DNA of 64,000 nt, from the NCBI RefSeq assembly GCF_028867935.1, contig NZ_JAPQNS010000003.1, positions 1 through 64,000 of the forward strand, given 5' to 3'. Each line of letters starts with the position of its first letter. Within the stretch, counting starts at the first letter, position 1. The translations under genes and the position numbers were made by a program. The notes beneath the pieces were generated by a model. The model worked only from the letters and a program-made list of their open reading frames with translations. It was not told the origin of the DNA and made no database searches. This DNA is from Flavobacterium sp. SUN052. GTDB lineage: Bacteria > Bacteroidota > Bacteroidia > Flavobacteriales > Flavobacteriaceae. Shown here piece after piece: positions 1 to 64,000 of the stretch.

Positions 1-1
1 G

Positions 2-112
2 TTGGTGGTGATAAGGCGGGTGGACACCTTTTTCCATGTCGAACAGAGCCGTTAAGCCCCGTGCTGCCGATGGTACTGGAGTCAGATCCGGGAGAGTAGG
101 AAGCTGCCACCT
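2..112 (+). rRNA. rrf: 5S ribosomal RNA
   Basis: The stretch shows the conserved 5S core (a GAAC box, then GTTAAGCCCC and GATGGTACTG), and its two ends are complementary (GGTGGT near the start, GCCACC near position 111), forming helix I. The window begins almost exactly at its 5' end, so up to a few bases may be missing. It is presumably the last gene of a 16S-23S-5S operon lying to the left. The 3' end is placed by pairing and may be off by 1-3 nt. Confidence 0.92.
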
Positions 113-129
113 CTACTATTGAGAGTGAG

Positions 130-170
130 AAGTCTTCTGGACAATTTGTTCAGAAGACTTTTTTGTTTTT
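130..170 (+). terminator. rRNA operon terminator
   Basis: A perfect 10-bp stem (130-139 with 151-160, AAGTCTTCTG/CAGAAGACTT) closes an 11-nt loop and runs into a T-rich tract at 159-170. It lies 18 nt after the 5S rRNA and fits an intrinsic terminator of the rRNA transcript. Confidence 0.85.
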
Positions 171-181
171 ATACCTTCAAT

Positions 182-189
182 TATCTTTG
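182..189 (+). promoter_or_regulatory. Bacteroidota -7 promoter element for tRNA-Pro and probably the trp leader
   Basis: TATCTTTG matches the Bacteroidota -7 consensus TAnnTTTG exactly and lies 10 nt before the tRNA 5' end. A TTTG at 162-165 could be the -33 element, but the 16-nt spacing is shorter than usual. No other TAnnTTTG match is seen between here and the trp leader peptide, so this may also drive the trp operon (inference). Confidence 0.6.
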
Positions 190-198
190 CAAAAGATT

Positions 199-272
199 CG
201 GGGTGTAGCGCAGCTTGGTAGCGCGCTACGTTCGGGACGTAGAGGTCGTGGGTTCGAATCCCGCCACCCCGA
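199..272 (+). tRNA. tRNA-Pro (anticodon CGG)
   Basis: A 74-nt cloverleaf can be drawn: acceptor CGGGGTG/CACCCCG with discriminator A, D arm GCGC/GCGC, anticodon stem CTACG/CGTAG around the loop TTCGGGA (anticodon CGG, purine 37 = G), and a T arm with GGTTCGAATCC. The C1-G72 pair with A73 and G37 are typical of tRNA-Pro. No CCA is encoded directly after the discriminator. It lies 15 nt before the trp leader peptide start. Confidence 0.95.
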
Positions 273-287
273 CAAAAAGACATAAAA

Positions 288-341
288 ATGACAACTGTTC
301 AGATTAAATCATGGTGGTGGTGCCTTTCTCGTAAGAGATGA
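288..341 (+). CDS. trpL: trp operon leader peptide (three consecutive Trp codons)
   Basis: A 17-codon reading frame, [17 protein letters not shown], starts with ATG at 288 after an A-rich stretch and ends with TGA at 339-341. Codons 9-11 (312-320) are TGG TGG TGG, a run far beyond chance in so short a frame and directly upstream of trpE. Its role, by analogy with enterobacterial TrpL, is to sense charged tRNA-Trp: a ribosome stalled on the Trp codons leaves the downstream RNA free to form an antiterminator. The peptide itself is probably not functional. It is too short for ordinary gene calling. Confidence is high because the frame, the stop position and the downstream pairings fit together. 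Confidence 0.88.
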
Positions 342-405
342 GGTTGCTGCTTTGTGCTATCTGATTGATATTATAAAAGCCTACCGTCATCTCGGTGGGC
401 TTTTT
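327..405 (+). promoter_or_regulatory. trp attenuator (pause hairpin, antiterminator, terminator)
   Basis: Three competing pairings are visible. Segment 1:2 is TCTC 327-330 with GAGA 335-338 around a GTAA loop. Segment 2:3 is GAGATGA 335-341 with TCATCTC 387-393, a perfect 7-bp antiterminator. Segment 3:4 is GCCTACCG 379-386 with CGGTGGGC 393-400, followed by TTTTT 401-405, an intrinsic terminator. The 2:3 helix uses the terminator loop and the first base of its 3' arm, so the two cannot coexist. Segment 2 overlaps the leader stop codon: a ribosome that finishes translation masks it and permits termination, while one stalled at 312-320 leaves it free. The mechanism is inferred from the sequence. 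Confidence 0.82.
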
Positions 406-448
406 GCATTTTAGACATTTCAAGTCTCTAACACCTTTTGCTTTCAAT

Positions 449-1888
449 ATGATTACTGAAAAACACAAAGTTCAAGCCTATAGGATCAAAACGAATTATA
501 GGCGCATGTTGGCTGATATTATAACTCCCGTCAGCATTTATCTGCGTATTAGAGATCGTTTTCCAACTAGCATCTTGTTGGAAAGTGCTGATTATCATGG
601 TAATGATAATAGCTTTTCTTATGTCGCTTTCGATCCGGTTAGTCGGTTTGAATTTCATAACGACACCTTAAAAGTACAGTTACCTGGGCAAATCGAAGAA
701 GTTAGATATGCTTCAGTAAGGGATTTAGTTCCTGCTTTACAGCAGTACAAATCTCATTTTCAAGCAGAAACTCTGAAACACCCATTTATTACAAATGGCT
801 TGTTCGGTTATTTTGGTTTTTCGGCAGTTGAGGGCTTTGAAGATATAAAGTTAAATGCCCCTATTCCTGCAGAGAATGATATCCCGGCTGCTATATTTCA
901 AGTATACCGCTATGTAATTGCAATCAACCATTTTAAGGATGAACTGCATCTTTTTGAACATTCATACATACTTGAAGGAGAGACTGAGCCAGAAAGTCGC
1001 CTAGACGAGATCGCATCTATCATTACCAGTCGAAATTTTGCTCTATATACATTTGAAACAACTGGAAATGAGACCTCCAATTTTTCAGATGATGAATTTA
1101 GAGGAGTTATTCAACATGGAATAGACCATTGCAAAAGGGGAGACGTATTTCAAATTGTATTATCCCGTCGTTTCCAGACTCCTTTCCGAGGAGATGAATT
1201 CAACGTTTATAGGGCTTTACGTTCACTGAATCCGTCTCCCTATCTTTTCTATTTTGATTATGGAAGTTTCAAACTGTTTGGTTCATCTCCAGAGTCGCAG
1301 ATCGTAGTGAAAAATGGAGAAGCCACTATCTATCCAATTGCCGGAACGTTTCGACGAACAGGGGATGATGCAAAAGATGCCGAGCTAGCTCAAAAACTAT
1401 ATGACGATCCTAAAGAGTCGGCTGAACATGTAATGTTAGTTGATTTGGCAAGAAACGATTTGAGCCGGAACTGCGACAAAGTGGAGGTTGAGACCTTTAA
1501 AGAGGTTCAATACTATTCACATGTTATTCACCTAGTCTCGAAAGTTGTGGGACAGTTGAATAAAAAGGCAGATCCGCTACAGATCGTTGCGGAAACATTT
1601 CCGGCCGGCACGTTATCAGGGGCACCGAAGTACATGGCCATGCACTTGATTGATCAATATGAAAACCAGAGTAGGGGCTTTTATTCAGGCAGTATAGGCT
1701 ATATGGGTTTCGATGGTGAATTTAATCATGCTATTATGATTCGGACGTTTATGAGCCATAATAATGCGCTTCATTATCAAGCAGGAGCCGGTATAGTAGC
1801 AAAATCGTCAGTAGAAAGTGAATTACAGGAAGTACATAATAAGCTAGCTGCTTTACGGTCGGCAATTGATCAGGCAAAGACGTTATAA
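449..1888 (+). CDS. trpE: anthranilate synthase component I (TrpE)
   Basis: The aminating subunit of anthranilate synthase, which converts chorismate to anthranilate with ammonia supplied by TrpG. The 479-residue protein from ATG 449 has the chorismate-utilising fold: GDVFQIVLSRRF, SSPESQ, PIAGTFRR, LVDLARNDLSRNCD, FPAGTLSGAPK and the C-terminal AGAGIVAKSSVESEL. Near the N terminus, LLES is the element that binds tryptophan in feedback-inhibited TrpE enzymes, so allosteric control is likely on top of attenuation. A longer frame opens at GTG 395, but this lies inside the attenuator terminator and the extra residues do not resemble TrpE; ATG 449 gives the normal N terminus. First gene of a seven-gene trp operon. 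Confidence 0.97.
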   Translation: MITEKHKVQAYRIKTNYRRMLADIITPVSIYLRIRDRFPTSILLESADYHGNDNSFSYVAFDPVSRFEFHNDTLKVQLPGQIEEVRYASVRDLVPALQQYKSHFQAETLKHPFITNGLFGYFGFSAVEGFEDIKLNAPIPAENDIPAAIFQVYRYVIAINHFKDELHLFEHSYILEGETEPESRLDEIASIITSRNFALYTFETTGNETSNFSDDEFRGVIQHGIDHCKRGDVFQIVLSRRFQTPFRGDEFNVYRALRSLNPSPYLFYFDYGSFKLFGSSPESQIVVKNGEATIYPIAGTFRRTGDDAKDAELAQKLYDDPKESAEHVMLVDLARNDLSRNCDKVEVETFKEVQYYSHVIHLVSKVVGQLNKKADPLQIVAETFPAGTLSGAPKYMAMHLIDQYENQSRGFYSGSIGYMGFDGEFNHAIMIRTFMSHNNALHYQAGAGIVAKSSVESELQEVHNKLAALRSAIDQAKTL

Positions 1889-1905
1889 ACATTCGTTGAG
1901 ATATA

Positions 1906-2472
1906 ATGAAAATTCTTGTTTTAGATAACTACGATTCATTTACGTACAACCTCGTGTATATACTGCGCGAGTTGGGGCATGAGCCTGACGTAATAAGGAA
2001 TGATAAGATAATCGTAGAAGCTGTTGTCCAATACGACAAAATTTTGTTGTCACCCGGTCCAGGAATACCTTCTGAAGCGGGTATCCTTCAAGATTTGGTT
2101 AGGGAGTATGCTCCTACAAAGTCGATTATGGGGGTATGCTTAGGCCATCAGGGAATTGGTGAGGTTTTCGGAGCAACATTAGAAAACCTTGGCGATGTAT
2201 TACACGGTGTAGCTCATCAGGCGTACGTTTTGGATCGTGATGAATACCTCTTCGATGGGCTACCGGATGATCTGACAGTTGGCCGCTACCATTCGTGGTC
2301 AGTTGTACGGAATTCGATTCCGGCTGATTTAAAGATCACTGCCGAAGACGAAGGAGGCCGGATTATGGGTCTGCGACATATTCGTTACGATGTGCGTGGG
2401 GTGCAGTTTCATCCAGAGTCTGTATTGACAGTAGGTGGCGTAAAAATGATGGAAAACTGGGTAAATCAATGA
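1906..2472 (+). CDS. trpG: anthranilate synthase component II, glutamine amidotransferase (TrpG)
   Basis: Class I glutamine amidotransferase subunit that delivers ammonia from glutamine to TrpE. At 188 aa it has the usual length of a stand-alone TrpG not fused to TrpD. Visible motifs: LDNYDSFTYN at the N terminus, the oxyanion strand LLSPGPGIP (about 48-56), the nucleophile elbow GVCLGHQ with Cys78, and HPES with His169 and Glu171 completing the triad. It begins 17 nt after trpE and its last four bases (ATGA) overlap the trpD start, implying translational coupling. Confidence 0.97.
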   Translation: MKILVLDNYDSFTYNLVYILRELGHEPDVIRNDKIIVEAVVQYDKILLSPGPGIPSEAGILQDLVREYAPTKSIMGVCLGHQGIGEVFGATLENLGDVLHGVAHQAYVLDRDEYLFDGLPDDLTVGRYHSWSVVRNSIPADLKITAEDEGGRIMGLRHIRYDVRGVQFHPESVLTVGGVKMMENWVNQ

Positions 2473-3455
2473 AAGAGATACTGAACCACCTTTTTGAGCA
2501 CAAAACACTGTCGAAAGAACAGGCACGTGATATACTGCTTGGAATCGGCCGGGGTGATTACAATACGGCTCAGATTGCCTCCTTTCTGACAGTGTACATG
2601 ATGCGAAGCATTCGTGTAGAAGAGCTAGAAGGATTTCGGGATGCCATGCTGGAATTGTGTTTACCAATAGACTTGTCAGCGTATGATCCGATGGATTTGT
2701 GCGGGACTGGCGGTGATGGTAAAGACACATTCAATATCTCAACGCTGTCAGCATTTGTGGTGGCAGGAGCGGGCCAACGAGTGGCTAAACACGGCAATCA
2801 TGGCGTCTCCTCTATGTGCGGTTCATCGACGGTAATGGACTATCTGGGGTACAAATTCACGAACGATTTGGATGAATTGGAACGTCGGATTGAAACAGCA
2901 GGAATCTGTTTTTTACATGCACCGTTGTTTCACCCTGCGATGAAGAACATTGCACCAATTCGGCGCGATTTGGGAGTAAAAACATTTTTCAATGTGCTGG
3001 GGCCAATGGTTAATCCAGCAAAGCCCCAAAAACAGCTCGTTGGCGTATTTAATCTTGAAATAGCGCGATTATATGCGTATCTTTATCAGCAAACTGATAA
3101 ACAGTTTATGATTCTTCACACGCTTGATGGCTATGATGAAGTTTCATTGACGGGTTCATTCAAGGTGATTACAAACCGTAGTGAACAATTACTGAGCCCG
3201 GCTGAATTAGGGTTAGATACACAAACACCAGAGTCGTTGTCGGGTGGTAATACAGTTGCAGAATCAGCACAGATATTTATGGATGTGCTGAAAAACGAGT
3301 CTACAACGGCTCAAAAACAAGCTGTGTTGGCGAATGCCGCGATGGCATTACTTGCAACTGACCGGGCTGCAACTCGTGAGGAGGCAGTGGCTTTAGCCAG
3401 AGAATCAATAGATAGCGGACGCGCTTTAGAGTGTTTTACCAAGTTAGTTGCCTGA
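2469..3455 (+). CDS. trpD: anthranilate phosphoribosyltransferase (TrpD)
   Basis: Transfers the phosphoribosyl group of PRPP to anthranilate. The 328-aa protein shows the PRPP-binding CGTGGDGKDTFNIST, the KHGNHGVSS segment, NVLGPMVNPA and the HTLDGYDEVSLTG region near residues 220-235, all typical of TrpD. It overlaps trpG by 4 nt and is followed by trpC after 14 nt, so it is part of one transcript. No unusual feature was seen. Confidence 0.97.
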   Translation: MKEILNHLFEHKTLSKEQARDILLGIGRGDYNTAQIASFLTVYMMRSIRVEELEGFRDAMLELCLPIDLSAYDPMDLCGTGGDGKDTFNISTLSAFVVAGAGQRVAKHGNHGVSSMCGSSTVMDYLGYKFTNDLDELERRIETAGICFLHAPLFHPAMKNIAPIRRDLGVKTFFNVLGPMVNPAKPQKQLVGVFNLEIARLYAYLYQQTDKQFMILHTLDGYDEVSLTGSFKVITNRSEQLLSPAELGLDTQTPESLSGGNTVAESAQIFMDVLKNESTTAQKQAVLANAAMALLATDRAATREEAVALARESIDSGRALECFTKLVA

Positions 3456-3469
3456 GTTCCACCAAACGG

Positions 3470-4288
3470 ATGACTATTTTAGATCGAATTATTGCCGAAA
3501 AACGAGTTGAAGTGGCCCAGCGCCGGGCAACAGTTTCGGAGCGGGCATTGGAAGATTACCCCCAATTCAATCGTACCGTAAATTCGGCAGTTGCGTCCAT
3601 TCGGGCCGCCAATTCAACAGGAATCATCGCTGAGTTTAAGCGAAAATCTCCCTCAAAAGGACTTATCAACGGAACAGCCGATGTATCAATAACAACGCAA
3701 GGCTATGTTCAGGCAGGAGCGGCTTGTTTGTCAGTATTGACGGATGAGCCGTTTTTTGGTGGCACCCCTACCGATCTGCAACTTGCCCGACAGGCTAATC
3801 CGTCAACACCCATTCTCCGTAAGGATTTTGTAATTGATACTTATCAACTGCTGGAAGCTAAAGCCTGGGGTGCTGATCTGATATTGCTGATTGCTGCTTG
3901 TTTATCGCCCGAAGAAGTGATGAATCTGAGTCAGTTCGCGCACCATTTGGGCCTGGAAGTTCTTCTGGAAGTACATGATGCGGATGAGCTGAATCGGAGC
4001 CTATGCGACACCGTTGATCTAGTGGGCGTGAACAACCGCAACTTGAAAACATTTGAGACGTCTGTGGAGACATCCATTCAATTGGTTGATCAGATACCGG
4101 ACTCGTTTGTGCGGGTAACAGAAAGTGGTTTACAGGATGCAGCTACCATACTTCGCTTGCAGGAAGCTGGTTATGATGCATTTCTGATTGGTGAAACATT
4201 TATGAAAACGACGGCTCCCGAAGTGGCTTTAGCAGCATTGGTGGGTCAATTGAGAGCGAAACAAACATCTACCCTTTTTAACAAATAG
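3470..4288 (+). CDS. trpC: indole-3-glycerol phosphate synthase (TrpC)
   Basis: Ring closure and decarboxylation of CdRP to indole-3-glycerol phosphate. The 272-aa (beta/alpha)8 barrel from ATG 3470 contains IIAEFKRKSPSKG (catalytic Lys region), LSVLTDEPFFGG, PILRKDFVIDTYQ, VGVNNRNLKTF and ESGL, the standard family signatures. An in-frame upstream ATG at 3431 lies within trpD and would add 13 non-homologous residues, so the internal ATG is preferred. It is not fused to TrpF, unlike in E. coli; trpF follows 4 nt later. Confidence 0.96.
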   Translation: MTILDRIIAEKRVEVAQRRATVSERALEDYPQFNRTVNSAVASIRAANSTGIIAEFKRKSPSKGLINGTADVSITTQGYVQAGAACLSVLTDEPFFGGTPTDLQLARQANPSTPILRKDFVIDTYQLLEAKAWGADLILLIAACLSPEEVMNLSQFAHHLGLEVLLEVHDADELNRSLCDTVDLVGVNNRNLKTFETSVETSIQLVDQIPDSFVRVTESGLQDAATILRLQEAGYDAFLIGETFMKTTAPEVALAALVGQLRAKQTSTLFNK

Positions 4289-4292
4289 CCGT

Positions 4293-4937
4293 ATGAACGT
4301 CAAAGTGTGTGGTCTGCGCGATGCCGAAAATCTGAGCGAAGTGGCGGCTCTGAATCCCGATTTTGTAGGGTTCATTTTTTACGACGAAAGCCCACGCTTT
4401 GTGGGCGAGACGTTGGATGTTGATGTAGTACGGGCTTTACCAAGATCGATTCGTAAAGTGGGGGTGTTTGTGAATGCTAGTCCAGAGTCGATTATTCGGA
4501 ACGTGAAGAAGTATAATCTACAGTACGTTCAGCTGCACGGTACCGAAACCCCCGATTTCTGTAAGAATTTACGGATGCGGGGTATCAATATCATTAAGGC
4601 TTTCCGGGTTGATGAATCGTTCAATTTCAGTATGCTCAACAACTACAAACATCAGTGCGATTTCTTCCTGTTCGATGCGAAGGGAGCTCAGCCAGGCGGC
4701 AACGGTGTTGCTTTCGACTGGGCTTTGCTCAATAAGTACGACAATGAGAAGCCTTTTTTCATCAGCGGGGGTATTGGCTTGGAGAATATCGCAGATATTG
4801 AACAAATCAGGCATCTGAAACTGTATGGGGTTGATGTAAACAGTCAGGTTGAAGTGTCGCCAGGCGTGAAGGACGTTGAGAAAGTTCGGGAGCTAATTGC
4901 CCGATTGAAGCCAGTTGAAGAGGAAGAAGAGGTGTAA
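4293..4937 (+). CDS. trpF: phosphoribosylanthranilate isomerase (TrpF)
   Basis: Amadori rearrangement of PRA to CdRP. The 214-aa barrel starts with VKVCGLRDAEN, carrying the catalytic Cys (KVCGL), followed by VGFIFYDESPRFV, VQLHGTETPDFC, FLFDAKGAQPGGNGVAFDW with the catalytic Asp in LFDAK, and FFISGGIGLENI for phosphate binding. The C terminus ends in an acidic stretch of six glutamates and a valine. It lies between trpC (4-nt gap) and trpB (10-nt gap). Confidence 0.96.
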   Translation: MNVKVCGLRDAENLSEVAALNPDFVGFIFYDESPRFVGETLDVDVVRALPRSIRKVGVFVNASPESIIRNVKKYNLQYVQLHGTETPDFCKNLRMRGINIIKAFRVDESFNFSMLNNYKHQCDFFLFDAKGAQPGGNGVAFDWALLNKYDNEKPFFISGGIGLENIADIEQIRHLKLYGVDVNSQVEVSPGVKDVEKVRELIARLKPVEEEEEV

Positions 4938-4947
4938 TAAACTCGTT

Positions 4948-6144
4948 ATGACTGTTGTAGAAACACAAACCTCATTTGAGGTCACGAATAAAGGCTTTTA
5001 TGGCCGCTTTGGGGGAGCCTTCATCCCTGAAATGCTGTACCCAAATGTTGAAGAGCTTCGGCAGAATTACCTGGCCATAATGAGCGATCCAGCCTTTCAG
5101 GCTGAGTTTCGCGCATTGTTGAAGGATTACGTTGGCAGACCAACGCCCTTGTTTTTAGCAGAGCGACTGTCGAACGAGATTGGTGCCACGGTTTACCTGA
5201 AGCGTGAAGACCTGTGCCATACGGGGGCGCATAAAGTGAACAATACGATTGGCCAAATTCTGATTGCAAAACGACTCAACAAGAAGCGGATTGTGGCTGA
5301 AACCGGTGCTGGTCAGCACGGAGTGGCTACGGCTACAGTTTGTGCGCTGATGGGTCTTGAGTGCGTAGTGTATATGGGTTCTATTGACATGAAACGTCAG
5401 CAGCCCAATGTGGACCGGATGCGGATGCTTGGGGCCACGGTTGTTCCGGCAACGAGCGGCAGTCAAACCCTGAAGGATGCAACAAATGAGGCAATGCGTC
5501 ACTGGATTAATAATCCGGTAGATACGCACTATATTATTGGCTCGGTTGTGGGACCGCACCCATACCCTGATATGGTGGCTCGGTTTCAGTCAATTATTTC
5601 GGAGGAAATAAAACTACAATTGCATGAAAAAACAGGTCGCAAAAACCCCGACTATGTAGTTGCTTGCGTAGGCGGAGGTAGCAATGCAGCTGGAGCGTTT
5701 TTTCATTATTTGGATGAACCGTCGGTCCGATTAGTGGCAGCTGAGGCTGCTGGGTTAGGTGTTTCGTCGGGGCATTCGGCAGCAACAACAGCGTTAGGAA
5801 AGCCAGGTGTTTTGCATGGAAGTCGTACGATTCTGATGCAAACGGAAGATGGTCAAGTAACGGAACCTTACTCAATATCAGCTGGTCTTGATTATCCGGG
5901 TATTGGTCCCTTACACGCACACTTGTTTGATTCGGGGCGGGGTGATTTTTATGCGATTACCGATGATGAAGCCATTCAGGCCGGTTTTCAATTGAGCAAA
6001 TTAGAAGGCATTATCCCAGCTATCGAAACAGCTCATGCACTGGCAACACTCCCTAAAATGAATATGCAGGCAAGTGACGTAGCCGTTGTGTGTTTGTCGG
6101 GCCGTGGTGATAAGGATTTGGCAACGTATGCAAAGTACCTGTAA
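4948..6144 (+). CDS. trpB: tryptophan synthase beta chain (TrpB)
   Basis: PLP enzyme that condenses indole with serine. From ATG 4948 the protein is 398 aa, the usual TrpB1 length. GRPTPLFLAERLS is followed by LKREDLCHTGAHKVNN with the PLP lysine at Lys96, then ETGAGQHGVATA, the glycine-rich phosphate loop GGGSNAAG and the C-terminal CLSGRGDKDL. An upstream in-frame ATG (4915) overlaps trpF and adds basic residues not found in TrpB. It pairs with TrpA encoded 18 nt downstream. Confidence 0.97.
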   Translation: MTVVETQTSFEVTNKGFYGRFGGAFIPEMLYPNVEELRQNYLAIMSDPAFQAEFRALLKDYVGRPTPLFLAERLSNEIGATVYLKREDLCHTGAHKVNNTIGQILIAKRLNKKRIVAETGAGQHGVATATVCALMGLECVVYMGSIDMKRQQPNVDRMRMLGATVVPATSGSQTLKDATNEAMRHWINNPVDTHYIIGSVVGPHPYPDMVARFQSIISEEIKLQLHEKTGRKNPDYVVACVGGGSNAAGAFFHYLDEPSVRLVAAEAAGLGVSSGHSAATTALGKPGVLHGSRTILMQTEDGQVTEPYSISAGLDYPGIGPLHAHLFDSGRGDFYAITDDEAIQAGFQLSKLEGIIPAIETAHALATLPKMNMQASDVAVVCLSGRGDKDLATYAKYL

Positions 6145-6162
6145 TCTAAACTGCCTCTGAAA

Positions 6163-6972
6163 ATGGAATCACAATTGATAGATGTAGAAACTGGTCAGGC
6201 TAATCGGATTACAGCCCTTTTCAACAAAAAAAGCACAGGCTTGCTGAATGTTTATTTCACGGCTGGTTTCCCAAACCTTGGCGATACCACAACGGTACTG
6301 GCAGGATTGCAAGATGCCGGTGTTGATCTGGTTGAAATAGGAATGCCTTATTCGGACCCAGTTGCTGATGGCGAAACTATTCAGCAGAGTAATATGAAGG
6401 CACTGGAAAACGGCATGACGTTAAAAGTGCTGTTTGACCAGTTGGCCGACTGCCGGAACCAAGTGACCGTGCCGATTCTGCTGATGGGTTATATAAATCC
6501 CGTTTTGCAGTTTGGTGTGGAGGCTTTCTGCCAAAAATGCCAGGAAGTGGGCGTAGATGGCGTTATACTGCCCGATCTGCCGCTCGACCTGTATCTGGAT
6601 GAGTACGAATCTATTTTTCGTCAGTACGGCATTTTAAACATCTTTCTGATTACTCCCCAAACTACTGAAGACCGGATCCGACTCATCGACGAACATTCCG
6701 AAGGATTTATTTATATGGTCTCTTCGGCAAGTATAACGGGTTCGGTTAGTGGAGTGAGCGATGAAATGCTTTCTTATTTTGATCGGATCAACGCCATGAA
6801 TTTGCGCAATCCGCGCCTGATTGGTTTTGGTATTAAAGACAACGAAACATTTCAGATGGCCAACCAATATGCTAACGGTGCCATTATTGGCAGTGCATTT
6901 ATCCGGCTTTTGCAGGAAGATGGAGCGGATACCAGCAAAATCAACGAGTTCGTAAAGACTATTAAGGGTTAA
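6163..6972 (+). CDS. trpA: tryptophan synthase alpha chain (TrpA)
   Basis: Cleaves indole-3-glycerol phosphate and channels indole to TrpB. The 269-aa barrel contains LVEIGMPYSDPVADGETIQ, where Glu58 and Asp69 correspond in spacing to the catalytic E49/D60 of E. coli TrpA. The segments MGYINPVLQFG, GVILPDLPLD, IYMVSSASITG and IGFGI are typical. It is the last gene of the operon; a strong terminator follows at 7053. Confidence 0.97.
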   Translation: MESQLIDVETGQANRITALFNKKSTGLLNVYFTAGFPNLGDTTTVLAGLQDAGVDLVEIGMPYSDPVADGETIQQSNMKALENGMTLKVLFDQLADCRNQVTVPILLMGYINPVLQFGVEAFCQKCQEVGVDGVILPDLPLDLYLDEYESIFRQYGILNIFLITPQTTEDRIRLIDEHSEGFIYMVSSASITGSVSGVSDEMLSYFDRINAMNLRNPRLIGFGIKDNETFQMANQYANGAIIGSAFIRLLQEDGADTSKINEFVKTIKG

Positions 6973-7052
6973 TTGTCGTATGGTCGGAACGGCCCGCCGT
7001 CGCGGTTGTAATCCGCCTTGAAAATATATACTGCGGATTGTAAGTCCACGTG

Positions 7053-7095
7053 CAACCCCCTACTCGCTTCTGTCGAGTAGGGGGTTGTTTTTTTA
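7053..7095 (+). terminator. trp operon terminator
   Basis: A perfect 14-bp stem (7053-7066 with 7074-7087) closes a 7-nt loop and is followed by a run of Ts to 7094. Upstream, AATCCGC 7010-7016 and GCGGATT 7033-7039 form a second, weaker inverted repeat around an A/T-rich loop. Together they end the trp transcript before the sulfatase gene. Confidence 0.88.
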
Positions 7096-7160
7096 GACCA
7101 ACAGTAGTTGTATAGGGTATTATATGCTTTAGATGGTAGGCCTGCTACCTTATCTATTTT

Positions 7161-8789
7161 ATGAAACAACTGTTACTCTGTACCCTTGTTGGCGTTGTCG
7201 CTCTGTCGGCGTACATCCGGCATCGTCAGCCTTTAGCTGAGCAACCACTTAATATTCTTTGGATTTCGTGTGAAGACATGTCGCCCCGGCTTGGCTGCTA
7301 CGGCGATATGACTGTTTCGACGCCCAATATAGACCGGTTAGCGCGTGAAGGTATTCGGTTTACCAATGCGTTTTGTACGGCGGGAGTTTGTGCGCCTAGC
7401 CGAAATGCCATCATCACGGGAATGTACCAGACGAGTACAGGTGGACATAACATGCGGACGCTGGTCAACACGCTGGCTGAAAAAATGGGTGTCCCCAAAG
7501 CTTACTCCATTGTGCCACCGCCCAATGTTCGGGCTTTCCCTGAATATCTCCGGGGTGCGGGATATTACACCACTAATAACGAAAAGACCGATTATCAGTT
7601 TGAAGCGCCCCCTACCGTCTGGGATGAGGTAAGCAATAAAGCACATTGGCGCAATCAGCCAAAAGACCAGGTAAAACGCCCTTTTTTCTCGGTCTTCAAC
7701 TCATTAATTACCCATGAATCGCAGGTTTGGATGCGGGCCAATCGGCCATTGCGGGTTGATCCAGCCAAGATAAAAGTGCCTCCTATTTATCCCGACACTA
7801 AAACTGTGCGGCAGGATATGGCCCGGTTCTACACCAATATATCCGAAATGGATGATTGGGTGGGAGATTTGCTGAAGCAACTGGAAGAAGACAAACTTTT
7901 AGACAAGACGATTATTTTCTTCTGGTCTGATCATGGCGATGGCCTGCCCTATGTGAAGCGTGAAATTACTGACCGGGGTTTGCGGGTGCCACTCATTGTG
8001 CGTTTTCCTGATGGAAAATTTAAAGGAACGACCCGGCAGGAGCTTATCTCGATGATTGACCTTGCACCGACGGTGCTTTCGCTGGCAAATATCCGGCCGC
8101 CAAAGTATATGCAGGGACAGGCTTTTTTAGGGCCATTTGCCAGCCGTACTCCCCGTAAGTATGTGTTTGCCGCTCGCGACCGGATGGACTCCGAATATGA
8201 CCGGGTGCGGTCGGTACACGATGGTCGTTACCAGTACGTGCGCAACTTCCGCCCCGATTTACCACCGTATATGAATGTTGAATACCGATTGCAACAGTCG
8301 ATGATGAAGGAAATGCTTACTATGCGTGATGCTGGCCAGCTAAATGCTGTTCAGATGCAGTGGTTTAAGCCCAGTAAATCTGCCGAGGAGTTGTATGACG
8401 TGCAAACCGATCCTTATCAACTCACCAACATTGCTGATCAATCCAAAATGGCGGGTCATCTGAAACGCCTTCGTGCGCAAATGGATAAGTGGTTAGTTGA
8501 GACGAAAGATTTAGGGGGAACACCAGAAAAAGATCTGATTCGACAATGGTGGAATGGTCAAAGTGGCCCGCCTTCAACGGCAAACCCTATCGTGCAGCAA
8601 GAGGGTAATAAAATGGTGATAAAATGTCTAACTGAAGGGGCGTCAATTGGCTATAAACTAGCGGGAAAAGATGCTGCCTGGCGGGTCTATCAAAAACCAG
8701 TTCAAGTAAACAAAGGAGAGAAAATCACGGCAGTGGCCATGCGAATTGGCTACCTGAAAAGTGCGGAAGTAGAACAAATAGCGAATTAA
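7161..8789 (+). CDS. secreted type I sulfatase (N-sulfoglucosamine sulfohydrolase-like)
   Basis: Hydrolyses sulfate esters or sulfamates, probably of a glycan. The 542-aa protein begins with a hydrophobic export signal (about residues 1-28). ILWISCEDM holds the first metal-site acidic residues, and Cys77 in CAPSR is the formylglycine site (C-x-P/S-x-R). WSDHGDG near 255 supplies further metal ligands. Residues from about 470 to the end (W-x-V-Y-QKPVQVNKGEKI then RIGYLKS) resemble the C-terminal beta-sandwich seen after chitobiase and some sulfatases. Gene order gives no glycan partner in the window. The substrate is inferred only from overall resemblance to the heparan N-sulfatase group. Confidence 0.88.
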   Translation: MKQLLLCTLVGVVALSAYIRHRQPLAEQPLNILWISCEDMSPRLGCYGDMTVSTPNIDRLAREGIRFTNAFCTAGVCAPSRNAIITGMYQTSTGGHNMRTLVNTLAEKMGVPKAYSIVPPPNVRAFPEYLRGAGYYTTNNEKTDYQFEAPPTVWDEVSNKAHWRNQPKDQVKRPFFSVFNSLITHESQVWMRANRPLRVDPAKIKVPPIYPDTKTVRQDMARFYTNISEMDDWVGDLLKQLEEDKLLDKTIIFFWSDHGDGLPYVKREITDRGLRVPLIVRFPDGKFKGTTRQELISMIDLAPTVLSLANIRPPKYMQGQAFLGPFASRTPRKYVFAARDRMDSEYDRVRSVHDGRYQYVRNFRPDLPPYMNVEYRLQQSMMKEMLTMRDAGQLNAVQMQWFKPSKSAEELYDVQTDPYQLTNIADQSKMAGHLKRLRAQMDKWLVETKDLGGTPEKDLIRQWWNGQSGPPSTANPIVQQEGNKMVIKCLTEGASIGYKLAGKDAAWRVYQKPVQVNKGEKITAVAMRIGYLKSAEVEQIAN

Positions 8790-8884
8790 AGCTACTGGTT
8801 TGCAAAACCTGAAGGGCAACGAACCGCCAACAAAGCTATTAACTTTATAACCTGTTCGCTGTTTACCGTTCACTGATAACTGCA

Positions 8885-10240
8885 ATGGCCACCATACTCC
8901 TCATTGACGACGAAGACCGACTCCGCCAACTTCTGGCCAGAATTCTGCAACTGGAAGGCTACACAATACTGGAAGCTGACACCGCCAAAGCAGGCTTAAA
9001 AGTACTCGAACGCGAAGAGGTCCAACTGGTTCTAAGCGACGTGAAATTGCCCGACAAAAACGGCATTGAGTTAACTGCTCAAATAAAACAGCTTTATCTT
9101 GCAACCGAAATCATTGTTCTGACGGCTTACGGCACCATACAGGATGGGGTCATGGCTATCAAGAATGGGGCATTCGATTACATCACCAAGGGCGATGATA
9201 ACGACCGCATTATTCCGCTGGTGAGTCGGGCTGTAGAAAAGGCAGAGTTGCAGTTTCGGGTGCGGCAATTGGAAGAGCAGGTTGGTAAACGGTATAGTTT
9301 CGACCGGATTATTGGTCATTCTAAACCTTTACAACAGGCCATTTCACTAGCTCAGAAAGTAGCTGTAACCGATACCACTGTATTACTCACAGGAGAAACG
9401 GGAACAGGTAAGGAAGTATTTGCGCAGGCGATTCATTATGGAAGCCCGCGCCGACAGGGACCGTTTGTAGCTATCAACTGCGGGGCTTTGAGTAAAGAAA
9501 TCCTGGAAAGCGAGCTGTTTGGCCATCGGGCGGGAGCATTCACGGGAGCCAGCCGTGATCAGAAAGGCCTGTTTGCCGAGGCCAACAAGGGCACCATTTT
9601 TCTGGACGAAATTGGTGAGATGCCGCTCGATTTGCAGGCAAAGCTGCTTAGAGTACTCGAAACGCACGAGTTTATGCGGGTGGGCGATACGAAACCTACA
9701 AAAGTTGATGTTCGGGTGGTGGCCGCTACGAACCGGGGCCTTGAGCAGGAAGCCAATGTCGGCCATTTTCGGCTTGATCTCTATTATCGATTGTCGGTGT
9801 TCAGTATCGAATTGCCAACACTTCGCGATCGTCCCGTCGACATTCCCGAGCTGGCTCTTCAATTCGCTCAACAAACGGCGGCTAAACTTGGTAAGCGCAA
9901 CATTAGTCTAAGTCCTGATTTTATACAAAAACTTCAACGACATAGCTGGAAGGGAAACATTCGCGAGCTCAAGAACGTGATCGAACGCGCCGTTATTCTG
10001 TCGGAACCGGCAACTGGCGGTTTTACCGAATTAACGCCTAATACGCTACCTTTCGATCTCAAAAACGACACAAACAGCGATTTCACCACTGGCATCACAG
10101 CCCTGGCTACCGTCGAAAAACAGCATATTCGGCGGGTGCTGGGCCATACAAATGGTCAGAAACCCGAAGCCGCCCGGTTGCTCGGTATTGGGCTCACCAC
10201 ACTCTACCGCAAAATTCAGGAATACGGGTTGGACGATTAA
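8885..10240 (+). CDS. sigma-54-dependent response regulator (NtrC family)
   Basis: The 451-aa protein has three parts: a receiver domain (1-120; phosphorylation at Asp52 in LSDVKLPD, acidic pair IDDED), an AAA+ sigma-54 activation domain (about 140-370) with Walker A GETGTGKE (170-177), the sigma-54 contact loop GAFTGA (217-222) and Walker B TIFLDEIGEM, and a Fis-type helix-turn-helix at the C terminus ending with TTLYRKIQEYGL. It overlaps the convergent kup gene by 4 bp. No kinase is adjacent; the histidine kinase at 20149 at the far end of the Kdp region is the likeliest partner (inference), which would make this an alternative to KdpE. Confidence 0.93.
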   Translation: MATILLIDDEDRLRQLLARILQLEGYTILEADTAKAGLKVLEREEVQLVLSDVKLPDKNGIELTAQIKQLYLATEIIVLTAYGTIQDGVMAIKNGAFDYITKGDDNDRIIPLVSRAVEKAELQFRVRQLEEQVGKRYSFDRIIGHSKPLQQAISLAQKVAVTDTTVLLTGETGTGKEVFAQAIHYGSPRRQGPFVAINCGALSKEILESELFGHRAGAFTGASRDQKGLFAEANKGTIFLDEIGEMPLDLQAKLLRVLETHEFMRVGDTKPTKVDVRVVAATNRGLEQEANVGHFRLDLYYRLSVFSIELPTLRDRPVDIPELALQFAQQTAAKLGKRNISLSPDFIQKLQRHSWKGNIRELKNVIERAVILSEPATGGFTELTPNTLPFDLKNDTNSDFTTGITALATVEKQHIRRVLGHTNGQKPEAARLLGIGLTTLYRKIQEYGLDD

Positions 10241-12195
10241 TCGGTAGACTGTTCGACCCGCCGGAGATTAACATATTCGGCGGGGGATACAATCAATGGC
10301 ATCTTTTCAGTCTGAACGTTCTGGGTATCGACGCCATAGGCACGTTCGTCGGCCAAACTAATCTTTTTCAGGGCAAAGTAGCCGTTCATGACAAACGCGT
10401 CGATAACATCTATTTCGTTTTCGTACGACAAGAATCGGTTGATGATAATAAACCGGAAATCACCGATAGAATTAGCATTAGCTTTCAGAGACTTGTATTT
10501 AGGGTTCAACTGCACCTCACCACAACGCACCATTTCTTCTACAACCTTACGAAACAGCAAACTGATGCGGGGTTGAACCCGGAAGCCCAGCCGGAATGTA
10601 ATCCGCACAACTTCTTCTGGGTCGAGTATATCGATAATGTAATCGGTAGTATACGGTTCGTCCATCAACTCAATATGGATGAGCCAATAAACTTCCGCTC
10701 GTTTGGATTGCCCCTCCAAGATAGAATCGATGATATTTTCTTCAATCATATCTGGCTCAGTGGAGGCTGTCAGATATACCAGGTTAGTAGCGTACTTAGG
10801 AACACTCTCGTCATTACTTAATTTCTTCAAAATAGGTAAATGGTCGCGTAAGCTGACGAAATTGGTGAGACGGCGTTTGATCAAACTGCCGTAATACCAA
10901 ACCATCATTACCGTAATCATAACCACTCCCAACAGCAGCGATACCCAGCCGCCATGAGTAAACTTGCGGAGATTAGCTACCAAAAAGCTGCTTTCAATGA
11001 GCAGATAAATTAGTAACAACCCACCGATTATGAGAATATTAACCTTCTTGGAGTGCAAATACATAGACAGCAGTACAGTGGTCATGATCATAGTCAGGTT
11101 TACCGACAGGCCGAAAGCAGCTTCCATATTTTTCGACTCCTGAAAATAGAGTACCACACCAAGACAGCCCGCTAATAGCAACCAGTTAAAGGCAGGAATA
11201 TAAACCTGTCCCCGCGCATCGGAGGGGAAAATAATGCGCATTTTAGGCAGTAATGTTAGCCGGAAGGCTTCTGAAACCAGCGTAAACGTGCCGCTGATGA
11301 GGGCCTGACTGGCAATAATGGTAGCCAGAGTGGCAATACCAATACTGGGTAGCAGAAACCAGCTTGGTACAATTCCAAAAAACGAATTCTCTACTCCAAG
11401 CGGTTTTCCAGTATGCTTGAGCAACCAGGCTGCCTGACCTAAGTAGCAAAGAATTAGGCAGGCTTTTACAAAAAACCAAGATACCTGCACGTTTTTACGA
11501 CCCACATGACCCATATCCGAATAGAGCGCTTCGGCTCCGGTTGAGCATAAGAAAACACCCCCTAGAAGCCAGAAGCCCTCGGGGTAATTAACAATCATGT
11601 TGTAGGCATAATATGGATTCAACGCACGAATGACACCCGGATTTTGAATGACCTGCACTGCACCTAAAAGGCCAATCATCGTAAACCAAACGCTCATAAT
11701 TGGCCCAAATGCTTTGCCCAGGATCTCGGTACCTGCCTGTTGAGCAACGAATAAGAGCAGCAGAATGGCCAGCACAATGGGTACGGTAGGCAGGTTGGGG
11801 TATAACGGTAATAACCCCTCGATGGCCGATGAAACCGAGATAGGTGGTGTAATAATACTATCGGCAATAAGAAACGCCCCACCAGCAATAGCTGGGAATA
11901 ATAACCAGTTGGCATTCCGACGAATAAGCGCGTATAGCGAAAAAATGCCCCCCTCGCCGTTGTTATCGGCTCGCAATGTAATCAAAACATATTTGAGGGT
12001 AGTCTGAAACGTGAGGGTCCAGAAGATAGCCGAAGCTCCTCCTAAAGCTAGGGTTTCGGTTACCGTACGCTCTTCAATAATAGCCCGATACGTGTAGAGA
12101 GGTGAAGTACCAATATCGCCAAAAACAATACCGATGGCCACCAAAAGGCCAGCCGCCGACATTTTGTCGAGGTTCGAATGTTCGTGCTTATTCAT
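10237..12195 (-). CDS. kup: KUP/HAK-family potassium transporter
   Basis: Proton-coupled low-affinity K+ uptake at the inner membrane. The 652-aa protein has about 12 membrane segments in residues 15-430, begins with the family signature VFGDIGTSPLYTY, contains the AADNNGEGG-like RADNNGEGGIFSLYAL loop and GTEILGKAFGP, and carries a cytoplasmic C-terminal region of about 220 residues. Length and motifs are normal. It is transcribed away from the divergent kdp operon, and the 274-bp AT-rich space between them must hold both promoters. Its neighbours make this a K+ homeostasis locus with a constitutive-type carrier and a high-affinity pump side by side. Confidence 0.95.
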   Translation of the reverse strand: MNKHEHSNLDKMSAAGLLVAIGIVFGDIGTSPLYTYRAIIEERTVTETLALGGASAIFWTLTFQTTLKYVLITLRADNNGEGGIFSLYALIRRNANWLLFPAIAGGAFLIADSIITPPISVSSAIEGLLPLYPNLPTVPIVLAILLLLFVAQQAGTEILGKAFGPIMSVWFTMIGLLGAVQVIQNPGVIRALNPYYAYNMIVNYPEGFWLLGGVFLCSTGAEALYSDMGHVGRKNVQVSWFFVKACLILCYLGQAAWLLKHTGKPLGVENSFFGIVPSWFLLPSIGIATLATIIASQALISGTFTLVSEAFRLTLLPKMRIIFPSDARGQVYIPAFNWLLLAGCLGVVLYFQESKNMEAAFGLSVNLTMIMTTVLLSMYLHSKKVNILIIGGLLLIYLLIESSFLVANLRKFTHGGWVSLLLGVVMITVMMVWYYGSLIKRRLTNFVSLRDHLPILKKLSNDESVPKYATNLVYLTASTEPDMIEENIIDSILEGQSKRAEVYWLIHIELMDEPYTTDYIIDILDPEEVVRITFRLGFRVQPRISLLFRKVVEEMVRCGEVQLNPKYKSLKANANSIGDFRFIIINRFLSYENEIDVIDAFVMNGYFALKKISLADERAYGVDTQNVQTEKMPLIVSPAEYVNLRRVEQSTD

Positions 12196-12469
12196 TAATT
12201 CAATAGTAATGAGAGGGATTTATGGGACGCTGAAGGAGCAATTAGTTAACCTAATTTAGGCCGAAGTAGCAGCAAATTATTTCCAAAATGAAAATATTGC
12301 CTTGCCGAAATGAAAAAACAGTACTGAATATTATAGAAGCAGGCAAGATAAAATATGATGTAAAATATTGAAAGTCAGTATTCTAATAAATAGAAATAGC
12401 TCACCTTAATTAATTGGAGCACTTATTGGCATACAGTGATTGTCAACTAAAACAATTATTCAACACTGT

Positions 12470-12556
12470 ATGGCAACTGCCCTGCTTCTGCTGCTCTCGG
12501 CGATTATCTGTTTCGTCATTTTTTATAAATCAATTGAATGGTTTGAAAAAGTTTAA
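12470..12556 (+). CDS. unannotated 28-aa single-span membrane peptide at the head of the kdp operon
   Basis: ATG 12470 opens a 28-codon frame ending at TAA 12554-12556. The peptide begins MATALLLLLSAI, continues with a hydrophobic span of about 17 residues, and ends in the amphipathic tail YKSIEWFEKV. It ends 12 nt before kdpF, is on the same strand, and has the same size and topology as KdpF (one helix, short charged C-terminal tail). No function is known to me. Position suggests a small Kdp accessory subunit, or a leader whose translation affects kdp expression. It is too short for standard gene calling; the existence of the product is an inference from position and composition. Confidence 0.6.
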   Translation: MATALLLLLSAIICFVIFYKSIEWFEKV

Positions 12557-12568
12557 ACCGTCTCGATC

Positions 12569-12649
12569 ATGCTCACACTCCTGTTTATTGTCGCTCTATT
12601 GGTCTTTGCGTACATGCTATATGTGCTTATAAAACCAGAGCGCTTTTAG
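12569..12649 (+). CDS. kdpF: KdpF small subunit of the potassium-transporting ATPase
   Basis: A 26-codon frame, ATG 12569 to TAG 12647-12649, encodes one hydrophobic helix starting MLTLLFIVALLVF and ending in LIKPERF. The terminal -K-P-E-(R/K)-F is the recognisable hallmark of KdpF, the 25-30 aa subunit that binds and stabilises the KdpABC complex in the inner membrane. It lies directly upstream of kdpA, as in other kdp operons. A kdpA frame opens 6 nt after it. Confidence 0.88.
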   Translation: MLTLLFIVALLVFAYMLYVLIKPERF

Positions 12650-12733
12650 TCTCTCATGTTAACAGTGCCGGTTTTGACTCTCTCCGCTGAACCGACCGAA
12701 TTAAACGCCCCGTTGGGGCAGGGGAGTTATAAT

Positions 12734-14449
12734 ATGACGACCGAATTAATTGGTGTGCTGGCTACTTACCTGACCACTTTATTACTGGCCATTCCGCTCG
12801 GACGAATTGTTGGTAAGATCTTCAGAGGTGAGCCGAATGCACTCGACTTTATGGCCCCGCTAGAACGATTTATCTTCCGAATTGGTGGGGTCGACCCTAA
12901 GCAGGATATGACCTGGAAAGAGAATCTGGTGGCCTTATTAACTATCAACTTCGTCTGGTTCATCTACGCTTTTTTCATGCTCATGTTCCAGGATGGGCTG
13001 CCGCTGAACCCCGATGATAACCCGGCGATGACGCCCGATCTGGCTTTCAACACGGCCATCAGCTTTATGGTCAACTGCAATTTGCAGCACTATTCGGGTG
13101 AATCGGGACTCACCTATCTGACGCAGCTTGGCGTAATCACTTTCCTGATGTTTGTATCGGCTGCTACGGGTATTGCTGCACTGGTGTTAGTTGTGCGGGC
13201 GTTTTTGCCCGAGCGTACAAATCTGTTGGGCAATTTCTACGTGTATTTTACGAAAGCCATTACCCGGCTGCTGCTACCTGCTTCGCTCATTGTTGCTTTA
13301 ATTTTAGCTTTCAATGGTACACCGGCCAGTTTCGACGGAAAAGATCAGTTTATTTCCATGCAGGGTGACACTGTACATGTGTCTCGCGGACCAGCAGCAG
13401 GCATGATTGCCATCAAGCACCTGGGCACTAATGGCGGGGGCTGGTTTGGGGCCAACTCGGCGCACCCTCTGGAAAATCCGAATTACCTGACCAACATGGT
13501 TGAGTTGATTGCCCAGGTGATGTTGCCCATTGTTATGCTATTTGCGCTGGGCTACATGATCAATCGGAAGCGCTTTGCTTGGACGGTTTTTGGCGTAATG
13601 ACAACTGGCTTTTTGCTATTGGTGACACCAACGCTGATCACTGAATTTCATGGCAACCCAGCCATTGCGCAATTGGGGGTAATGCAGCCAACAGGGGCTA
13701 TGGAAGGCAAAGAAGTTCGCTTCGGTCCACTATCATCGGCCTACTGGAGTATTGTTACAACCATTATTTCGACGGGTTCAGTCAACTCCATGCATGATTC
13801 GTCGATGGCGCTGTCGGGAACGATGGAACTGCTGGGGATGATGACCAATGCCTTTTACGGCGGCTGTGGCGTGGGCTTCCTGAACTACTATTACTACCTT
13901 ATCATTGCCGTGTTTATTTCGGGTCTGATGGTTGGTCGTACGCCCGAACTGTTTGGTCGCAAAGTCGAAGCGCGCGAGATAAAAATTGCTTCGATAGTAG
14001 CTCTTCTGAGCACACTGCTGGTGAAAGGAGGTGTCGCTATTGCTGCCTGGATCACTGTTAATTTTCCAAATGCTGATTGGTCGGTAAAACCTTCGGCTTG
14101 GCTAAATAATCCCAGTTATCATGGGTTTACGGAGATGCTCTACGAGTTCTCATCGGCCAATGCCAACAACGGCTCGGGTTTTGAAGGGCTGGGCGACAAT
14201 AATTTCTTCTGGAATTTCGGTACGGGGATCGTCCTGATTCTGGGGCGGTTTATTCCAATTATCGGCCCGGTGGCTATTGCTGGTCTGCTGGCCGATAAGA
14301 AGTTCGTTCCCGCCAGTTCTGGCACACTACCCACTGATACGCCAACGTTTGGCCTGATGACTTTCGCGGTAATCATCATCATCACGGCACTGTCGTTTTT
14401 TCCTGCACTGGCATTAGGGCCGCTGGCGGAGTATTTCAGTTTGAAGTGA
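12734..14449 (+). CDS. kdpA: potassium-transporting ATPase subunit KdpA
   Basis: K+-binding, channel-like subunit of the Kdp P-type ATPase, related to the SKT K+ transporter superfamily. The protein has about ten membrane helices and the four selectivity-filter-like loops, including NCNLQHYSGESG, LGTNGGGWFGANSAHP, TGSVNSMHDS and GLGDNNFFWNFGTG. The start is ambiguous: ATG 12734 gives 571 aa beginning TTELIGVLATYL, like other KdpA proteins, while an in-frame ATG at 12656, 6 nt after kdpF, would add 26 residues. I prefer 12734 by homology. An antisense gene pair follows before kdpB. Confidence 0.95.
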   Translation: MTTELIGVLATYLTTLLLAIPLGRIVGKIFRGEPNALDFMAPLERFIFRIGGVDPKQDMTWKENLVALLTINFVWFIYAFFMLMFQDGLPLNPDDNPAMTPDLAFNTAISFMVNCNLQHYSGESGLTYLTQLGVITFLMFVSAATGIAALVLVVRAFLPERTNLLGNFYVYFTKAITRLLLPASLIVALILAFNGTPASFDGKDQFISMQGDTVHVSRGPAAGMIAIKHLGTNGGGWFGANSAHPLENPNYLTNMVELIAQVMLPIVMLFALGYMINRKRFAWTVFGVMTTGFLLLVTPTLITEFHGNPAIAQLGVMQPTGAMEGKEVRFGPLSSAYWSIVTTIISTGSVNSMHDSSMALSGTMELLGMMTNAFYGGCGVGFLNYYYYLIIAVFISGLMVGRTPELFGRKVEAREIKIASIVALLSTLLVKGGVAIAAWITVNFPNADWSVKPSAWLNNPSYHGFTEMLYEFSSANANNGSGFEGLGDNNFFWNFGTGIVLILGRFIPIIGPVAIAGLLADKKFVPASSGTLPTDTPTFGLMTFAVIIIITALSFFPALALGPLAEYFSLK

Positions 14450-14454
14450 AGCGT

Positions 14455-14553
14455 TCAGCGATCTCTCACTTGAATAAGGTCGGGCCGTTCTATCAGGTTT
14501 AGCGAGTCAGATGAAGCGATAAGGTGGTAAAATTCATGTAGGTCGTGTTTCAT
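14455..14553 (-). CDS. 32-aa ORF coupled to the antitoxin-like gene; possible truncated toxin
   Basis: On the minus strand, ATG 14553 overlaps the stop of the preceding gene (ATGA at 14550-14553) and opens a 32-codon frame beginning [19 protein letters not shown], stopping at 14455-14457, 6 bp from the end of convergent kdpA. The 4-bp overlap with an antitoxin-like gene is typical of a toxin position, and the L-x-x-Y-x-x-LI-x-SS pattern faintly recalls the N terminus of TumE-type toxins. At 32 aa it would be a remnant. This identity is weak and could be wrong. Confidence 0.4.
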   Translation of the reverse strand: MKHDLHEFYHLIASSDSLNLIERPDLIQVRDR

Positions 14554-14846
14554 TTAACCAGCTTGGTTAGTCTTTTTTCGACTTCACGAAGTACAATTAA
14601 TTCAGCCCGCCAATCCATAATATCATCCTCGCGCTCGAATAGCCCAAACTGGCTCAATTCGTGGAATCGTTCATCGAATTCGGCGTAAGTCATACCATAC
14701 TTTTTTTCGAACGCTTCTACCCGCTCAAGACTAACCTTCAATTCATGCAGCAACTCTTCACGCGCTTTTTTAATAGCGTAGTCAGTGCTGGAAGTGTAGC
14801 CCATCGCGTGGAAGATGCTTTCGACCGAAGCTTGCTCAACAGTCAT
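14550..14846 (-). CDS. small charged helical protein, antitoxin-like, antisense within the kdp operon
   Basis: From ATG 14846 the product is 98 aa, acidic/basic and largely helical, with [15 protein letters not shown] and [13 protein letters not shown] in its second half. This arrangement (charged helix, YGM-x-Y-x-x-F, then D-DIMDW) recalls antitoxin-like partners of TumE/DUF6516-type proteins, but I cannot confirm it. A longer in-frame extension upstream would overlap kdpB and is rejected. It lies on the opposite strand in the 428-bp gap between kdpA and kdpB, which it fills together with the overlapping 32-aa ORF. The placement looks like an insertion into the operon. Confidence 0.65.
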
Positions 14847-14877
14847 AAACCAAGTCTTTTTTATAAAGATAACAAAA

Positions 14878-16977
14878 ATGGCAAAACAACAATCCCCCGC
14901 CGAACGCGGCACCGCTCTGTTCCAAGGTGAACTGGTGGGGACAGCAATAAAGGAGTCATTCATTAAATTAAACCCGGTCATTCTGATCAAGAATCCGGTG
15001 ATGTTTACCGTCGAAATTGGAACGCTGATTATGCTATTCGTGACGGTTTACATTGCCCTGTCGGGCGACCAAACACAGGGTACGTTAGGCTATAACATCG
15101 TGATTACAGCCATTCTGTTGGTCACGGTGCTGTTTGCCAACTTCGCCGAGGCCATTGCCGAAGCGCGGGGTAAAGCACAGGCCGAGTCGCTACGGAAAAC
15201 CCGGCAGGAAACACCCGCCAAAGTAATTCGGGAAGTGGGCAATATGACCCTCAACGAGGTGCAGATCATATCATCGGCTCAACTCCGGAAAGGCGATATT
15301 TTCCTTTGCGAAGCAGGCGACATTATCCCATCCGACGGTGAGATTATCGAAGGACTGGCCACTATCGACGAGTCGGCTATTACGGGTGAGTCGGCCCCGG
15401 TGATTCGGGAGGCAGGCGGTGATAAATCATCGGTGACGGGTGGTACGAAAGTATTATCAGACAAGATCAAAGTGCAGGTAACCACCCAACCCGGCGAATC
15501 GTTTCTCGACAAAATGATTGCTCTGGTAGAAGGAGCCTCACGGCAGAAAACACCGAACGAAATTGCTCTAACGATCTTACTGGCTGGTTTCACGCTCATT
15601 TTTATCATTGTCTGCGTGGCGCTGAAACCCTTTGCCGACTACGCCAACACGCCAATTACCATTGCCGCTTTGATTTCGCTGTTTGTTTGTCTTATTCCGA
15701 CAACTATTGGCGGGCTACTATCAGCCATCGGTATTGCTGGTATGGACCGCGCCTTGCGGGCAAACGTTATTGCCAAGTCGGGTCGGGCGGTAGAAACAGC
15801 GGGTGATATTGATACGCTGTTGCTCGATAAAACAGGTACCATTACGATTGGTAACCGGAAAGCCACCCATTTCTACGCAGCTCCGGGTGTCGACCAGGCC
15901 GAAATGATTCGGGCCTCTGCCCTGAGTTCATTGGCCGATGAAACTCCTGAAGGTAAGTCGATTGTGGAACTAGCTGGAGCCGACGTAACGCGAAACCTGA
16001 GCACAGCGGGCGCCACCATGATCAAGTTCACTGCCGAAACTCGCTCGTCGGGTATAGACCTACCGGTAAATGGTCGGGCTAAGGGCATTGATATTGGTGA
16101 TGTACTTCGTATTCGTAAAGGAGCTGTTGACTCCATACGGAATATTGTGACCAAGGCTGGAAACAGTTTTCCTGTCGAGATGGACACCAAAGCCAAAGAA
16201 ATTGCCGGTAACGGTGGAACACCGCTGATAGTCACCGAAAACGAGCGGGTTATGGGCGTGGTTGAGTTGCAGGATATTATTAAACCCGGCATTTCGGAAC
16301 GCTTCGATCGCTTGCGAAAAATGGGCGTGAAAACAGTAATGGTAACGGGCGACAACCCATTGACAGCCAAGTTTATCGCTGAAAAAGCGGGAGTAGATGA
16401 TTACATCGCCGAAGCCAAGCCAGAAGATAAAATGCAGTACATCCGTGATGAACAAACCGGTGGTAAACTGGTGGCTATGATGGGCGACGGAACCAACGAT
16501 GCCCCTGCTCTGGCGCAAGCTGATGTGGGTGTAGCCATGAACTCCGGTACCCAGGCGGCTAAAGAAGCGGGCAACATGGTCGACCTCGACAATGACCCAA
16601 CGAAACTGATCGAAGTGGTTGAAATTGGGAAACAATTGTTGATTACGCGGGGTACGCTGACTACATTTTCGATTGCTAACGACGTAGCCAAGTATTTTGC
16701 CATTGTACCTGCACTGTTCGTGGGCAGTATTCCCGCCTTGCAGGCCATCAACATCATGAGGCTCCACAGCCCTGAGTCAGCCATTTTGTCGGCGGTGATT
16801 TTTAATGCGATCATTATCCCGATGCTGATTCCACTGGCCTTGCGTGGGGTTGAGTACAAACCAATCGGTGCCAGCGCTCTGCTGCGCCGTAACCTACTGA
16901 TCTACGGCGTTGGTGGCCTTGTTGCCCCCTTTATCGGCATCAAACTCATTGATTTAGTAGTAGGATTAATGATATAA
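14878..16977 (+). CDS. kdpB: potassium-transporting ATPase ATP-binding subunit KdpB
   Basis: P-type ATPase subunit that energises K+ uptake. The 699-aa protein from ATG 14878 has the actuator motif TGES (ITGESAPV), the phosphorylation motif DKTGT ([14 protein letters not shown]), the hinge [18 protein letters not shown] and [21 protein letters not shown]. An in-frame ATG at 14815 overlaps the antisense gene and is not preferred; ATG 14878 follows an A-rich leader. The stop codon lies inside a 14-bp inverted repeat that begins the kdpB-kdpC spacer. Confidence 0.97.
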
Positions 16978-17080
16978 CCTCACCCCAACCCCTCTCCTTA
17001 GCAAGGAGAGGGGCTAAAAAACTACCGAGCCTTCACCCCCTCTCTTTACGAAGGAGAGGGGGCCGGGGGGTGAGGTTATA
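16973..17080 (+). repeat. composite inverted repeat between kdpB and kdpC
   Basis: The outer arms TATAACCTCACCCC (16973-16986) and GGGGTGAGGTTATA (17067-17080) are perfect 14-bp inverted repeats. Inside are two G/C-rich hairpins, CCCCTCTCCTT/AAGGAGAGGGG (16989-16999 with 17003-17013) and a related 12-bp one (17036-17047 with 17051-17062). The unit ends 5 bp before kdpC ATG and begins inside the kdpB stop. It resembles an interspersed mobile-repeat unit and could act as an RNA processing or attenuation element in the operon. Confidence 0.8.
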
Positions 17081-17085
17081 AAAAA

Positions 17086-17649
17086 ATGAAAAAGCACTTA
17101 TCACCAGCTATCCGTTTAACGGTGGCTATGCTTATCCTGACCGCCGTTATTTATCCGCTTGTGTTAGCAGGCATTGCCAAATTAGCGCCGGGCGGTGGTG
17201 CGGGCGAAACCGTTTCAGTGAATGGCCGAGTGGTTGGATATGCCAACATCGGTCAGAAATTTACCGAGGACCGGTACTTCAATTCGCGGCCATCGGCTGT
17301 CGATTACAACGCGGCTGGTTCGGCTGGCTCCAACAAGGGTCCATCCAACCCCGATTATCTGAAAACGGTCCAGGCACGTATCGATACGTTTCTGGTTCAC
17401 AATCCTGGTGTTCGAAAAGCTGAAATTCCGGCGGAGCTGGTAACGGCTTCCGGCTCTGGTCTGGACCCTGATTTGTCGCCTGCTGCGGCAAAGATTCAGG
17501 TGGCGCGAGTGGCCAAAGTGCGTGGTATTTCGGCCAAACGGCTGAACCAATTGATCGACGAGAAAACCAAAGGCCCAGTTCTTGGCATCTTTGGCCCTTC
17601 GACGGTCAACGTATTGGCTTTGAACATCGCCCTCGATGGCCTGAAGTAA
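17086..17649 (+). CDS. kdpC: potassium-transporting ATPase subunit KdpC
   Basis: Accessory subunit of KdpFABC that assists ATP binding by KdpB. The 187-aa protein has a single N-terminal membrane span (about 8-30), the early IGQKFTEDRYFNSRPSA element, a central D-Y-N-A-A-G-S-x-G-S-N segment, and the C-terminal VNVLALNIALD typical of KdpC. It begins right after the repeat unit and is followed by the porin gene. Confidence 0.96.
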   Translation: MKKHLSPAIRLTVAMLILTAVIYPLVLAGIAKLAPGGGAGETVSVNGRVVGYANIGQKFTEDRYFNSRPSAVDYNAAGSAGSNKGPSNPDYLKTVQARIDTFLVHNPGVRKAEIPAELVTASGSGLDPDLSPAAAKIQVARVAKVRGISAKRLNQLIDEKTKGPVLGIFGPSTVNVLALNIALDGLK

Positions 17650-17715
17650 ACTTTGTTAGTCGTAGACACGACGAAAGCGTACAACAAAACCATCCGGCTT
17701 GCCGGACCATTAACA

Positions 17716-18852
17716 ATGAAACTGATTCCTATAGCCGTGGCATTTGCCTTGGCTTCACACTCAACGTTTGCTCAAATTATTGATTCGACAACGTCAGTTG
17801 TTCCAACACAAGAGACTGAATCAAGCAATGGCTTAACGGTGTCGGGCTACGTTGAAGCTTATTATGCCCATGATTTCACGGCTCCAAAAACGAGCCAGGA
17901 ACGCCCCGGCTTTTTATACAGCCACAAGCGAAACCGGGAAGTAAATGTAAATCTGGCCTTTTTGAAGGGTGCCTACTCAGGCGAGCGGGTGCGGGCCAAT
18001 CTGGCGCTGCAAGTGGGTACGTATGCTCAATACAACTACGCGGCAGAACAGGCTTTGGTGAAGAATATTTTTGAGGCTAATGCAGGTGTGAAACTGAGCA
18101 AAAATCATGACCTCTGGCTCGACGCTGGTCTTTTTGCTTCGCACATCGGTTTTGAGAGTGCGATTTCAAAGGACTGTTGGACCCTGACCCGGAGTATACT
18201 GGCTGAAAACTCGCCCTACTATTTATCGGGGGCGAAACTGACGTATAACACCGGCAACGGCAAATGGACTGTGCTCGGTATGATAACCAACGGCTGGCAA
18301 CGCGTGAAAAAACTGGATGGTTATACCGGGCCGTCGTTCACAACCCAGGTACAGTATCGGCCGTCGTCGAACCTGACCTTGAACTGGAGTAGCTTCGTGG
18401 GCTCCGACCGGCCCGATTCACTCCGGCAAGGACGGTTTTTCAACAATTTTTACGCGATAATCAACCCGGCGGACCGGTTTGGTGTGATTCTGGGCTTCGA
18501 TATTGGTAGCGACCGTAAGCCAGTAATTCGCAACGGATCTGATCAGCGTGTAGATGGTGGTGGTACGTATGTCTGGTATTCGCCGGTATTGATTGCCCGA
18601 TACAAAACCTCGGACAAAAGCTACATCAATGGCCGGGTTGAATATTACAGCGACAAAAACGCGGTTATAATCGGAATACCGGGCTTCAAAACCACGGGTT
18701 ATTCGCTGGGCTATGATTACTCGATTTTGCCCAATGCCTTGTTCCGTATTGAAGGTAAACTATACGACAGCAAAGCCCCGATTTTCGAATCAAAAAATGG
18801 CCTGAGCCGGACAAACACGAGTTTAACAACGAGTTTAGCAGTGAGCTTTTAA
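17716..18852 (+). CDS. outer-membrane beta-barrel porin associated with Kdp
   Basis: From ATG 17716 the product is 378 aa with a clear signal peptide (MKLIPIAVAFALASHSTFAQ, cleaved after AFA). The rest is alternating amphipathic strands (GYVEAYYAHDF, NGRVEYYSDKNAV) ending in the aromatic residue of SLAVSF, as in outer-membrane barrels. It resembles the porin family commonly annotated in Bacteroidota as outer membrane beta-barrel protein. It follows kdpC by 66 nt and precedes the kdpD-like gene, so a role in letting K+ cross the outer membrane is plausible but inferred. A longer in-frame start at 17653 lacks a signal peptide. Confidence 0.85.
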   Translation: MKLIPIAVAFALASHSTFAQIIDSTTSVVPTQETESSNGLTVSGYVEAYYAHDFTAPKTSQERPGFLYSHKRNREVNVNLAFLKGAYSGERVRANLALQVGTYAQYNYAAEQALVKNIFEANAGVKLSKNHDLWLDAGLFASHIGFESAISKDCWTLTRSILAENSPYYLSGAKLTYNTGNGKWTVLGMITNGWQRVKKLDGYTGPSFTTQVQYRPSSNLTLNWSSFVGSDRPDSLRQGRFFNNFYAIINPADRFGVILGFDIGSDRKPVIRNGSDQRVDGGGTYVWYSPVLIARYKTSDKSYINGRVEYYSDKNAVIIGIPGFKTTGYSLGYDYSILPNALFRIEGKLYDSKAPIFESKNGLSRTNTSLTTSLAVSF

Positions 18853-18859
18853 TGGGTAA

Positions 18860-18992
18860 CTATAACACAGAGGTACACGGAGAAGCACGGAGTTACACAG
18901 AGGTTTTATTATTCCTGTACCTCACTTTCGTTTTACGAAAATATAGTGCTCTGAGTAACTTAGTGTGTTCTCTGTGCATCTCTGTGTTATAG
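18860..18992 (+). repeat. interspersed inverted repeat (ACACAGAG type)
   Basis: CTATAACACAGAG (18860-18872) and CTCTGTGTTATAG (18980-18992) are perfect 13-bp inverted repeats around inner copies of ACACAGAGG and CTCTGTG. The unit fills most of the 175-bp gap between the porin and kdpD. It looks like an interspersed repeat family rather than a simple terminator. Confidence 0.75.
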
Positions 18993-19027
18993 CCTATTAA
19001 GTCGCTTTAGCGACAACTCTCAATACC

Positions 19028-20152
19028 ATGACTCCGAACGACCAAAATGCTGAACGCTTTCTGACACTCATCCGCGAGTCGCGACGAGGGAAGTTCAAGG
19101 TTTATATTGGCATGAGCGCGGGCGTGGGTAAGTCGTACCGCATGTTGCAGGAGGCTCACAGCCTGTTGCGAAACGGAGTCGATGTGAAGATTGGGTTTAT
19201 TGAAACCCATAAACGGGCTGAAACAGAAGCCTTGGTGGAGGGCTTGCCGATCGTACCGCGCCGGAAACTGTTTTATAAGGGTCGCGAACTGGAAGAGATG
19301 GACGTGCAAACCATCATCAATAATCACCCCGAACTGGTAATTGTTGATGAATTGGCCCACACGAATATTCCGGGTTCAAAAAATGAAAAGCGCTGGCAGG
19401 ATGTGATCGAAATTCTCGATGCGGGAATCAACGTTATCTCGGCTGTAAACATCCAGCATATCGAAAGCCTGTACGACGAAGTTCACGATATAACCGGTAT
19501 TGAAGTAACGGAGCGCGTACCAGACCGAATTCTGCAATTTGCCGATGAGGTGGTTAATATCGACCTTACTGCCGACGAACTGATCTCCCGGTTGAAGGAA
19601 GGTAAAATATACGCACCCGCCAAAGTGCAGACGGCGTTGGCCAACTTTTTTCAGGCCGATAAAATACTCCAACTCCGCGAACTGGCTCTCAAAGAAGTGG
19701 CCGGACAAGTGGAGCGGAAAGTTGATCTGACGATGCCTCTGTCGGGTAATTTCAGGCACGAACGGTTTATGGCCTCTATCAGCTCAAACCACGAAATAGC
19801 GCGTCGAGTAATCCGCAAAACAGCCCGACTAGCCAGTTACTACAATTCGCGCTGGTATGTGTTGTATGTACAGACACCCGCTGAAAGCCCGGATCGAATT
19901 AGGCTTGATGTGCAGCGGCACCTAATTAATAACCTCAAGCTCGCTACCGAATTGGGAGCGGAGGTTGTGCAGGCAAAAGGCCGCAACATTGTCGACTGTA
20001 TCATGAAAGAGGTCGAAAACCATAAAGTCACTACGGTCTGCATTGGTAAACCGCATCTAAATCTGGTTCAGATTATTCTTCGTACTAATGCGTTCAACCG
20101 CTTACTCAACAAGCTTTCAGACTCGGACGTTGATCTGGTAATCCTGTCATGA
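19028..20152 (+). CDS. kdpD: KdpD-like input protein (KdpD domain plus universal stress domain, no kinase)
   Basis: The 374-aa protein corresponds to the cytoplasmic N-terminal half of KdpD. Residues about 15-230 form the KdpD domain with Walker A GMSAGVGKS and Walker B LVIVDELAHTN, VERVPDRILQFADEVVNIDLT being typical. The rest is a USP-like domain ending in LSDSDVDLVIL. The transmembrane, GAF and histidine-kinase parts of canonical KdpD (about 900 aa) are missing. The kinase is encoded by the next gene, overlapping by 4 nt (ATGA). The split arrangement suggests the two proteins act as one K+/turgor sensor. Confidence 0.93.
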   Translation: MTPNDQNAERFLTLIRESRRGKFKVYIGMSAGVGKSYRMLQEAHSLLRNGVDVKIGFIETHKRAETEALVEGLPIVPRRKLFYKGRELEEMDVQTIINNHPELVIVDELAHTNIPGSKNEKRWQDVIEILDAGINVISAVNIQHIESLYDEVHDITGIEVTERVPDRILQFADEVVNIDLTADELISRLKEGKIYAPAKVQTALANFFQADKILQLRELALKEVAGQVERKVDLTMPLSGNFRHERFMASISSNHEIARRVIRKTARLASYYNSRWYVLYVQTPAESPDRIRLDVQRHLINNLKLATELGAEVVQAKGRNIVDCIMKEVENHKVTTVCIGKPHLNLVQIILRTNAFNRLLNKLSDSDVDLVILS

Positions 20153-21900
20153 CTTTAAAATCTAAAATATCACTGGCGCTGACCTTTCTGTTTGGCATTA
20201 TTTTACTGCTGGGGGGCTTGGGAGCTTATTATCTAAACCAGCTTTCCGACGATTCGAAGGCTATTTTGCAGGATAACTACATCTCGCTCGAATTTGCCGG
20301 CGGTATGCAGCGAACGCTGGCTGATGCAGCGCGAAAGCAGACTGTAGATACTGATGCCGTGGCCGAATTCGACGAAAACCTGAAAAAGCAGGAGGCCAAT
20401 GTTACCGAGGTAGGTGAGCAGGAAGCAACGAATTTACTGCGCCGGGAATTTAACCGGTTTCGGCGTGGAGCAACCGACTCAACTACAGTCCGGCGAATGC
20501 AGGAGTTATTGTTTCGGCTCGATGATATTAACCGGCAAGCGATTGTTCGAAAAAACGAAGTTGCCAAGCAAACAGCCAAAGATGCGTTGGTTTGGCTGGC
20601 TGTTGTCGGAACGTTCTGTGTGCTGATCGTGCTGTCATTCATTGTCAACTTCCCCAATTATATCGCTAACCCCCTTCGCGAACTTACGCGGGGCATTAAA
20701 GAGGTAACCAGTCGCAACTTCGAAGAACGGCTCCATTTCCAGTCCAGTGATGAATTTGGCGAACTGGCCCAGTCATTCAACCGAATGGCTCAGAAACTGG
20801 ACGAGTATGAACACTCGAATCTGGCTCGCATTCTGTTCGAGAAAAAACGGATCGACACGCTAATCCAGATCATGTCTGATGGCATTATCGGCCTCGATCA
20901 GAACCGATACATCCTGTTTGTGAATCAGGTAGCCAGTCGTTTATTGGGACTGAATGAAGCTGATTTGATTGGAAAATATGCTCCTGACATTGCTTTGGAT
21001 AACGACCTGATGCGGACGCTGATGCAAGACCAACCTTCGGCCGAAAACGAGCCAAGTATTCTTAAAATCTATGATATTGATGCAAAAGGCCCTGGAAAGG
21101 AGAACTATTTCACCAAACAGATTCAGCCCGTCGATATCGTTCGTACGGGCGATGTGCAGTCTGTTCGGGCGGGCTATGTAATCGTACTGAAGAACATCAC
21201 GCCGTTTAAAGAACTCGATTTAGCCAAAACGAACTTCATAGCTACGGTATCACACGAGCTGAAAACGCCCATTTCGAGCATCAAAATGAGCCTAAAGTTG
21301 CTCGATGATACCCGCATTGGCCAACTCAACGACGAGCAACGCGACCTGGTTACGCACGTCCGCGACGATGCCGACCGCTTACTCAACATTACGGGCGAGC
21401 TGCTGAACATGGCCCAGGTCGAGTCGGGGCATATTGAGCTCAATATGCAATCGGTAGCACCCGCCGATCTGGTTGGTTATGCGGTAAACGCGTTGTCGAT
21501 ACCCGCTCAGGAACGAAATATTAACGTGAAAACTAACCTGTCCCCCCAGTTGCCCTCTGTTAAAGCCGACCCTGATAAGACCTCGTGGGTGCTCGTCAAT
21601 TTTCTGTCGAACGCCATTCGCCATAGTCCCGACGATGGTCTGATCGAGATTTCGGCTAACTCAGTTGGTACCGAAATCGAGTTTCGGGTGCGCGACCACG
21701 GGGCTGGTATTCGCGCTGAGCACCAGTCCCGCGTATTCGACCGGTATTTTAAAGCGACAGGGTCAAATGGCAAATCGGGCAGTACGGGCCTGGGCTTGGC
21801 CATTTCTAAAGAGTTCATCACATCCATGAACGGCCAGATTGGCCTGGACACAACCGTGACCGACGGTGCCGCATTCTGGTTTCGGTTGCCGGTAGCGTAG
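20149..21900 (+). CDS. membrane sensor histidine kinase (HAMP-PAS-HisKA-HATPase) coupled to kdpD
   Basis: The 583-aa protein has two membrane helices (about 7-30 and 146-170) flanking a periplasmic helical region, a HAMP linker, a PAS domain (about 240-350), the phosphoacceptor SHELKTPISSIK (His about 369) and an ATPase domain with N box NFLSNAIRHSPDD, RDHGAGI and STGLGLAISKEF. It overlaps the KdpD-like gene by 4 nt. It supplies the kinase module that the short KdpD lacks. The cognate regulator is probably the sigma-54-type regulator at 8885, since no KdpE-like gene is present (inference). Confidence 0.92.
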   Translation: MTLKSKISLALTFLFGIILLLGGLGAYYLNQLSDDSKAILQDNYISLEFAGGMQRTLADAARKQTVDTDAVAEFDENLKKQEANVTEVGEQEATNLLRREFNRFRRGATDSTTVRRMQELLFRLDDINRQAIVRKNEVAKQTAKDALVWLAVVGTFCVLIVLSFIVNFPNYIANPLRELTRGIKEVTSRNFEERLHFQSSDEFGELAQSFNRMAQKLDEYEHSNLARILFEKKRIDTLIQIMSDGIIGLDQNRYILFVNQVASRLLGLNEADLIGKYAPDIALDNDLMRTLMQDQPSAENEPSILKIYDIDAKGPGKENYFTKQIQPVDIVRTGDVQSVRAGYVIVLKNITPFKELDLAKTNFIATVSHELKTPISSIKMSLKLLDDTRIGQLNDEQRDLVTHVRDDADRLLNITGELLNMAQVESGHIELNMQSVAPADLVGYAVNALSIPAQERNINVKTNLSPQLPSVKADPDKTSWVLVNFLSNAIRHSPDDGLIEISANSVGTEIEFRVRDHGAGIRAEHQSRVFDRYFKATGSNGKSGSTGLGLAISKEFITSMNGQIGLDTTVTDGAAFWFRLPVA

Positions 21901-21904
21901 GGCG

Positions 21905-23311
21905 TTATTCAATACTGACATCGTAATCATACCAATCTCCAATTTGCTCAATACCGGATACGTCGCGATACTGAAGCCGCATTAAGTATTTGTCAGGGTT
22001 GACTGTCAGTGGGATTGTGAACCGGGGATATGGGTCGAGTGTCTCAGAGCTAACGACGTACCTAAAACTCGGAGGTATACTAATCGGTACAGTACAAATA
22101 ACCGTTGGATTATTGATAGATTGGAAAAGAACAGAGAAGTCTTTTCCTCTGATAAGTTCCTCCTTGGGACCTGGCCAGATGTAATACTCAACACTTCGTT
22201 TTAGCAATAGATCATTGGTCTCACGCCTGTAAAAAGCATCCAGAGTTGAAACGTCAAACTGAGGCTGTATGGCCGTCTTGAGAATAGTGCCAACTTGTTT
22301 TTCAGACCGTGTACCGTCGGTATAAATGACCCGTGCCTGATATTTGCCAGTCGGAATAGATTCAGGAAGTTTTACCTCGATACTTGCTCCACTCTGGTTA
22401 TATTTCAAAATCGGAAGAAGATAGGTTGTTCCCGTTCGATTCGATGAGATTTCTAATCCACTAAAGTTGCCTTTGTATAAACTGTTGCCGTCAACCTTCA
22501 TCAGATAACCCCAGTTGAGTGCGTGATAAAATCCATAAACTGTTGCCTTTCCTGCCGACAGTTTCATCCACAAATTATTGGCAGATTGCCGCCCATTGCT
22601 TTTGCGGATGGTAATACTGTAATTTCCTAAAGGCATAGCTCTGAAACTCGAATTAGGAATCATCTTTCCCGATAATTGGCATCTGTTAGCATCGAACGTA
22701 AATTCTTCATTGGTAATTAAGTTCGTGTACACCAGTTTGCTGGATGTTGACGTGTCCCTGTAATTTTCAATGATCACGTTATCGAACGTTTCACCTGTTC
22801 CATCGGATTTTAGCTGATATACTTTGTTTGGGGCAACAAAACGCAAATCCCCTTCCTGTTTGAACTGTATGCGGTATTTTTTAGACTTCGATCCATCCGT
22901 GATAATCAATTCACGGCTATCATAGAGTATATCTTCGGAGGTAACAGCAGAAAAGCCAGCATCATAGAATCGGCTGAAACAAAAGTCGATGCCTACGCGG
23001 GTTAAACGAGCAAGTTTAGTACCCGGCGTCATTTGAATCCATATCGTATTCTCATAAGCTGCCGAGAAAGATTTTGGTACCGTCACGATCAACAACCGTT
23101 TCACCTGATCAATCTTGATGTTTTCTGCCGGAATACCCGTAATGGCCATGTTGGTAATTTTGGGCGCTAGAGTGTCAGCATTGGAAACAGGGTCAATTGG
23201 CTCCGTCTTTTTTCGACAACTGGATAGGTTAACAGCTAAACCAATAATGATCAGCCAGATAACGGTTAGAAGTAGAAAGGTAGGTGAGGATAGGTAACGA
23301 ATAGGTTTCAT
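21905..23311 (-). CDS. putative surface lipoprotein with repeated beta-sandwich domains
   Basis: From ATG 23311 the product is 468 aa. A hydrophobic N-terminal segment (about 10-28) ends in a lipobox-like LSSC followed by RKKTEP, so it is predicted to be a lipoprotein. The remainder is beta-rich with repeated G-x-Y-x-x-x-I/V-x-Y/R-T/S-x-G patterns (LGNYSITIRKSNG, TGKYQARVIYTDG, PDKYLMRLQYRDV), suggesting several Ig-like modules. I do not recognise a family. It is convergent with the histidine kinase gene with only 4 bp between stops. Confidence 0.75.
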   Translation of the reverse strand: MKPIRYLSSPTFLLLTVIWLIIIGLAVNLSSCRKKTEPIDPVSNADTLAPKITNMAITGIPAENIKIDQVKRLLIVTVPKSFSAAYENTIWIQMTPGTKLARLTRVGIDFCFSRFYDAGFSAVTSEDILYDSRELIITDGSKSKKYRIQFKQEGDLRFVAPNKVYQLKSDGTGETFDNVIIENYRDTSTSSKLVYTNLITNEEFTFDANRCQLSGKMIPNSSFRAMPLGNYSITIRKSNGRQSANNLWMKLSAGKATVYGFYHALNWGYLMKVDGNSLYKGNFSGLEISSNRTGTTYLLPILKYNQSGASIEVKLPESIPTGKYQARVIYTDGTRSEKQVGTILKTAIQPQFDVSTLDAFYRRETNDLLLKRSVEYYIWPGPKEELIRGKDFSVLFQSINNPTVICTVPISIPPSFRYVVSSETLDPYPRFTIPLTVNPDKYLMRLQYRDVSGIEQIGDWYDYDVSIE

Positions 23312-23350
23312 AAAAACGGAGTGTTCTTCATAAAGACCTCTTAAAAACAT

Positions 23351-23399
23351 AAAAGGTTGGAATTGGTCACAAATAAATAATGACCAATTCTAACCTTTT
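23351..23399 (-). terminator. terminator of the dioxygenase gene (bidirectional-looking hairpin)
   Basis: A 19-bp stem (23351-23369 with 23381-23399, one G-T pair) closes an 11-nt A/T loop. The arms end in AAAA and TTTT, so it could work on either strand. It lies between the dioxygenase stop and the lipoprotein start, both on the minus strand. Confidence 0.82.
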
Positions 23400-23422
23400 T
23401 GCCTTGAAACCCGAAAGCCGTT

Positions 23423-24421
23423 TTACCCCCAGCTTTCCAAACCCAGTAGTTTCTTGCCTAAATCTGATAGTTCTGCCGTTTTGTAGCGGGTTTTCTCCCA
23501 GTTGCGCGGATCGCCGGGAAACGCGTAGCCTTCGGGAGCTTGCCGGTCGCGCCACGACGTAATGCGCCATTGCCGCAGGGCTTCGTTATCTTCCTGAGCA
23601 GGCATCATCGAAATGTACTGAGCAATCCGAACCTTGTCTTTGGTGAGGTTTGGCCGGATACCGTGCGGAAGTGTGCTGTTGAAAATCAGCAGATCGCCCG
23701 CTTCCATCTTCACTTTCACAAACTCGAATCCGGTGGTGTCAGGCTTGAAGTGGTCGCGGTCGGCGGGTTGGGTAAGTTTCCAGGTATCGTAGGTTCGGTA
23801 GAGTTCGGGCAGGCACTGGAAGCCTCCCATGTTTTCGTCGGTCTGGTCGGCGAGGGCCAACACGCCCTGCACATTTTGGGGTCGGGTTTCAGGGTCATAA
23901 TCCCAGTGGATAAACCCCTTGAACGGCTGATCGGGCTGCACGGGAAAGTTCAGGTTGGCCCGGTCGATAGTTACCCACAAGTTATCCACTCCCCATACGT
24001 CTACGAACGCATCATACACCCGTTTCGTCTGGCGGTTGTCCCACTGGTATTGATTATTATACATCTCGACCATACCAGAACCGATGAGTTCTTTCATCCG
24101 CATTTCTGCGCGAGGTGGAGTGTACCAGGTTGTTGGGTCTTTGGGGTCTTTTTCCTCAAATTCCCATAGTCGATTGGCCAATCGCTCGGCCTGCTCTTTT
24201 GGAACAGCTTGCTTGATAACGATGTACCCATTTTCTTTCCAGAACTGCCAGTCGGCTTCCGACAGTACGCGCAACGGTTTCCCCGACGAACGGTCGTTTA
24301 GACTGATCTTGCTGCTGGTGGCTGTAGAAGGGTTCCCTGGAATGTCTTTGTGTGCATTGTCGGGAATCATGGTGGTAGCAGCCATTGTAGCAGGGCCGCC
24401 TGCCGGTTGCATCGTTTCCAT
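23423..24421 (-). CDS. phytanoyl-CoA dioxygenase (PhyH) family Fe(II)/2-oxoglutarate oxygenase
   Basis: The 332-aa protein has the PhyH layout: an N-terminal ENGYIVIKQAVPKEQ segment, the iron ligands in FIHWDYD (H-x-D), the distal ligand in TLPHGIRPN, and the 2-oxoglutarate arginine in KVRIAQYISM. About 45 residues of low-complexity Ala/Thr/Ser sequence precede the domain, so a start at a later residue is possible. The gene is divergent from an AraC regulator, which is likely to control it. Substrate unknown; several PhyH proteins act on small polar metabolites rather than phytanoyl-CoA. Confidence 0.87.
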   Translation of the reverse strand: METMQPAGGPATMAATTMIPDNAHKDIPGNPSTATSSKISLNDRSSGKPLRVLSEADWQFWKENGYIVIKQAVPKEQAERLANRLWEFEEKDPKDPTTWYTPPRAEMRMKELIGSGMVEMYNNQYQWDNRQTKRVYDAFVDVWGVDNLWVTIDRANLNFPVQPDQPFKGFIHWDYDPETRPQNVQGVLALADQTDENMGGFQCLPELYRTYDTWKLTQPADRDHFKPDTTGFEFVKVKMEAGDLLIFNSTLPHGIRPNLTKDKVRIAQYISMMPAQEDNEALRQWRITSWRDRQAPEGYAFPGDPRNWEKTRYKTAELSDLGKKLLGLESWG

Positions 24422-24453
24422 AGGAATAGGATGTTTAGTGGTTTTTATTGAAA

Positions 24454-24461
24454 CAAAGGTA
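24454..24461 (-). promoter_or_regulatory. Bacteroidota -7 element for the PhyH gene
   Basis: On the minus strand the sequence reads TACCTTTG, an exact TAnnTTTG match about 33 nt before the PhyH start codon. No convincing -33 TTTG is seen at the usual distance. Confidence 0.5.
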
Positions 24462-24573
24462 GTAGCTGAGCCATACTCGTTTCTTCGACCATAGCGACCA
24501 CTTTTTGCACTATATTGCTTTTTGTTAGTTTATATGACTAGTCAGAGAACAGTTTTGAGCAAAAACAGCCGTC

Positions 24574-25416
24574 ATGAAAATTGCGCGCGAGAAAATTCAA
24601 CCCGATGTCGATAGTTCGTTTCATATTTTGCTGACCCCGCACCTGACCGATACCTTTTTCTGGCATTACCACCCGGAATATGAAATCGTGTATATCGAAG
24701 GGGCCAGCGGTACCCGCCATGTGGGGGACCATATTTCGCGTTATGAGGGTAGCGACCTGGTATTCATCGGCCCCAATATTCCGCATCTCAACTTCGATTA
24801 CGGCGTGCGAACCGACTACCGGAAAGTGGTTGTCCAATTGAACGAATCGATTTTGGGTGACCAGTTCTGGCAAGCACCTGAATTTGGCCAGATTGCCCGT
24901 TTGTTCGAGCAAGCTCGCGCGGGTTTGTCGTTTTACGGGCAAACCAAGCAAACGGTCGGTGAGCAACTCCATCAATTAGCTGAACTGCCTGCCTTTGAGC
25001 GGATTCTGGCTTTGTTACGCATATTCCAGACGCTCGCCAACAGTCAGGAATGTTCGTCGTTGGGCGGCAAACCGGTAAATAGTGCTTATAACCTGAGAGA
25101 AGAGCAACGGCTCAAGCGAACGTACCTGTTCATAGAAGAAAACTACGGCCGCAAAATCGACATCGACGAAGTGGCTGCTTTAGCCAACCTGACACCAGGA
25201 GCCTTTTGCCGGTATTTCAAACGTATGACCCGCCTGACATTTACCCAATTTTTAAATCAATACCGAATCAATCAGGCCCAGAAACTCCTGCTAGCGGGCA
25301 GCAACGTTACCGAAGCGTGCTTTTCTAGTGGGTTTGAGGGCCTGTCGTATTTTAATCGGGTGTTCCAGCGCGTTGTGGGCGAAAACCCCTTGCAATTCAA
25401 AAAGCGGTATCGGTAG
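24574..25416 (+). CDS. AraC-family transcriptional regulator with cupin sensor domain
   Basis: The 280-aa protein has an N-terminal cupin-like ligand domain (about 10-100, with FFWHYHPEYEIVYIEG and FIGPNIPHLNF) and a C-terminal pair of helix-turn-helix motifs (about 180-280) ending in CFSSGFEGLSYFNRVFQRVVGENPLQFKKRYR-like AraC signature. It is divergent from the PhyH oxygenase across a 152-bp space. The pairing suggests that the regulator senses the oxygenase substrate or a related sugar-like compound (inference). Confidence 0.9.
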   Translation: MKIAREKIQPDVDSSFHILLTPHLTDTFFWHYHPEYEIVYIEGASGTRHVGDHISRYEGSDLVFIGPNIPHLNFDYGVRTDYRKVVVQLNESILGDQFWQAPEFGQIARLFEQARAGLSFYGQTKQTVGEQLHQLAELPAFERILALLRIFQTLANSQECSSLGGKPVNSAYNLREEQRLKRTYLFIEENYGRKIDIDEVAALANLTPGAFCRYFKRMTRLTFTQFLNQYRINQAQKLLLAGSNVTEACFSSGFEGLSYFNRVFQRVVGENPLQFKKRYR

Positions 25417-25463
25417 AGGTTGATAAATCCGGCATCAAGCGTCAGCAATATCCAGCTATCGAT

Positions 25464-26705
25464 TCACCTCAACTCAGCTGAGCTGTGCATCAAAGGCGTT
25501 TTAGTTGCCGATAACCGCCACAGCCAACCCAGCGACAATACCGTTACTGCTCCAATTGATCCGGCCAGCCAAGCGCCCCCGGTGATCGGGAGCAAAAGCC
25601 AAATGCCAACCCCTGCGCAGATAATCAACCGGATTGCTTCGAGCTTATAGGCCCAGGTGCGACCCTCGAACAACCAACCAAAGTTGACCACTGTTAAGCC
25701 GATGAGCAAGGCAATGAGACCTTTTTCACCCCAGCTTAGCTGCGCCTGAAATTGCAGGAAAGGGAAGGTAGCCAGCGTTAACAGAATGTATTGAACCAGA
25801 ACGTAGTAATTTACTCCCTGCACCGCCGACGTATCGAACTTCTGGTAGCTATCACGATTCACATCCGGTATGGGGTGAAAAACAGCCATTTTGGCATCCC
25901 AGCCGGGTTTGTAAAAAAGCACTTTCAATTTATCGGTCAATGAAGGCGCGTTGCGCAGCTGGTGTCCGATATGCTCGTAATGCGAAAAGTTAGCCCATAC
26001 CGGATTCCAGCTATTAATGGGTGTTGTGATGCCATAAACAGGGCGTTCCTCCTCGACCTGAAACGTACCGAACATACGATCCCAAATAATGAACACACCC
26101 GCGTGGTTCTTGTCGATGTACTTTGGATTGCGGCCATGATGCACCCGGTGATGGGAGGGCGTATTCATAAACGACTCAAGGAAGCCCATCCGGTCGATCA
26201 TTTCGGTATGAATCCAGAACTGATAAATCAGATTGATACCACCCACTATGAGTAACTGTGTGGTGTCGAAACCAAGCAGAGCCATCGGCAAGTAAGCGGG
26301 GGCCGTCCAGACGCCCTGAAACCAGCTTTGGCGCAAAGCCACCGACAGATTGTATTCTTCACTTTGGTGGTGCACCACATGGCCGCTCCAGAACAGGTTT
26401 ACCTCGTGGCTCATGCGGTGCGCCCAATAGTAGCAGAGATCATACAACACAAAGGCAAGTATCCAACTCCACCAAACGTGGGGGACTTTAAATAAAGCAA
26501 AGTTTGCATAAACGACCTCGTACAAGCCCAGTGTAAGAACCTTCAGAAAAATGCCAACTACCTGTTGCGATGTACCCGCACTCAGGTTGGTAATGCTATC
26601 GTTGAGCCGGTAGAGCTTCGTATCTCGGTAACGGTCGAGCCATATTTCGATTCCCATCGCCAGAAAGAAGAATGGGATCGCCAGCATAATTGGGTTAAAA
26701 TCCAT
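25464..26705 (-). CDS. fatty acid hydroxylase / sterol desaturase family membrane protein
   Basis: The 413-aa protein has about eight membrane segments. The di-iron histidine motifs are visible: HRMSH near residue 95, HVVHH shortly after, and HHRVHH near 180, followed by NPKYIDKNHAGVFIIWDRMFGTF. The C-terminal third adds about four more membrane spans, an extension shared with some alkylglycerol-monooxygenase-like members. Substrate cannot be told from sequence. It stands alone with its own promoter. Confidence 0.88.
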   Translation of the reverse strand: MDFNPIMLAIPFFFLAMGIEIWLDRYRDTKLYRLNDSITNLSAGTSQQVVGIFLKVLTLGLYEVVYANFALFKVPHVWWSWILAFVLYDLCYYWAHRMSHEVNLFWSGHVVHHQSEEYNLSVALRQSWFQGVWTAPAYLPMALLGFDTTQLLIVGGINLIYQFWIHTEMIDRMGFLESFMNTPSHHRVHHGRNPKYIDKNHAGVFIIWDRMFGTFQVEEERPVYGITTPINSWNPVWANFSHYEHIGHQLRNAPSLTDKLKVLFYKPGWDAKMAVFHPIPDVNRDSYQKFDTSAVQGVNYYVLVQYILLTLATFPFLQFQAQLSWGEKGLIALLIGLTVVNFGWLFEGRTWAYKLEAIRLIICAGVGIWLLLPITGGAWLAGSIGAVTVLSLGWLWRLSATKTPLMHSSAELR

Positions 26706-26773
26706 CTTTTGAAGGAGCTCCTATGCCTATGAAGAGCATAGTCGCCTAACTATTTTGTTGATTGAAATAGTCT

Positions 26774-26781
26774 CAAATTTA
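26774..26781 (-). promoter_or_regulatory. Bacteroidota -7 element for the hydroxylase gene
   Basis: On the minus strand TAAATTTG matches TAnnTTTG exactly, about 70 nt before the hydroxylase ATG and just past the stop of the upstream metalloprotease gene. The -33 partner is not clear. Confidence 0.45.
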
Positions 26782-26796
26782 GGAAATATTGCACAA

Positions 26797-29286
26797 TTAA
26801 CGATTGTCCCACTCGCAACCATCCAGCCATTCCTGGCCCGGATCAATTGGCGCGCCATCGGGAGCAGCGAGAGGACTAGTGAGCATGGGTGCTTGCGGGT
26901 TTGTTTCGTATTGCTGAATCATCCAGTGTAGGTAACCGGGGTATTGGGCTTCACTCTGGAGGTATTTTTTCTTGATAGACATCAGGCCATTATGAGCCAC
27001 CTCGCGCACCCGGCCGTCGGCATCTTTGTTTGCGGCAAGCCCAATTAGTCCTTCCACCGTTTTTTGCATCAGCATCTGCCGAATCTGACTAGTATAGGTT
27101 TGCCCTTGAGCAGTAGTGGCTGATTTACTAACCTGAAAGTTTTGGTCGATTAGCGTCGACACAACCTCATTCATACCCGGTAAACCAGGGTCCATTGCTT
27201 GCTGGTTGATAAGTCGGGCACAACGTTCGGGGTTAAGCATAAGCCGCATGGTTAGGTTAGCGGCTGCTTCGGGTGGGCCTAGGGGGTCAAAAACAAGGCC
27301 TGTGTGGCGCTTGAAAACCTCACGCGGATTCGCATCTACCGCAAAAGAACGTGGCGGAATCAGTTTTAGTATATTTTGAGGAACAGCCAAAACGGCTGGC
27401 GACAATGTACTGGCCAACACAGATAATGCTTTACGTTGCACCGGTCCTGAGACGGTTTGGGTCACCACCTGTCCATCACCCCGTAGCGCGTAACTATAAT
27501 CTACTCCACCCAGCACCTTCACCGCAGCCTCGGTCTGGTAACGGTGGAACATGTAGAGTGGCACTAAAACCTCTTCCAGATTTGCCATTGGGGTTCCGAC
27601 CGGAATTTTTTTCTCACTAAACTGATCGAGCGCTATTTTCCGAATCGCTAACACCCGCGAAAGCTCGGTTACGGCGTCGTTGCCGCTATCCCAGAGGTGC
27701 GTTTGTGGATGGGCACTGCCTTCGGGTCGGGCATCCTGATCGCTCAGGAATTTCAGACCCCGCGCCAGGTAGCCTGTAATAATCTTATCCAGTTCAGCTT
27801 TCTCGTTGGCTCCTTTTGGGAAATCGGCATAACCGTAAGTGATAGCCACTTTGTCCCAATCGCCAATACCAACGGCATATGCGTTGGCTAACGACAGTTT
27901 TTTGCCCGATGCACCAGGGTTTTCCACAATATCCACTTGAGGATGTGGATAATCCATCACCGAAGCGCGGTTGTTAACACTCGCTGCATAGTTGTGCGGA
28001 AGTCCCAGGGTATGGCCAATTTCGTGAGCTGCTAATTGCCGGAGCCGCGATAAAGCCATTTTTACAGCCTCTGTTGTGTCAGCAGTGTTACCATCAAAAC
28101 TGCCCACCAAACCCTGAGCAATCAAATAATCCTGTCGCACCCGGAGTGAACCCAGCGTAACTTTTCCTTTCAGAATTTGCCCTGTGCGCGGGTCCGTTAT
28201 GCTCGCTCCATACGACCATCCCCGCGTGCTGCGGTGTACCCACTGCACCAGATTATACCGAATGTCCATTGGGTCGGCATCGGCTGGAAGTAGCTTTACC
28301 TGGAACGCATCGCGGTAACCGGCGGCCTCAAACGCCTGATTCCACCATTTGGCCCCATCCATCAGTGCCGACCGGATTGGTTCGGGGGCGCCGGGGTCCA
28401 TGTAATAAACAATGGGTTCAACGGCCTCGCTGATAGCCGCCGACGGGTCTTTTTTTCGGAGCTTGTGCCGGGCAATATACCGTTTGGTAATAGGCTGGCT
28501 GAAGGGCGACGCATAATCGAAAAAGTCGATCCCGAAAAAACCCGAACGAGGGTCCAGCAATCGAGGTTGGTATGCATCAGGAGCCGTCAGATCAGGCAAT
28601 TGCACAAATGAATGGTGCTGGCGCATGGTCACAATCGTGGGCGTTGGCACCACCTGCCGCAGATAAGGTCCTGGTTGGTCGCCAGTAAGCGTTATCGTCG
28701 TTTCAAACTCGGTATTTTGCGGAAAACCTTTCGTATGAGGCATATACAAAGCACAGCGGGCGGGATCGATTCGGAATGTTCCCTGCCGGGTTTGAGTAAT
28801 GGCCTGAATAGCGCCGACAGCGTCCTGAAGCAGGAACGCTGTAATGTCCACTAATACTGCCCCGTTTTCTTCGGCGACAATCTCGAAGCCACCGTGAACC
28901 GACTGAGCAAAAGACTCGGCCACTGCCCGTCGTTCGAGCGAGTCACGGCTGATGGCTCGGTAGCCATAATTGCTTTCGATCAGCAACACCTTGTTACCGC
29001 TCCGCTGAAACTGCACTACGTGTTCTTGCCCTAACCGACCCCGGTCAAGACCAATGTCGTTGGAGCCAACACCTTGTGCCAGCGTTGGGTAGTATAAAAA
29101 CTCGATATTGAACCGGCTCACTTCGAGCCAGATTTTACCCTTTTTGGCGTCCCAGTAAAACGGCATAAAGCCAGCTCTTTTTTCCATGCCGTTGGTAAAG
29201 GTGGCAATGGTCTGAGCAAAAAGGGCAGGGGCAAAGCCCATACAGAGAAGAAGCAGAAATAGTAGGCGGGTAAATGAACGATGCAT
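26797..29286 (-). CDS. large secreted zinc metalloprotease (metzincin, DUF5117/DUF4953-like)
   Basis: From ATG 29286 the protein is 830 aa with a signal peptide ending FAPALFAQ. The zinc site HEIGHTLGLPHN (HExxHxxGxxH, about residues 418-429) and the following SVMDYPHP Met-turn identify a metzincin. The N-terminal domain (KRAGFMPFYWDAKKGKIWLE) and the long C-terminal helical region are typical of a Bacteroidota family of about 800-aa zinc-dependent metalloproteases. The frame is open for 55 further codons upstream, but only ATG 29286 gives a signal peptide. Two small hairpins lie in the leader (29360-29376 and 29388-29410). A decayed copy of its 5' end lies at 30821-31003. Confidence 0.9.
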   Translation of the reverse strand: MHRSFTRLLFLLLLCMGFAPALFAQTIATFTNGMEKRAGFMPFYWDAKKGKIWLEVSRFNIEFLYYPTLAQGVGSNDIGLDRGRLGQEHVVQFQRSGNKVLLIESNYGYRAISRDSLERRAVAESFAQSVHGGFEIVAEENGAVLVDITAFLLQDAVGAIQAITQTRQGTFRIDPARCALYMPHTKGFPQNTEFETTITLTGDQPGPYLRQVVPTPTIVTMRQHHSFVQLPDLTAPDAYQPRLLDPRSGFFGIDFFDYASPFSQPITKRYIARHKLRKKDPSAAISEAVEPIVYYMDPGAPEPIRSALMDGAKWWNQAFEAAGYRDAFQVKLLPADADPMDIRYNLVQWVHRSTRGWSYGASITDPRTGQILKGKVTLGSLRVRQDYLIAQGLVGSFDGNTADTTEAVKMALSRLRQLAAHEIGHTLGLPHNYAASVNNRASVMDYPHPQVDIVENPGASGKKLSLANAYAVGIGDWDKVAITYGYADFPKGANEKAELDKIITGYLARGLKFLSDQDARPEGSAHPQTHLWDSGNDAVTELSRVLAIRKIALDQFSEKKIPVGTPMANLEEVLVPLYMFHRYQTEAAVKVLGGVDYSYALRGDGQVVTQTVSGPVQRKALSVLASTLSPAVLAVPQNILKLIPPRSFAVDANPREVFKRHTGLVFDPLGPPEAAANLTMRLMLNPERCARLINQQAMDPGLPGMNEVVSTLIDQNFQVSKSATTAQGQTYTSQIRQMLMQKTVEGLIGLAANKDADGRVREVAHNGLMSIKKKYLQSEAQYPGYLHWMIQQYETNPQAPMLTSPLAAPDGAPIDPGQEWLDGCEWDNR

Positions 29287-29422
29287 AGAGACCAGTTTTT
29301 GAAGTAAGTTGCGCAAGGAGCGCCAGAAGTGCAAACTAAACTCTATGATATTGACCATAAACGCTCGTAAAAGCGTTCGCCAAAATGGCTGAATAGAAAA
29401 CCTATTCAGCTGCTTTAAAAAC

Positions 29423-29477
29423 AAAAAGGTAGGGTTTATCGGGAACAGCATTGGCTCCCGATAAACCCTACCTTTTT
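29423..29477 (-). terminator. terminator of the lipase-like gene
   Basis: A perfect 22-bp stem (29423-29444 with 29456-29477) closes an 11-nt loop; its arms begin AAAAAGG and end CCTTTTT. It lies 13 bp after the lipase-like stop on the minus strand. Confidence 0.88.
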
Positions 29478-29489
29478 GAAATACAGAAC

Positions 29490-30692
29490 TTACTGGACCG
29501 TTGTAAATAGAGTGTAGGTATACGTCAACCAGTCAGGAATTGTCTCGACGTGTGTTTTCCCTGGCACTGGAACCAAAGTCACGGCGGTTGAACCACGCGC
29601 GAGCATGGCGTTGTAAGCGGTTAATGAATTCAGAAAAAACACCTGCGGATCGGCCGTTCCATGAACAAGTAATAATGGCGCGAGTGGCTTCCAGTCGTAA
29701 ACATTATTATCGGCTACGGCTGAGAGAAAAGCCGTATCGGTCCCATTCAGAATACCTGCTTTGAACGTATCTGTCAGCACTTGGTCAAAGCTGACATTCA
29801 ACGTAGCCAACTGTTTATTGGCTTTGATATCCGTAAGATAAGGCTCCTTGAAATAATAGTCTAAAGGCCGATTCAGTGTAGGATAAATCTGGTTGTACGT
29901 AAGCAATACCCACAAAAAGGCCCTGTTCCATAACGGGTTTCCGGCCGATGGCTGGCTAATGAGGGCTGCCGTAAAGGCCGTTTTGTTATAAGCACCCGCT
30001 CCGGCCGATACCGCTTTGAGGTTAAATTCGGTGGGTACTTCGTCCTGAATTTTCTTATACAACGACATGGTTGCATAGCCCCCTTCGGAATATCCCGCCA
30101 GGTACAACCGGGAATCCCATTTTATGGCGGCATTGGCTTTAATATACTCGCGGGCTGCACGAAGCATGTCGAGGCTTGTTTGAGCCAGACTAGCCCGATG
30201 CTCGTAGGTGTGAATTAGAGTTTTGGATTCTCCAAAGCCAATGTAATCTGGACAGGCGATGATGAAGCCATTGGATGAAAAAACAGTAGCGTATTGGTAA
30301 GCCTCGCTGGTTGGTCCAAAATTAGAAGGCGCGTCGGCATCGTTGAAGATAGTTCCATGTTGCTGACTGATCATGGGTACTGCATTAGTCGTCGCCGGAA
30401 TCAGCAGCAGACCCGACGCGTTTACTGTCGATCCATCCCAGTTCCTGGTTTTGTACACTAATCGGTAAACCGATATACCATATTTCAATAAAGGAACAGA
30501 ACCAGGATTAACCTGAGTGACAACAGCCGTAAGTTGTTGAATTGGAATATCAACAACCTTGTCTGCTCTGACCAGGACCGTGTTTTGCGGGTTGGTGACC
30601 GGGTGATCTACGCAACTAACCAACAGTAGGGCGGTAAGAAACATCATAAACGCCTGATGTCCCAAACGAAATCGTTTCAGTAGTGCCATCAT
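29490..30692 (-). CDS. alpha/beta-hydrolase lipoprotein (secretory lipase-like)
   Basis: The 400-aa protein begins with a lipobox signal (FLTALLLVSC), so it is probably anchored in an outer envelope membrane. The alpha/beta-hydrolase triad is visible: Ser in GYSEGG, Asp in HGTADPQVF and His in GKTHVE near the C terminus, with the oxyanion segment SQQHGT. It resembles esterases or lipases related to the secretory lipase group. It is followed by a strong terminator and the metalloprotease gene on the same strand. Substrate unknown. Confidence 0.87.
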   Translation of the reverse strand: MMALLKRFRLGHQAFMMFLTALLLVSCVDHPVTNPQNTVLVRADKVVDIPIQQLTAVVTQVNPGSVPLLKYGISVYRLVYKTRNWDGSTVNASGLLLIPATTNAVPMISQQHGTIFNDADAPSNFGPTSEAYQYATVFSSNGFIIACPDYIGFGESKTLIHTYEHRASLAQTSLDMLRAAREYIKANAAIKWDSRLYLAGYSEGGYATMSLYKKIQDEVPTEFNLKAVSAGAGAYNKTAFTAALISQPSAGNPLWNRAFLWVLLTYNQIYPTLNRPLDYYFKEPYLTDIKANKQLATLNVSFDQVLTDTFKAGILNGTDTAFLSAVADNNVYDWKPLAPLLLVHGTADPQVFFLNSLTAYNAMLARGSTAVTLVPVPGKTHVETIPDWLTYTYTLFTTVQ

Positions 30693-30820
30693 AAAGTAAG
30701 GCTTTTTAAGTAGGAAAGAGGTTGAAAAAGGAAGACGAGAATGAGTGGCAAAACAAGCAATTAATCAATTGACGCAAGAATCAATCAATTAAACGGTAGC
30801 AAAATGTTGCACTATGAAAT

Positions 30821-31003
30821 TTAGGACCTATACCAGACCGTAAATCGGATAAAACCTGATTGGAGACAATGCGCTAACGGCATGAACCCGGTTCGTTTTT
30901 CGGTGCTGTCGGTAAAGGTGGCAATGGTCTGAGCAAAAGGGTAAAGCCCGTACAGAACAATAGGATTATAGGTATCGGCGCGATGATACGTACCGGGGAG
31001 CAA
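30821..31003 (-). pseudogene. decayed copy of the metalloprotease 5' end
   Basis: The minus-strand translation contains FAQTIATFTDSTEKRTGFMP, closely matching FAQTIATFTNGMEKRAGFMP at the signal-peptide junction of the protease encoded at 26797-29286. At the DNA level a block of 28 bases around 30910-30938 is identical to the functional gene, and homology extends upstream into the signal peptide with a deletion. No catalytic part follows. This is the residue of a duplicated protease gene. Confidence 0.75.
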
Positions 31004-31209
31004 TGCTTCTTACCTCACCTGGTGATGGGATAGGTGTTGCTATTAACCGGCAGCAAACGCACGCGCTAAACACGGGTGGGCATTTCGCCACTGAATACGA
31101 ATGGCTATTCCACCCACGCTGGGGCATCGACGTGCGGTTGCGCGTGGCTAGCCTAAAGTACGCAGGCATCAGTTCGATGCTTGGGGGAGGTATCAGCCAC
31201 CGTTTCTGA
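31003..31209 (+). pseudogene. C-terminal fragment of an outer-membrane beta-barrel protein
   Basis: The frame reads as amphipathic strands (HFATEYEWLFHPRWGIDVRL, then LKYAGISSML) and ends in GGGISHRF, the aromatic-ended last strand of an outer-membrane protein. Nothing upstream supplies a signal peptide or the rest of a barrel. It is probably the remaining 3' end of a gene lost in the same rearrangement that left the protease fragment beside it; a short genuine gene cannot be excluded. Confidence 0.5.
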
Positions 31210-31250
31210 ATGGTGTGTATTTCTGATAACCAGCGTATAGGTACTCACAC

Positions 31251-32126
31251 TTACCGTTGCGTATAATCCGACAGGGGCATTCCGTCGCCCTCATCCTGAA
31301 CGGCATCCAGAATGGCCTCCACTTCTTTGACACGGTCGGTATCGCCTTTTTTCTCAAACGCCAGCATCAGGTTGCGAAGCGACCGACGGATAATATCGAT
31401 GTTAGAACAGGGCTGGTAAAAAATATCGTTCTGCTTCAGGTTCAACTGCCCGATGTAATGGTCAATGTCATTTTTGGAGAAAACCAGCCCCCGCGTAAAC
31501 ACATTGATGTAAAACTGAACACCGTTGGGCTGCTTATACGTCAACACAAACAGGTTGGGCAGGTTAACGCCGTAAATCGGCATCCCGATTTTACGGGCAA
31601 TCAGCATATAAATCACGCACAGCGAAATAGGGTTGCCCCGACGCGATTCCAATACCTGATTAAGCATCGAATTGGCTGGCGAGTGGAAATGCTTGGAATT
31701 AGGGGCAAAACCGAGTGTGTTGAAAAAGGCGTTGTTCAGAGCTTTCACCTGATCAACGGGGTGCATGTCGGCTCCTACATCAAGCCATACCTTGTAATAG
31801 AGCTGCTCTAAATCTTCCCGGAGTTTTTCAAGCGAGAGGTCGGGATATTGGTACGTAGCAATAATCCACAGCCCTTCGAGCAAATCCATGCCGCCCCCAT
31901 TTTTCCAGTTACGAATCCGTTCCAGCACCGATTGGTACTGTAGGTCGTGGATAAGTTCTTCAATTCTTTTTTGCAGGTCCGGGCTGAAGCTGCCTTCCCA
32001 TTCTGTTTCCAGAAATGGAATTAGTTGACCGCCCATCTGTCGGATTCTTTCTTCTACATGGTCGACCACTTCGCGGTCTTCATCGTCTAAAAGGGATATA
32101 AGTGCTTTGATCTCGCTGTCGTTCAT
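31251..32126 (-). CDS. SirB1/transglutaminase-like family protein
   Basis: The 291-aa cytoplasmic protein starts with a helical HEAT-like stretch (KALISLLDDEDREVVDHVEERI) and continues with the transglutaminase-like core-2 region: NAFFNTLGFAPN, SMLNQVLESRRGNPISLCVIYMLIARKIGMPIYGVNLPNLFVL, containing the Cys of the family (SLCVIY) and the G-N-P-I-S-L motif typical of SirB1. Function of the family is not established. It stands alone between remnant DNA and the galE operon. Confidence 0.85.
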   Translation of the reverse strand: MNDSEIKALISLLDDEDREVVDHVEERIRQMGGQLIPFLETEWEGSFSPDLQKRIEELIHDLQYQSVLERIRNWKNGGGMDLLEGLWIIATYQYPDLSLEKLREDLEQLYYKVWLDVGADMHPVDQVKALNNAFFNTLGFAPNSKHFHSPANSMLNQVLESRRGNPISLCVIYMLIARKIGMPIYGVNLPNLFVLTYKQPNGVQFYINVFTRGLVFSKNDIDHYIGQLNLKQNDIFYQPCSNIDIIRRSLRNLMLAFEKKGDTDRVKEVEAILDAVQDEGDGMPLSDYTQR

Positions 32127-32250
32127 ATACGTTAGTTGTCATAAAGGTATTATCTACTGACAGTCAATACAAAGCCGATCGCATGGGCGCCCCCGATCTC
32201 TGTAATGAGCCCTAAGATAAATACTGCTTTCAGAAAGAAACTGAATTTTA

Positions 32251-32258
32251 TAGTTTTG
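32251..32258 (+). promoter_or_regulatory. Bacteroidota -7 element for the galE operon
   Basis: TAGTTTTG matches TAnnTTTG exactly, 67 nt before the galE start codon. The same octamer followed by TCC occurs upstream of the M16 peptidase gene. Confidence 0.5.
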
Positions 32259-32325
32259 TCCGATTTTTGGGTCGCTCCTGATGCTGCTACTCTAAATTAC
32301 TAACAAAATTTTACAAAAAAACGAT

Positions 32326-33357
32326 TTGACTTCCTCTAACAATACGAGCTCGAAAATAGTGGTTACTGGCGGGGCGGGATTCATCGGCTCACACACAGCA
32401 GTTTCACTGGTCGCTGCCGGTTTCGAACCAATTATCGTTGATAATTTCTCGAATTCCGAACATAAAATACTCGACGGACTTGAACAAATTTTGGGTCGGC
32501 GGTTAACCAGCTACGAAGCCGACTGCAACGATGCTCTTGCTATGGAGCAAATCTTCGCTGCTGAACAGCCAGCCGGAATCATCCATTTCGCAGCCTCCAA
32601 AGCGGTGGGCGAATCGGTTGCCAAGCCACTGCTCTACTATCGCAACAACCTCAATTCGTTGATGGTGTTGTTGGAGTTGATGCCTCAATACAACATTCGG
32701 AGTTTGGTGTTCTCATCGTCATGTACGGTGTACGGGCAACCTGAGCATCTACCCGTTACCGAAGCAACCCCCCGACTTCCGGCTTCGTCGCCTTACGGAA
32801 ATACCAAGGCGATGGGTGAGGATATTATCCGCGATTGCGTAACCGCCGAAATGCCTATCAAAGCTATTTCGCTTCGCTATTTCAACCCAATTGGTGCTCA
32901 TCCGTCAGCACTTATTGGCGAATTACCGCGGGGTGTTCCGGCTAACCTCGTGCCGTATCTGTTGCAGGTAGCCGCTGGTAAACGGGCAAGCCTAACCATT
33001 CACGGCAACGATTACAATACCCCCGACGGGACAGCCATCCGTGATTATATTCACGTAATGGATTTGGCTGAGGCTCACGTTAGTGCGTTGCAACTGCTGG
33101 GGCGTAAAAACGTCGATTCCTTCTACGACATATTTAACATTGGAACCGGAACGGGCGCATCTGTTCTGGAACTTATCAATACCTTTGAACAAGTTACGGG
33201 CATTAACCTGCCCTATACGCTTGGTCCACGCCGTCCGGGTGACATCGAGCAGATTTATGCCGACGTGACCAAAGCAACGGAGGGGCTTAACTGGAAAACA
33301 CAACGCTCACTGGCCGATGCACTAGAGGATGCATGGCGGTGGCAGCAGACACTATGA
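32326..33357 (+). CDS. galE: UDP-glucose 4-epimerase (GalE-type, TTG start)
   Basis: Extended short-chain dehydrogenase that interconverts UDP-glucose and UDP-galactose. The 343-aa protein has the NAD motif VTGGAGFIGSHTA, Ser/Tyr/Lys catalytic elements in FSSSCTVYG and YGNTKAMGE, FNPIGAHPSALIGE and RDYIHVMDLAEAH. No ATG lies between the in-frame stop at 32293 and the NAD motif, so TTG 32326 is the natural start. It overlaps rfbB by 4 nt. It lacks RfbC and RfbD neighbours in the window. Confidence 0.93.
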   Translation: MTSSNNTSSKIVVTGGAGFIGSHTAVSLVAAGFEPIIVDNFSNSEHKILDGLEQILGRRLTSYEADCNDALAMEQIFAAEQPAGIIHFAASKAVGESVAKPLLYYRNNLNSLMVLLELMPQYNIRSLVFSSSCTVYGQPEHLPVTEATPRLPASSPYGNTKAMGEDIIRDCVTAEMPIKAISLRYFNPIGAHPSALIGELPRGVPANLVPYLLQVAAGKRASLTIHGNDYNTPDGTAIRDYIHVMDLAEAHVSALQLLGRKNVDSFYDIFNIGTGTGASVLELINTFEQVTGINLPYTLGPRRPGDIEQIYADVTKATEGLNWKTQRSLADALEDAWRWQQTL

Positions 33358-34418
33358 AAACAATAGTAATTACCGGCGGAGCCGGGTTTATTGGCTCCCA
33401 CGTTGTTCGGCTCTTCGTAACGAAGTACCCCGAGTACCGTATCATTAACCTCGATAAGCTGACTTACGCAGGTAATCTGGCGAACCTCAAAGACATTGAA
33501 GACGCACCGAATTACACTTTTGTAAAAGGCGATATTACGGATGCATCGTTTCTGGAAGGTATGTTTGCCGAGATTCAACCCGATGGTGTCATTCACCTCG
33601 CGGCCGAATCGCACGTCGATCGATCTATTACAGATCCGATGTCGTTCGTGATGACCAACGTGGTTGGCACAGTAAACTTGCTCAATGCCGCCAAGAATCA
33701 TTGGAAAGAGGGGGAAGGTGGCTTCGAGGGCAAGCGGTTTTATCACGTCTCCACCGACGAGGTGTACGGTTCGCTGCACAACCCCGAAGATTTCTTTCTG
33801 GAAACAACAGCCTACGACCCACAATCACCCTATTCGGCTTCAAAAGCCGCGTCGGATCACTTTGTTCGGGCCTATGGTAATACCTACAAAATGCCGGTGG
33901 TGTTGAGCAACTGTTCAAACAACTATGGTCCCAATCACTTTCCCGAGAAACTGATTCCGCTGCTTATTCATAACATTAAGGTCAACAAGCCGCTGCCCGT
34001 ATATGGTAAAGGTGAAAATATCCGCGACTGGTTGTATGTAGTGGATCATGCGCGCGCGATCGACACCATTTTCCATAATGGCCAGCTTGGTGAAACCTAC
34101 AACATTGGTGGTTTTAATGAGTGGAAAAATATTGACCTTGTTCACCTTCTTTGCTCCATCATGGATCGTAAACTAGGTCGTGAAGAAGGTACATCAGCCA
34201 AACTCATTACGTACGTTACCGACCGGGCAGGGCACGATCTCCGCTACGCTATCGACGCAAGCAAGATCATGAACGAACTGGGCTGGCAGCCTTCTCTTCA
34301 GTTTGAAGAGGGACTCGAAAAAACGGTCGATTGGTTCCTGGCCAATCAGGAATGGCTCGATAACGTAACATCGGGTGCTTATCAGGGCTATTACGAAGGC
34401 ATGTACGCAAACAGATAA
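33354..34418 (+). CDS. rfbB: dTDP-glucose 4,6-dehydratase
   Basis: Second step of dTDP-rhamnose type sugar synthesis. The 354-aa protein has the NAD motif TGGAGFIGSHV, STDEVYGSLH, the catalytic YSASKAASDHFVRAY (Tyr-x3-Lys), NYGPNHFPEKLIPL and ENIRDWLYVVDHARAI. The start at ATG 33354 overlaps the galE stop (ATGA). An upstream in-frame ATG (33333) lies in galE and is rejected. Confidence 0.96.
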   Translation: MKTIVITGGAGFIGSHVVRLFVTKYPEYRIINLDKLTYAGNLANLKDIEDAPNYTFVKGDITDASFLEGMFAEIQPDGVIHLAAESHVDRSITDPMSFVMTNVVGTVNLLNAAKNHWKEGEGGFEGKRFYHVSTDEVYGSLHNPEDFFLETTAYDPQSPYSASKAASDHFVRAYGNTYKMPVVLSNCSNNYGPNHFPEKLIPLLIHNIKVNKPLPVYGKGENIRDWLYVVDHARAIDTIFHNGQLGETYNIGGFNEWKNIDLVHLLCSIMDRKLGREEGTSAKLITYVTDRAGHDLRYAIDASKIMNELGWQPSLQFEEGLEKTVDWFLANQEWLDNVTSGAYQGYYEGMYANR

Positions 34419-34524
34419 AGAGCGAAAGAGCGACGGTCCGACGTATCGGAGAGCGAAAGAGCGTGTTACAAAGTTTGATAGCTGTTCTTCCGCTCTTTTT
34501 CTCTTTCACTCTTTCACTCTTTAA
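34419..34524 (+). repeat. direct and inverted repeat between rfbB and rfbA
   Basis: AGAGCGAAAGAGCG occurs twice directly (34419-34432 and 34450-34463). The 3' part (34491-34524) is the pyrimidine-rich counterpart, with CTCTTT repeated and CTTTCACTC twice, which can pair with the first part. The unit fills the 112-bp spacer in the operon and may be an interspersed repeat or a weak processing or termination structure. Confidence 0.6.
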
Positions 34525-34530
34525 AACAAG

Positions 34531-35391
34531 ATGAAAGGAATAATTCTCGCTGGCGGCTCAGGTACCCGGCTCCACCCACTCACTCTGGCCGTTTCGAAGC
34601 AGTTAATGCCTGTATTCGACAAGCCAATGATTTACTACCCGCTGTCGATTCTGATGCTGGCGGGCATTCGTGAGATTTTAATTATCTCAACACCCCACGA
34701 CCTGCCTCACTTCGAGAAGCTGCTGGGCGACGGTTCGCGCATTGGGTGTGAATTCACCTATGCTGTACAGCCTAGCCCCGATGGCCTGGCTCAGGCGTTT
34801 ATAATTGGCGAAGAGTTCATTGGCCAGGATAAAGTGGCGCTTGTGTTGGGTGACAACATTTTCTACGGTTCAGGCTTGTCGAAGCTGTTGCAGGCAAATA
34901 ATGATCCCAACGGCGGGGTGGTTTATGCCTATCAGGTACATGACCCCGAACGGTATGGTGTGGTAGAGTTCGATGAGCAGTTTAATGTGCTGTCGATTGA
35001 AGAAAAACCAGATCAACCCAAGTCAAATTATGCGGTACCTGGTTTGTATTTCTACGACAATAGCGTGGTGGAGATTGCTAAAAACATTCCACCATCGCCC
35101 CGTGGCGAGCTCGAAATCACCGACGTAAACCGGGTTTATCTGGAACGTGGTCAGTTAAAAGTTGGTGTACTTGACCGGGGAACAGCCTGGCTCGACACCG
35201 GTACGTTTGCCTCGTTGATGCAGGCTGGGCAGTTCGTCCAGGTGATCGAAGAACGTCAGGGGCTCAAAATCGGGTGCATCGAAGAGATTGCTTATCGAAT
35301 GAAATTTATTGATAAAGACCAGCTTTGTGAGATCGCCAAGCCATTGGTGAAGAGCGGTTACGGGCAATATCTGCTGAACATTGTAAAGTAA
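34531..35391 (+). CDS. rfbA: glucose-1-phosphate thymidylyltransferase
   Basis: Makes dTDP-glucose from dTTP and glucose 1-phosphate. The 286-aa protein has the nucleotidyltransferase signature [60 protein letters not shown] and [10 protein letters not shown], all as in RmlA. It is followed by a terminator. galE-rfbB-rfbA together feed activated sugars into envelope polysaccharide, with the remaining rhamnose genes elsewhere. Confidence 0.96.
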
Positions 35392-35423
35392 AGCTGGTTC
35401 AGCCAGCAAATACGGTGAAAAAG

Positions 35424-35455
35424 AAAAGCCGGGGCAATGCCCCGGCTTTTTCATA
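35424..35455 (+). terminator. rfbA operon terminator
   Basis: A perfect 12-bp stem AAAAGCCGGGGC (35424-35435) with GCCCCGGCTTTT (35439-35450) closes a 3-nt loop and ends in a T run. Confidence 0.9.
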
Positions 35456-35722
35456 CCTAACCTATGAGATGAGAAAAACGTAATGTCGTGCTGTTTGGCG
35501 TTGACACCACAAAATTGAGCAATGGTTGTCAGAGTCTGAAGCGCATACTTACGCGATTGCAAAATTGGGACTTTGATTGCCTTCTACATAGCGTAGAACT
35601 ACGTATTCTAAGGCGGACAAGTACGTTTTTGGACGGGAGAGACTACCGAAAAATGGATTTGTAGTACGTGTTGGCCTATAAAATGCTAATTTGTCCGTTC
35701 AAACAAGATCACTGAAAAGTAC
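35456..35722. other. intergenic stretch with no gene seen
   Basis: After the rfbA terminator this 267-bp space (331 bp from rfbA to the next start) holds no open frame of interest. The only structure noticed is a small hairpin CGTAG-AA-CTACG near 35591-35602. It must contain the promoter of the operon at 35723, but no exact TAnnTTTG element was found; TAATTTG near 35689-35695 is a near miss. Confidence 0.5.
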
Positions 35723-36079
35723 ATGAAATCACAATACCCGTTTAAGAAACCAGGCCGTGAAATGAGCCAAACCGAAGCACGGACCTGGGTTGACGACTAC
35801 CGTAAGAGTTGCGAGAAACAAGCTAAACCCATTCATGCTGAGGGGTTCAGCAAAGAAGTACTATTGAAAATATTAGCTAACGACGACTGCCAGGGTATTC
35901 GGTTCTATTACGGACATGAAAAGGGCGAGCCCCGTTTGTTGCTGGTAGGCATGGATAAGAACGGCAACGATATGCACCAAAGTCGGCAAGGTCTTAAAGA
36001 TGACATGCCTGCCGACGATAATGGTTCTGCTATTTACGGCGATGGGAGTAGGTGTCCTGATGAGTGTGGCAATCGCTGA
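35723..36079 (+). CDS. uncharacterised small soluble protein, first gene of a two-component operon
   Basis: The 118-aa protein has no signal peptide or membrane span. It carries a G-x-R-F-Y-Y-G-H segment followed by RLLLVGMDKNGNDM and ends in the Cys-containing RCPDECGNR, a possible C-P-x-x-C metal or redox motif. I do not recognise its family. The following membrane-protein gene overlaps it by 16 nt, and a histidine kinase and response regulator follow, so it probably belongs to the same signalling operon. Confidence 0.72.
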   Translation: MKSQYPFKKPGREMSQTEARTWVDDYRKSCEKQAKPIHAEGFSKEVLLKILANDDCQGIRFYYGHEKGEPRLLLVGMDKNGNDMHQSRQGLKDDMPADDNGSAIYGDGSRCPDECGNR

Positions 36080-36777
36080 CCGTCGTGTTCCTTTATTTAT
36101 CGGTAATTGACCATTTCATAAAGTATCCGCTTTCAGCTGCGGCAGACTTATCTATTATACTTCCGTTCAGCTTCAGCCTGGGATACTGGCAGCGGTCAGT
36201 AGCTATGCGCTACTTCACTGTTTTTATATGGTGGACGTTGTTCAAAGGAATTGTGAGTATCTGGACGGCCAGCGAGCGGATGAATAACCTACTGTTATTT
36301 AACGTCGATTTATTGGTTCGATTCACCCTGCTACTGGCCATGTTTTACCACACCTTTCAGTATCCTCACGAAAAACGGACGGTACTGATTTTACTAGTTG
36401 GTTTTTGGCTTTTGTTTGGTGTTGATTTTTTCCTCTCGAACCCTAATCTGGGCGATTGGCATAATCATCGAATCAATAGATACTCGTTTGCTGTTGAAAG
36501 TGTATTGATGCTGGCACTTGTGCTGCGGTTCTTCCTGTATCTGGTCCGCGAGCTTCCTGTTGCCAACCTAACCGAGTATCCCATGTTCTGGATTTGTTGT
36601 GGCCTGCTGATTGCTCATGCAGGAACGGTTTTTCTGACTCCTTTCATGCATTACTTCAATGTCTGGAATAACCCCTACAACTTCAGGACTATGGTCAAGA
36701 TAGAACATTGGGTAGAAATTATTCGGAATGGCGCATTTGTCATTGCTATGGCTTATGCCCGTCGATCCACGTATTGA
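36064..36777 (+). CDS. polytopic membrane protein coupled to a NarL-type two-component system
   Basis: The 237-aa protein has about six or seven hydrophobic segments (for example LTVVFLYLSVIDHF, SIILPFSFSLGYW, VLILLVGFWLLFGVDFFL, FWICCGLLIAHAGTVFL) and no enzymatic motif. The first codon in the frame is GTG 36064, inside the previous gene; another GTG at 36085 is possible. Its stop is separated from the kinase ATG by one base. It may be the membrane sensor part of the adjacent system, since the kinase itself has only one short membrane span (inference). Confidence 0.72.
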   Translation: MWQSLTVVFLYLSVIDHFIKYPLSAAADLSIILPFSFSLGYWQRSVAMRYFTVFIWWTLFKGIVSIWTASERMNNLLLFNVDLLVRFTLLLAMFYHTFQYPHEKRTVLILLVGFWLLFGVDFFLSNPNLGDWHNHRINRYSFAVESVLMLALVLRFFLYLVRELPVANLTEYPMFWICCGLLIAHAGTVFLTPFMHYFNVWNNPYNFRTMVKIEHWVEIIRNGAFVIAMAYARRSTY

Positions 36778-36778
36778 T

Positions 36779-37594
36779 ATGACCCTGCAAACGGCTAACG
36801 ACGCAATTCTGATCGCAACAATCGCCATGTTACTCATGGCGATTTTCATCGTTGTGTTCGTTGCCTACTACCAGCGAAAGCAGGCGCAACATCAGATGAC
36901 GGTTAAAGAGCTTCAGGAACGCCACCGTCAGGAACTGATGGCCGCTATGTTTCGGGGGCAGGAGGCTGAGCGAAGGCGGCTGGCTCAGGATTTGCATGAT
37001 GATATTGGTACCATGCTGTCGGTGGCCAAGATGACACTCAATCAATTAGAGCGTCATTTGGATCGTTTTTCGCCGGAACGGGCCCAGGCTCATAAAACCC
37101 GGCAACTGCTTGATGATACGCTGAAAAACGTTCGTCGAATCAGCCGTGATCTGGTGCCCACTACACTGGAGCGATTTGGCCTGCTGGCTGCGCTCGAAGA
37201 ATTGGTTGGCAACGCTAATAATGACCTGATCAGTGTACAGCTGGAATGGCCTGAAAAAATGAATGTGACAACGCCCGCTCTGGACGTGATGTTGTACCGG
37301 ATAGTGCAGGAACTGACTAATAATGCCATTCGTCACGCGGGAGCAACTCACATTACCATTCGGTTTTTTATTCATGAAAATGAACTTCGACTAGCTGTGC
37401 TGGACGATGGTCGTGGCTTCGATATTGACGAGGTGGTGCAGAGCAAACAACGCGGACTTGGGCTACGAAACATCGAAAGCCGCCTGAGTGTGGTGAACGG
37501 ACACGTTACATTTGATGTGGCTCCTGGCCGGGGATCGCGAATTATTGTGCAGATTCCGCTAGAAAATCCTAAACTTGTGGCTCTCCTAACCTAA
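36779..37594 (+). CDS. NarL-type sensor histidine kinase (HisKA_3)
   Basis: From ATG 36779 the protein is 271 aa: one N-terminal membrane helix (about 8-30), a short coiled coil, the HisKA_3 motif EAERRRLAQDLHDDIGTMLS with His73, and an ATPase domain with ELTNNAIRHAGA, LDDGRGFD and GLGLRNIESRL. It has no extracellular sensor domain, so the co-encoded membrane protein may provide sensing. An upstream in-frame start at 36728 lies in the previous gene. The response regulator follows after 9 nt. Confidence 0.92.
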   Translation: MTLQTANDAILIATIAMLLMAIFIVVFVAYYQRKQAQHQMTVKELQERHRQELMAAMFRGQEAERRRLAQDLHDDIGTMLSVAKMTLNQLERHLDRFSPERAQAHKTRQLLDDTLKNVRRISRDLVPTTLERFGLLAALEELVGNANNDLISVQLEWPEKMNVTTPALDVMLYRIVQELTNNAIRHAGATHITIRFFIHENELRLAVLDDGRGFDIDEVVQSKQRGLGLRNIESRLSVVNGHVTFDVAPGRGSRIIVQIPLENPKLVALLT

Positions 37595-37603
37595 CCGTTT
37601 GCG

Positions 37604-38266
37604 ATGATGCGTAAAATCAAACTGGCTCTCTGCGACGATCACAACTTGTTTCGGGTGGGCATGGCATCGATTCTAACTCAGGTGCCCGATTTTGACTTAG
37701 TTTTGGAGGCCGCCAATGGTCAGGAATTGATTGATAAAATTCCGCGTAAAACACCCGACGTTGTCCTGCTCGATCTCCAGATGCCCGTTCTGGACGGCAC
37801 CGCCACTGCTGATTTCCTTCGCGAAAACCACCCGCTCATAAAGATTGTGATTCTGACCATGCACGATGAAGATCGGATGGTTTTGCACCTGCTCGAAAAA
37901 GGTGTCAGCGGCTATTTACTGAAAGATGCCGACCCCGGCGAAGTGGAAAAAGCCATTCGAAAAGTGATGGACGATGGCGTGTATCTGAACGATTTTGTGT
38001 CGCGGGCCATGCTCCGCAAAATGACGAATACCTCGACCGTGGTAAAGCAGCCCTCCACGTTTTATAACAGTAAAGTGCTGCTATCAGAACGTGAGAAAGA
38101 AGTACTAAAACTGATCTGCGAGGGATTGTCGACCGCCGAAATCAGCGAAAAAATTTTTCTTAGCCCCCGGACGGTTGAAGGACATCGGCTACGCATCCTC
38201 GAAAAAACCGGGACTAAGAATACGGCTGGTATGGTAGCCTACGCATTCAAGAATAACCTGGTTTAG
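37604..38266 (+). CDS. NarL/FixJ-family response regulator
   Basis: The 220-aa protein has a receiver domain (LCDDHNLFRVGM; phosphorylation at Asp57 in VVLLDLQMPVLDG; SGYLLKDA) and a LuxR-type helix-turn-helix (SEREKEVLKLICEGLSTAEI, then FLSPRTVEGHRLRI). It is the partner of the HisKA_3 kinase directly upstream. Its stop overlaps the convergent epimerase gene by 4 bp. Confidence 0.94.
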   Translation: MMRKIKLALCDDHNLFRVGMASILTQVPDFDLVLEAANGQELIDKIPRKTPDVVLLDLQMPVLDGTATADFLRENHPLIKIVILTMHDEDRMVLHLLEKGVSGYLLKDADPGEVEKAIRKVMDDGVYLNDFVSRAMLRKMTNTSTVVKQPSTFYNSKVLLSEREKEVLKLICEGLSTAEISEKIFLSPRTVEGHRLRILEKTGTKNTAGMVAYAFKNNLV

Positions 38267-38667
38267 ACAATTGCCTGGCATAGCTCTACCAACACTCCGC
38301 TGGTACCTTTGGGGTGCAAAAAGCAGACAAGTTTATTGTCGGCCCCGCGCTTAGGCGTTTCATTCAGCACCGTGAAGCCCTCACCCTTCAGGCGCTCTAT
38401 TTCAGCCAGAATATCGTCTACTTCAAAGGCGATATGATGGATACCCTCGCCTTTTTTTTCGATGAACTTAGCAATAGGGCTGCTGGGATCTGTGGCTTCC
38501 AATAACTCAATTTTGGTCTGATTGACCTGAAAAAAGGAAGTTGTAACATGTTCTGATTCAACAGACTCCGATTTGTAAGGAGGCACGTTCAGGAGCTTTG
38601 TAAATAAGTCGTTGGCGTCGGCAAGGTTCCGAACGGCAATACCGATATGTTCGACGTTGGTAAGCAT
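38263..38667 (-). CDS. mce: methylmalonyl-CoA epimerase
   Basis: Interconverts (R)- and (S)-methylmalonyl-CoA in the propionate/succinate route. The 134-aa protein from ATG 38667 is a VOC-fold enzyme: NVEHIGIAVRNL holds the first metal His, EHVTTSFFQVNQTKIELLEAT, EGIHHIAFEVDDI and the C-terminal GVLVELCQ the rest of the metal site. A longer frame upstream adds unrelated residues and is rejected. Confidence 0.93.
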   Translation of the reverse strand: MLTNVEHIGIAVRNLADANDLFTKLLNVPPYKSESVESEHVTTSFFQVNQTKIELLEATDPSSPIAKFIEKKGEGIHHIAFEVDDILAEIERLKGEGFTVLNETPKRGADNKLVCFLHPKGTSGVLVELCQAIV

Positions 38668-38838
38668 GTAGAGTTTATGGACAATATATAATGAGCCTCG
38701 CGGGCAGCCCCGAACGGATAAGAGAGGGCCAGTAATGAAACTTTCCCGAACCCGCAAAAGTTAGTGAAGTAATGGTGGGTTTAAGCCAAAATTGGTCATT
38801 ATCCACGTTACATTCTTCATTTTACATTACTCCGCGAG

Positions 38839-39165
38839 ATGGTAACGATATCAGAAATCGCTAAAAATAAAATTGTTGAACTCCGCCAGAAGGACGGACT
38901 CTCAGAAAGCCACGCCATCCGGGTAGCCGTTGAAGGTGGCGGATGTTCTGGCCTGATGTATGACCTGCAGTTTGACGCGACCCAGCAACCAACGGATCAT
39001 CTTGTTGAAGATAAGGGCATTAAGATTCTGGTCGACCGTAAGAGTTTACTTTATCTTGCTGGTACGGAACTGGACTTCTCGGATGGTTTGAATGGTAAAG
39101 GTTTCCAGTTTAAAAACCCCAACGCAACCCGCACCTGCGGTTGTGGCGAGAGTTTTGCCGTCTAG
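38839..39165 (+). CDS. A-type iron-sulfur carrier (HesB/IscA/ErpA family)
   Basis: The 108-aa protein has the family's three conserved cysteines: Cys36 in GGGCSGLMY, and Cys100 and Cys102 in TRTCGCGESF. LDFSDGLNGKGFQFKNPNA is also typical. It accepts and delivers Fe-S clusters during cofactor assembly. It stands alone with its own terminator at 39186, and no other suf or isc gene is present in the window. Confidence 0.93.
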   Translation: MVTISEIAKNKIVELRQKDGLSESHAIRVAVEGGGCSGLMYDLQFDATQQPTDHLVEDKGIKILVDRKSLLYLAGTELDFSDGLNGKGFQFKNPNATRTCGCGESFAV

Positions 39166-39185
39166 ATAAGAATTTTCAAAATGAG

Positions 39186-39212
39186 AAAGGCCGCCTAAAG
39201 CGGTCTTTTTTT
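39186..39212 (+). terminator. terminator of the Fe-S carrier gene
   Basis: A 9-bp stem AAAGGCCGC (39186-39194) with GCGGTCTTT (39200-39208, one G-T pair), followed by a T run, 20 nt after the stop. Confidence 0.8.
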
Positions 39213-39300
39213 ATGCAGTACAAAGCAGGATGCTACAGGCAATCCAGACAGATTGTGTAATTATGCACAGACAATAGCAATCCAAAACCGTATTAATCCC

Positions 39301-39876
39301 GTGAATTCTGGTTCAAACACAGCTTCAGTAGCCAAACCTGTCAGTCATTCCCGTACCACACTAACCGAGTTGATGATTCCGGCCTATGCCAACTTCGGGG
39401 GCAAAATTCACGGAGGCATTTTACTCTCGCTGATGGATAAAGTAGCCTATGCCTGTGCTGCCAAACACGCTGGTTCGTACTGTGTAACTGTCTCCGTGGA
39501 TGGGGTTAATTTTCGGGAGCCCGTAGAGGTTGGCGAACTGGTGTCGCTCATGGGGTCGGTTAATTTTGTGGGCCGAACCTCGCTCGTTGTGGGTATTAAA
39601 GTAGTCGCTGAGAACATAAAAACGGGCCTCATAAAACACACCAACACTTCCTATTTTACAATGGTGGCCAAAGATGATGCTGGTCACCCGATTGAAGTTC
39701 CACCCTTACGGCTCGAAACGGAAGAAGATGCCCGGCGTTTTTTGGAAGCCATGAAACGCCGGGAACTCCGAATTGCCTACAGTGAGCACTTCGACAATGC
39801 CCGCACTCGAATGTTGCTCAAAGAAAGCCTTGGCAAACTGGCGAATGAACGGTGTGAAATAGATTTTGACAGCTAG
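39301..39876 (+). CDS. acyl-CoA thioesterase (hotdog fold)
   Basis: A YciA/BACH-like thioesterase hydrolysing acyl-CoAs. The hotdog region runs through LMIPAYANFGGKIHGGILLSLMDKVAYACAAKHAG-type elements (catalytic Asp/Asn area) and VSVDGVNFREPVEVGELVSL. The start is uncertain: GTG 39301 gives 191 aa with a typical N terminus, TTG 39253 would add 16 residues, and no ATG lies before 39373. A C-terminal charged tail of about 40 residues follows the hotdog domain. Its stop overlaps the convergent MetE-like gene by 4 bp. Confidence 0.88.
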   Translation: MNSGSNTASVAKPVSHSRTTLTELMIPAYANFGGKIHGGILLSLMDKVAYACAAKHAGSYCVTVSVDGVNFREPVEVGELVSLMGSVNFVGRTSLVVGIKVVAENIKTGLIKHTNTSYFTMVAKDDAGHPIEVPPLRLETEEDARRFLEAMKRRELRIAYSEHFDNARTRMLLKESLGKLANERCEIDFDS

Positions 39877-40901
39877 ATTTCTCCCCGTACAATTTTTGCT
39901 CCGGCTACCATATTAACTAATTTCTGTTTGGCAGCCCAGCGTGCCGTTTGGCTTAGGCCACAGTCGGGGGCCACCGCCAATTTCTCGGCAGGTACAAAGG
40001 GCAGGCATTTCCGAATTCGCTCGGCAACGTCTTCGGGTGTTTCAATGTAGTAGCTCTTCACATCGATCACGCCCACGGCAACGTCAAACTTCTCAGCGAA
40101 CCGTTCGAGAAGATGGACTTCCGAAAAATTTAGGATGGTCATTTCGGAGTGAAGCTCGTCGACTGTCATGTCCAAAAAATCGGGTAGCATGGGGGCAATG
40201 GTTTTTTTGCCTACCGACCGGCCTTTGTAATTTCCGAAACAGAGGTGCATCGACAAGCGGGTTTTACCAACGCCAGGAGCTACTGTCCGATTAAAAATAT
40301 CCACGAACCGTTTGGTATCTTCCCGGTACGCATAGCAGGACATTGAGGGTTCATCTACGCAGATTTCAGGAACACCCAGATCTACCAGGTCGGCGATTTC
40401 TTTCCGCACAAGGGGTAAAAGAGCCTCGGTTACATCCCAGCGGTCTTTATAATGATGACCTGGCAACAACCGCCCACTGAGCGTATAAGGGCCCGGAATA
40501 GATACTTTTAACCCTTGGCCTTTGGGGGCAAGCCGCTTGAGTCGCTGATACTCTTCTACCACACCAAGCCCACGGGGAGCAGTGAGCGGTTCCAGAATGG
40601 TATGTTTTCCGCGCTGGTCGTGGGCGGGGGGGCCAAACCGCCGTAACTCAGTATCGTTGTTTTCGATACCCCGAATGTAGCCGTAAAATGACAGGTTAAA
40701 ATCGAAACGGGTTTGTTCTCCGTCGGTAATGACGTCCAGACCAGCAGCCACCTGATCGTGGATTGAAGTCACAACGGCATCTTCAATCATCTCATTGATG
40801 TCAGCAGGGCCAAATTGGTTTAGATGCTGGCTTGAAAACTCCAGCCAACCGGGAAATGGCATTGAGCCGACTACAGTTGTTTTAATTGGAATAGGTTGCA
40901 A
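39873..40901 (-). CDS. MetE-like cobalamin-independent methionine synthase, C-terminal-domain-only type
   Basis: The 342-aa protein corresponds to the catalytic C-terminal barrel of MetE (about 750 aa), without the N-terminal domain. Zinc ligands appear as SMHLCFGN (His-x-Cys) and APDCGLSQT, and EICVDEPSMS is a barrel motif. VITDGEQTRFDF is also typical. Short MetE-like proteins of this kind ('core-MetE') are reported to take methyl groups from donors other than methyltetrahydrofolate polyglutamate; the donor here is unknown. No riboswitch was recognised upstream. Confidence 0.88.
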   Translation of the reverse strand: MQPIPIKTTVVGSMPFPGWLEFSSQHLNQFGPADINEMIEDAVVTSIHDQVAAGLDVITDGEQTRFDFNLSFYGYIRGIENNDTELRRFGPPAHDQRGKHTILEPLTAPRGLGVVEEYQRLKRLAPKGQGLKVSIPGPYTLSGRLLPGHHYKDRWDVTEALLPLVRKEIADLVDLGVPEICVDEPSMSCYAYREDTKRFVDIFNRTVAPGVGKTRLSMHLCFGNYKGRSVGKKTIAPMLPDFLDMTVDELHSEMTILNFSEVHLLERFAEKFDVAVGVIDVKSYYIETPEDVAERIRKCLPFVPAEKLAVAPDCGLSQTARWAAKQKLVNMVAGAKIVRGEI

Positions 40902-40995
40902 GTGGATTGGTGCGGTTCCCCGCCGGGATTCAGGTTTATATTAAAGAATTAATCTCTTGAATGAAGTTACTCATGTGGTTTAAGTTTTTAGCGCA

Positions 40996-41514
40996 TTAAT
41001 GTGTAATGCGACTAAGATCAAGTTCCCACCAAATCAAGCCTTCTGTTTCTTCTACGAACAAAAACCCGTTTTTCTGCAAAACCCGTTGCGAAGCCAGATT
41101 GTCTACATCTGTGTCGGCCATGACGCGCCGAACATCTGGTTGGCGACTAACCCAGTTGACCAGCCCGCCTACTATCTCACTCATATAGCCCCGTTGCTGA
41201 AAGGCCGGATAAGTGCCATAACCGATTTCGACGGTGCCGGTTTCGTCGGGTTCTCCTTTGAATTTGGCATCGGCTACAATTTGGCGCGTTTGCCGGTCAA
41301 TAGCAATCCAGACGGTATGGTAAAGTGGATCAAATTGAGGGTCTTTCAGGCGCGGCACCGTGAAATAGTTGATAATTGATAACAAAGGCTCTACAACTTC
41401 GCGGTGGCCGGGCTGTAGCCCAAGCGAGGTTTCCAATCGGTTACCGTTTTCGAGGTGAAGCCGGAGTTGTTCGAGCGAGAGAGGCAGTAAAGTCAGGCGG
41501 GGTGTTTCAATCAT
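40996..41514 (-). CDS. GNAT-family N-acetyltransferase (RimJ/RimL-like)
   Basis: The 172-aa protein begins IETPRLTLLPLS, has the acetyl-CoA loop FQQRGYMSEIVGGL (Q-x-x-G-x/M) and the terminal DNLASQRVLQKNGF typical of RimJ-like acetyltransferases. It overlaps the SIS gene by 4 nt and is the last gene of the ROK-SIS-GNAT operon. The acceptor is unknown; an amino-sugar metabolite or protein N terminus are both possible. Confidence 0.9.
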   Translation of the reverse strand: MIETPRLTLLPLSLEQLRLHLENGNRLETSLGLQPGHREVVEPLLSIINYFTVPRLKDPQFDPLYHTVWIAIDRQTRQIVADAKFKGEPDETGTVEIGYGTYPAFQQRGYMSEIVGGLVNWVSRQPDVRRVMADTDVDNLASQRVLQKNGFLFVEETEGLIWWELDLSRITH

Positions 41515-42302
41515 AAACCACTAACATAACTCGGAATTCCGACTTTCTCGTAAAGTTTAGCTAGCCGATGAGCGTGTTCGTCGTAAGCGCCCTCAAAAAG
41601 TTCAACCGCTCGTTCGGCTCCAACCAGTACGCCTGCACTCAACACTTTTGGCGGGTGTCCGGCTTCAGTGAGCAATCGGGCCACTTCGGCTTTGATCGAA
41701 TTCACGATGACAGCCCCACCCACGGTGCTACCGGGGGCAACGGGGGTATCGAGGCCTAGTACGGTAATCATGGCGTCGCCAATGGGAGCTCCCGTGTCTA
41801 AAATTAGGTTGGCAAAGTCGCTGAGTTTCTTGCCGTCGGCGCGTTTGCTGGTGCTGGCTTCGGAGTGCTCTTTGGTAATCAATGCTACAACGTTTATGCC
41901 TTTTTCCTGAAATAGCTCAGCCATTTCGATAGGAACCACATTGCAGCCCGACGACGAAATGACCAGTGCCGAATCTTGTTCACTCAGATCAAAATTACGT
42001 AAAATGCGGTCGGCAAGGCCCGGCACGTTTTCCAGAAACATAGCCTGCCGTTGCCCATTGGCTCCAACAACAAGATTATGGAAGGTAAGCGATAACTCGA
42101 CAATGGGGTTGAATCCGGCGAAAGAACCGTAGCGTGGCCACATTTCCTCAACCATGATTCGGCTGTGGCCCGACCCAAATACGTGAACCATGCGGCCAGC
42201 TAAAATGGAGTTTGTAAACCATTGAGCTGCCTGTTCGATCTGGGTTTGCTGGGCTTCGATAGTATCGAGAATTGCCCTGCATTTCTGAATGTATTCTGTC
42301 AT
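41511..42302 (-). CDS. SIS-domain sugar-phosphate binding protein (UPF0309-like)
   Basis: From ATG 42302 the product is 263 aa with a sugar isomerase (SIS) fold: MVHVFGSGHSRIMVEEM, ALVISSSGCNVVPIEMAELFQEKGINVVAL and IVNSIKAEVA. It resembles the family annotated UPF0309, related to the GlcN6P isomerase domain and MurQ. Its neighbours, a ROK kinase 20 nt upstream and a GNAT overlapping downstream, suggest handling of a phosphorylated hexose or amino sugar. Reaction not established. Confidence 0.88.
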   Translation of the reverse strand: MTEYIQKCRAILDTIEAQQTQIEQAAQWFTNSILAGRMVHVFGSGHSRIMVEEMWPRYGSFAGFNPIVELSLTFHNLVVGANGQRQAMFLENVPGLADRILRNFDLSEQDSALVISSSGCNVVPIEMAELFQEKGINVVALITKEHSEASTSKRADGKKLSDFANLILDTGAPIGDAMITVLGLDTPVAPGSTVGGAVIVNSIKAEVARLLTEAGHPPKVLSAGVLVGAERAVELFEGAYDEHAHRLAKLYEKVGIPSYVSGL

Positions 42303-42321
42303 TATGGATAGGAATGCGGAT

Positions 42322-43239
42322 TTAAAAACTATTTTGGATCGCGAAGCTGGCGGCCCCAATAGCGCCAGCCATATCGCCAAAGTAAGCGAGTTTAATCGGG
42401 GTGGCCTGACTGCCGGGTCTCCACTCGTGGAGATCCATGAACGTGGCTAAGGGCAGTAGTAGATCATCTTCACCCTGCGTGATGCCACCACCCAGCACAA
42501 CCAGATCGGGGGAGAAGGCATTGGTCAGGGCGCAGATACCGATAGCCAGATAGCGTACCGATGTCAACCAGACCCATTGGGCAAAATGATCGCCTTGCTT
42601 GTAGGCCTCCAAAAGCTGGTAAGTGGACGTGAATCGACCAAGGGATCGTTTTTCAATGGTAGCATTCCCTATTGCATTTTCCAGACTACCCGGCTGTCCG
42701 GTGATACTCAAATCACTTTCAGTATTGACCGTGATATGGCCGAGATGCCCTGCTTTCTGATAATTACCCTGATACAGTTTGCCATCGATCAGGATGCCCC
42801 CGCCAACGCCCGTACCGAGCGTAAGCATAAGCACGTTTTTGTGACCCTTTGCTATACCGAAGCGGCTTTCGGCCATAAGAGCCGCATGGGCATCGTTGAT
42901 AACGTGAACCGGTTCATTCAGGAAATGACCCCAATAGAAGTTTTCCAGACCTGGCAGGCGACCCGGCATAAAGGCAATGCATTGATTAGTCGCATTAGGC
43001 AGACCCGGTGCCGAAAGCCCTACTGCTTTTACAACACTGCCACCCGGCATTGCCTCAGCGTGCTGGCGAAGGTCATCAACCGTTTCTTTAACCGCCTGTT
43101 GCCAGTGAACACCACTCTGCTCTTTGGTATCGTTGGTGGGATGGTAAAGCTGTTTAATAATTTCGCCAGTGTCAGTATTCATCAGAACACCCTTAATCCA
43201 GGTACCACCGAGGTCGATACCGATAGCTGTTTGAGTCAC
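42322..43239 (-). CDS. ROK-family sugar kinase lacking the zinc-cysteine motif
   Basis: The 305-aa protein has IGIDLGGTWIKG (phosphate loop), VINDAHAALMAE with catalytic Asp, LTLGTGVGGGILIDGKL and DLVVLGGGI, so it is a ROK kinase. The usual C-x-C-G-x-x-G-C-x-E zinc motif is replaced by an ITGQPGSLEN sequence without any cysteine, while the His of KAGHLGHI is kept. Substrate probably a hexose or amino sugar. First gene of the operon with SIS and GNAT genes. Confidence 0.9.
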   Translation of the reverse strand: MTQTAIGIDLGGTWIKGVLMNTDTGEIIKQLYHPTNDTKEQSGVHWQQAVKETVDDLRQHAEAMPGGSVVKAVGLSAPGLPNATNQCIAFMPGRLPGLENFYWGHFLNEPVHVINDAHAALMAESRFGIAKGHKNVLMLTLGTGVGGGILIDGKLYQGNYQKAGHLGHITVNTESDLSITGQPGSLENAIGNATIEKRSLGRFTSTYQLLEAYKQGDHFAQWVWLTSVRYLAIGICALTNAFSPDLVVLGGGITQGEDDLLLPLATFMDLHEWRPGSQATPIKLAYFGDMAGAIGAASFAIQNSF

Positions 43240-43363
43240 GGGAGTGGTTGCTATGCAAAAACAAAAGAGTGAAAGACCTAATTACAAGACACCATTTATG
43301 CAGCATAAAGAGTAAATGGGCGCAAACATCACTATGAAACCCGGGACAACCTTTGTTTCGTCG

Positions 43364-43371
43364 TAGTTTTG
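43364..43371 (+). promoter_or_regulatory. Bacteroidota -7 element for the M16 peptidase gene
   Basis: TAGTTTTG matches TAnnTTTG exactly, 40 nt before the peptidase ATG, and shares the octamer with the galE promoter. Confidence 0.5.
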
Positions 43372-43410
43372 TCCTGAAATTTTTACCCGCTATTTAGGGT
43401 TATCAGTTGA

Positions 43411-44646
43411 ATGGAAGACTACGAACTACATACGCTGCCCAACGGCATCCGTATTGTCCATAAACAGATTCTGCATACTCAGATTGCCCATTGTGGCATC
43501 ATGCTCGACATAGGTAGCCGCGACGAAACTCCCGAACAACTGGGTTTAGCTCATTTTTGGGAACACATGGCGTTCAAAGGCACCGAGAAACGCCGATCGC
43601 ACCATATCATAAACCGACTAGAGAATGTAGGTGGCGAATTGAACGCCTACACGACCAAAGAAAAAGTCTGTTTTCACGCATCGGTGCTGGGACTACATTT
43701 TGAGAAAGCTACCGAACTACTGGCCGATATCGCGTTTCACTCGGTGTTTCCTGAGAAACAGATTGAGCGGGAGCGGGGTGTCATTCTGGAAGAAATGGCG
43801 ATGTATTACGACTCGCCAGAGGATGCTCTGCAAGATGATTTCGATCAGTTAGTGTTCCAGAATCATGCTCTCGGGAGTAACATTCTCGGCACACCCGAGA
43901 CCGTAAACGCATTCACCCGCGAGTATCTGCAACAGTTTATTGCTGATAATTTAGACACCGGACGAATCGTGTTTGCCTCTGTGAGTAACGACCCGTTTGC
44001 TAAGGTTGTGAAAATGGTGAGCAAGTATTTGGCCGATATTCCGCAGCGCACTACTACCCGTCAGCGAAAAGCCCCTACGCATTACATACCGCAACGGCAG
44101 ACTGTAGAGCGCCCCATTACACAAGCCCAATGCGCCCTTGGCCGGCCAGCCTTTTCGTTGACAGATCCGAAGCGGCTACCCTTTTTTATGCTCGTGAATC
44201 TGCTCGGGGGCCAGGGTATGAACTCGCGCCTGAACATGAATCTGCGGGAAAAATTCGGGCTGGTTTACAGCATCGACGCGAGTTTTACGCCGTACCTAGA
44301 TACAGGCTTTCTAGGGATTTATTTCGGGACCGATCCTAAAAAGGTGAACCGCGCTCAGGCACTCATTCTTAAAGAGATGCAGCTTCTGCGCGATAAGTCG
44401 TTAACTACCTTGCAGTTGCATCAAACAAAAGAGCAATTGATGGGTCAATTGGCGATGGCCGAAGAGAGCAACCAGAGCTTTATGTTGATGATGGCCAAGA
44501 GTGTTCTGGACATTAACAGAGTTGAATCATTACCCGATATCTTCGGTGAAATCCGGGCAGTAACGGCCGAGCAGCTACAAACGCTGGCTCAGGAGATGTT
44601 TGACCCCGCCCAAATGAGTTACCTCACCTTCATGCCAGAGAATTGA
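43411..44646 (+). CDS. M16-family zinc peptidase (processing-peptidase-like)
   Basis: The 411-aa protein has the inverted zinc motif HFWEH (residues 48-52) and the downstream Glu of ERERGVILEEM, plus the C-terminal R-Y-like segment GLVYSIDASFTPYLDTG. It lacks a signal peptide. This single-domain (about 45 kDa) M16B type usually works as a homo- or heterodimer. Monocistronic in appearance; followed by an inverted repeat and a symporter gene. Confidence 0.93.
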   Translation: MEDYELHTLPNGIRIVHKQILHTQIAHCGIMLDIGSRDETPEQLGLAHFWEHMAFKGTEKRRSHHIINRLENVGGELNAYTTKEKVCFHASVLGLHFEKATELLADIAFHSVFPEKQIERERGVILEEMAMYYDSPEDALQDDFDQLVFQNHALGSNILGTPETVNAFTREYLQQFIADNLDTGRIVFASVSNDPFAKVVKMVSKYLADIPQRTTTRQRKAPTHYIPQRQTVERPITQAQCALGRPAFSLTDPKRLPFFMLVNLLGGQGMNSRLNMNLREKFGLVYSIDASFTPYLDTGFLGIYFGTDPKKVNRAQALILKEMQLLRDKSLTTLQLHQTKEQLMGQLAMAEESNQSFMLMMAKSVLDINRVESLPDIFGEIRAVTAEQLQTLAQEMFDPAQMSYLTFMPEN

Positions 44647-44674
44647 TAAGAGCACACAGGGAATAGGTTTGACG

Positions 44675-44771
44675 GATTTGCACAGTTTTTTGATGAATAT
44701 GATAGGTTTATGCAATCGGTTTCAGAACCAAGTGTAAAAACCCGTAATTTGTCAAAAAATCTGTGCAATTT
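44675..44771 (+). repeat. imperfect inverted repeat downstream of the M16 gene
   Basis: GATTTGCACAGTTTTTTGAT (44675-44694) and TCAAAAAATCTGTGCAATTT (44752-44771) are near-perfect inverted repeats 57 bp apart. The unit occupies about half of the space before the symporter gene and looks like an interspersed repeat. Confidence 0.6.
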
Positions 44772-44873
44772 CGTTCCTACTGAATTAATCGTGTCCTATC
44801 CTTTCGCCAAATATGCGTAATATGGGCCGCGATTTCGCTTTCCAATTAAACTCCCCTGAACTCCTATTACAAC

Positions 44874-46580
44874 ATGAGCCAACTGATTACGCTCGACTAC
44901 GTTATTTTCCTGTGTTATTTTATTGGTGTTTCTGCCTATGGATACTGGATTTACAAACGCAAGGAAAAAGTAAAGTCTGGACATACAGCAACTAAAGATT
45001 TCTTCCTGGCCGAAGGTTCGCTCACCTGGTGGGCCATTGGTGCTTCCCTCATCGCTTCTAATATTTCTGCTGAGCAATTTATTGGCATGTCGGGTGATGG
45101 TTTCCGTTTCGGTGTAGCTATTGCTGTTTACGAGTGGCTAGCGGCCATTAGTTTGATCATCGTGGCGGTTTGGTTCATTCCGATCTACCTGAAGAACAAG
45201 ATTTACACCATGCCCCAGTTTCTGAGTACGCGCTACAACGAAACGGTGAGTTTGATCATGGCTGTTTTCTGGTTGTTTCTGTACGTGTTTGTAAACCTCA
45301 CCTCCATTCTCTTCCTCGGTGCGCTGGCTATCAGCAACCTCGTTGGGGGCGACAGTTTTCACGTTATTATCATTGGCCTGAGTCTTTTTGCCATTTTCAT
45401 TACGCTGGGCGGTATGAAAGTAATCGGCTTCACCGACGTGGTTCAGGTGTTAGTGCTGATCATTGGCGGTCTGGTTACAACGTATCTGGCGCTGACTAAA
45501 GTGAGCGAAACGTTTGGATTGGGTAGCAGTGCTATTGCTGGTTTTGGTGCCATGATGAAAGATGCCGATGATCACTTCCATATGATCTTTGAAAAGCCGG
45601 GTCCGGGAGCTTCTGTTGCCGATGTAAACCGGTATCTTACACTGCCTGGTCTAACCATGTATCTAGGCGGTCAGTGGGTCGTAAACCTGAACTATTGGGG
45701 CTGTAACCAGTACATTACCCAACGGGCACTCGGAGCCGATCTGCAAACAGCCCGGACGGGTATTCTTTTCGCGGCCATTCTGAAGATCTTCATGCCGGTT
45801 ATTGTTATGCTACCCGGTATTGCGGCTTACGTAATTTATAAAAATGGTGGTCTGCAAACTGAAATGATGCGCGATGGGGTTTTGGTTGGCGACAATGCCT
45901 ATTCGGCGGTGCTCACGTTTTTGCCAAGTGGACTAAAGGGCATGTCGGTGGCGGCATTGACGGCTGCTATTGTGGCCTCGTTGGCGGGTAAAGCCAACTC
46001 AATCTCGACCATTTTCACGCTCGATATTTATCATAAATACATAAATAAAGCGGCTTCGGAGGCTCGTATGCTCTGGATTGGTCGCATTACGATTCTGGTA
46101 GCAATGGCGGTATCTATTGCATTTGCCTGGAGCGATGCACTGGGCATTGGTGGTGAGGGCGGCTTCACATACATCCAGAAATACACAGGTTACATCAGCC
46201 CTGGTATCTTTGCCATTTTTATTCTCGGTTTTTTCTGGAAACGCACGACAGGTACGGCCGCTATAGTGGGCGTGTTAGCGGGATTCGGCTTTGCCGTACT
46301 TTTCAACAACTTCGCCCCAGCCTTGTTCGGTCCCGAAACCCTGCTGTACACGGCTTTCCCGAACGGAAAAGGCGGTTATGAGATTCCATTCCTGGTCGCA
46401 ATGGGTCTGTCGTTTTTCCTCACAGTAGCCCTGATGGTGATCATTAGCCTTGCCGGGCCGAAGATTAATCCAAAAGGACTCGAAATCGATGCGGCCATGT
46501 TTAAGCTATCGCCAACCAGCATTGTGATGATTGTGGTTATCCTGATGCTGTTCTCAATGTTGTACATCCGGTTCTGGTAG
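44874..46580 (+). CDS. sodium:solute symporter (SSS family, probably sugar)
   Basis: The 568-aa protein has about 14 membrane segments. FFLAEGSLTWWAIGASLIASNISAEQFIGMSG is typical of the SGLT subgroup, and GGQWVVNLNYWGCNQYITQRAL with GKANSISTIFTLDIY also match. This points to Na+-coupled sugar uptake. It has its own terminator at 46609. The substrate cannot be told from the sequence. Confidence 0.92.
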   Translation: MSQLITLDYVIFLCYFIGVSAYGYWIYKRKEKVKSGHTATKDFFLAEGSLTWWAIGASLIASNISAEQFIGMSGDGFRFGVAIAVYEWLAAISLIIVAVWFIPIYLKNKIYTMPQFLSTRYNETVSLIMAVFWLFLYVFVNLTSILFLGALAISNLVGGDSFHVIIIGLSLFAIFITLGGMKVIGFTDVVQVLVLIIGGLVTTYLALTKVSETFGLGSSAIAGFGAMMKDADDHFHMIFEKPGPGASVADVNRYLTLPGLTMYLGGQWVVNLNYWGCNQYITQRALGADLQTARTGILFAAILKIFMPVIVMLPGIAAYVIYKNGGLQTEMMRDGVLVGDNAYSAVLTFLPSGLKGMSVAALTAAIVASLAGKANSISTIFTLDIYHKYINKAASEARMLWIGRITILVAMAVSIAFAWSDALGIGGEGGFTYIQKYTGYISPGIFAIFILGFFWKRTTGTAAIVGVLAGFGFAVLFNNFAPALFGPETLLYTAFPNGKGGYEIPFLVAMGLSFFLTVALMVIISLAGPKINPKGLEIDAAMFKLSPTSIVMIVVILMLFSMLYIRFW

Positions 46581-46608
46581 TTTTCGGTGAGATGACATCT
46601 CTAAGTCT

Positions 46609-46645
46609 AAAGCCGCTGGCTCCAATCGGAACCAGCGGCTTTTTG
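46609..46645 (+). terminator. symporter terminator, preceded by a GAGATGACATCTC palindrome
   Basis: An 11-bp stem AAAGCCGCTGG (46609-46619) with CCAGCGGCTTT (46632-46642) ends in TTTTT. Just upstream, 46589-46601 reads GAGATGACATCTC, a half unit of the repeat family also at 50514 and 55059. Confidence 0.85.
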
Positions 46646-46762
46646 TTTCCGGCAGCCGCTGTTTTCGACCGGAAGGTAAACCAGGAAATCGCCTGCACGT
46701 TGTAGGCCGTCCCGCCCGGTCGGTTTTCCGAACAATTGCCGTGTTCCGTTCATTTTTGGAAC

Positions 46763-47926
46763 ATGAATGCACGATTATCTCCTCCTAATATTGCTCCATC
46801 TCGTTCGCTCGATACCGAAACGATCAATACCATTTTGACCCACATTGCTAATCAGGCCGCTGATAGCGACTCAGAAGGCGATTTTCCGGTTGACTCCTTT
46901 GCTGATCTAGCCAAAGCGGGCTTGTTGGCTGTAACATTGCCTGGTCAGTCGCTCGATGGAAGTAAGGCCAACACGCCTGGTTTGCTGCAGTTACTGAAAC
47001 GAATCGGCGGGGCGAATCTGGCTGTTGGGCGTGTGTATGAAGGCCACATCAATGCACTGCATCTAATTCACCTTTTTGCCAGCGATGCGCAAAAAAAAGC
47101 ATGGTTTTCTGAAGCCAGTAACAACCAACTGTTTAGCGTCTGGAATACCCAGGCCAACGACGGGGTGCGTATTCATGCAATGGGTAATGACCGGTACGTG
47201 CTGGAAGGTTGTAAGACATTTTGTTCTGGTTCGGATTGGATAAACAGGCCATTGGTAACGGGTGAATTAATGGATGGCAATACGGCTCTGGGCTGGCAAA
47301 TGTGCATTATTCCTACCGATCGCGTTCAACCCATTTCTCAAGATGACTCGTTCTGGAAACCGCTCGGCATGCGGGCTTCGGCTAGTTTTAAAATGGATTT
47401 TACGGGCGTCGAACTAACCGATAACGACTTGTTGGGCCAACCCGGTGATTATTACCGGCAACCGCACTTTAGCGGAGGTGCCATCCGGTTTGCTGCGGTG
47501 CAACTAGGTGGTGCCGAGAGCCTGTTTGATCACACCCGAACCTTTCTTCGCGATTTAAACCGGACAGGCGATCCGTTTCAGAAAGCTCGCCTGGCCGAAA
47601 TGGCGTGGTTAATAGAGTCAGGGAACCAGTGGATCAACTCGGCGGCAATCAAAGCTGATCAATGGTTTCGTGATGGCTCAGACCCCATCAAAACCGTAGC
47701 CTACGCTAATATGACCCGCACCGCTATTGAAGGCATTTGTATGCGGGTGATACAATTAACCGAACAGGCAGTGGGAGCCCGCGGCCTCCTTCGTCCGTTG
47801 CCCTTCGAGCGCATTATTCGTGATCTGTCGCTTTATCTACGCCAACCTGCTCCTGATGCCACTATCCAGGATATTGGCGCCTACGTATCAACTCATCCCG
47901 AAACAGCGCATGACCTCTGGCATTGA
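46763..47926 (+). CDS. acyl-CoA dehydrogenase family protein (ACAD/PIG-L/MT/GT2 locus)
   Basis: The 387-aa protein has the acyl-CoA dehydrogenase layout: helical N terminus, LFSVWNTQAND and GCKTFCSGSDWINRPLV in the beta domain, FWKPLGMRASASFKMDFTGVEL, then GGAIRFAAVQLGGAESL, EMAWLIESG and AVGARGLLRPLPFERI. It is more divergent than fatty-acid enzymes and may use a non-fatty substrate. It opens a compact gene set with a PIG-L deacetylase (17-nt overlap), a methyltransferase and a convergent glycosyltransferase. An upstream in-frame ATG 46736 is less likely. Confidence 0.88.
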   Translation: MNARLSPPNIAPSRSLDTETINTILTHIANQAADSDSEGDFPVDSFADLAKAGLLAVTLPGQSLDGSKANTPGLLQLLKRIGGANLAVGRVYEGHINALHLIHLFASDAQKKAWFSEASNNQLFSVWNTQANDGVRIHAMGNDRYVLEGCKTFCSGSDWINRPLVTGELMDGNTALGWQMCIIPTDRVQPISQDDSFWKPLGMRASASFKMDFTGVELTDNDLLGQPGDYYRQPHFSGGAIRFAAVQLGGAESLFDHTRTFLRDLNRTGDPFQKARLAEMAWLIESGNQWINSAAIKADQWFRDGSDPIKTVAYANMTRTAIEGICMRVIQLTEQAVGARGLLRPLPFERIIRDLSLYLRQPAPDATIQDIGAYVSTHPETAHDLWH

Positions 47927-48656
47927 ACACTTGTCGAATTGGCAACTGGTGGCACAACCAATTTTGTTGAATGACTTTGGCCCAACGGTTGTGCTGTCGC
48001 CACACCCTGACGATGAATCGCTGGGGTGCGGGGGCACAATGGCGCTGTTGCAGCAGATGGGCGTTCCAGTACAGGTGCTAATGATGAGTGATGGTAGTAA
48101 ATCGCACCCAAACTCAAAACTGTATCCAGCCGATAAGCTCCGAGCCCTCCGTGAAAGCGAAACGCAGTCAGCTTTAAGTGAATTGGGCATGAGTCCCGAG
48201 CAGGTTACGTTTATGCGTTTGCCCGACGGCGACGTTCCCAGCTCAACCGAATCGTCAGGCTATACCGAGGCTGTAGCGCAACTGACGACCGAACTTAATA
48301 AGCATCGTCCGCAAACCATTTTGGTGCCTTGGCGACGTGATCCCCATCGCGACCACCGGGCTACGTACCAGTTGTTGCAGGGAGCCATGAGCAGGTTAGA
48401 TACTCAACCGACCATACTCGAATACCCGATCTGGCTCTGGGAACTCGGTACCCCCAACGATGCGCCCTATACCGACGAGATACGGGCTGTTCAGGTAGAC
48501 ATACCCACTGTACGCGATAAAAAGCATCAGGCTGTTGCGGCTCATGCCTCGCAGGTAACCCAACTTATTAATGATGACCCCGAAGCGTTCTGGCTCCGCC
48601 CTGATCTGCTTGTCTATTTCGAAGGGGATTCAGAACTGTTTTTCAAAAGACCATGA
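47910..48656 (+). CDS. PIG-L family N-deacetylase
   Basis: From ATG 47910 the protein is 248 aa with the zinc-binding motif SPHPDDESLGCGG (residues 31-43) and the second His site PHRDHRATYQLL near 145-155, which define the LmbE/PIG-L fold of zinc deacetylases acting on GlcNAc-containing or related compounds. It overlaps the upstream ACAD by 17 nt and the methyltransferase by 4 nt, so the three are translationally linked. Confidence 0.92.
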   Translation: MTSGIEHLSNWQLVAQPILLNDFGPTVVLSPHPDDESLGCGGTMALLQQMGVPVQVLMMSDGSKSHPNSKLYPADKLRALRESETQSALSELGMSPEQVTFMRLPDGDVPSSTESSGYTEAVAQLTTELNKHRPQTILVPWRRDPHRDHRATYQLLQGAMSRLDTQPTILEYPIWLWELGTPNDAPYTDEIRAVQVDIPTVRDKKHQAVAAHASQVTQLINDDPEAFWLRPDLLVYFEGDSELFFKRP

Positions 48657-49234
48657 ATACGCTCAACCGCGATTATTTCGACGATGTTTACCGGGCCAAT
48701 GAAGACCCCTGGAATTTCACAACCAGCGACTACGAACGCGATAAATACAGGGATACTATTGACTCACTGGGTGGTACTCACTACAAAAACGCATTCGAAA
48801 TTGGTACTTCAATTGGGGTCTTAACCACTCAACTGGCTCAACGCTGCGACCAATTACTGACGGTGGATGCCAGCGAATTGCCCCTAAAACAAGCTCGCGA
48901 ACGGTTAAAATCATTTCCAAACGTGACCATTCGGCAAATGAGCGTGCCCAATGAGTTTCCCGAGGGAATTTTCGACCTGATTTTGGTTTCAGAGGTGGCT
49001 TATTACTGGTCTATGGACGATTTACGGAAGGCTCAACAACTAACGGTTGATCATCTGCAACCGGGTGGCCAATTGCTGCTGGTGCACTGGACGCCCAAAG
49101 TGCATGATTATCCGCTTACGGGCGACGAGGTTCACGAAGAGTTTCTGGCTATTGCCCGCGATGGGCAACCTCTACGGCATCTGCATGGCCATCGGGCCGA
49201 AAAGTACCGGCTCGATTTATTTGAAAAGGTATGA
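48653..49234 (+). CDS. SAM-dependent methyltransferase, NodS-like
   Basis: The 193-aa protein has the NodS-type opening YFDDVYRANEDPWNFTTSDYERDKY, the SAM motif AFEIGTSIGVLTTQLA, LLTVDASEL, and FDLILVSEVAYYW, like the NodS methyltransferases that N-methylate deacetylated chitooligosaccharides. In other bacteria this domain is often fused to a PIG-L deacetylase, here encoded just upstream (recollection). Its 3' end overlaps the convergent GT2 gene by 86 bp. Confidence 0.9.
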   Translation: MNTLNRDYFDDVYRANEDPWNFTTSDYERDKYRDTIDSLGGTHYKNAFEIGTSIGVLTTQLAQRCDQLLTVDASELPLKQARERLKSFPNVTIRQMSVPNEFPEGIFDLILVSEVAYYWSMDDLRKAQQLTVDHLQPGGQLLLVHWTPKVHDYPLTGDEVHEEFLAIARDGQPLRHLHGHRAEKYRLDLFEKV

Positions 49235-50399
49235 AGTCGCCGTTTAGTGTCATCAACCGAAGTTGACTGATAGCTTCGCTAATGGATACCGGCGGCCATT
49301 GTTCGACCCAACGGAGTTCATATTCCATGCGATGTTCAACAACTTGCCAGAACTCGCCAAAGTAGCCATACTGAAACAGTGCCTCGCGTAACCAATCGGG
49401 AGAAATACAGAGTTTGGCAGCAATTGCCGTTAAGTCATTGGTTGACTCCTTATTCCAGCGATCAGCCCAAATTGGGCGTAACCGCTGTCGGCAGGAGAAT
49501 TTAATAGCCCAGGCATTAGCAGGTTCAGCAAGCTGACACTGGCCGTTTTTGCTCATTGTGGCCCAGCAGCGTAACTGCTCCGAGAATCCTACCGCTACAC
49601 GGCCCTGCATTCGGGCCGAGGTTATGACCCGTACCAGTGGACTCTGACGGACGCGGGCATCTACCCGCAAAAGAGCTTTGTAAAATGCTTCATCTTCCAG
49701 GTAGGGCACTTCGGGCAGACGGCCGGCTTTCTGGTACATGGCACAGGTGACGGCCAGATTGGCACCAAAATGCTGGAAATGGCGTGGCCAGGGATCGTGC
49801 GGATTTGGGTCAAGCTGTGCCTCTAAACGCGCTACCAGTGTTCTGTACGTAACATCGCGGAGATGAAACAACCGCACGGGGTTTTTATCAGGGTGCGTCA
49901 GAATACGTCCGCCAACAGCATCGGCCCCGCGCTCAATTTCGGCTAGAATGTGCCAGAGCCATTGAGAGTCGACTACGGTATCACCATCGGTAGAAGCAAT
50001 AATACCCTCAGATCTGCCGATACTGGTTAATCGACGGTGAGCCTCATCCATAAGTAGCCGCCTGACTGTTCCGATGTTTGCTTTGTCGGGTGTAAGCTCA
50101 ACATTGGCAATTTGAAGCGAAAAATCGGGGTAGCGTTTTTGATAAGACTGGGCCACCGCAAGCGAGGCATCTGTACAGTTATTTACCAGAACCAGAACCT
50201 CGTACTTCGTTGGGTCAAGGGGCTGGCCAAGGTTATTCTGTTGTAAACGGAGCGCTTCTAATGTTTTGGCTAAATGATGGGCTTCGTTACGTACAGGTAC
50301 TATAACCGACACCTCCAAGGAAGATGTGGGAGCCGTTTGATTAAATAAATAAGCTTTGGAAGGAAGTTTTATTCGGTCAGGTGTATAACTGGCGGTCAT
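49149..50399 (-). CDS. family 2 glycosyltransferase, convergent with the methyltransferase
   Basis: The 416-aa protein begins with about 28 residues before the GT-A core: VSVIVPVRNEAHHLAKTLEAL, VLVLVNNCTDAS, STDGDTVVDSQWL (DxD-like), DAVGGRI, and a C-terminal region with LEDEAFYKALLRVDARVR. It belongs to GT2. Its last 86 bp overlap the convergent methyltransferase gene in another frame, an unusually long overlap for genes meeting end to end. It likely modifies the same molecule as the neighbouring deacetylase and methyltransferase. Confidence 0.88.
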   Translation of the reverse strand: MTASYTPDRIKLPSKAYLFNQTAPTSSLEVSVIVPVRNEAHHLAKTLEALRLQQNNLGQPLDPTKYEVLVLVNNCTDASLAVAQSYQKRYPDFSLQIANVELTPDKANIGTVRRLLMDEAHRRLTSIGRSEGIIASTDGDTVVDSQWLWHILAEIERGADAVGGRILTHPDKNPVRLFHLRDVTYRTLVARLEAQLDPNPHDPWPRHFQHFGANLAVTCAMYQKAGRLPEVPYLEDEAFYKALLRVDARVRQSPLVRVITSARMQGRVAVGFSEQLRCWATMSKNGQCQLAEPANAWAIKFSCRQRLRPIWADRWNKESTNDLTAIAAKLCISPDWLREALFQYGYFGEFWQVVEHRMEYELRWVEQWPPVSISEAISQLRLMTLNGDFIPFQINRAGTFRPDGHADAVEVAHRGQ

Positions 50400-50513
50400 A
50401 GTAAATACCGAGTGGAGTCGTCACCAATCTCAGTATCTAATAAACCATATTAATAATATAGAGTGTTATCGAAATAGAGTAAACGAGCCGGAATTTATTA
50501 ACTGAGCCCTTAT

Positions 50514-50547
50514 GAGATGACATCTCTCTAAACGAGATATCATCTCT
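50514..50547. repeat. GAGATGACATCTC-TCTAAAC hairpin repeat (copy 1)
   Basis: GAGATGACATCTC (50514-50526), loop TCTAAAC, then GAGATATCATCTC (50534-50546) form a 13-bp stem with one mismatch. The loop is identical to the copy at 55059-55091. Each arm is itself nearly palindromic. It lies between the GT2 and MFS genes. Confidence 0.7.
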
Positions 50548-50615
50548 ATAAATGCGCAACCTGATTAGAGATAATCGCACGGGCGGGCCCCGATCTCCCC
50601 AAACACGATAGTATC

Positions 50616-51839
50616 TCACCGCGCTACAACCAACCGACGGAAAATTGTCAGCGATACCACCAACAGTACGATGGGAAGGAGTGAGAAGTAAAAGGCTGTT
50701 TGCCCGCCGTATGCATCGAAAACACGCCCTGTAATAAGTGAGCCGGTTGTGCCGCCAAGTGCCGAAAAGACCACGATTAGACCCGCCATGGGGCCATGTT
50801 GTCGAAGGGGCAAACTACTCAGAATGGCTGAATTGATGGCTGGGTAGATAGGCGCAATAAACAGGCCGATCAGGGGGAAAATGAAAGCGGCCAGTGGCGC
50901 ATTGCCCCAACCCGTCACGGCTTCACTGCTCACCGAACTTGCTAACGGAAGCGCTATCAATACTAAACCACCCGCTAACACCAGACACCCCATTAGCAAC
51001 CAATACCACGATAGTTTGCGCAATAGGAAACCAGCCAGAAAGCGGCCTAAAGCCGTTGAAACGGCTAAAATGCTGGCCATTTGCAGGCTCAGCGAGGTCG
51101 GGAGTTTCAGGATTTTATTGTTGAACGTCGGTAGCCAGCTCATAATGCCCTGCTCCAGCAAGACATACACAAAAGCACTAATTACGAATACCAACACCAC
51201 GGGCCGACCCACTAACCGAATCATATCACCGAGATCATCAGCGAACGATTTGGAGGCATCATGCGATACTTTCGATTCATCTAATTTCGTGCTCGATAAC
51301 AGTACAAACGCCAGCGTTGCCAGGCCCGCCAGTACGTAGTAAACCGTTAGCCAGGCCGTTGATTGTGGGTTCTGATCGTCGACAAAGGCACTAAACAGTA
51401 CGTTGCCTGATAAGACGCCGATCATGAAGAATGACTCTAGGAAATTCATGAAACTGGCATGCTCGTCGGTTGTGGGGCTAATAAGGCCAATTGTGGCAAA
51501 CACAGACACCTTAGTTAGGGCAAAACCCGCTCCCACGGCGGCAAAAAGCAGTTTGGTTGTCCAGAAAGCTGGTACAACTGGCATCAGCAAACAGGCTCCA
51601 ATCACAATGCCTAGAGCAATGAGCATGGCTCGTTTGTAGCCAATGCGGGTAGCGTAGGAAGCCACCAAAAATGAAACAATAGCAATAGTAAGGTCTTTGA
51701 ACGCTTCGAGAACACTAGCCGATGTGGCCGAAATGCCGTAGTTGTTCTGAACTTGTAAAATCACGGCTCCAACGGTGTTGAGCAGAATGGCAAAAACGAA
51801 GTAGTTGAGGAGTAAGGAGATTTTGATTTTCATCGTCAT
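50616..51839 (-). CDS. major facilitator superfamily transporter
   Basis: The 407-aa protein has about 12 membrane segments: NYFVFAILLNTVGAVILQVQ opens the first half and ATRIGYKRAMLIALG holds the A-x-R-x-G-x-(K/R)-R loop-2 motif. It resembles sugar or drug MFS permeases, but no substrate signature was recognised. It is divergent from the trehalase gene (123-bp space), so a sugar substrate is plausible but unproven. A second start six bases in (51833) is also possible. Confidence 0.87.
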   Translation of the reverse strand: MTMKIKISLLLNYFVFAILLNTVGAVILQVQNNYGISATSASVLEAFKDLTIAIVSFLVASYATRIGYKRAMLIALGIVIGACLLMPVVPAFWTTKLLFAAVGAGFALTKVSVFATIGLISPTTDEHASFMNFLESFFMIGVLSGNVLFSAFVDDQNPQSTAWLTVYYVLAGLATLAFVLLSSTKLDESKVSHDASKSFADDLGDMIRLVGRPVVLVFVISAFVYVLLEQGIMSWLPTFNNKILKLPTSLSLQMASILAVSTALGRFLAGFLLRKLSWYWLLMGCLVLAGGLVLIALPLASSVSSEAVTGWGNAPLAAFIFPLIGLFIAPIYPAINSAILSSLPLRQHGPMAGLIVVFSALGGTTGSLITGRVFDAYGGQTAFYFSLLPIVLLVVSLTIFRRLVVAR

Positions 51840-51962
51840 TGGTGGTCACAAGTTGTCATTCCGTAGTCATTTGTCGTCTTTTGTAAGCTGGTCAAATGGC
51901 CTTTAGCGAACTGCAATCTACTGGCTATACCTGACAAATAATGACTACTTAATGACAATCTA

Positions 51963-53513
51963 ATGGCTTCATTTTCTTCTCCCGACATACTTTTCGGTAA
52001 ACTGTTTATTGATGTGCAATTGGGTCGTGTGTTTCCCGACTCCAAAACGTTTGTGGATTGCGTACCCAAAATGGCCCCAGCGGATATTTTGGCTCAATAC
52101 GAGGCACAAAAAAACGAACCGGGGTTTGATCTCAGTGCCTTCGTTTACATCCATTTTGAGTTGCCAGGTCAGGTTGCTTCAGACTATGTCAGCGATACAA
52201 CCATATCGACCGCTGACCACATCAACCATCTTTGGGATCGGCTTACCCGGCAGGCCGATGTGCCTGTGGAATATAGCTCGCGGGTGCCGCTGCCGCATCC
52301 TTATGTAGTGCCGGGAGGGCGTTTTCGCGAGATTTTTTACTGGGACAGCTATTTCACGATGCTCGGCCTGAAAGAAGCCGGCCGCGTTGACCTGATTAGG
52401 GGCATGATCGATAATTTCGCTTACTTGATTGATACCGTTGGATTTATTCCCAACGGAAATCGGAGCTATTTTCTGAGCCGCTCGCAGCCGCCGTTTTTTG
52501 CCCTGATGGTGCAATTACTGGCAGAAATCGATGGGAGGGAAGTGCTAGTTAAATATTTACCCCAGTTACAGCAGGAATATTCATTTTGGATGACGGGTGA
52601 AGATGATTTGTCAGACGCCCACCCTCGCATCCGGCGCGTGGCTCAATTACCTGACGGTCTGCCCCTGAACCGCTATTGGGATGATACGCCAACTCCCCGC
52701 CCCGAAGCGTATCGGCAGGAGGTTGAATTAAACGAAGAAACCGAACCCCTGGGCGTTGTGTCGGCAACATTATACAATCACATTCGGGCAGCTTGCGAGT
52801 CGGGATGGGATTTCAGCAGCCGCTGGTTCACCGATGGGCAGACAATGGCAACGATTCAGGCTGCCGACATGCTTTCTGTTGATCTTAATTGTTTACTGTA
52901 CTCGCTGGAGGCTACCCTTTCTGAGGCTTATACGCTAACAAAAAATCACACCCGGGAGGTACTGTTTAAGCAACTGGCTACGGACAGAGGGCAGTTGATT
53001 GATCAAACATTCTGGAATGGACCCATTGGTTTTTTCACGGATTTCGAGCTCACCAGCGGGCGTCCTGCGTCTATTTTGACCCTCGCTGGTATCTTTCCCT
53101 TATTTTTCAATCTGGCCACGCCCGAACAAGCCACCCATATTCACGATCGCCTGAAAGCCGATTTTCTCCAGGAAGGTGGTTGGGTCACAACACTCAACCA
53201 AACCGGCCAACAGTGGGATTGGCCCAATGGTTGGGCTCCCTTGCAGTGGATTGTTTATAAGGGATTGATGAACTACGGCTTTGCCGAAACGGCCCGCGAA
53301 GGCCGCGACCGCTGGCTGGCTCTCAATGATAAAGTGTTTAAGGCAACCGGCAAAATGATGGAGAAATACAACGTTGTCGATGCCGCCTTAACTACCGGTG
53401 GGGGTGAATACCCGAATCAGGATGGCTTTGGCTGGACAAACGGCGTGTATCTGGCTTTGTCGGCTGATAGAAGAGTTGATAAGCTAGTCAAAACCTCTAC
53501 AAGTTCTCTGTGA
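51963..53513 (+). CDS. treF: alpha,alpha-trehalase (GH37, cytoplasmic)
   Basis: Hydrolyses trehalose to two glucose units. The 516-aa protein has signature 1 PGGRFREIFYWDSYF and signature 2 QWDWPNGWAP, with catalytic Asp in ESGWDFSSRW and catalytic Glu in GGGEYPNQDGFGW. No signal peptide is present, so it is cytoplasmic (TreF-like rather than TreA). Its stop overlaps the GTG start of the following Rpn-type gene (GTGA). Trehalose often serves in osmotic stress, matching the K+ genes of the window only loosely. Confidence 0.94.
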   Translation: MASFSSPDILFGKLFIDVQLGRVFPDSKTFVDCVPKMAPADILAQYEAQKNEPGFDLSAFVYIHFELPGQVASDYVSDTTISTADHINHLWDRLTRQADVPVEYSSRVPLPHPYVVPGGRFREIFYWDSYFTMLGLKEAGRVDLIRGMIDNFAYLIDTVGFIPNGNRSYFLSRSQPPFFALMVQLLAEIDGREVLVKYLPQLQQEYSFWMTGEDDLSDAHPRIRRVAQLPDGLPLNRYWDDTPTPRPEAYRQEVELNEETEPLGVVSATLYNHIRAACESGWDFSSRWFTDGQTMATIQAADMLSVDLNCLLYSLEATLSEAYTLTKNHTREVLFKQLATDRGQLIDQTFWNGPIGFFTDFELTSGRPASILTLAGIFPLFFNLATPEQATHIHDRLKADFLQEGGWVTTLNQTGQQWDWPNGWAPLQWIVYKGLMNYGFAETAREGRDRWLALNDKVFKATGKMMEKYNVVDAALTTGGGEYPNQDGFGWTNGVYLALSADRRVDKLVKTSTSSL

Positions 53514-54418
53514 TCCCTAAACACATTCATGATCGCTTCTTCAAGGAAGCTTTTTCACGACCTGAAGTAGCTGCTGACTTTATCCGGGCCTACTTGCCCG
53601 CTTCATTTAGCGAACAGCTAAAAACAGAAACGCTTACCCGGCAACAAGATTCGCATATTGATGACGAATTGAGTCAACATTACGTTGATTTACTGTTTTC
53701 TGCCCAGTTTGGTAATGATCCAATTGTGATAGCGCTTCTTTTTGAACACAAAAGCTACCCTGAAGAGTACCCGCATTTTCAATTAATGCGTTACCTACAG
53801 AATTACTGGAGCAATCAATTGAAAGAGAAGCAGAAGTTGTGTCTAGTTATCCCTATTGTCATTTATCATGGTCAGGCAAAGTGAAACTACCGGCCTCTGC
53901 GTGATTATTTTGAGCGAAGCTCAGCCTTACTAGCGGAGTTTCTGCCTGATTTTTGCTACTATCTTATCAACTTAACCAGCGACCCCGAAAACCGCTTTGG
54001 TTTACTTGAATCATCGTACGCCAAATTAACTGCTGGCTTGCTCAAAACTATCCGAAAGAAGCAGCAGTTAAAAAACATGCTGGAAGAACTAAGGCAGGTA
54101 ATTGCTCAGTTAGCCGATGATGCTTTGGGGGAGCAATTTATCAAAACAGCCTTTCTGTATGTTAGTTGGGGTTCGTCCTTGACAACCGCCGAAGCAATAG
54201 TTATCTTTCGTAGTATTTCCCATAAAACGGATCAACTCGTTATGTCAGCCGCTGAAACTTGGATACAAGAAGGTGTAGATAAAGCTACCCTGAAACACAT
54301 TAAGGGCTTACTCGGATTAGGAATGGATGCCCAAACCATTGCTACAGCCTTTGAGATGCCTCAGAAAACGGTTGAGCAGTATATTTCCTTAATACAGAAG
54401 GAAAAAAAACAACAGTAA
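53510..54418 (+). pseudogene. Rpn-type (PD-(D/E)XK) nuclease gene with an in-frame TGA
   Basis: A GTG at 53510, overlapping the trehalase stop, opens a 302-codon frame typical of Rpn/recombination-promoting nucleases: N-terminal HDRFFKEAFSRPEVAADFI, the PD-(D/E)XK core with HYVDLLF and LFEHKSYPE, then CLVIPIVIYHGQAK. At 53882-53884 the frame meets TGA where relatives have Trp (YHG-x-x-K-W). Past the stop the same frame continues with RPLRDYFERS, a coiled-coil region and a C-terminal tail to 54418. A single G-to-A change explains it. The gene would be inactive unless read through. Confidence 0.8.
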
Positions 54419-54421
54419 TTT

Positions 54422-54994
54422 CTACTTTCTCAACTCAATCCACCATTCGCTACCCAAACGCGGCTTTATCGACAATTCGCAGGGTTCCAGGCGTACGTGG
54501 GTAAATAAGGGCTCGAACAGGGCACGATATTCGTCGACAGAACCACCAAACGGAGGGCCAGCAAACGGAAATGTAATTCCAAACAAAACTCCCGCCAGCT
54601 TTCCATTGGGTTTGAGCAACTCGTGCATGTGTTGCGCGTAGGCGGGGCGAAGAGTTGGGTCGAGAGCGCAAAAGAACGTTTGTTCCAGAATGAGATCGTA
54701 TTGGCCCTGGTGAGCAAAAAAATCACCTATGATGGTCGTTAAGGCTGGTGGATTACCTACACGCTCATTAAGGCGCTTAATTGCCAGCGGAGCCAGATCG
54801 ATAACGGTTATGTTCTGAAAACCCAATTGGAGCAGGTAATCAACTTCGTAGCCTGAGCCTGCACCAGGGATCAGAATAGCCGCGGTTTTGTCAGTAACTC
54901 CGTCGATGATAGCTTTGAGAGGGGGTGATAGTTGCCCCAAATCCCAACCCATGCGGTTGGTTTGATAGCGGTCGTTCCAGTAATCAGCGGTCAT
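54422..54994 (-). CDS. thiopurine S-methyltransferase (TPMT)-like SAM methyltransferase
   Basis: The 190-aa protein has the TPMT opening YWNDRYQTNRMGWDLGQLSPPL, the SAM-binding AILIPGAGSGYEVDYLL, and an FFCALDPTLRPAYAQHMHELLKPNGKL-like middle. In bacteria the natural substrate is unknown; halide or thiol methylation is reported for relatives. It is convergent with the broken nuclease gene. Two hairpins lie upstream of it. Confidence 0.9.
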   Translation of the reverse strand: MTADYWNDRYQTNRMGWDLGQLSPPLKAIIDGVTDKTAAILIPGAGSGYEVDYLLQLGFQNITVIDLAPLAIKRLNERVGNPPALTTIIGDFFAHQGQYDLILEQTFFCALDPTLRPAYAQHMHELLKPNGKLAGVLFGITFPFAGPPFGGSVDEYRALFEPLFTHVRLEPCELSIKPRLGSEWWIELRK

Positions 54995-55002
54995 AAAAAC
55001 AA

Positions 55003-55043
55003 AATAGCGGTGTCATCTGTCCAAAGAAGATGACACCGCTATT
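55003..55043 (-). terminator. terminator of the Hint-domain gene
   Basis: A perfect 16-bp stem (55003-55018 with 55028-55043, AATAGCGG-type arms) closes a 9-nt loop. It lies between the Hint-protein stop and the TPMT start on the minus strand and contains the ATGACA core of the neighbouring repeat. It could act on either strand. Confidence 0.65.
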
Positions 55044-55058
55044 CAATTGGGTAAGCAA

Positions 55059-55091
55059 GAGATGTCATCTTTCTAAACAAGATGACATCTC
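55059..55091. repeat. GAGATGTCATCTT-TCTAAAC hairpin repeat (copy 2)
   Basis: GAGATGTCATCTT (55059-55071) and AAGATGACATCTC (55079-55091) form a perfect 13-bp stem around the loop TCTAAAC, the same loop as in copy 1 at 50514. It lies just after the Hint-protein stop. Confidence 0.75.
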
Positions 55092-55098
55092 GGAAAGA

Positions 55099-56103
55099 TT
55101 ACTTATCCAGCACCACAGCTCCATCAACCACAAACGCTCCCCGCTCAGTCGTGAGCGTGTACACCGTTTTTATCGAGCGGCTGGCTTCATTCCGGCGTAC
55201 TACCTGATAAGGCATTAGTTGACCTGCTTCGTACCGGTATAGCGTTTCGCCGGTTTGTACTTCGCCCAGTGGTTTGCGACCTGTTGCGGTCAAAACAGGA
55301 TGATTAGCTGTCGCTTCCAGTAGGGTAGGAGCGGTCATTGCCCGGCTCGCTGTGATACCCTCTGAAGGAGTCATCCATACACCCACCAGCGCAATGCTCG
55401 TGGCAGGAGCGACGGGTGCATGGGCCTGAATGCCTGTAACGCGTGTCGGTACAAGCGTATGCGTAGTAGCATCGTATCCTAATACCACATCGCCCGCTTT
55501 TACTTCAGCAATTGGCTTGGTGGTTCCGGCGGGTAGCGTCACGGGTGCATCGGGGGCGAAACAGAAGTTGTATTCTTCTTTTTTCTTACCATCATCAGTT
55601 TTGGCACCGGCATCACCACCCAGCAATACGGACATTTCTCGCGAGATCACGAAGCCCAGCGCCGACATCAGACCCTGCTCTTTTTCTCCTACGTATTTAA
55701 GATCGTCGATGTACAGGTCCCAGGCCTTACGGTCAGCATTGGCACCTGGAATCACAAACGATTTCATTTCGTTAGTTTTGCCATTTTGGTAAATGGCCAG
55801 CAGGCCTAACTCTTTAGTGTCAGCCGCCGTGAAAACCCGGTACAGGTATATTCTGCGTTGGATACCGTCGCTGTAGTTAAACACGTAAGCAGGGCGCTCT
55901 TCGTACCGATCCAGAATAAATCCCCCCGCTTTAAAATAGGTGTCTTTGTCCAGATTGGCAATTTTAATGGCCTTAATGGCCTTAGCATCCTCTGCGGTCA
56001 GAACACCCGGAGCGGAGGCCTGCGCCCAAACTCGCTGAGCAAAAAAATTGGTCAGTAAGGCCGAGGCCAGAACAAACAAAAAAGGGAAAATGTGGCGTTT
56101 CAT
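55099..56103 (-). CDS. secreted protein with C-terminal Hint (intein/hedgehog-like) domain
   Basis: From ATG 56103 the product is 334 aa with a signal peptide (cleaved near AQRVWAQA). Residues about 35-180 form an uncharacterised domain (AGGFILDRYEERPAYVF, RRIYLYRVF). A Hint domain follows: block A is CFAPDAPVTLPAGTTKPIAE with Cys181, then DVVLGYD; block B is TANHPVL (265-271) and a second KPLGEVQTGETLYRYE; the last strand is AFVVDGAVVLDK. The terminal Asn of inteins is replaced by Asp-Lys, so splicing is unlikely; N-terminal thioester formation with cleavage or ligation is possible. It is the last gene after two Tat-exported enzymes, 22 nt from the amine oxidase. Confidence 0.82.
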   Translation of the reverse strand: MKRHIFPFLFVLASALLTNFFAQRVWAQASAPGVLTAEDAKAIKAIKIANLDKDTYFKAGGFILDRYEERPAYVFNYSDGIQRRIYLYRVFTAADTKELGLLAIYQNGKTNEMKSFVIPGANADRKAWDLYIDDLKYVGEKEQGLMSALGFVISREMSVLLGGDAGAKTDDGKKKEEYNFCFAPDAPVTLPAGTTKPIAEVKAGDVVLGYDATTHTLVPTRVTGIQAHAPVAPATSIALVGVWMTPSEGITASRAMTAPTLLEATANHPVLTATGRKPLGEVQTGETLYRYEAGQLMPYQVVRRNEASRSIKTVYTLTTERGAFVVDGAVVLDK

Positions 56104-56125
56104 GGTTGTATTGAGAGATTGATAC

Positions 56126-57721
56126 TTATTTTTTTGTGTACTGACCAACGCGAGCGTGGATTGCTTCGACAGATCGGCGGGCCGACGTAAAAGCCCCAGC
56201 CATCCAGGCGGTTAAATACGTTGTGTGTTCACCAGCGAAGTAGATATTGCCGTCGGGCTCGAGTAAGGCAGGGTAATATTTACGACGCGTGGTGTCGTCA
56301 TACGTTGCCCAACCCCCTTCGCTGTAGGGGATGCGATGCCAGGCGAGTGAAAACGCATTGTCGAACTCGCTGGGATATTGCGGGTGAATCTTAGCGCCCT
56401 GTTCCAGTGCCATCTTCTGCCGCTCGGCTAGTGAAAGGTTTCCCACGTATTCGGCCCGGCCATAAAAGTTATAATAGCCGATCAGAACCCCCTTTTTGCC
56501 CATGAGCCCAAATGATGGATACCAGATTTGATTGATGTCCATGTTAGTCCGCGAGATGCCCCCGTAAATACCATCGTCTTCCTCCCAAAACCGCCGTTTG
56601 AATTGCAGACCGATCTTACCCGTTTTAATGTATGGCACAAAATCAGCGGCTCGCTTCACCGTGCCCGAAATGTCGGAGTCAATGTTTTTCAGAACAGGCA
56701 GCGGCAACGTGCAAACGCAAAACTCGGCCGTCAGCTCCTGTGGTTTCCCCTCGCGTTCGTACACGACGCGTACACCCGTTTCAGTTTTGCGGAGTTCTTT
56801 CACGGGCGAATTGAACAGAATTTTACCCGCCAATCGTTTTTCCAGCGCTTTGGGAATCGCATCCATCCCGCCAACAGGCTGTAATAAGGTGGCATTTTGC
56901 TCATACACGTAATCCCCTACGTTGTAGAACACTGGCTGCATAAAGCCCGACCGGAGTAAGTCGGTAATGCCGTAAGGGTCCGTCATGTCGCCGGGGTTGG
57001 CGCCAGCGCCGGGGCTGCCATCCGCATAAACCGGCCGACTTGGATCAATTTTGTACCCGCGCCGATTAGTGCCTTTGTACAGGTGAGCGGTGTTCAAATC
57101 GCCCTCATTTTTCAGGAAATCAACCAGCTTTTCAACATCCTCTTTGGTCAACTGCTGATCGAGTGATGATTGATCCAGCGCTTTAGCCAACAGTTCAGAG
57201 GTATAACCACGCATGTCATTGTGGTATTCTCTGATGCGCATCCGCCGACTGCTCAAAGGCCCATCAGCTTTGTCGTTGTAAAGAAAAGCCGATTCGTTGC
57301 TCCCGTTGAAAATTTCGAGAGGCACCCCCAGTTCCCGGCAATAGTGCAGGGTTAACTGGTGACTATGGGGAATACGGGCCGCTCCTCCGTTGAAATACAA
57401 ACCGTTTTCAAATTTGCTGGTTTGGGCCGTACTGCCAATTTCGGTTTCTGACGTACCGCCCCGTACCGTCCAGACCCGGCCACCAGAACGTCCGCGAGCT
57501 TCCAGCACAGTGCAGTCGTATCCAAGCTTACCGAGTTCATAAGCAGTTGTCATGCCCGCTAATCCAGCTCCCAGAATGACAACTTTGCGTCCTTTGGTGT
57601 CCTCCGCATTGACATGATCAGGCAGGTCGAACGCCTTCGCAGGGGCGGGTTGTAGCAATCCCCAAGCCGTTAGGCCAGCATAAGCCGCACTCGTTTGGTT
57701 GATAAAGTCGCGTCGAGTCAT
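56126..57721 (-). CDS. Tat-exported flavin amine oxidase
   Basis: From ATG 57721 the protein is 531 aa. MTRRDFINQTSAAY is a twin-arginine signal, so the folded FAD enzyme is exported. The Rossmann motif VVILGAGLAGMTTAYELGK (about 47-65) is followed by EARGRSGGRVWT, and the C-terminal FAGEHTTYLTAWMAGAFTSARR is the second FAD motif of the amine-oxidase family, as in L-amino-acid oxidase and MAO. It lies between a Tat-exported aminotransferase and the Hint protein in one minus-strand unit. A hairpin precedes it (57737-57747 with 57775-57785). Confidence 0.88.
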   Translation of the reverse strand: MTRRDFINQTSAAYAGLTAWGLLQPAPAKAFDLPDHVNAEDTKGRKVVILGAGLAGMTTAYELGKLGYDCTVLEARGRSGGRVWTVRGGTSETEIGSTAQTSKFENGLYFNGGAARIPHSHQLTLHYCRELGVPLEIFNGSNESAFLYNDKADGPLSSRRMRIREYHNDMRGYTSELLAKALDQSSLDQQLTKEDVEKLVDFLKNEGDLNTAHLYKGTNRRGYKIDPSRPVYADGSPGAGANPGDMTDPYGITDLLRSGFMQPVFYNVGDYVYEQNATLLQPVGGMDAIPKALEKRLAGKILFNSPVKELRKTETGVRVVYEREGKPQELTAEFCVCTLPLPVLKNIDSDISGTVKRAADFVPYIKTGKIGLQFKRRFWEEDDGIYGGISRTNMDINQIWYPSFGLMGKKGVLIGYYNFYGRAEYVGNLSLAERQKMALEQGAKIHPQYPSEFDNAFSLAWHRIPYSEGGWATYDDTTRRKYYPALLEPDGNIYFAGEHTTYLTAWMAGAFTSARRSVEAIHARVGQYTKK

Positions 57722-57800
57722 ATCGGAATGTTTAATGGACGGTGAGTGCTGCACAATTGCGGCCAGCCTACAGTACTCACCATCCACTTCGCATTGGGTG

Positions 57801-58985
57801 TTATCCCACTACTTTTTTAAAGCCATCAATAAATATTTCCATCTCGGCCTGCGTACCGATACTAACCCGGCACCAGGGTTGTCCGCCAAAGTCGCGGGTC
57901 TGAATGGCAATGCCACTAGCCCACATCTGACTTTCGAACGTTTTTGTCTTCATTTTGAGGGGGAAGATCATGAAGTTGGCATAGGACGGAACCACGTCGT
58001 AGCCCATGCTTTTCAAGGCCTTTGCGGTGTACTCGCGAGCTTTAGCGTTTTCTGTGCGGCAGTAGTTTTGCCATTCCTCATCCTGATAGCTCGCGATACC
58101 AGCCATCAGCGTTGTGATGCTAACCCCAAAATCATTGTTGGTGTATTGCTTAAGCGCTTTCAGTGTTTCGGGTTGTCCCAGGCCATAACCCAGACGGAGT
58201 CCGGCAAACGCGTGAATTTTTGAGAATGTGCGGGCAACAATCACATTCAGGCCTTCGGCTACCAGCTTACCCGTATTGGGCCGCTCGTTAGGAGCCAGAA
58301 AATCAATGTATGCTTCGTCTAAGAATACCGGAACCTTTGGGGCTACTTCCCGAATGAATGCTTCCAGTTTTTGCGGATTCACGATGGTTCCCGTTGGGTT
58401 ATTCGGATTCACCAAGTAGACCATTTTCGTATCTGGGCCGATCTTGGCCTTCATCGCGTCGAGGTCGTACTCGTAGTTAGCGTTGAGGGGAACGGCTTCA
58501 ATTTTAGCACCAAATTTCTCTGACCGCTCCAGTAGGTCATCGTAGGTTGGGCGGCAGGTAAGAATGGTTCCGCCCCCTTTGGCGTAATAAGCGGCAGCAG
58601 CCATCAGAATGTCTGAGGAGCCGGGGCTGAACATAATGTGTTTGCGCTGAACGCCTTCTTTATCCCCGATCAATTTAGCTAATTGACCAAACTCCATCCA
58701 GGCATATCGATTGCTAGCGTCGACCGCTTTGATCAGGGCCTCGCGGGTCTTGGGTGAGATACCGTACGGATTTTCGTTTGCCATCAGCCGCGCCCGTAGT
58801 TTAGGCATTGTTTCGGGGGGCGAAGTCAAATAAAACTCCCGTGTAAAGGCTTGGTTGGTGGCAGCCGACGATGAGTTCGTAGACCCTAGTGTTGGATTCC
58901 AACGGGTTAATCCCGCCAATCCGGTAGCCAGCAAACCACTGGCACGTAACCAATCGCGCCGATTTATAGAAGATAGTTTTGTCAT
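57801..58985 (-). CDS. Tat-exported HisC-like PLP aminotransferase
   Basis: The 394-aa protein is a fold-type I aminotransferase related to histidinol-phosphate aminotransferase: ANENPYG near 70, FSPGSSDILMAA, LVNPNNPTGT, FLDEAYIDF and the PLP lysine Lys256 in ARTFSKIHAFAGLRLGYG. Unlike HisC it carries a twin-arginine signal (INRRDWLRASGLLATG), so it acts outside the cytoplasm. An exported PLP enzyme is unusual. It is the first gene of the unit with the flavin amine oxidase and Hint protein. Confidence 0.9.
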   Translation of the reverse strand: MTKLSSINRRDWLRASGLLATGLAGLTRWNPTLGSTNSSSAATNQAFTREFYLTSPPETMPKLRARLMANENPYGISPKTREALIKAVDASNRYAWMEFGQLAKLIGDKEGVQRKHIMFSPGSSDILMAAAAYYAKGGGTILTCRPTYDDLLERSEKFGAKIEAVPLNANYEYDLDAMKAKIGPDTKMVYLVNPNNPTGTIVNPQKLEAFIREVAPKVPVFLDEAYIDFLAPNERPNTGKLVAEGLNVIVARTFSKIHAFAGLRLGYGLGQPETLKALKQYTNNDFGVSITTLMAGIASYQDEEWQNYCRTENAKAREYTAKALKSMGYDVVPSYANFMIFPLKMKTKTFESQMWASGIAIQTRDFGGQPWCRVSIGTQAEMEIFIDGFKKVVG

Positions 58986-59108
58986 GGGGGTAAACCGCGT
59001 TTTTAAGTTTGGTTGATTAAGGAATCTAAAGTATAAAATTTTTCAACACAACTGGTTATCAAGCCCGTGTATGGTTAAAACTTGTTGGATGAGTGCTATT
59101 TTTTGTTT

Positions 59109-60074
59109 CTACAACTCAATAGTTGTAGCACAACGAAAATGCCCAAGGGGGCAGGCGCGGTGACCGTGTAAACCGCAGGGGCGGCAGTCGAGCGCTTCGG
59201 GCGTTTCGACAATGCGGGCGTTGTCAGCGAGTGGACCAAAACCAAAGCCCGGAACAGTAGAGCAAAAGACAGCGGTTGTAGGCGCATTCATGGCTGAACA
59301 CAAATGCAAAGGGGCCGAATCGTTTACGTAATTCATAGCGGCTCCCTGCATCAGCGCTGCCGATTGCAACAAAGACAGTTGACCCGCCAGGTTGATCACA
59401 GAATCAACCCCGGCCCGTTGCCGGATCTGTTCGCAGTCCGTTACGTCGGAAGGAGCACCGAGCAAATAGATCACAAACTCGGATGAAACTTTCTGAATAA
59501 ACTCAACCCATTTTTCGGCCGGAAACTGTTTGGTAAACCATACGGACGTTGGGGCAATGCAATAATAAGGTCGGCTTTGATACTGCTTTACCGCTTCGTA
59601 ATCGGTAACCGAGGGGTAAATCCTGGGGCGGGTCCGGGGGCTATTTTGTAGCTGTAAGGGAAGCAGAAACTGGGCATTACGATCTACTTCGTGAATGCCC
59701 GGTTCGATGCGGTGCGGTATCTGGTACAAAAAAAAACGGCTGAATGGGTTCTTCTCAAAGCCAACGGTTTTTCGCGCTCCCGATAGCGCGGTTAGCAAAC
59801 CCGTAGCGCCAAACCGTTGCAGGTTCAGCACCGCGTCGTACCGGCTACGGCGAACTTGACCCAACAGAGACCAAAGACCCCGGTATTTAGCGTTTTTTTT
59901 ATCCCAGATCAGAAGGCGGTTCAGAAACGGATGATTTGCCAGTAGACTCTCATTTCCTTTACGCACCAGCATGTCAATTTGAGCGTCGGGCTGTTGTTGG
60001 TGGAGTTGCTCCAACAAAGCCGTTGCCAAAATCACATCGCCAATAAAGGCTGTTTGAATCACTAACAGTTTCAT
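59109..60074 (-). CDS. family 9 glycosyltransferase (heptosyltransferase-like)
   Basis: From ATG 60074 the protein is 321 aa. KLLVIQTAFIGDVILATALLEQL is the N-terminal motif of LPS heptosyltransferases, followed by MLVRKGNESLL, IAPTSVWFTKQFPAEKW and YVNDSAPLHLCSAMNAPT near 265. The C-terminal Cys-rich segment LDCRPCGLHGHRACP is also seen in relatives. It probably adds a heptose or related sugar to lipopolysaccharide core. The SDR gene precedes it by 5 nt. Confidence 0.9.
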   Translation of the reverse strand: MKLLVIQTAFIGDVILATALLEQLHQQQPDAQIDMLVRKGNESLLANHPFLNRLLIWDKKNAKYRGLWSLLGQVRRSRYDAVLNLQRFGATGLLTALSGARKTVGFEKNPFSRFFLYQIPHRIEPGIHEVDRNAQFLLPLQLQNSPRTRPRIYPSVTDYEAVKQYQSRPYYCIAPTSVWFTKQFPAEKWVEFIQKVSSEFVIYLLGAPSDVTDCEQIRQRAGVDSVINLAGQLSLLQSAALMQGAAMNYVNDSAPLHLCSAMNAPTTAVFCSTVPGFGFGPLADNARIVETPEALDCRPCGLHGHRACPLGHFRCATTIEL

Positions 60075-60079
60075 CGCGT

Positions 60080-60865
60080 TTAGTACTGCCCTTCGCTCAC
60101 ATCCCAACCGCCGTCAACGCTCAAAATTTGACCTGTTGTGAACCGCGACTGATCGGACAGAAAATAAACGGCAGCTCCGTCGAGGTCGCTGGGATGGCTG
60201 ATACGTCCCCCATCGAGCGGTTGCTTGGTTTTGATGAACGCCTGAATTTCTTCATCGTTAACAGCCCGCTGGGCCATCGGCGTTTCTACCAGAGCCGGAA
60301 TAAGCGTATTCACCCGAATATCATCGGTTGCGTAGTAGGCCGCCAGAGAGCGCGTAAAGCCAATTACAGCGGATTTTGCGGCTGCATAGGCATGGGTAAC
60401 GAAGTATTTTGGCGAAGGAGAATAGCTTAATATCGACCCCATGTTCAGGATGGTACCGCCCAGCCCCTGTTCCCGAAAAGCGCGTACGGCAGCCTGATTC
60501 GACAGCATCAGCGAGGTCAGGTTCAGGTTGAGTGTTGCGTTCCAACCATCAAGAGTAAGTTCGTGTAGGGGACCATCGCCAAATCGGCGACCGCTGCCTC
60601 CGGCTACATGATACAACCCGTCGAAGCCGCCAAAGATATTCTGGCACAGGTCAATGGCTTTTGTTGCCGTTTTGGGGTCCGAAGCGTCCCCAGACATTGC
60701 CAGACCGTGGCCCTCAAGCAGGGATTCTGCCGTGGCACAACTATCTGGATTGCGGCCGACGACCACCACACGGGCACCTTCACGCACAAAAGCCTGAGCC
60801 GCCGAAAGGCCCATACCTGTGGTGCCACCAATCACTACAATTCGTTTGTCAGTAAGCCAATTCAC
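60080..60865 (-). CDS. short-chain dehydrogenase/reductase (SDR)
   Basis: The 261-aa protein has the classical SDR motifs: cofactor loop VVIGGTTGMGLSAA, VVVVGRNPDS, the NNAG-equivalent VAGGSGRRFGD, Ser of NMGSILSYS and Tyr-x3-Lys in HAYAAAKSAVIGFTR, with IPALVETPM and the FTTGQILSVDGGW C-terminal motif. It is upstream of the GT9 gene in a likely two-gene unit. Substrate unknown. Confidence 0.92.
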   Translation of the reverse strand: MNWLTDKRIVVIGGTTGMGLSAAQAFVREGARVVVVGRNPDSCATAESLLEGHGLAMSGDASDPKTATKAIDLCQNIFGGFDGLYHVAGGSGRRFGDGPLHELTLDGWNATLNLNLTSLMLSNQAAVRAFREQGLGGTILNMGSILSYSPSPKYFVTHAYAAAKSAVIGFTRSLAAYYATDDIRVNTLIPALVETPMAQRAVNDEEIQAFIKTKQPLDGGRISHPSDLDGAAVYFLSDQSRFTTGQILSVDGGWDVSEGQY

Positions 60866-60968
60866 GTTAGCAGATTTTAAGTCTTCGTGCCAAATAACGC
60901 AATGATAGCCGGAAAGACAGTGGACTGGCTATAAAAATTTGGGGATGAGAGTCTACTGACCGGCACGA

Positions 60969-62231
60969 TCAGTATTGTCGTGGTACTTTTCCCACCCGTT
61001 CCACAACACTTGCTTTACTGGCTTTCTCATCGGGCAGGTGCCGGACAACAGTGATCTGAAATTCCCAGTGATCGCCAAAATCGAAGACGTACAACAGCCG
61101 TTGACCTTCGTATAAATTTAATTCAGCCAGCGTGATCGTATCGGCTGGTGGACTTTCGCCCCATTCATTCCAGGGCGAACCGTATCGTTCTCCCTGATAA
61201 GGATTACGGATGTTCAGGTAAAACTCATACAAGTGATCGTTGTCGAACTTGAATGCCTCCTGAATCATCGCATGAAAATCGTCAAGCGTCGCTTCGGCAG
61301 GCATAGCAATCGTACGAGATACTTTATGATTGGGAAGTTCGGCGCGCAGCCAGAATACGCCTGTTAATGGATTAGGATTGATTGGGTAGAGGCTCAATAG
61401 ATCTGGCTCACCGAGTAAGGTACGGAGCGGCTCGGCGAAGGTATTGATGTTGACAATGGCTTCATCTGGCTCAGTAGTTTCAGGGTCTTCAAAATAAATG
61501 TAGTAGCCAGCATTTTTATTCCAGTACTTGAATGGCCGTTCACGCAGCAAGACTGGCAGGCATTGACGGCCCCATTCGGTCAGCGTGACTTGGTCAATTT
61601 GCAGGCTATATTTATCGCGTTTTAGTTGAGCCGAATCTGGATGTTGCACCTCCTCAACATCATACCACCCGAACCAATACCCCGCCCGGATGTATGCGTT
61701 GGCCACTGAATCTGTTTGAATTGTGAGTGGATTATTACGGGTTTCCCAATTCTGTGACAGCGTAATTGGTGTTCCAAGAGGATACTGAAGTAGTTGACCA
61801 ACGCCTTGGCGGAACCAGTTGGACCCGTGACCGCTACGGCCATCTCCATCGAGCGTACCCCAATCCACGTAACACCAGGCCGTTTCGAGCAGAAACACGT
61901 ATTTCTCTTCCAAGGTCATACTTTGGTATGTATCAAGCCTGTCAGGTTCTGCTACCAACACATTACCCTTTTCAGATTTGATCACAAATAGGCGGCTAGC
62001 CGTTACGACCTGAAACAGAAACCCGAGCAATGGATAATCGGCCTGCCGACTGCGGGGCGTTACCGCGTAGGGGGCTTTGTAATTGACTCGTTCGTTCAGT
62101 GCCCATAAATCGGCGGCTTTCAGGTCACCACCCGCCGTCAGCGGCAAGTTGGGTTTGCTGGCGAGGTAGCGCAGGAACGTCTCAAAGTCGTCGATGAGGT
62201 CGGAATCAGCGGGGTTGAAGGGGGAGGACAT
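60969..62231 (-). CDS. pRiA4b ORF-3-like protein
   Basis: The 420-aa protein has a long N-terminal region of unknown fold (about 1-260; FETFLRYLASKPNLPLTA) and a C-terminal pRiA4b ORF-3 type domain with VFWLRAELPNHKVSRTIAMPAEATLDDFHAMIQEAF-type arrangement, FDNDHLYEFYLN, LYVFDFGDHWEFQITVV and ending in KVPRQY. Such domains occur in plasmid and transposon passenger genes, and their function is unknown. It lies at the left of a region of accessory-type genes. Confidence 0.83.
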   Translation of the reverse strand: MSSPFNPADSDLIDDFETFLRYLASKPNLPLTAGGDLKAADLWALNERVNYKAPYAVTPRSRQADYPLLGFLFQVVTASRLFVIKSEKGNVLVAEPDRLDTYQSMTLEEKYVFLLETAWCYVDWGTLDGDGRSGHGSNWFRQGVGQLLQYPLGTPITLSQNWETRNNPLTIQTDSVANAYIRAGYWFGWYDVEEVQHPDSAQLKRDKYSLQIDQVTLTEWGRQCLPVLLRERPFKYWNKNAGYYIYFEDPETTEPDEAIVNINTFAEPLRTLLGEPDLLSLYPINPNPLTGVFWLRAELPNHKVSRTIAMPAEATLDDFHAMIQEAFKFDNDHLYEFYLNIRNPYQGERYGSPWNEWGESPPADTITLAELNLYEGQRLLYVFDFGDHWEFQITVVRHLPDEKASKASVVERVGKVPRQY

Positions 62232-62300
62232 GGGTCACTAATAAGGTTTGTTACTCAGCTCTCTGCGTAAGCTCGGTCGATTTTAATGCCCATTGTGGCA

Positions 62301-62404
62301 GCTAACCTTAAATAAGCCGATTTTTAAGGTTAGCTATGCATATGGACCTTCAAAATGAGGTTGTTAATGGGGATTGACCTTAAAAAAGGCGGATTTTAAG
62401 GTTA
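62301..62404. repeat. two related hairpin repeats (TTAAGGTTAG type)
   Basis: GCTAACCTTAAA (62301-62312) pairs perfectly with TTTAAGGTTAGC (62323-62334). A related unit follows, ACCTTAAAA (62377-62385) with TTTTAAGGT (62394-62402). Both contain a GCCGATTT or GGCGGATTTT core, so the second looks like a partial copy of the first. They fill most of the 197-bp space downstream of the pair at 62429-63306 and upstream of the pRiA4b-like gene. Confidence 0.65.
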
Positions 62405-62428
62405 GATAGTTCTATGGAAGCATTTCAT

Positions 62429-62809
62429 TTACTTCAAGATCACAGCGGATTTTTGTGCCAGTAAAGCGGGCTTAATATCATCCTCCTCATCCATCCCCCA
62501 GATGTAAGCGTGGGCTGGATTATCGAAGCCGTGTTCTTTAAGCGTACAGGGATCATGAAATGTTGATAGTTGAATAGCTCTTACATCACTATTGGCAAGA
62601 GAAGCGAGCGCAAATTTGCTAAGATCCCGAACCGAATGTTCTGGCGTAGTCAAGCTGGCCGCGTCGACCGATAATTTTCCTTCGTCTTTGGGCCTAAGTT
62701 TGAAATTTCTTGATGTTGGCCGACCGTCGGGATCGACGTACTTATGCCAAGGCGTACGATAGATACTGCGATAAAGTTGCTCGTCGTCTGCTACGGGGGT
62801 ACTATTCAT
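62429..62809 (-). CDS. uncharacterised protein, second member of a two-gene pair
   Basis: The 126-aa protein has no signal or membrane segment. It reads as E-x-L-Y-R-S-I-Y-R-T-P-W near the N terminus, then GRPTSRNFKLRPKDEGKLSVDAASLTTPEHS-like middle, HDPCTL and DNPAHAYIWG. I recall a widespread pairing of such a protein with a short WDG/WDEDGA-type protein, here the next gene upstream; neither function is known to me. The two are separated by 11 nt on the same strand. Adjacent accessory genes make a defence or toxin-antitoxin role possible, but nothing in the sequence shows it. Confidence 0.68.
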   Translation of the reverse strand: MNSTPVADDEQLYRSIYRTPWHKYVDPDGRPTSRNFKLRPKDEGKLSVDAASLTTPEHSVRDLSKFALASLANSDVRAIQLSTFHDPCTLKEHGFDNPAHAYIWGMDEEDDIKPALLAQKSAVILK

Positions 62810-62820
62810 CTATGCCTACA

Positions 62821-63306
62821 TTATCGGTTAAGCCATTGTAACGTTTCCCGAAACGACTCTGGTGTCAATGGACCTTGTTGAGGTACCTCGTCGGGACTAA
62901 TGCGCACAAACTTGTTTCGTCCATTTGGATATGCCAGTAGTTCTGCCGACTTGCCTCCATTACGGAGGTTAATCATGACTTCGCCAACTGGGCCTGGCGA
63001 TGTATGATAAATCAGTTGCCCCGTTACAGTAAGCAATAAGGCAATATCGAGAGCAGACAGCACTGTTTGGTGCGTAGGAGCAATAGCACCATCCTCATCC
63101 CAGTTATCAGCTAGGTGCTGATAGGCAACGATGGCGATTAGATGCTGCCGGTTTGAAGACGATAAACCCAAAGCTGCTGGGTTGATTTCCTGCGCCAAAA
63201 TTTCCTGGGCAAAGTCAAGTGTATTAAACATAAGTGGGATTATTTTTACTTTTTCGCCATCATAAGTGGTCCAAAGTAAGTTCCTTGACTTAGAGGGCGT
63301 TTTCAA
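62821..63306 (-). CDS. uncharacterised protein with NWDEDGA motif, first member of the pair
   Basis: The 161-aa protein has no membrane span. YQHLADNWDEDGAIAPTHQTVLSA matches the NWD-G-x-GA-x-x-PS pattern of a family of unknown function, followed by a beta-rich GPVGEVMINLRNGGKSAELLAYPNG segment. The start may be ATG 63306 or ATG 63231 (136 aa); the first 25 residues are less conserved-looking. The next gene follows by 11 nt, and the divergent AAA ATPase gene starts 187 bp away. Confidence 0.68.
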   Translation of the reverse strand: MKTPSKSRNLLWTTYDGEKVKIIPLMFNTLDFAQEILAQEINPAALGLSSSNRQHLIAIVAYQHLADNWDEDGAIAPTHQTVLSALDIALLLTVTGQLIYHTSPGPVGEVMINLRNGGKSAELLAYPNGRNKFVRISPDEVPQQGPLTPESFRETLQWLNR

Positions 63307-63492
63307 AATTCAATATTTACCTCAATCTTAGTACCGGCGAATATGTGGTACGCAAGTGACTGATTTTACTTTAGTGGATGGATACATGAAATGAAACCTA
63401 ATATTGCCTATTTAGAATAAGTCTTTGGGTTTATAGTTATAGCATTAAAATTCGTTAGATATTATCCCTTATTTTGTGTAATTTAAAGATCG

Positions 63493-64000
63493 ATGCAACA
63501 GATAGATTACATTAAGGAAATAGCGAAGTATGGCTTGGAGAACGACCAAGAGAAGCTTCTTTTTACCCTTAATGAGCTGATTGAGCACTCGAAGCAAACG
63601 AAGAAAGTCAACTTTGCCCTCCAGCTTCAGTCAATTTTGAAGGATGCTATTCGTCAACAACAGACGAATGGAATCGTTAAGCTGGGCTCTCCGAAACACA
63701 TATTAAGGGAAGAAGATCGTGAGGTAAGTGATTTTATACTTGAAAAGCTCACATCCGATTATCGGTTTCCTAACCTAGTCTGTTCAGAAGCCGTCCACTC
63801 AGAATTAGCCTATTTTATTGAAGAACATCGTTCTATAGAACTACTCCGCCAATACGATTTACCTGTCTCAAACAAAGTATTATTCTACGGCCCATCGGGC
63901 TGTGGTAAGACTTTGGCAGCCTATGTCTTGGCCGGAGAATTAGAAAAAATGATGATTGTCATCAACTTAGGAGCTATTGTCTCTTCTAAGTTGGGAGAAA
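63493..64000 (+). CDS. AAA family ATPase, 5' part (cut by the window edge)
   Basis: ATG 63493 opens a frame of at least 169 codons running off the right end. The first 110 residues are helical and charged (MQQIDYIKEIAKYGLEND, then SKQTKKVNFALQLQ). Walker A FYGPSGCGKTLAA is at about residues 134-146, followed by an AAA-type LGAIVSSKLGE. It belongs to the AAA group in which helical N-terminal regions precede a single ATPase module. In several genomes I recall such genes next to an S8 subtilase-like protease gene; this would lie beyond the edge, so it is not claimed here. Divergent from the two-gene pair. Confidence 0.75.
   Translation, partial: MQQIDYIKEIAKYGLENDQEKLLFTLNELIEHSKQTKKVNFALQLQSILKDAIRQQQTNGIVKLGSPKHILREEDREVSDFILEKLTSDYRFPNLVCSEAVHSELAYFIEEHRSIELLRQYDLPVSNKVLFYGPSGCGKTLAAYVLAGELEKMMIVINLGAIVSSKLGE

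Follow-up and report, generated by a model that had tools for sequence, protein, structure and literature searches.

The start of the trp operon in a genome deposited as Flavobacterium sp. SUN052, whose genus and family grouping with Flavobacterium relatives is, judged by TrpE identity, probably a label error, raises the question whether a short open reading frame with consecutive Trp codons forms part of a ribosome-mediated attenuator, and from which promoter the transcript under its control would be initiated. The window, i.e., the whole stretch of DNA analyzed here, comprises 64,000 nucleotides (contig NZ_JAPQNS010000003.1, positions 1 to 64,000 of the forward strand). The gene order after the leader is trpEGDCFBA, trpE starting 44 nt after the end of the terminator:

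1..112, + strand: 5S rRNA, end of an rRNA operon (Rfam RF00001, 63.5 bits)
127..163, + strand: intrinsic terminator between the 5S rRNA and the tRNA (17-pair hairpin and T-run)
182..189, + strand: TATCTTTG, a match to the Bacteroidota -7 promoter box TAnnTTTG and the proposed start signal of tRNA-Pro and the trp operon (sole match 5′ of trpE in L092, which is the window's own copy among the loci compared; same place in 41/41 distinct tRNA-Pro loci)
199..273, + strand: tRNA-Pro, anticodon CGG (ARAGORN; Rfam RF00005)
288..341, + strand: trp leader peptide of 17 residues, stop codon TGA at 339-341 (leader ORF; relatives)
312..320, + strand: three consecutive Trp codons (leader ORF)
313..351, + strand: protector hairpin (1:2), pairing 322-330 with 335-338 and 340-344, and 313-318 with 346-351 (minimum-energy fold; 93.8% of cells paired in the 41-sequence alignment of relatives)
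335..344, + strand: antiterminator 5′ strand (segment 2), overlapping the leader stop codon (folding of the ribosome-stalled stretch; alignment of relatives)
383..393, + strand: antiterminator 3′ strand (segment 3), 386 unpaired (folding of the ribosome-stalled stretch; alignment of relatives)
375..404, + strand: terminator hairpin (3:4), T-run 401-405 (terminator search; 100% of cells paired in the 41-sequence alignment, 4 pairs and 14 cells changed on both sides)
449..1888, + strand: trpE (ORF; NCBIfam trpE_most 410.3 bits, below the cut-off of 517.7)
1906..2472, + strand: trpG (TIGR00566, over cut-off)
2469..3455, + strand: trpD (TIGR01245, over cut-off)
3473..4288, + strand: trpC (NF001377, over cut-off)
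4293..4937, + strand: trpF (NF002298 187.4 bits, below the cut-off of 215)
4948..6144, + strand: trpB (TIGR00263, over cut-off)
6163..6972, + strand: trpA (TIGR00262, over cut-off)

A 5S rRNA also lies ahead of the trp operon in L004, L005, L007, L011, L015, L020, L203, and L215 (the last two by reading), an arrangement of Rudanella-, Larkinella-, and Dyadobacter-type genomes; the contigs of several such genomes stop at the 5S rRNA, probably at the rRNA repeat. The TrpE encoded in the window is 84-87% identical to that of Rudanella-type genomes and at most 59% identical to that of genomes with Flavobacterium-like leaders; the close relatives compared here were chosen by way of genome G346.

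The reading of the site in an earlier note on this DNA holds in most of its parts. The leader runs from the ATG at 288 to the TGA at 339-341 with 17 sense codons, among them TGG TGG TGG at 312-320, and carries an A at positions -3 and -6 relative to the ATG, which a study describes as favorable in Flavobacterium johnsoniae (PMC6847099). A TCTC:GAGA pairing (327-330 with 335-338) noted previously is indeed present and constitutes the top of a longer protector hairpin reaching down to the Trp codons at 313-318. The proposed antiterminator, GAGATGA at 335-341 with TCATCTC at 387-393, is likewise correct; it extends to 342-344 with 383-385, and its 5′ strand contains the leader stop codon, as had been claimed. 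A terminator with a T-run at 401-405 stands as well, the stem alone requiring correction from 379-400 to 375-404, with 12 pairs and a loop at 387-392. Since positions 335-344 (less 339) are common to protector and antiterminator, and 383-385 and 393 to antiterminator and terminator, these pairings compete. Folding of the stretch that a ribosome on the Trp codons would leave exposed, minus the 3′ arm of the terminator, pairs 335-344 with 383-393 at -21.7 kcal/mol. The same segment 2:3 pairing is seen by eye in the truncated fold of all 24 sequences inspected, among which L001 and L204 are alike and L214 and L216 show a shifted register, and for which the pairing is favored by construction because the truncated fold omits the rival arms. 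Protector hairpin and terminator coexist in the full minimum-energy fold, and the fold energy of 280-410 (-41.9 kcal/mol) lies well below that of 200 shuffled sequences (-27.4 ± 3.3 kcal/mol; z -4.35), none of which is as low.

Leader and terminator recur upstream of trpE in relatives. Among the best 80 of at least 591 TrpE relatives, an ATG-started ORF with WW or W.W occurs within 600 nt 5′ of trpE in 73 loci, and a leader followed by a hairpin and a T-run precedes trpE in 73 of the 80, 71 of these leaders starting with ATG and two (L062, L071) with another codon. The seven loci that did not pass are heterogeneous: by eye, L043 has a single-Trp ORF and a terminator; L049 has a hairpin, and the alternative leader ORF proposed for it by the script was rejected as spurious; L054 has a leader and, by eye, a hairpin whose loop exceeds the filter; L070 and L075, whose upstream regions were read, have trpE without such a leader or hairpin; the contig of L077 is too short; and L078 has a leader followed by masked sequence. 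A second set, which overlaps the first in that it contains L092 and species already present there, yields leader and terminator before trpE in 172 of 174 loci (L105 with a non-ATG start). Here, L240 has trpE without such a leader, and in L258 an apparent trpB end directly precedes trpE, the WW leader ORF sitting before trpB. In a sample of the phylum, 70 of 296 genomes encode a TrpE at E <= 1e-100, and 68 of these 70, all of which were read, have the arrangement before trpE. Three of the searches for relatives contributed 30 loci each, taken from 60 genomes, from 37 hits, and from 79 genomes with a match, respectively.

Taken together, the two sets yield 234 distinct units of leader and terminator; WW occurs in 232 of them and WWW, the frame for which the earlier note had suggested looking upstream of trpE, in 206. 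A leader with ATG start and WW, a hairpin, and a T-run occur jointly in 229 of the 234 native upstream regions, selected beforehand for the presence of leader and hairpin, and in none of 234 reverse complements or 234 dinucleotide shuffles; the WW ORF alone occurs in 229, 5, and 4 of these regions, respectively. A covariance model built from relatives, R1, finds only the window as a strong match in the window genome (78.3 bits, the window being part of the training set), 150 of 1843 first-look candidates having been scored; the next matches, L271 and L272 (29.8 and 25.6 bits), look like terminators after other genes and were discarded. R1 matches the leader at E <= 0.01 in 19 of 21 loci outside the training set (not in L014 and L033); as it also matches the opposite strand over terminators, down to E 6e-5, it is not very specific. 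Inspection by eye revealed no His leader before hisG in the window genome. As a separate observation, six loci (L016, L018, L050, L055, L142, L144) carry tandem trp attenuators, i.e., a WW leader and a hairpin twice before trpE; in the first four, only the first leader has a promoter box within 120 nt; no box was found in L142 and L144, and in L050 and L055 the T-run of the first hairpin is poor.

In 74 leaders, the segment 2:3 duplex has a mean energy of -16.1 kcal/mol with its own partner vs. -11.5 kcal/mol with those of other leaders, and segment 2 performs better than its shuffled versions at p <= 0.05 in 54 of the 74, p lying above 0.05 in the other 20. No special fit is seen in the Hymenobacter leaders L033, L036, L039, and L046 (z -0.1 to 0.4), the fit is weak in L034, L035, L052, L066, L069, L071, and L076 (z -1.0 to 0.3), and p is 0.085 in L064, itself a member of the Rfam family RF01692. 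When 60 dissimilar leaders are considered, own partners average -14.8 kcal/mol and permuted partners -10.2 kcal/mol (sd 0.35), with none of 20,000 permutations as low; the own partner beats the mean of its row in 56 of 60 leaders and falls into the best tenth of the row in only 30. In 54 of the 60, the 5′ strand of the antiterminator overlaps the region extending 14 nt to each side of the leader stop codon. Within the Spirosoma/Rudanella group, 95.7% of antiterminator cells in the alignment of 41 sequences pair, compared to 26.5-48.1% when the strands are slid. Covariation inside the Spirosoma group had been expected to add support, and hardly any was found: two pairs changed on both sides, which 6 of 500 shuffles reach, and one of them (columns 50/85, C-G to U-A) is the change in the window itself; further pair types are as few as or fewer than in all 500 shuffles, and the covariation score is equaled or exceeded in 105 of 500 shuffles. 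Given this weak signal among near relatives and the permutation result across clades, the antiterminator rests on cross-clade co-change. Of the features by which this class of mechanism is recognized, a leader ORF with a codon run for the regulated amino acid and a stop near segment 2 is thus present, and competing antiterminator and terminator pairings with co-change are found across clades and weakly within the Spirosoma group. The earlier note had named the absence of Trp run and pairings in related genomes as evidence against its reading; instead, Trp leader and terminator are found in 73/80 and 172/174 loci, and the antiterminator is partner-specific across clades.

The sequence parts, their conservation, and the partner-specific fit of the antiterminator across clades are established. 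That the site works by ribosome-mediated trp attenuation of the Bacteroid-trp kind is very likely, and the enterobacterial-type logic claimed before, in which completion of the leader leads to termination, is supported by anatomy and comparison and conserved in relatives. From the sequence we infer ribosome stalling, termination, dependence on charged tRNA-Trp, a start at the tRNA promoter, and processing of the tRNA. RNA polymerase would start just 5′ of the tRNA, at the box at 182-189, and transcribe the tRNA and then the leader. With ample charged tRNA-Trp, the ribosome would reach the TGA at 339-341 and cover segment 2 (335-344), the terminator at 375-404 would form, and the terminated transcript would still yield the tRNA. 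With charged tRNA-Trp in short supply, the ribosome would wait on UGG UGG UGG (312-320), thereby covering segment 1; segment 2 would be free to pair with 383-393, no terminator would form, and trpEGDCFBA would be transcribed.

Other explanations of the leader fare poorly against the same evidence. It is very unlikely that the leader works through translation or Rho-dependent termination instead of an intrinsic hairpin, as hairpin and T-run occupy the same place in 73/80 and 172/174 loci, the stem covaries, and its end lies 44 nt short of trpE. As the first terminator downstream of tRNA-Pro, the hairpin might be regarded as a constitutive terminator of that gene, placed after a chance short ORF and devoid of regulation; yet WW leaders and hairpins occur likewise where no tRNA-Pro is found, none of the 234 reversed or shuffled regions has the parts, and the antiterminator fits its own partner specifically, leaving this explanation barely credible. 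The chance that a T-box or a tryptophan-binding riboswitch is at work appears negligible: no such Rfam family reaches its cut-off in the window or appears in the low-threshold lists for 250-448, and the Rfam T-box model in particular is unmatched, both at its gathering cut-off in the window and at the low threshold.

The tRNA-Pro gene and the start signal that it appears to share with the operon are not mentioned in the earlier note. ARAGORN calls a tRNA within 900 nt 5′ of trpE in 48 of 255 rows, in which species and the window are repeated; all but one are tRNA-Pro (the exception, L059, being tRNA-Trp), and every tRNA-Pro called in the Spirosoma/Rudanella/Larkinella group has the anticodon CGG. 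The gap between tRNA-Pro and the leader ATG is 9-179 nt in this group and 14 nt in the window. With its six fixed bases, the promoter box TAnnTTTG is frequent by chance (about 3 matches per 3.4 kb, counting both strands). In all 41 distinct tRNA-Pro loci, which include the window's copy, it begins 13-19 nt upstream of the tRNA, and it occurs in the gap between tRNA and leader in two of the 41, in both cases inside what reads as a tRNA-like remnant. Where ARAGORN calls no tRNA-Pro, 194 distinct leaders have sufficient upstream sequence; in 158 of them the box is no more than 120 nt from the leader ATG, compared to 19 of 194 mononucleotide-shuffled counterparts. The box therefore belongs to the leader when the tRNA is absent and precedes the tRNA when it is present.

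Decay of the tRNA is informative in this respect. The Spirosoma/Rudanella/Larkinella group contributes 55 loci, or 50 distinct units, and 43 distinct units keep a tRNA-like 3′ end; L192 and L202 have such an end but are not called tRNA by ARAGORN, and L202, the closest relative by TrpE among the matches listed, retains the box and the tRNA 5′ end. The 3′ end is absent in seven (L179, L183, L185, L193, L194, L212, L215), none of which is called by ARAGORN. The box, followed by the first bases of the tRNA as a 5′ relic and then by the leader, is clearly kept in L179, L183, and L185; by reading, box and relic are plausible in L193 and L215 and not clear in L194 and L212. Retention of the box where the tRNA has decayed is as expected if the promoter serves the trp operon.

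The trp operon hence has two conceivable starts. It probably starts at the tRNA promoter, the attenuator also ending the tRNA transcript, and a tRNA-Pro-driven trp unit is likely. In its full form, which we regard as somewhat likely, this reading holds that the trp operon of Spirosoma, Rudanella, and Larkinella lacks a separate promoter and constitutes the second part of a tRNA-Pro(CGG) unit, that the attenuator is both the tRNA terminator and the sole gate of the operon, that 3′ processing of the tRNA makes the 5′ end of the leader mRNA, and that species with a decayed tRNA keep the promoter because the operon needs it. Alternatively, the attenuator may be real and the operon promoter may lie inside or after tRNA-Pro, the tRNA being a mere neighbor whose transcript is ended by processing. 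The tRNA interior is a possible site of such a second promoter, gaps reach 179 nt in some species, and TAnnTTTG is found in 2/41 gaps; however, the gap in the window measures 14 nt, L092 contains no TAnnTTTG between 190 and 449, the box persists in L179, L183, and L185 where the tRNA has decayed, and both gap matches lie in tRNA-like remnants, all of which renders a separate promoter rather unlikely.

A similarity search retrieved two further tRNA-Pro genes in the window genome, reading GGG and UGG, and the leader-linked gene may thus be its only tRNA-Pro(CGG). In L180, L199, L201, L203, L208, and L209 the tRNA-Pro(CGG) measures 91-95 nt rather than 75, the additional bases preceding the T arm, and the gaps between tRNA and leader of, e.g., L003, L048, L174, L177, L182, L188, L190, and L213 contain decayed copies of tRNA-Pro with GC-rich insertions of a similar kind. 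In Xanthocytophaga flavus (L059:2900-2973), a tRNA-Trp(CCA) follows the attenuator terminator at a distance of about 10 nt and precedes trpE, and owing to this position may be made only on read-through; the genome contains a second tRNA-Trp(CCA) with 74% identity.

The assertion that no trp leader of this type had been well described in the phylum cannot be upheld, as RF01692 was catalogued in 2010 and discussed for Flavobacterium psychrophilum in 2019; the present attenuator is not the first description in the phylum. RF01692, the "Bacteroidete tryptophan peptide leader RNA" (Bacteroid-trp), gives the highest bit score for the stretch, although its 28.1 bits at 265-385 (E 0.18) remain below the gathering cut-off of 49, are not significant, and do not confer membership by score. 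By E-value it ranks fourth, rnk_pseudo, FsrA, and a match of the tRNA end to tmRNA being lower. The alignment spans model positions 1 to 131, with six positions marked as non-standard pairs, and the window, from a member of the Bacteroidota, possesses both a short ORF that contains consecutive Trp codons and precedes trp genes, and a protector hairpin reaching from the Trp codons across the leader stop. In the window's own genome, 0/1 is over the cut-off, 150 of 255 first-look candidates having been scored. Among 40 trp loci scanned, the cut-off is exceeded in two, L064 (79.0 bits) and L080 (73.3 bits), at the trp leaders of Flavobacterium and Maribacter and in the same place; both belong to one batch of 20 loci, the other 20 giving none. 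The model stops at the 5′ arm of the terminator and hence holds no antiterminator or terminator pairs. The kind of attenuator is already catalogued in the phylum and its extent is understated, because RF01692 exceeds its cut-off in 2/40 loci compared to leader plus terminator in 73/80 and 172/174. A weak match to RF04312, the "trpB ncRNA motif," at window positions 308-412 (22.3 bits, cut-off 59) may represent another trp leader type.

This extent has wider implications. One study suggested gamma-proteobacteria as the possible origin of amino-acid attenuators, with very few transfers from there (PMC3766115), an idea on which the wide presence of trp leader and terminator reported here bears. 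Leader-peptide systems had by 2010, ermC aside, been shown only in Proteobacteria and Actinobacteria before the Firmicutes case of the paper stating so (PMC2965389). Bacteroidia ribosomes are described as failing to recognize Shine-Dalgarno sequences (PMC9976891), which makes the attenuator a ready test of transcription-translation coupling in this class. The tRNA-Pro link, the tandem attenuators, and the tRNA-Trp behind an attenuator are concrete, testable departures from the known kind. Earlier predictions for the phylum may be contained in a 2008 review by Merino et al. and in Lopatovskaya et al. 2010.

Compared with RF01692, the window shares the phylum, the position before trp genes, an ATG followed by a UGGUGGUG run, and a comparable protector hairpin; it differs by its score under the cut-off and by the upstream tRNA, none being named in the part of the RF01692 description available, which reports the motif for Bacteroidetes (Weinberg et al. 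2010, PMC2864571). One paper describes conservation of the motif ahead of the trp operon in F. psychrophilum and compares it with the E. coli leader (PMC6414381, 2019), and for the amino-acid operons of this species strong indications of upstream attenuation by leader peptides have been reported (PMC9723704, 2021). These accounts resemble the present case in proposing control by leader transcripts upstream of trp or amino-acid operons in a Bacteroidota species, and differ in that the portions available name no upstream tRNA and contain no antiterminator analysis (PMC6414381, PMC9723704). What appears new here is the tRNA-Pro(CGG) gene before the leader with an apparently shared start signal; a narrow literature search found nothing on a link between tRNA-Pro and a trp leader. 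The enterobacterial trp attenuator combines a run of Trp codons in its leader peptide with three pairings that compete and an intrinsic terminator. The window works like it, while leaving the RF00513 Trp_leader model unmatched (17.8 bits, cut-off 41, E 0.23). In E. coli thrU-tufB, a tRNA gene and a protein gene reside on one transcript, and no leader-peptide attenuator is known to lie between them. The tRNA-Pro/trp unit of the window resembles thrU-tufB in placing tRNA and protein genes on one transcript, here a predicted one, and differs in the attenuator that separates the two.
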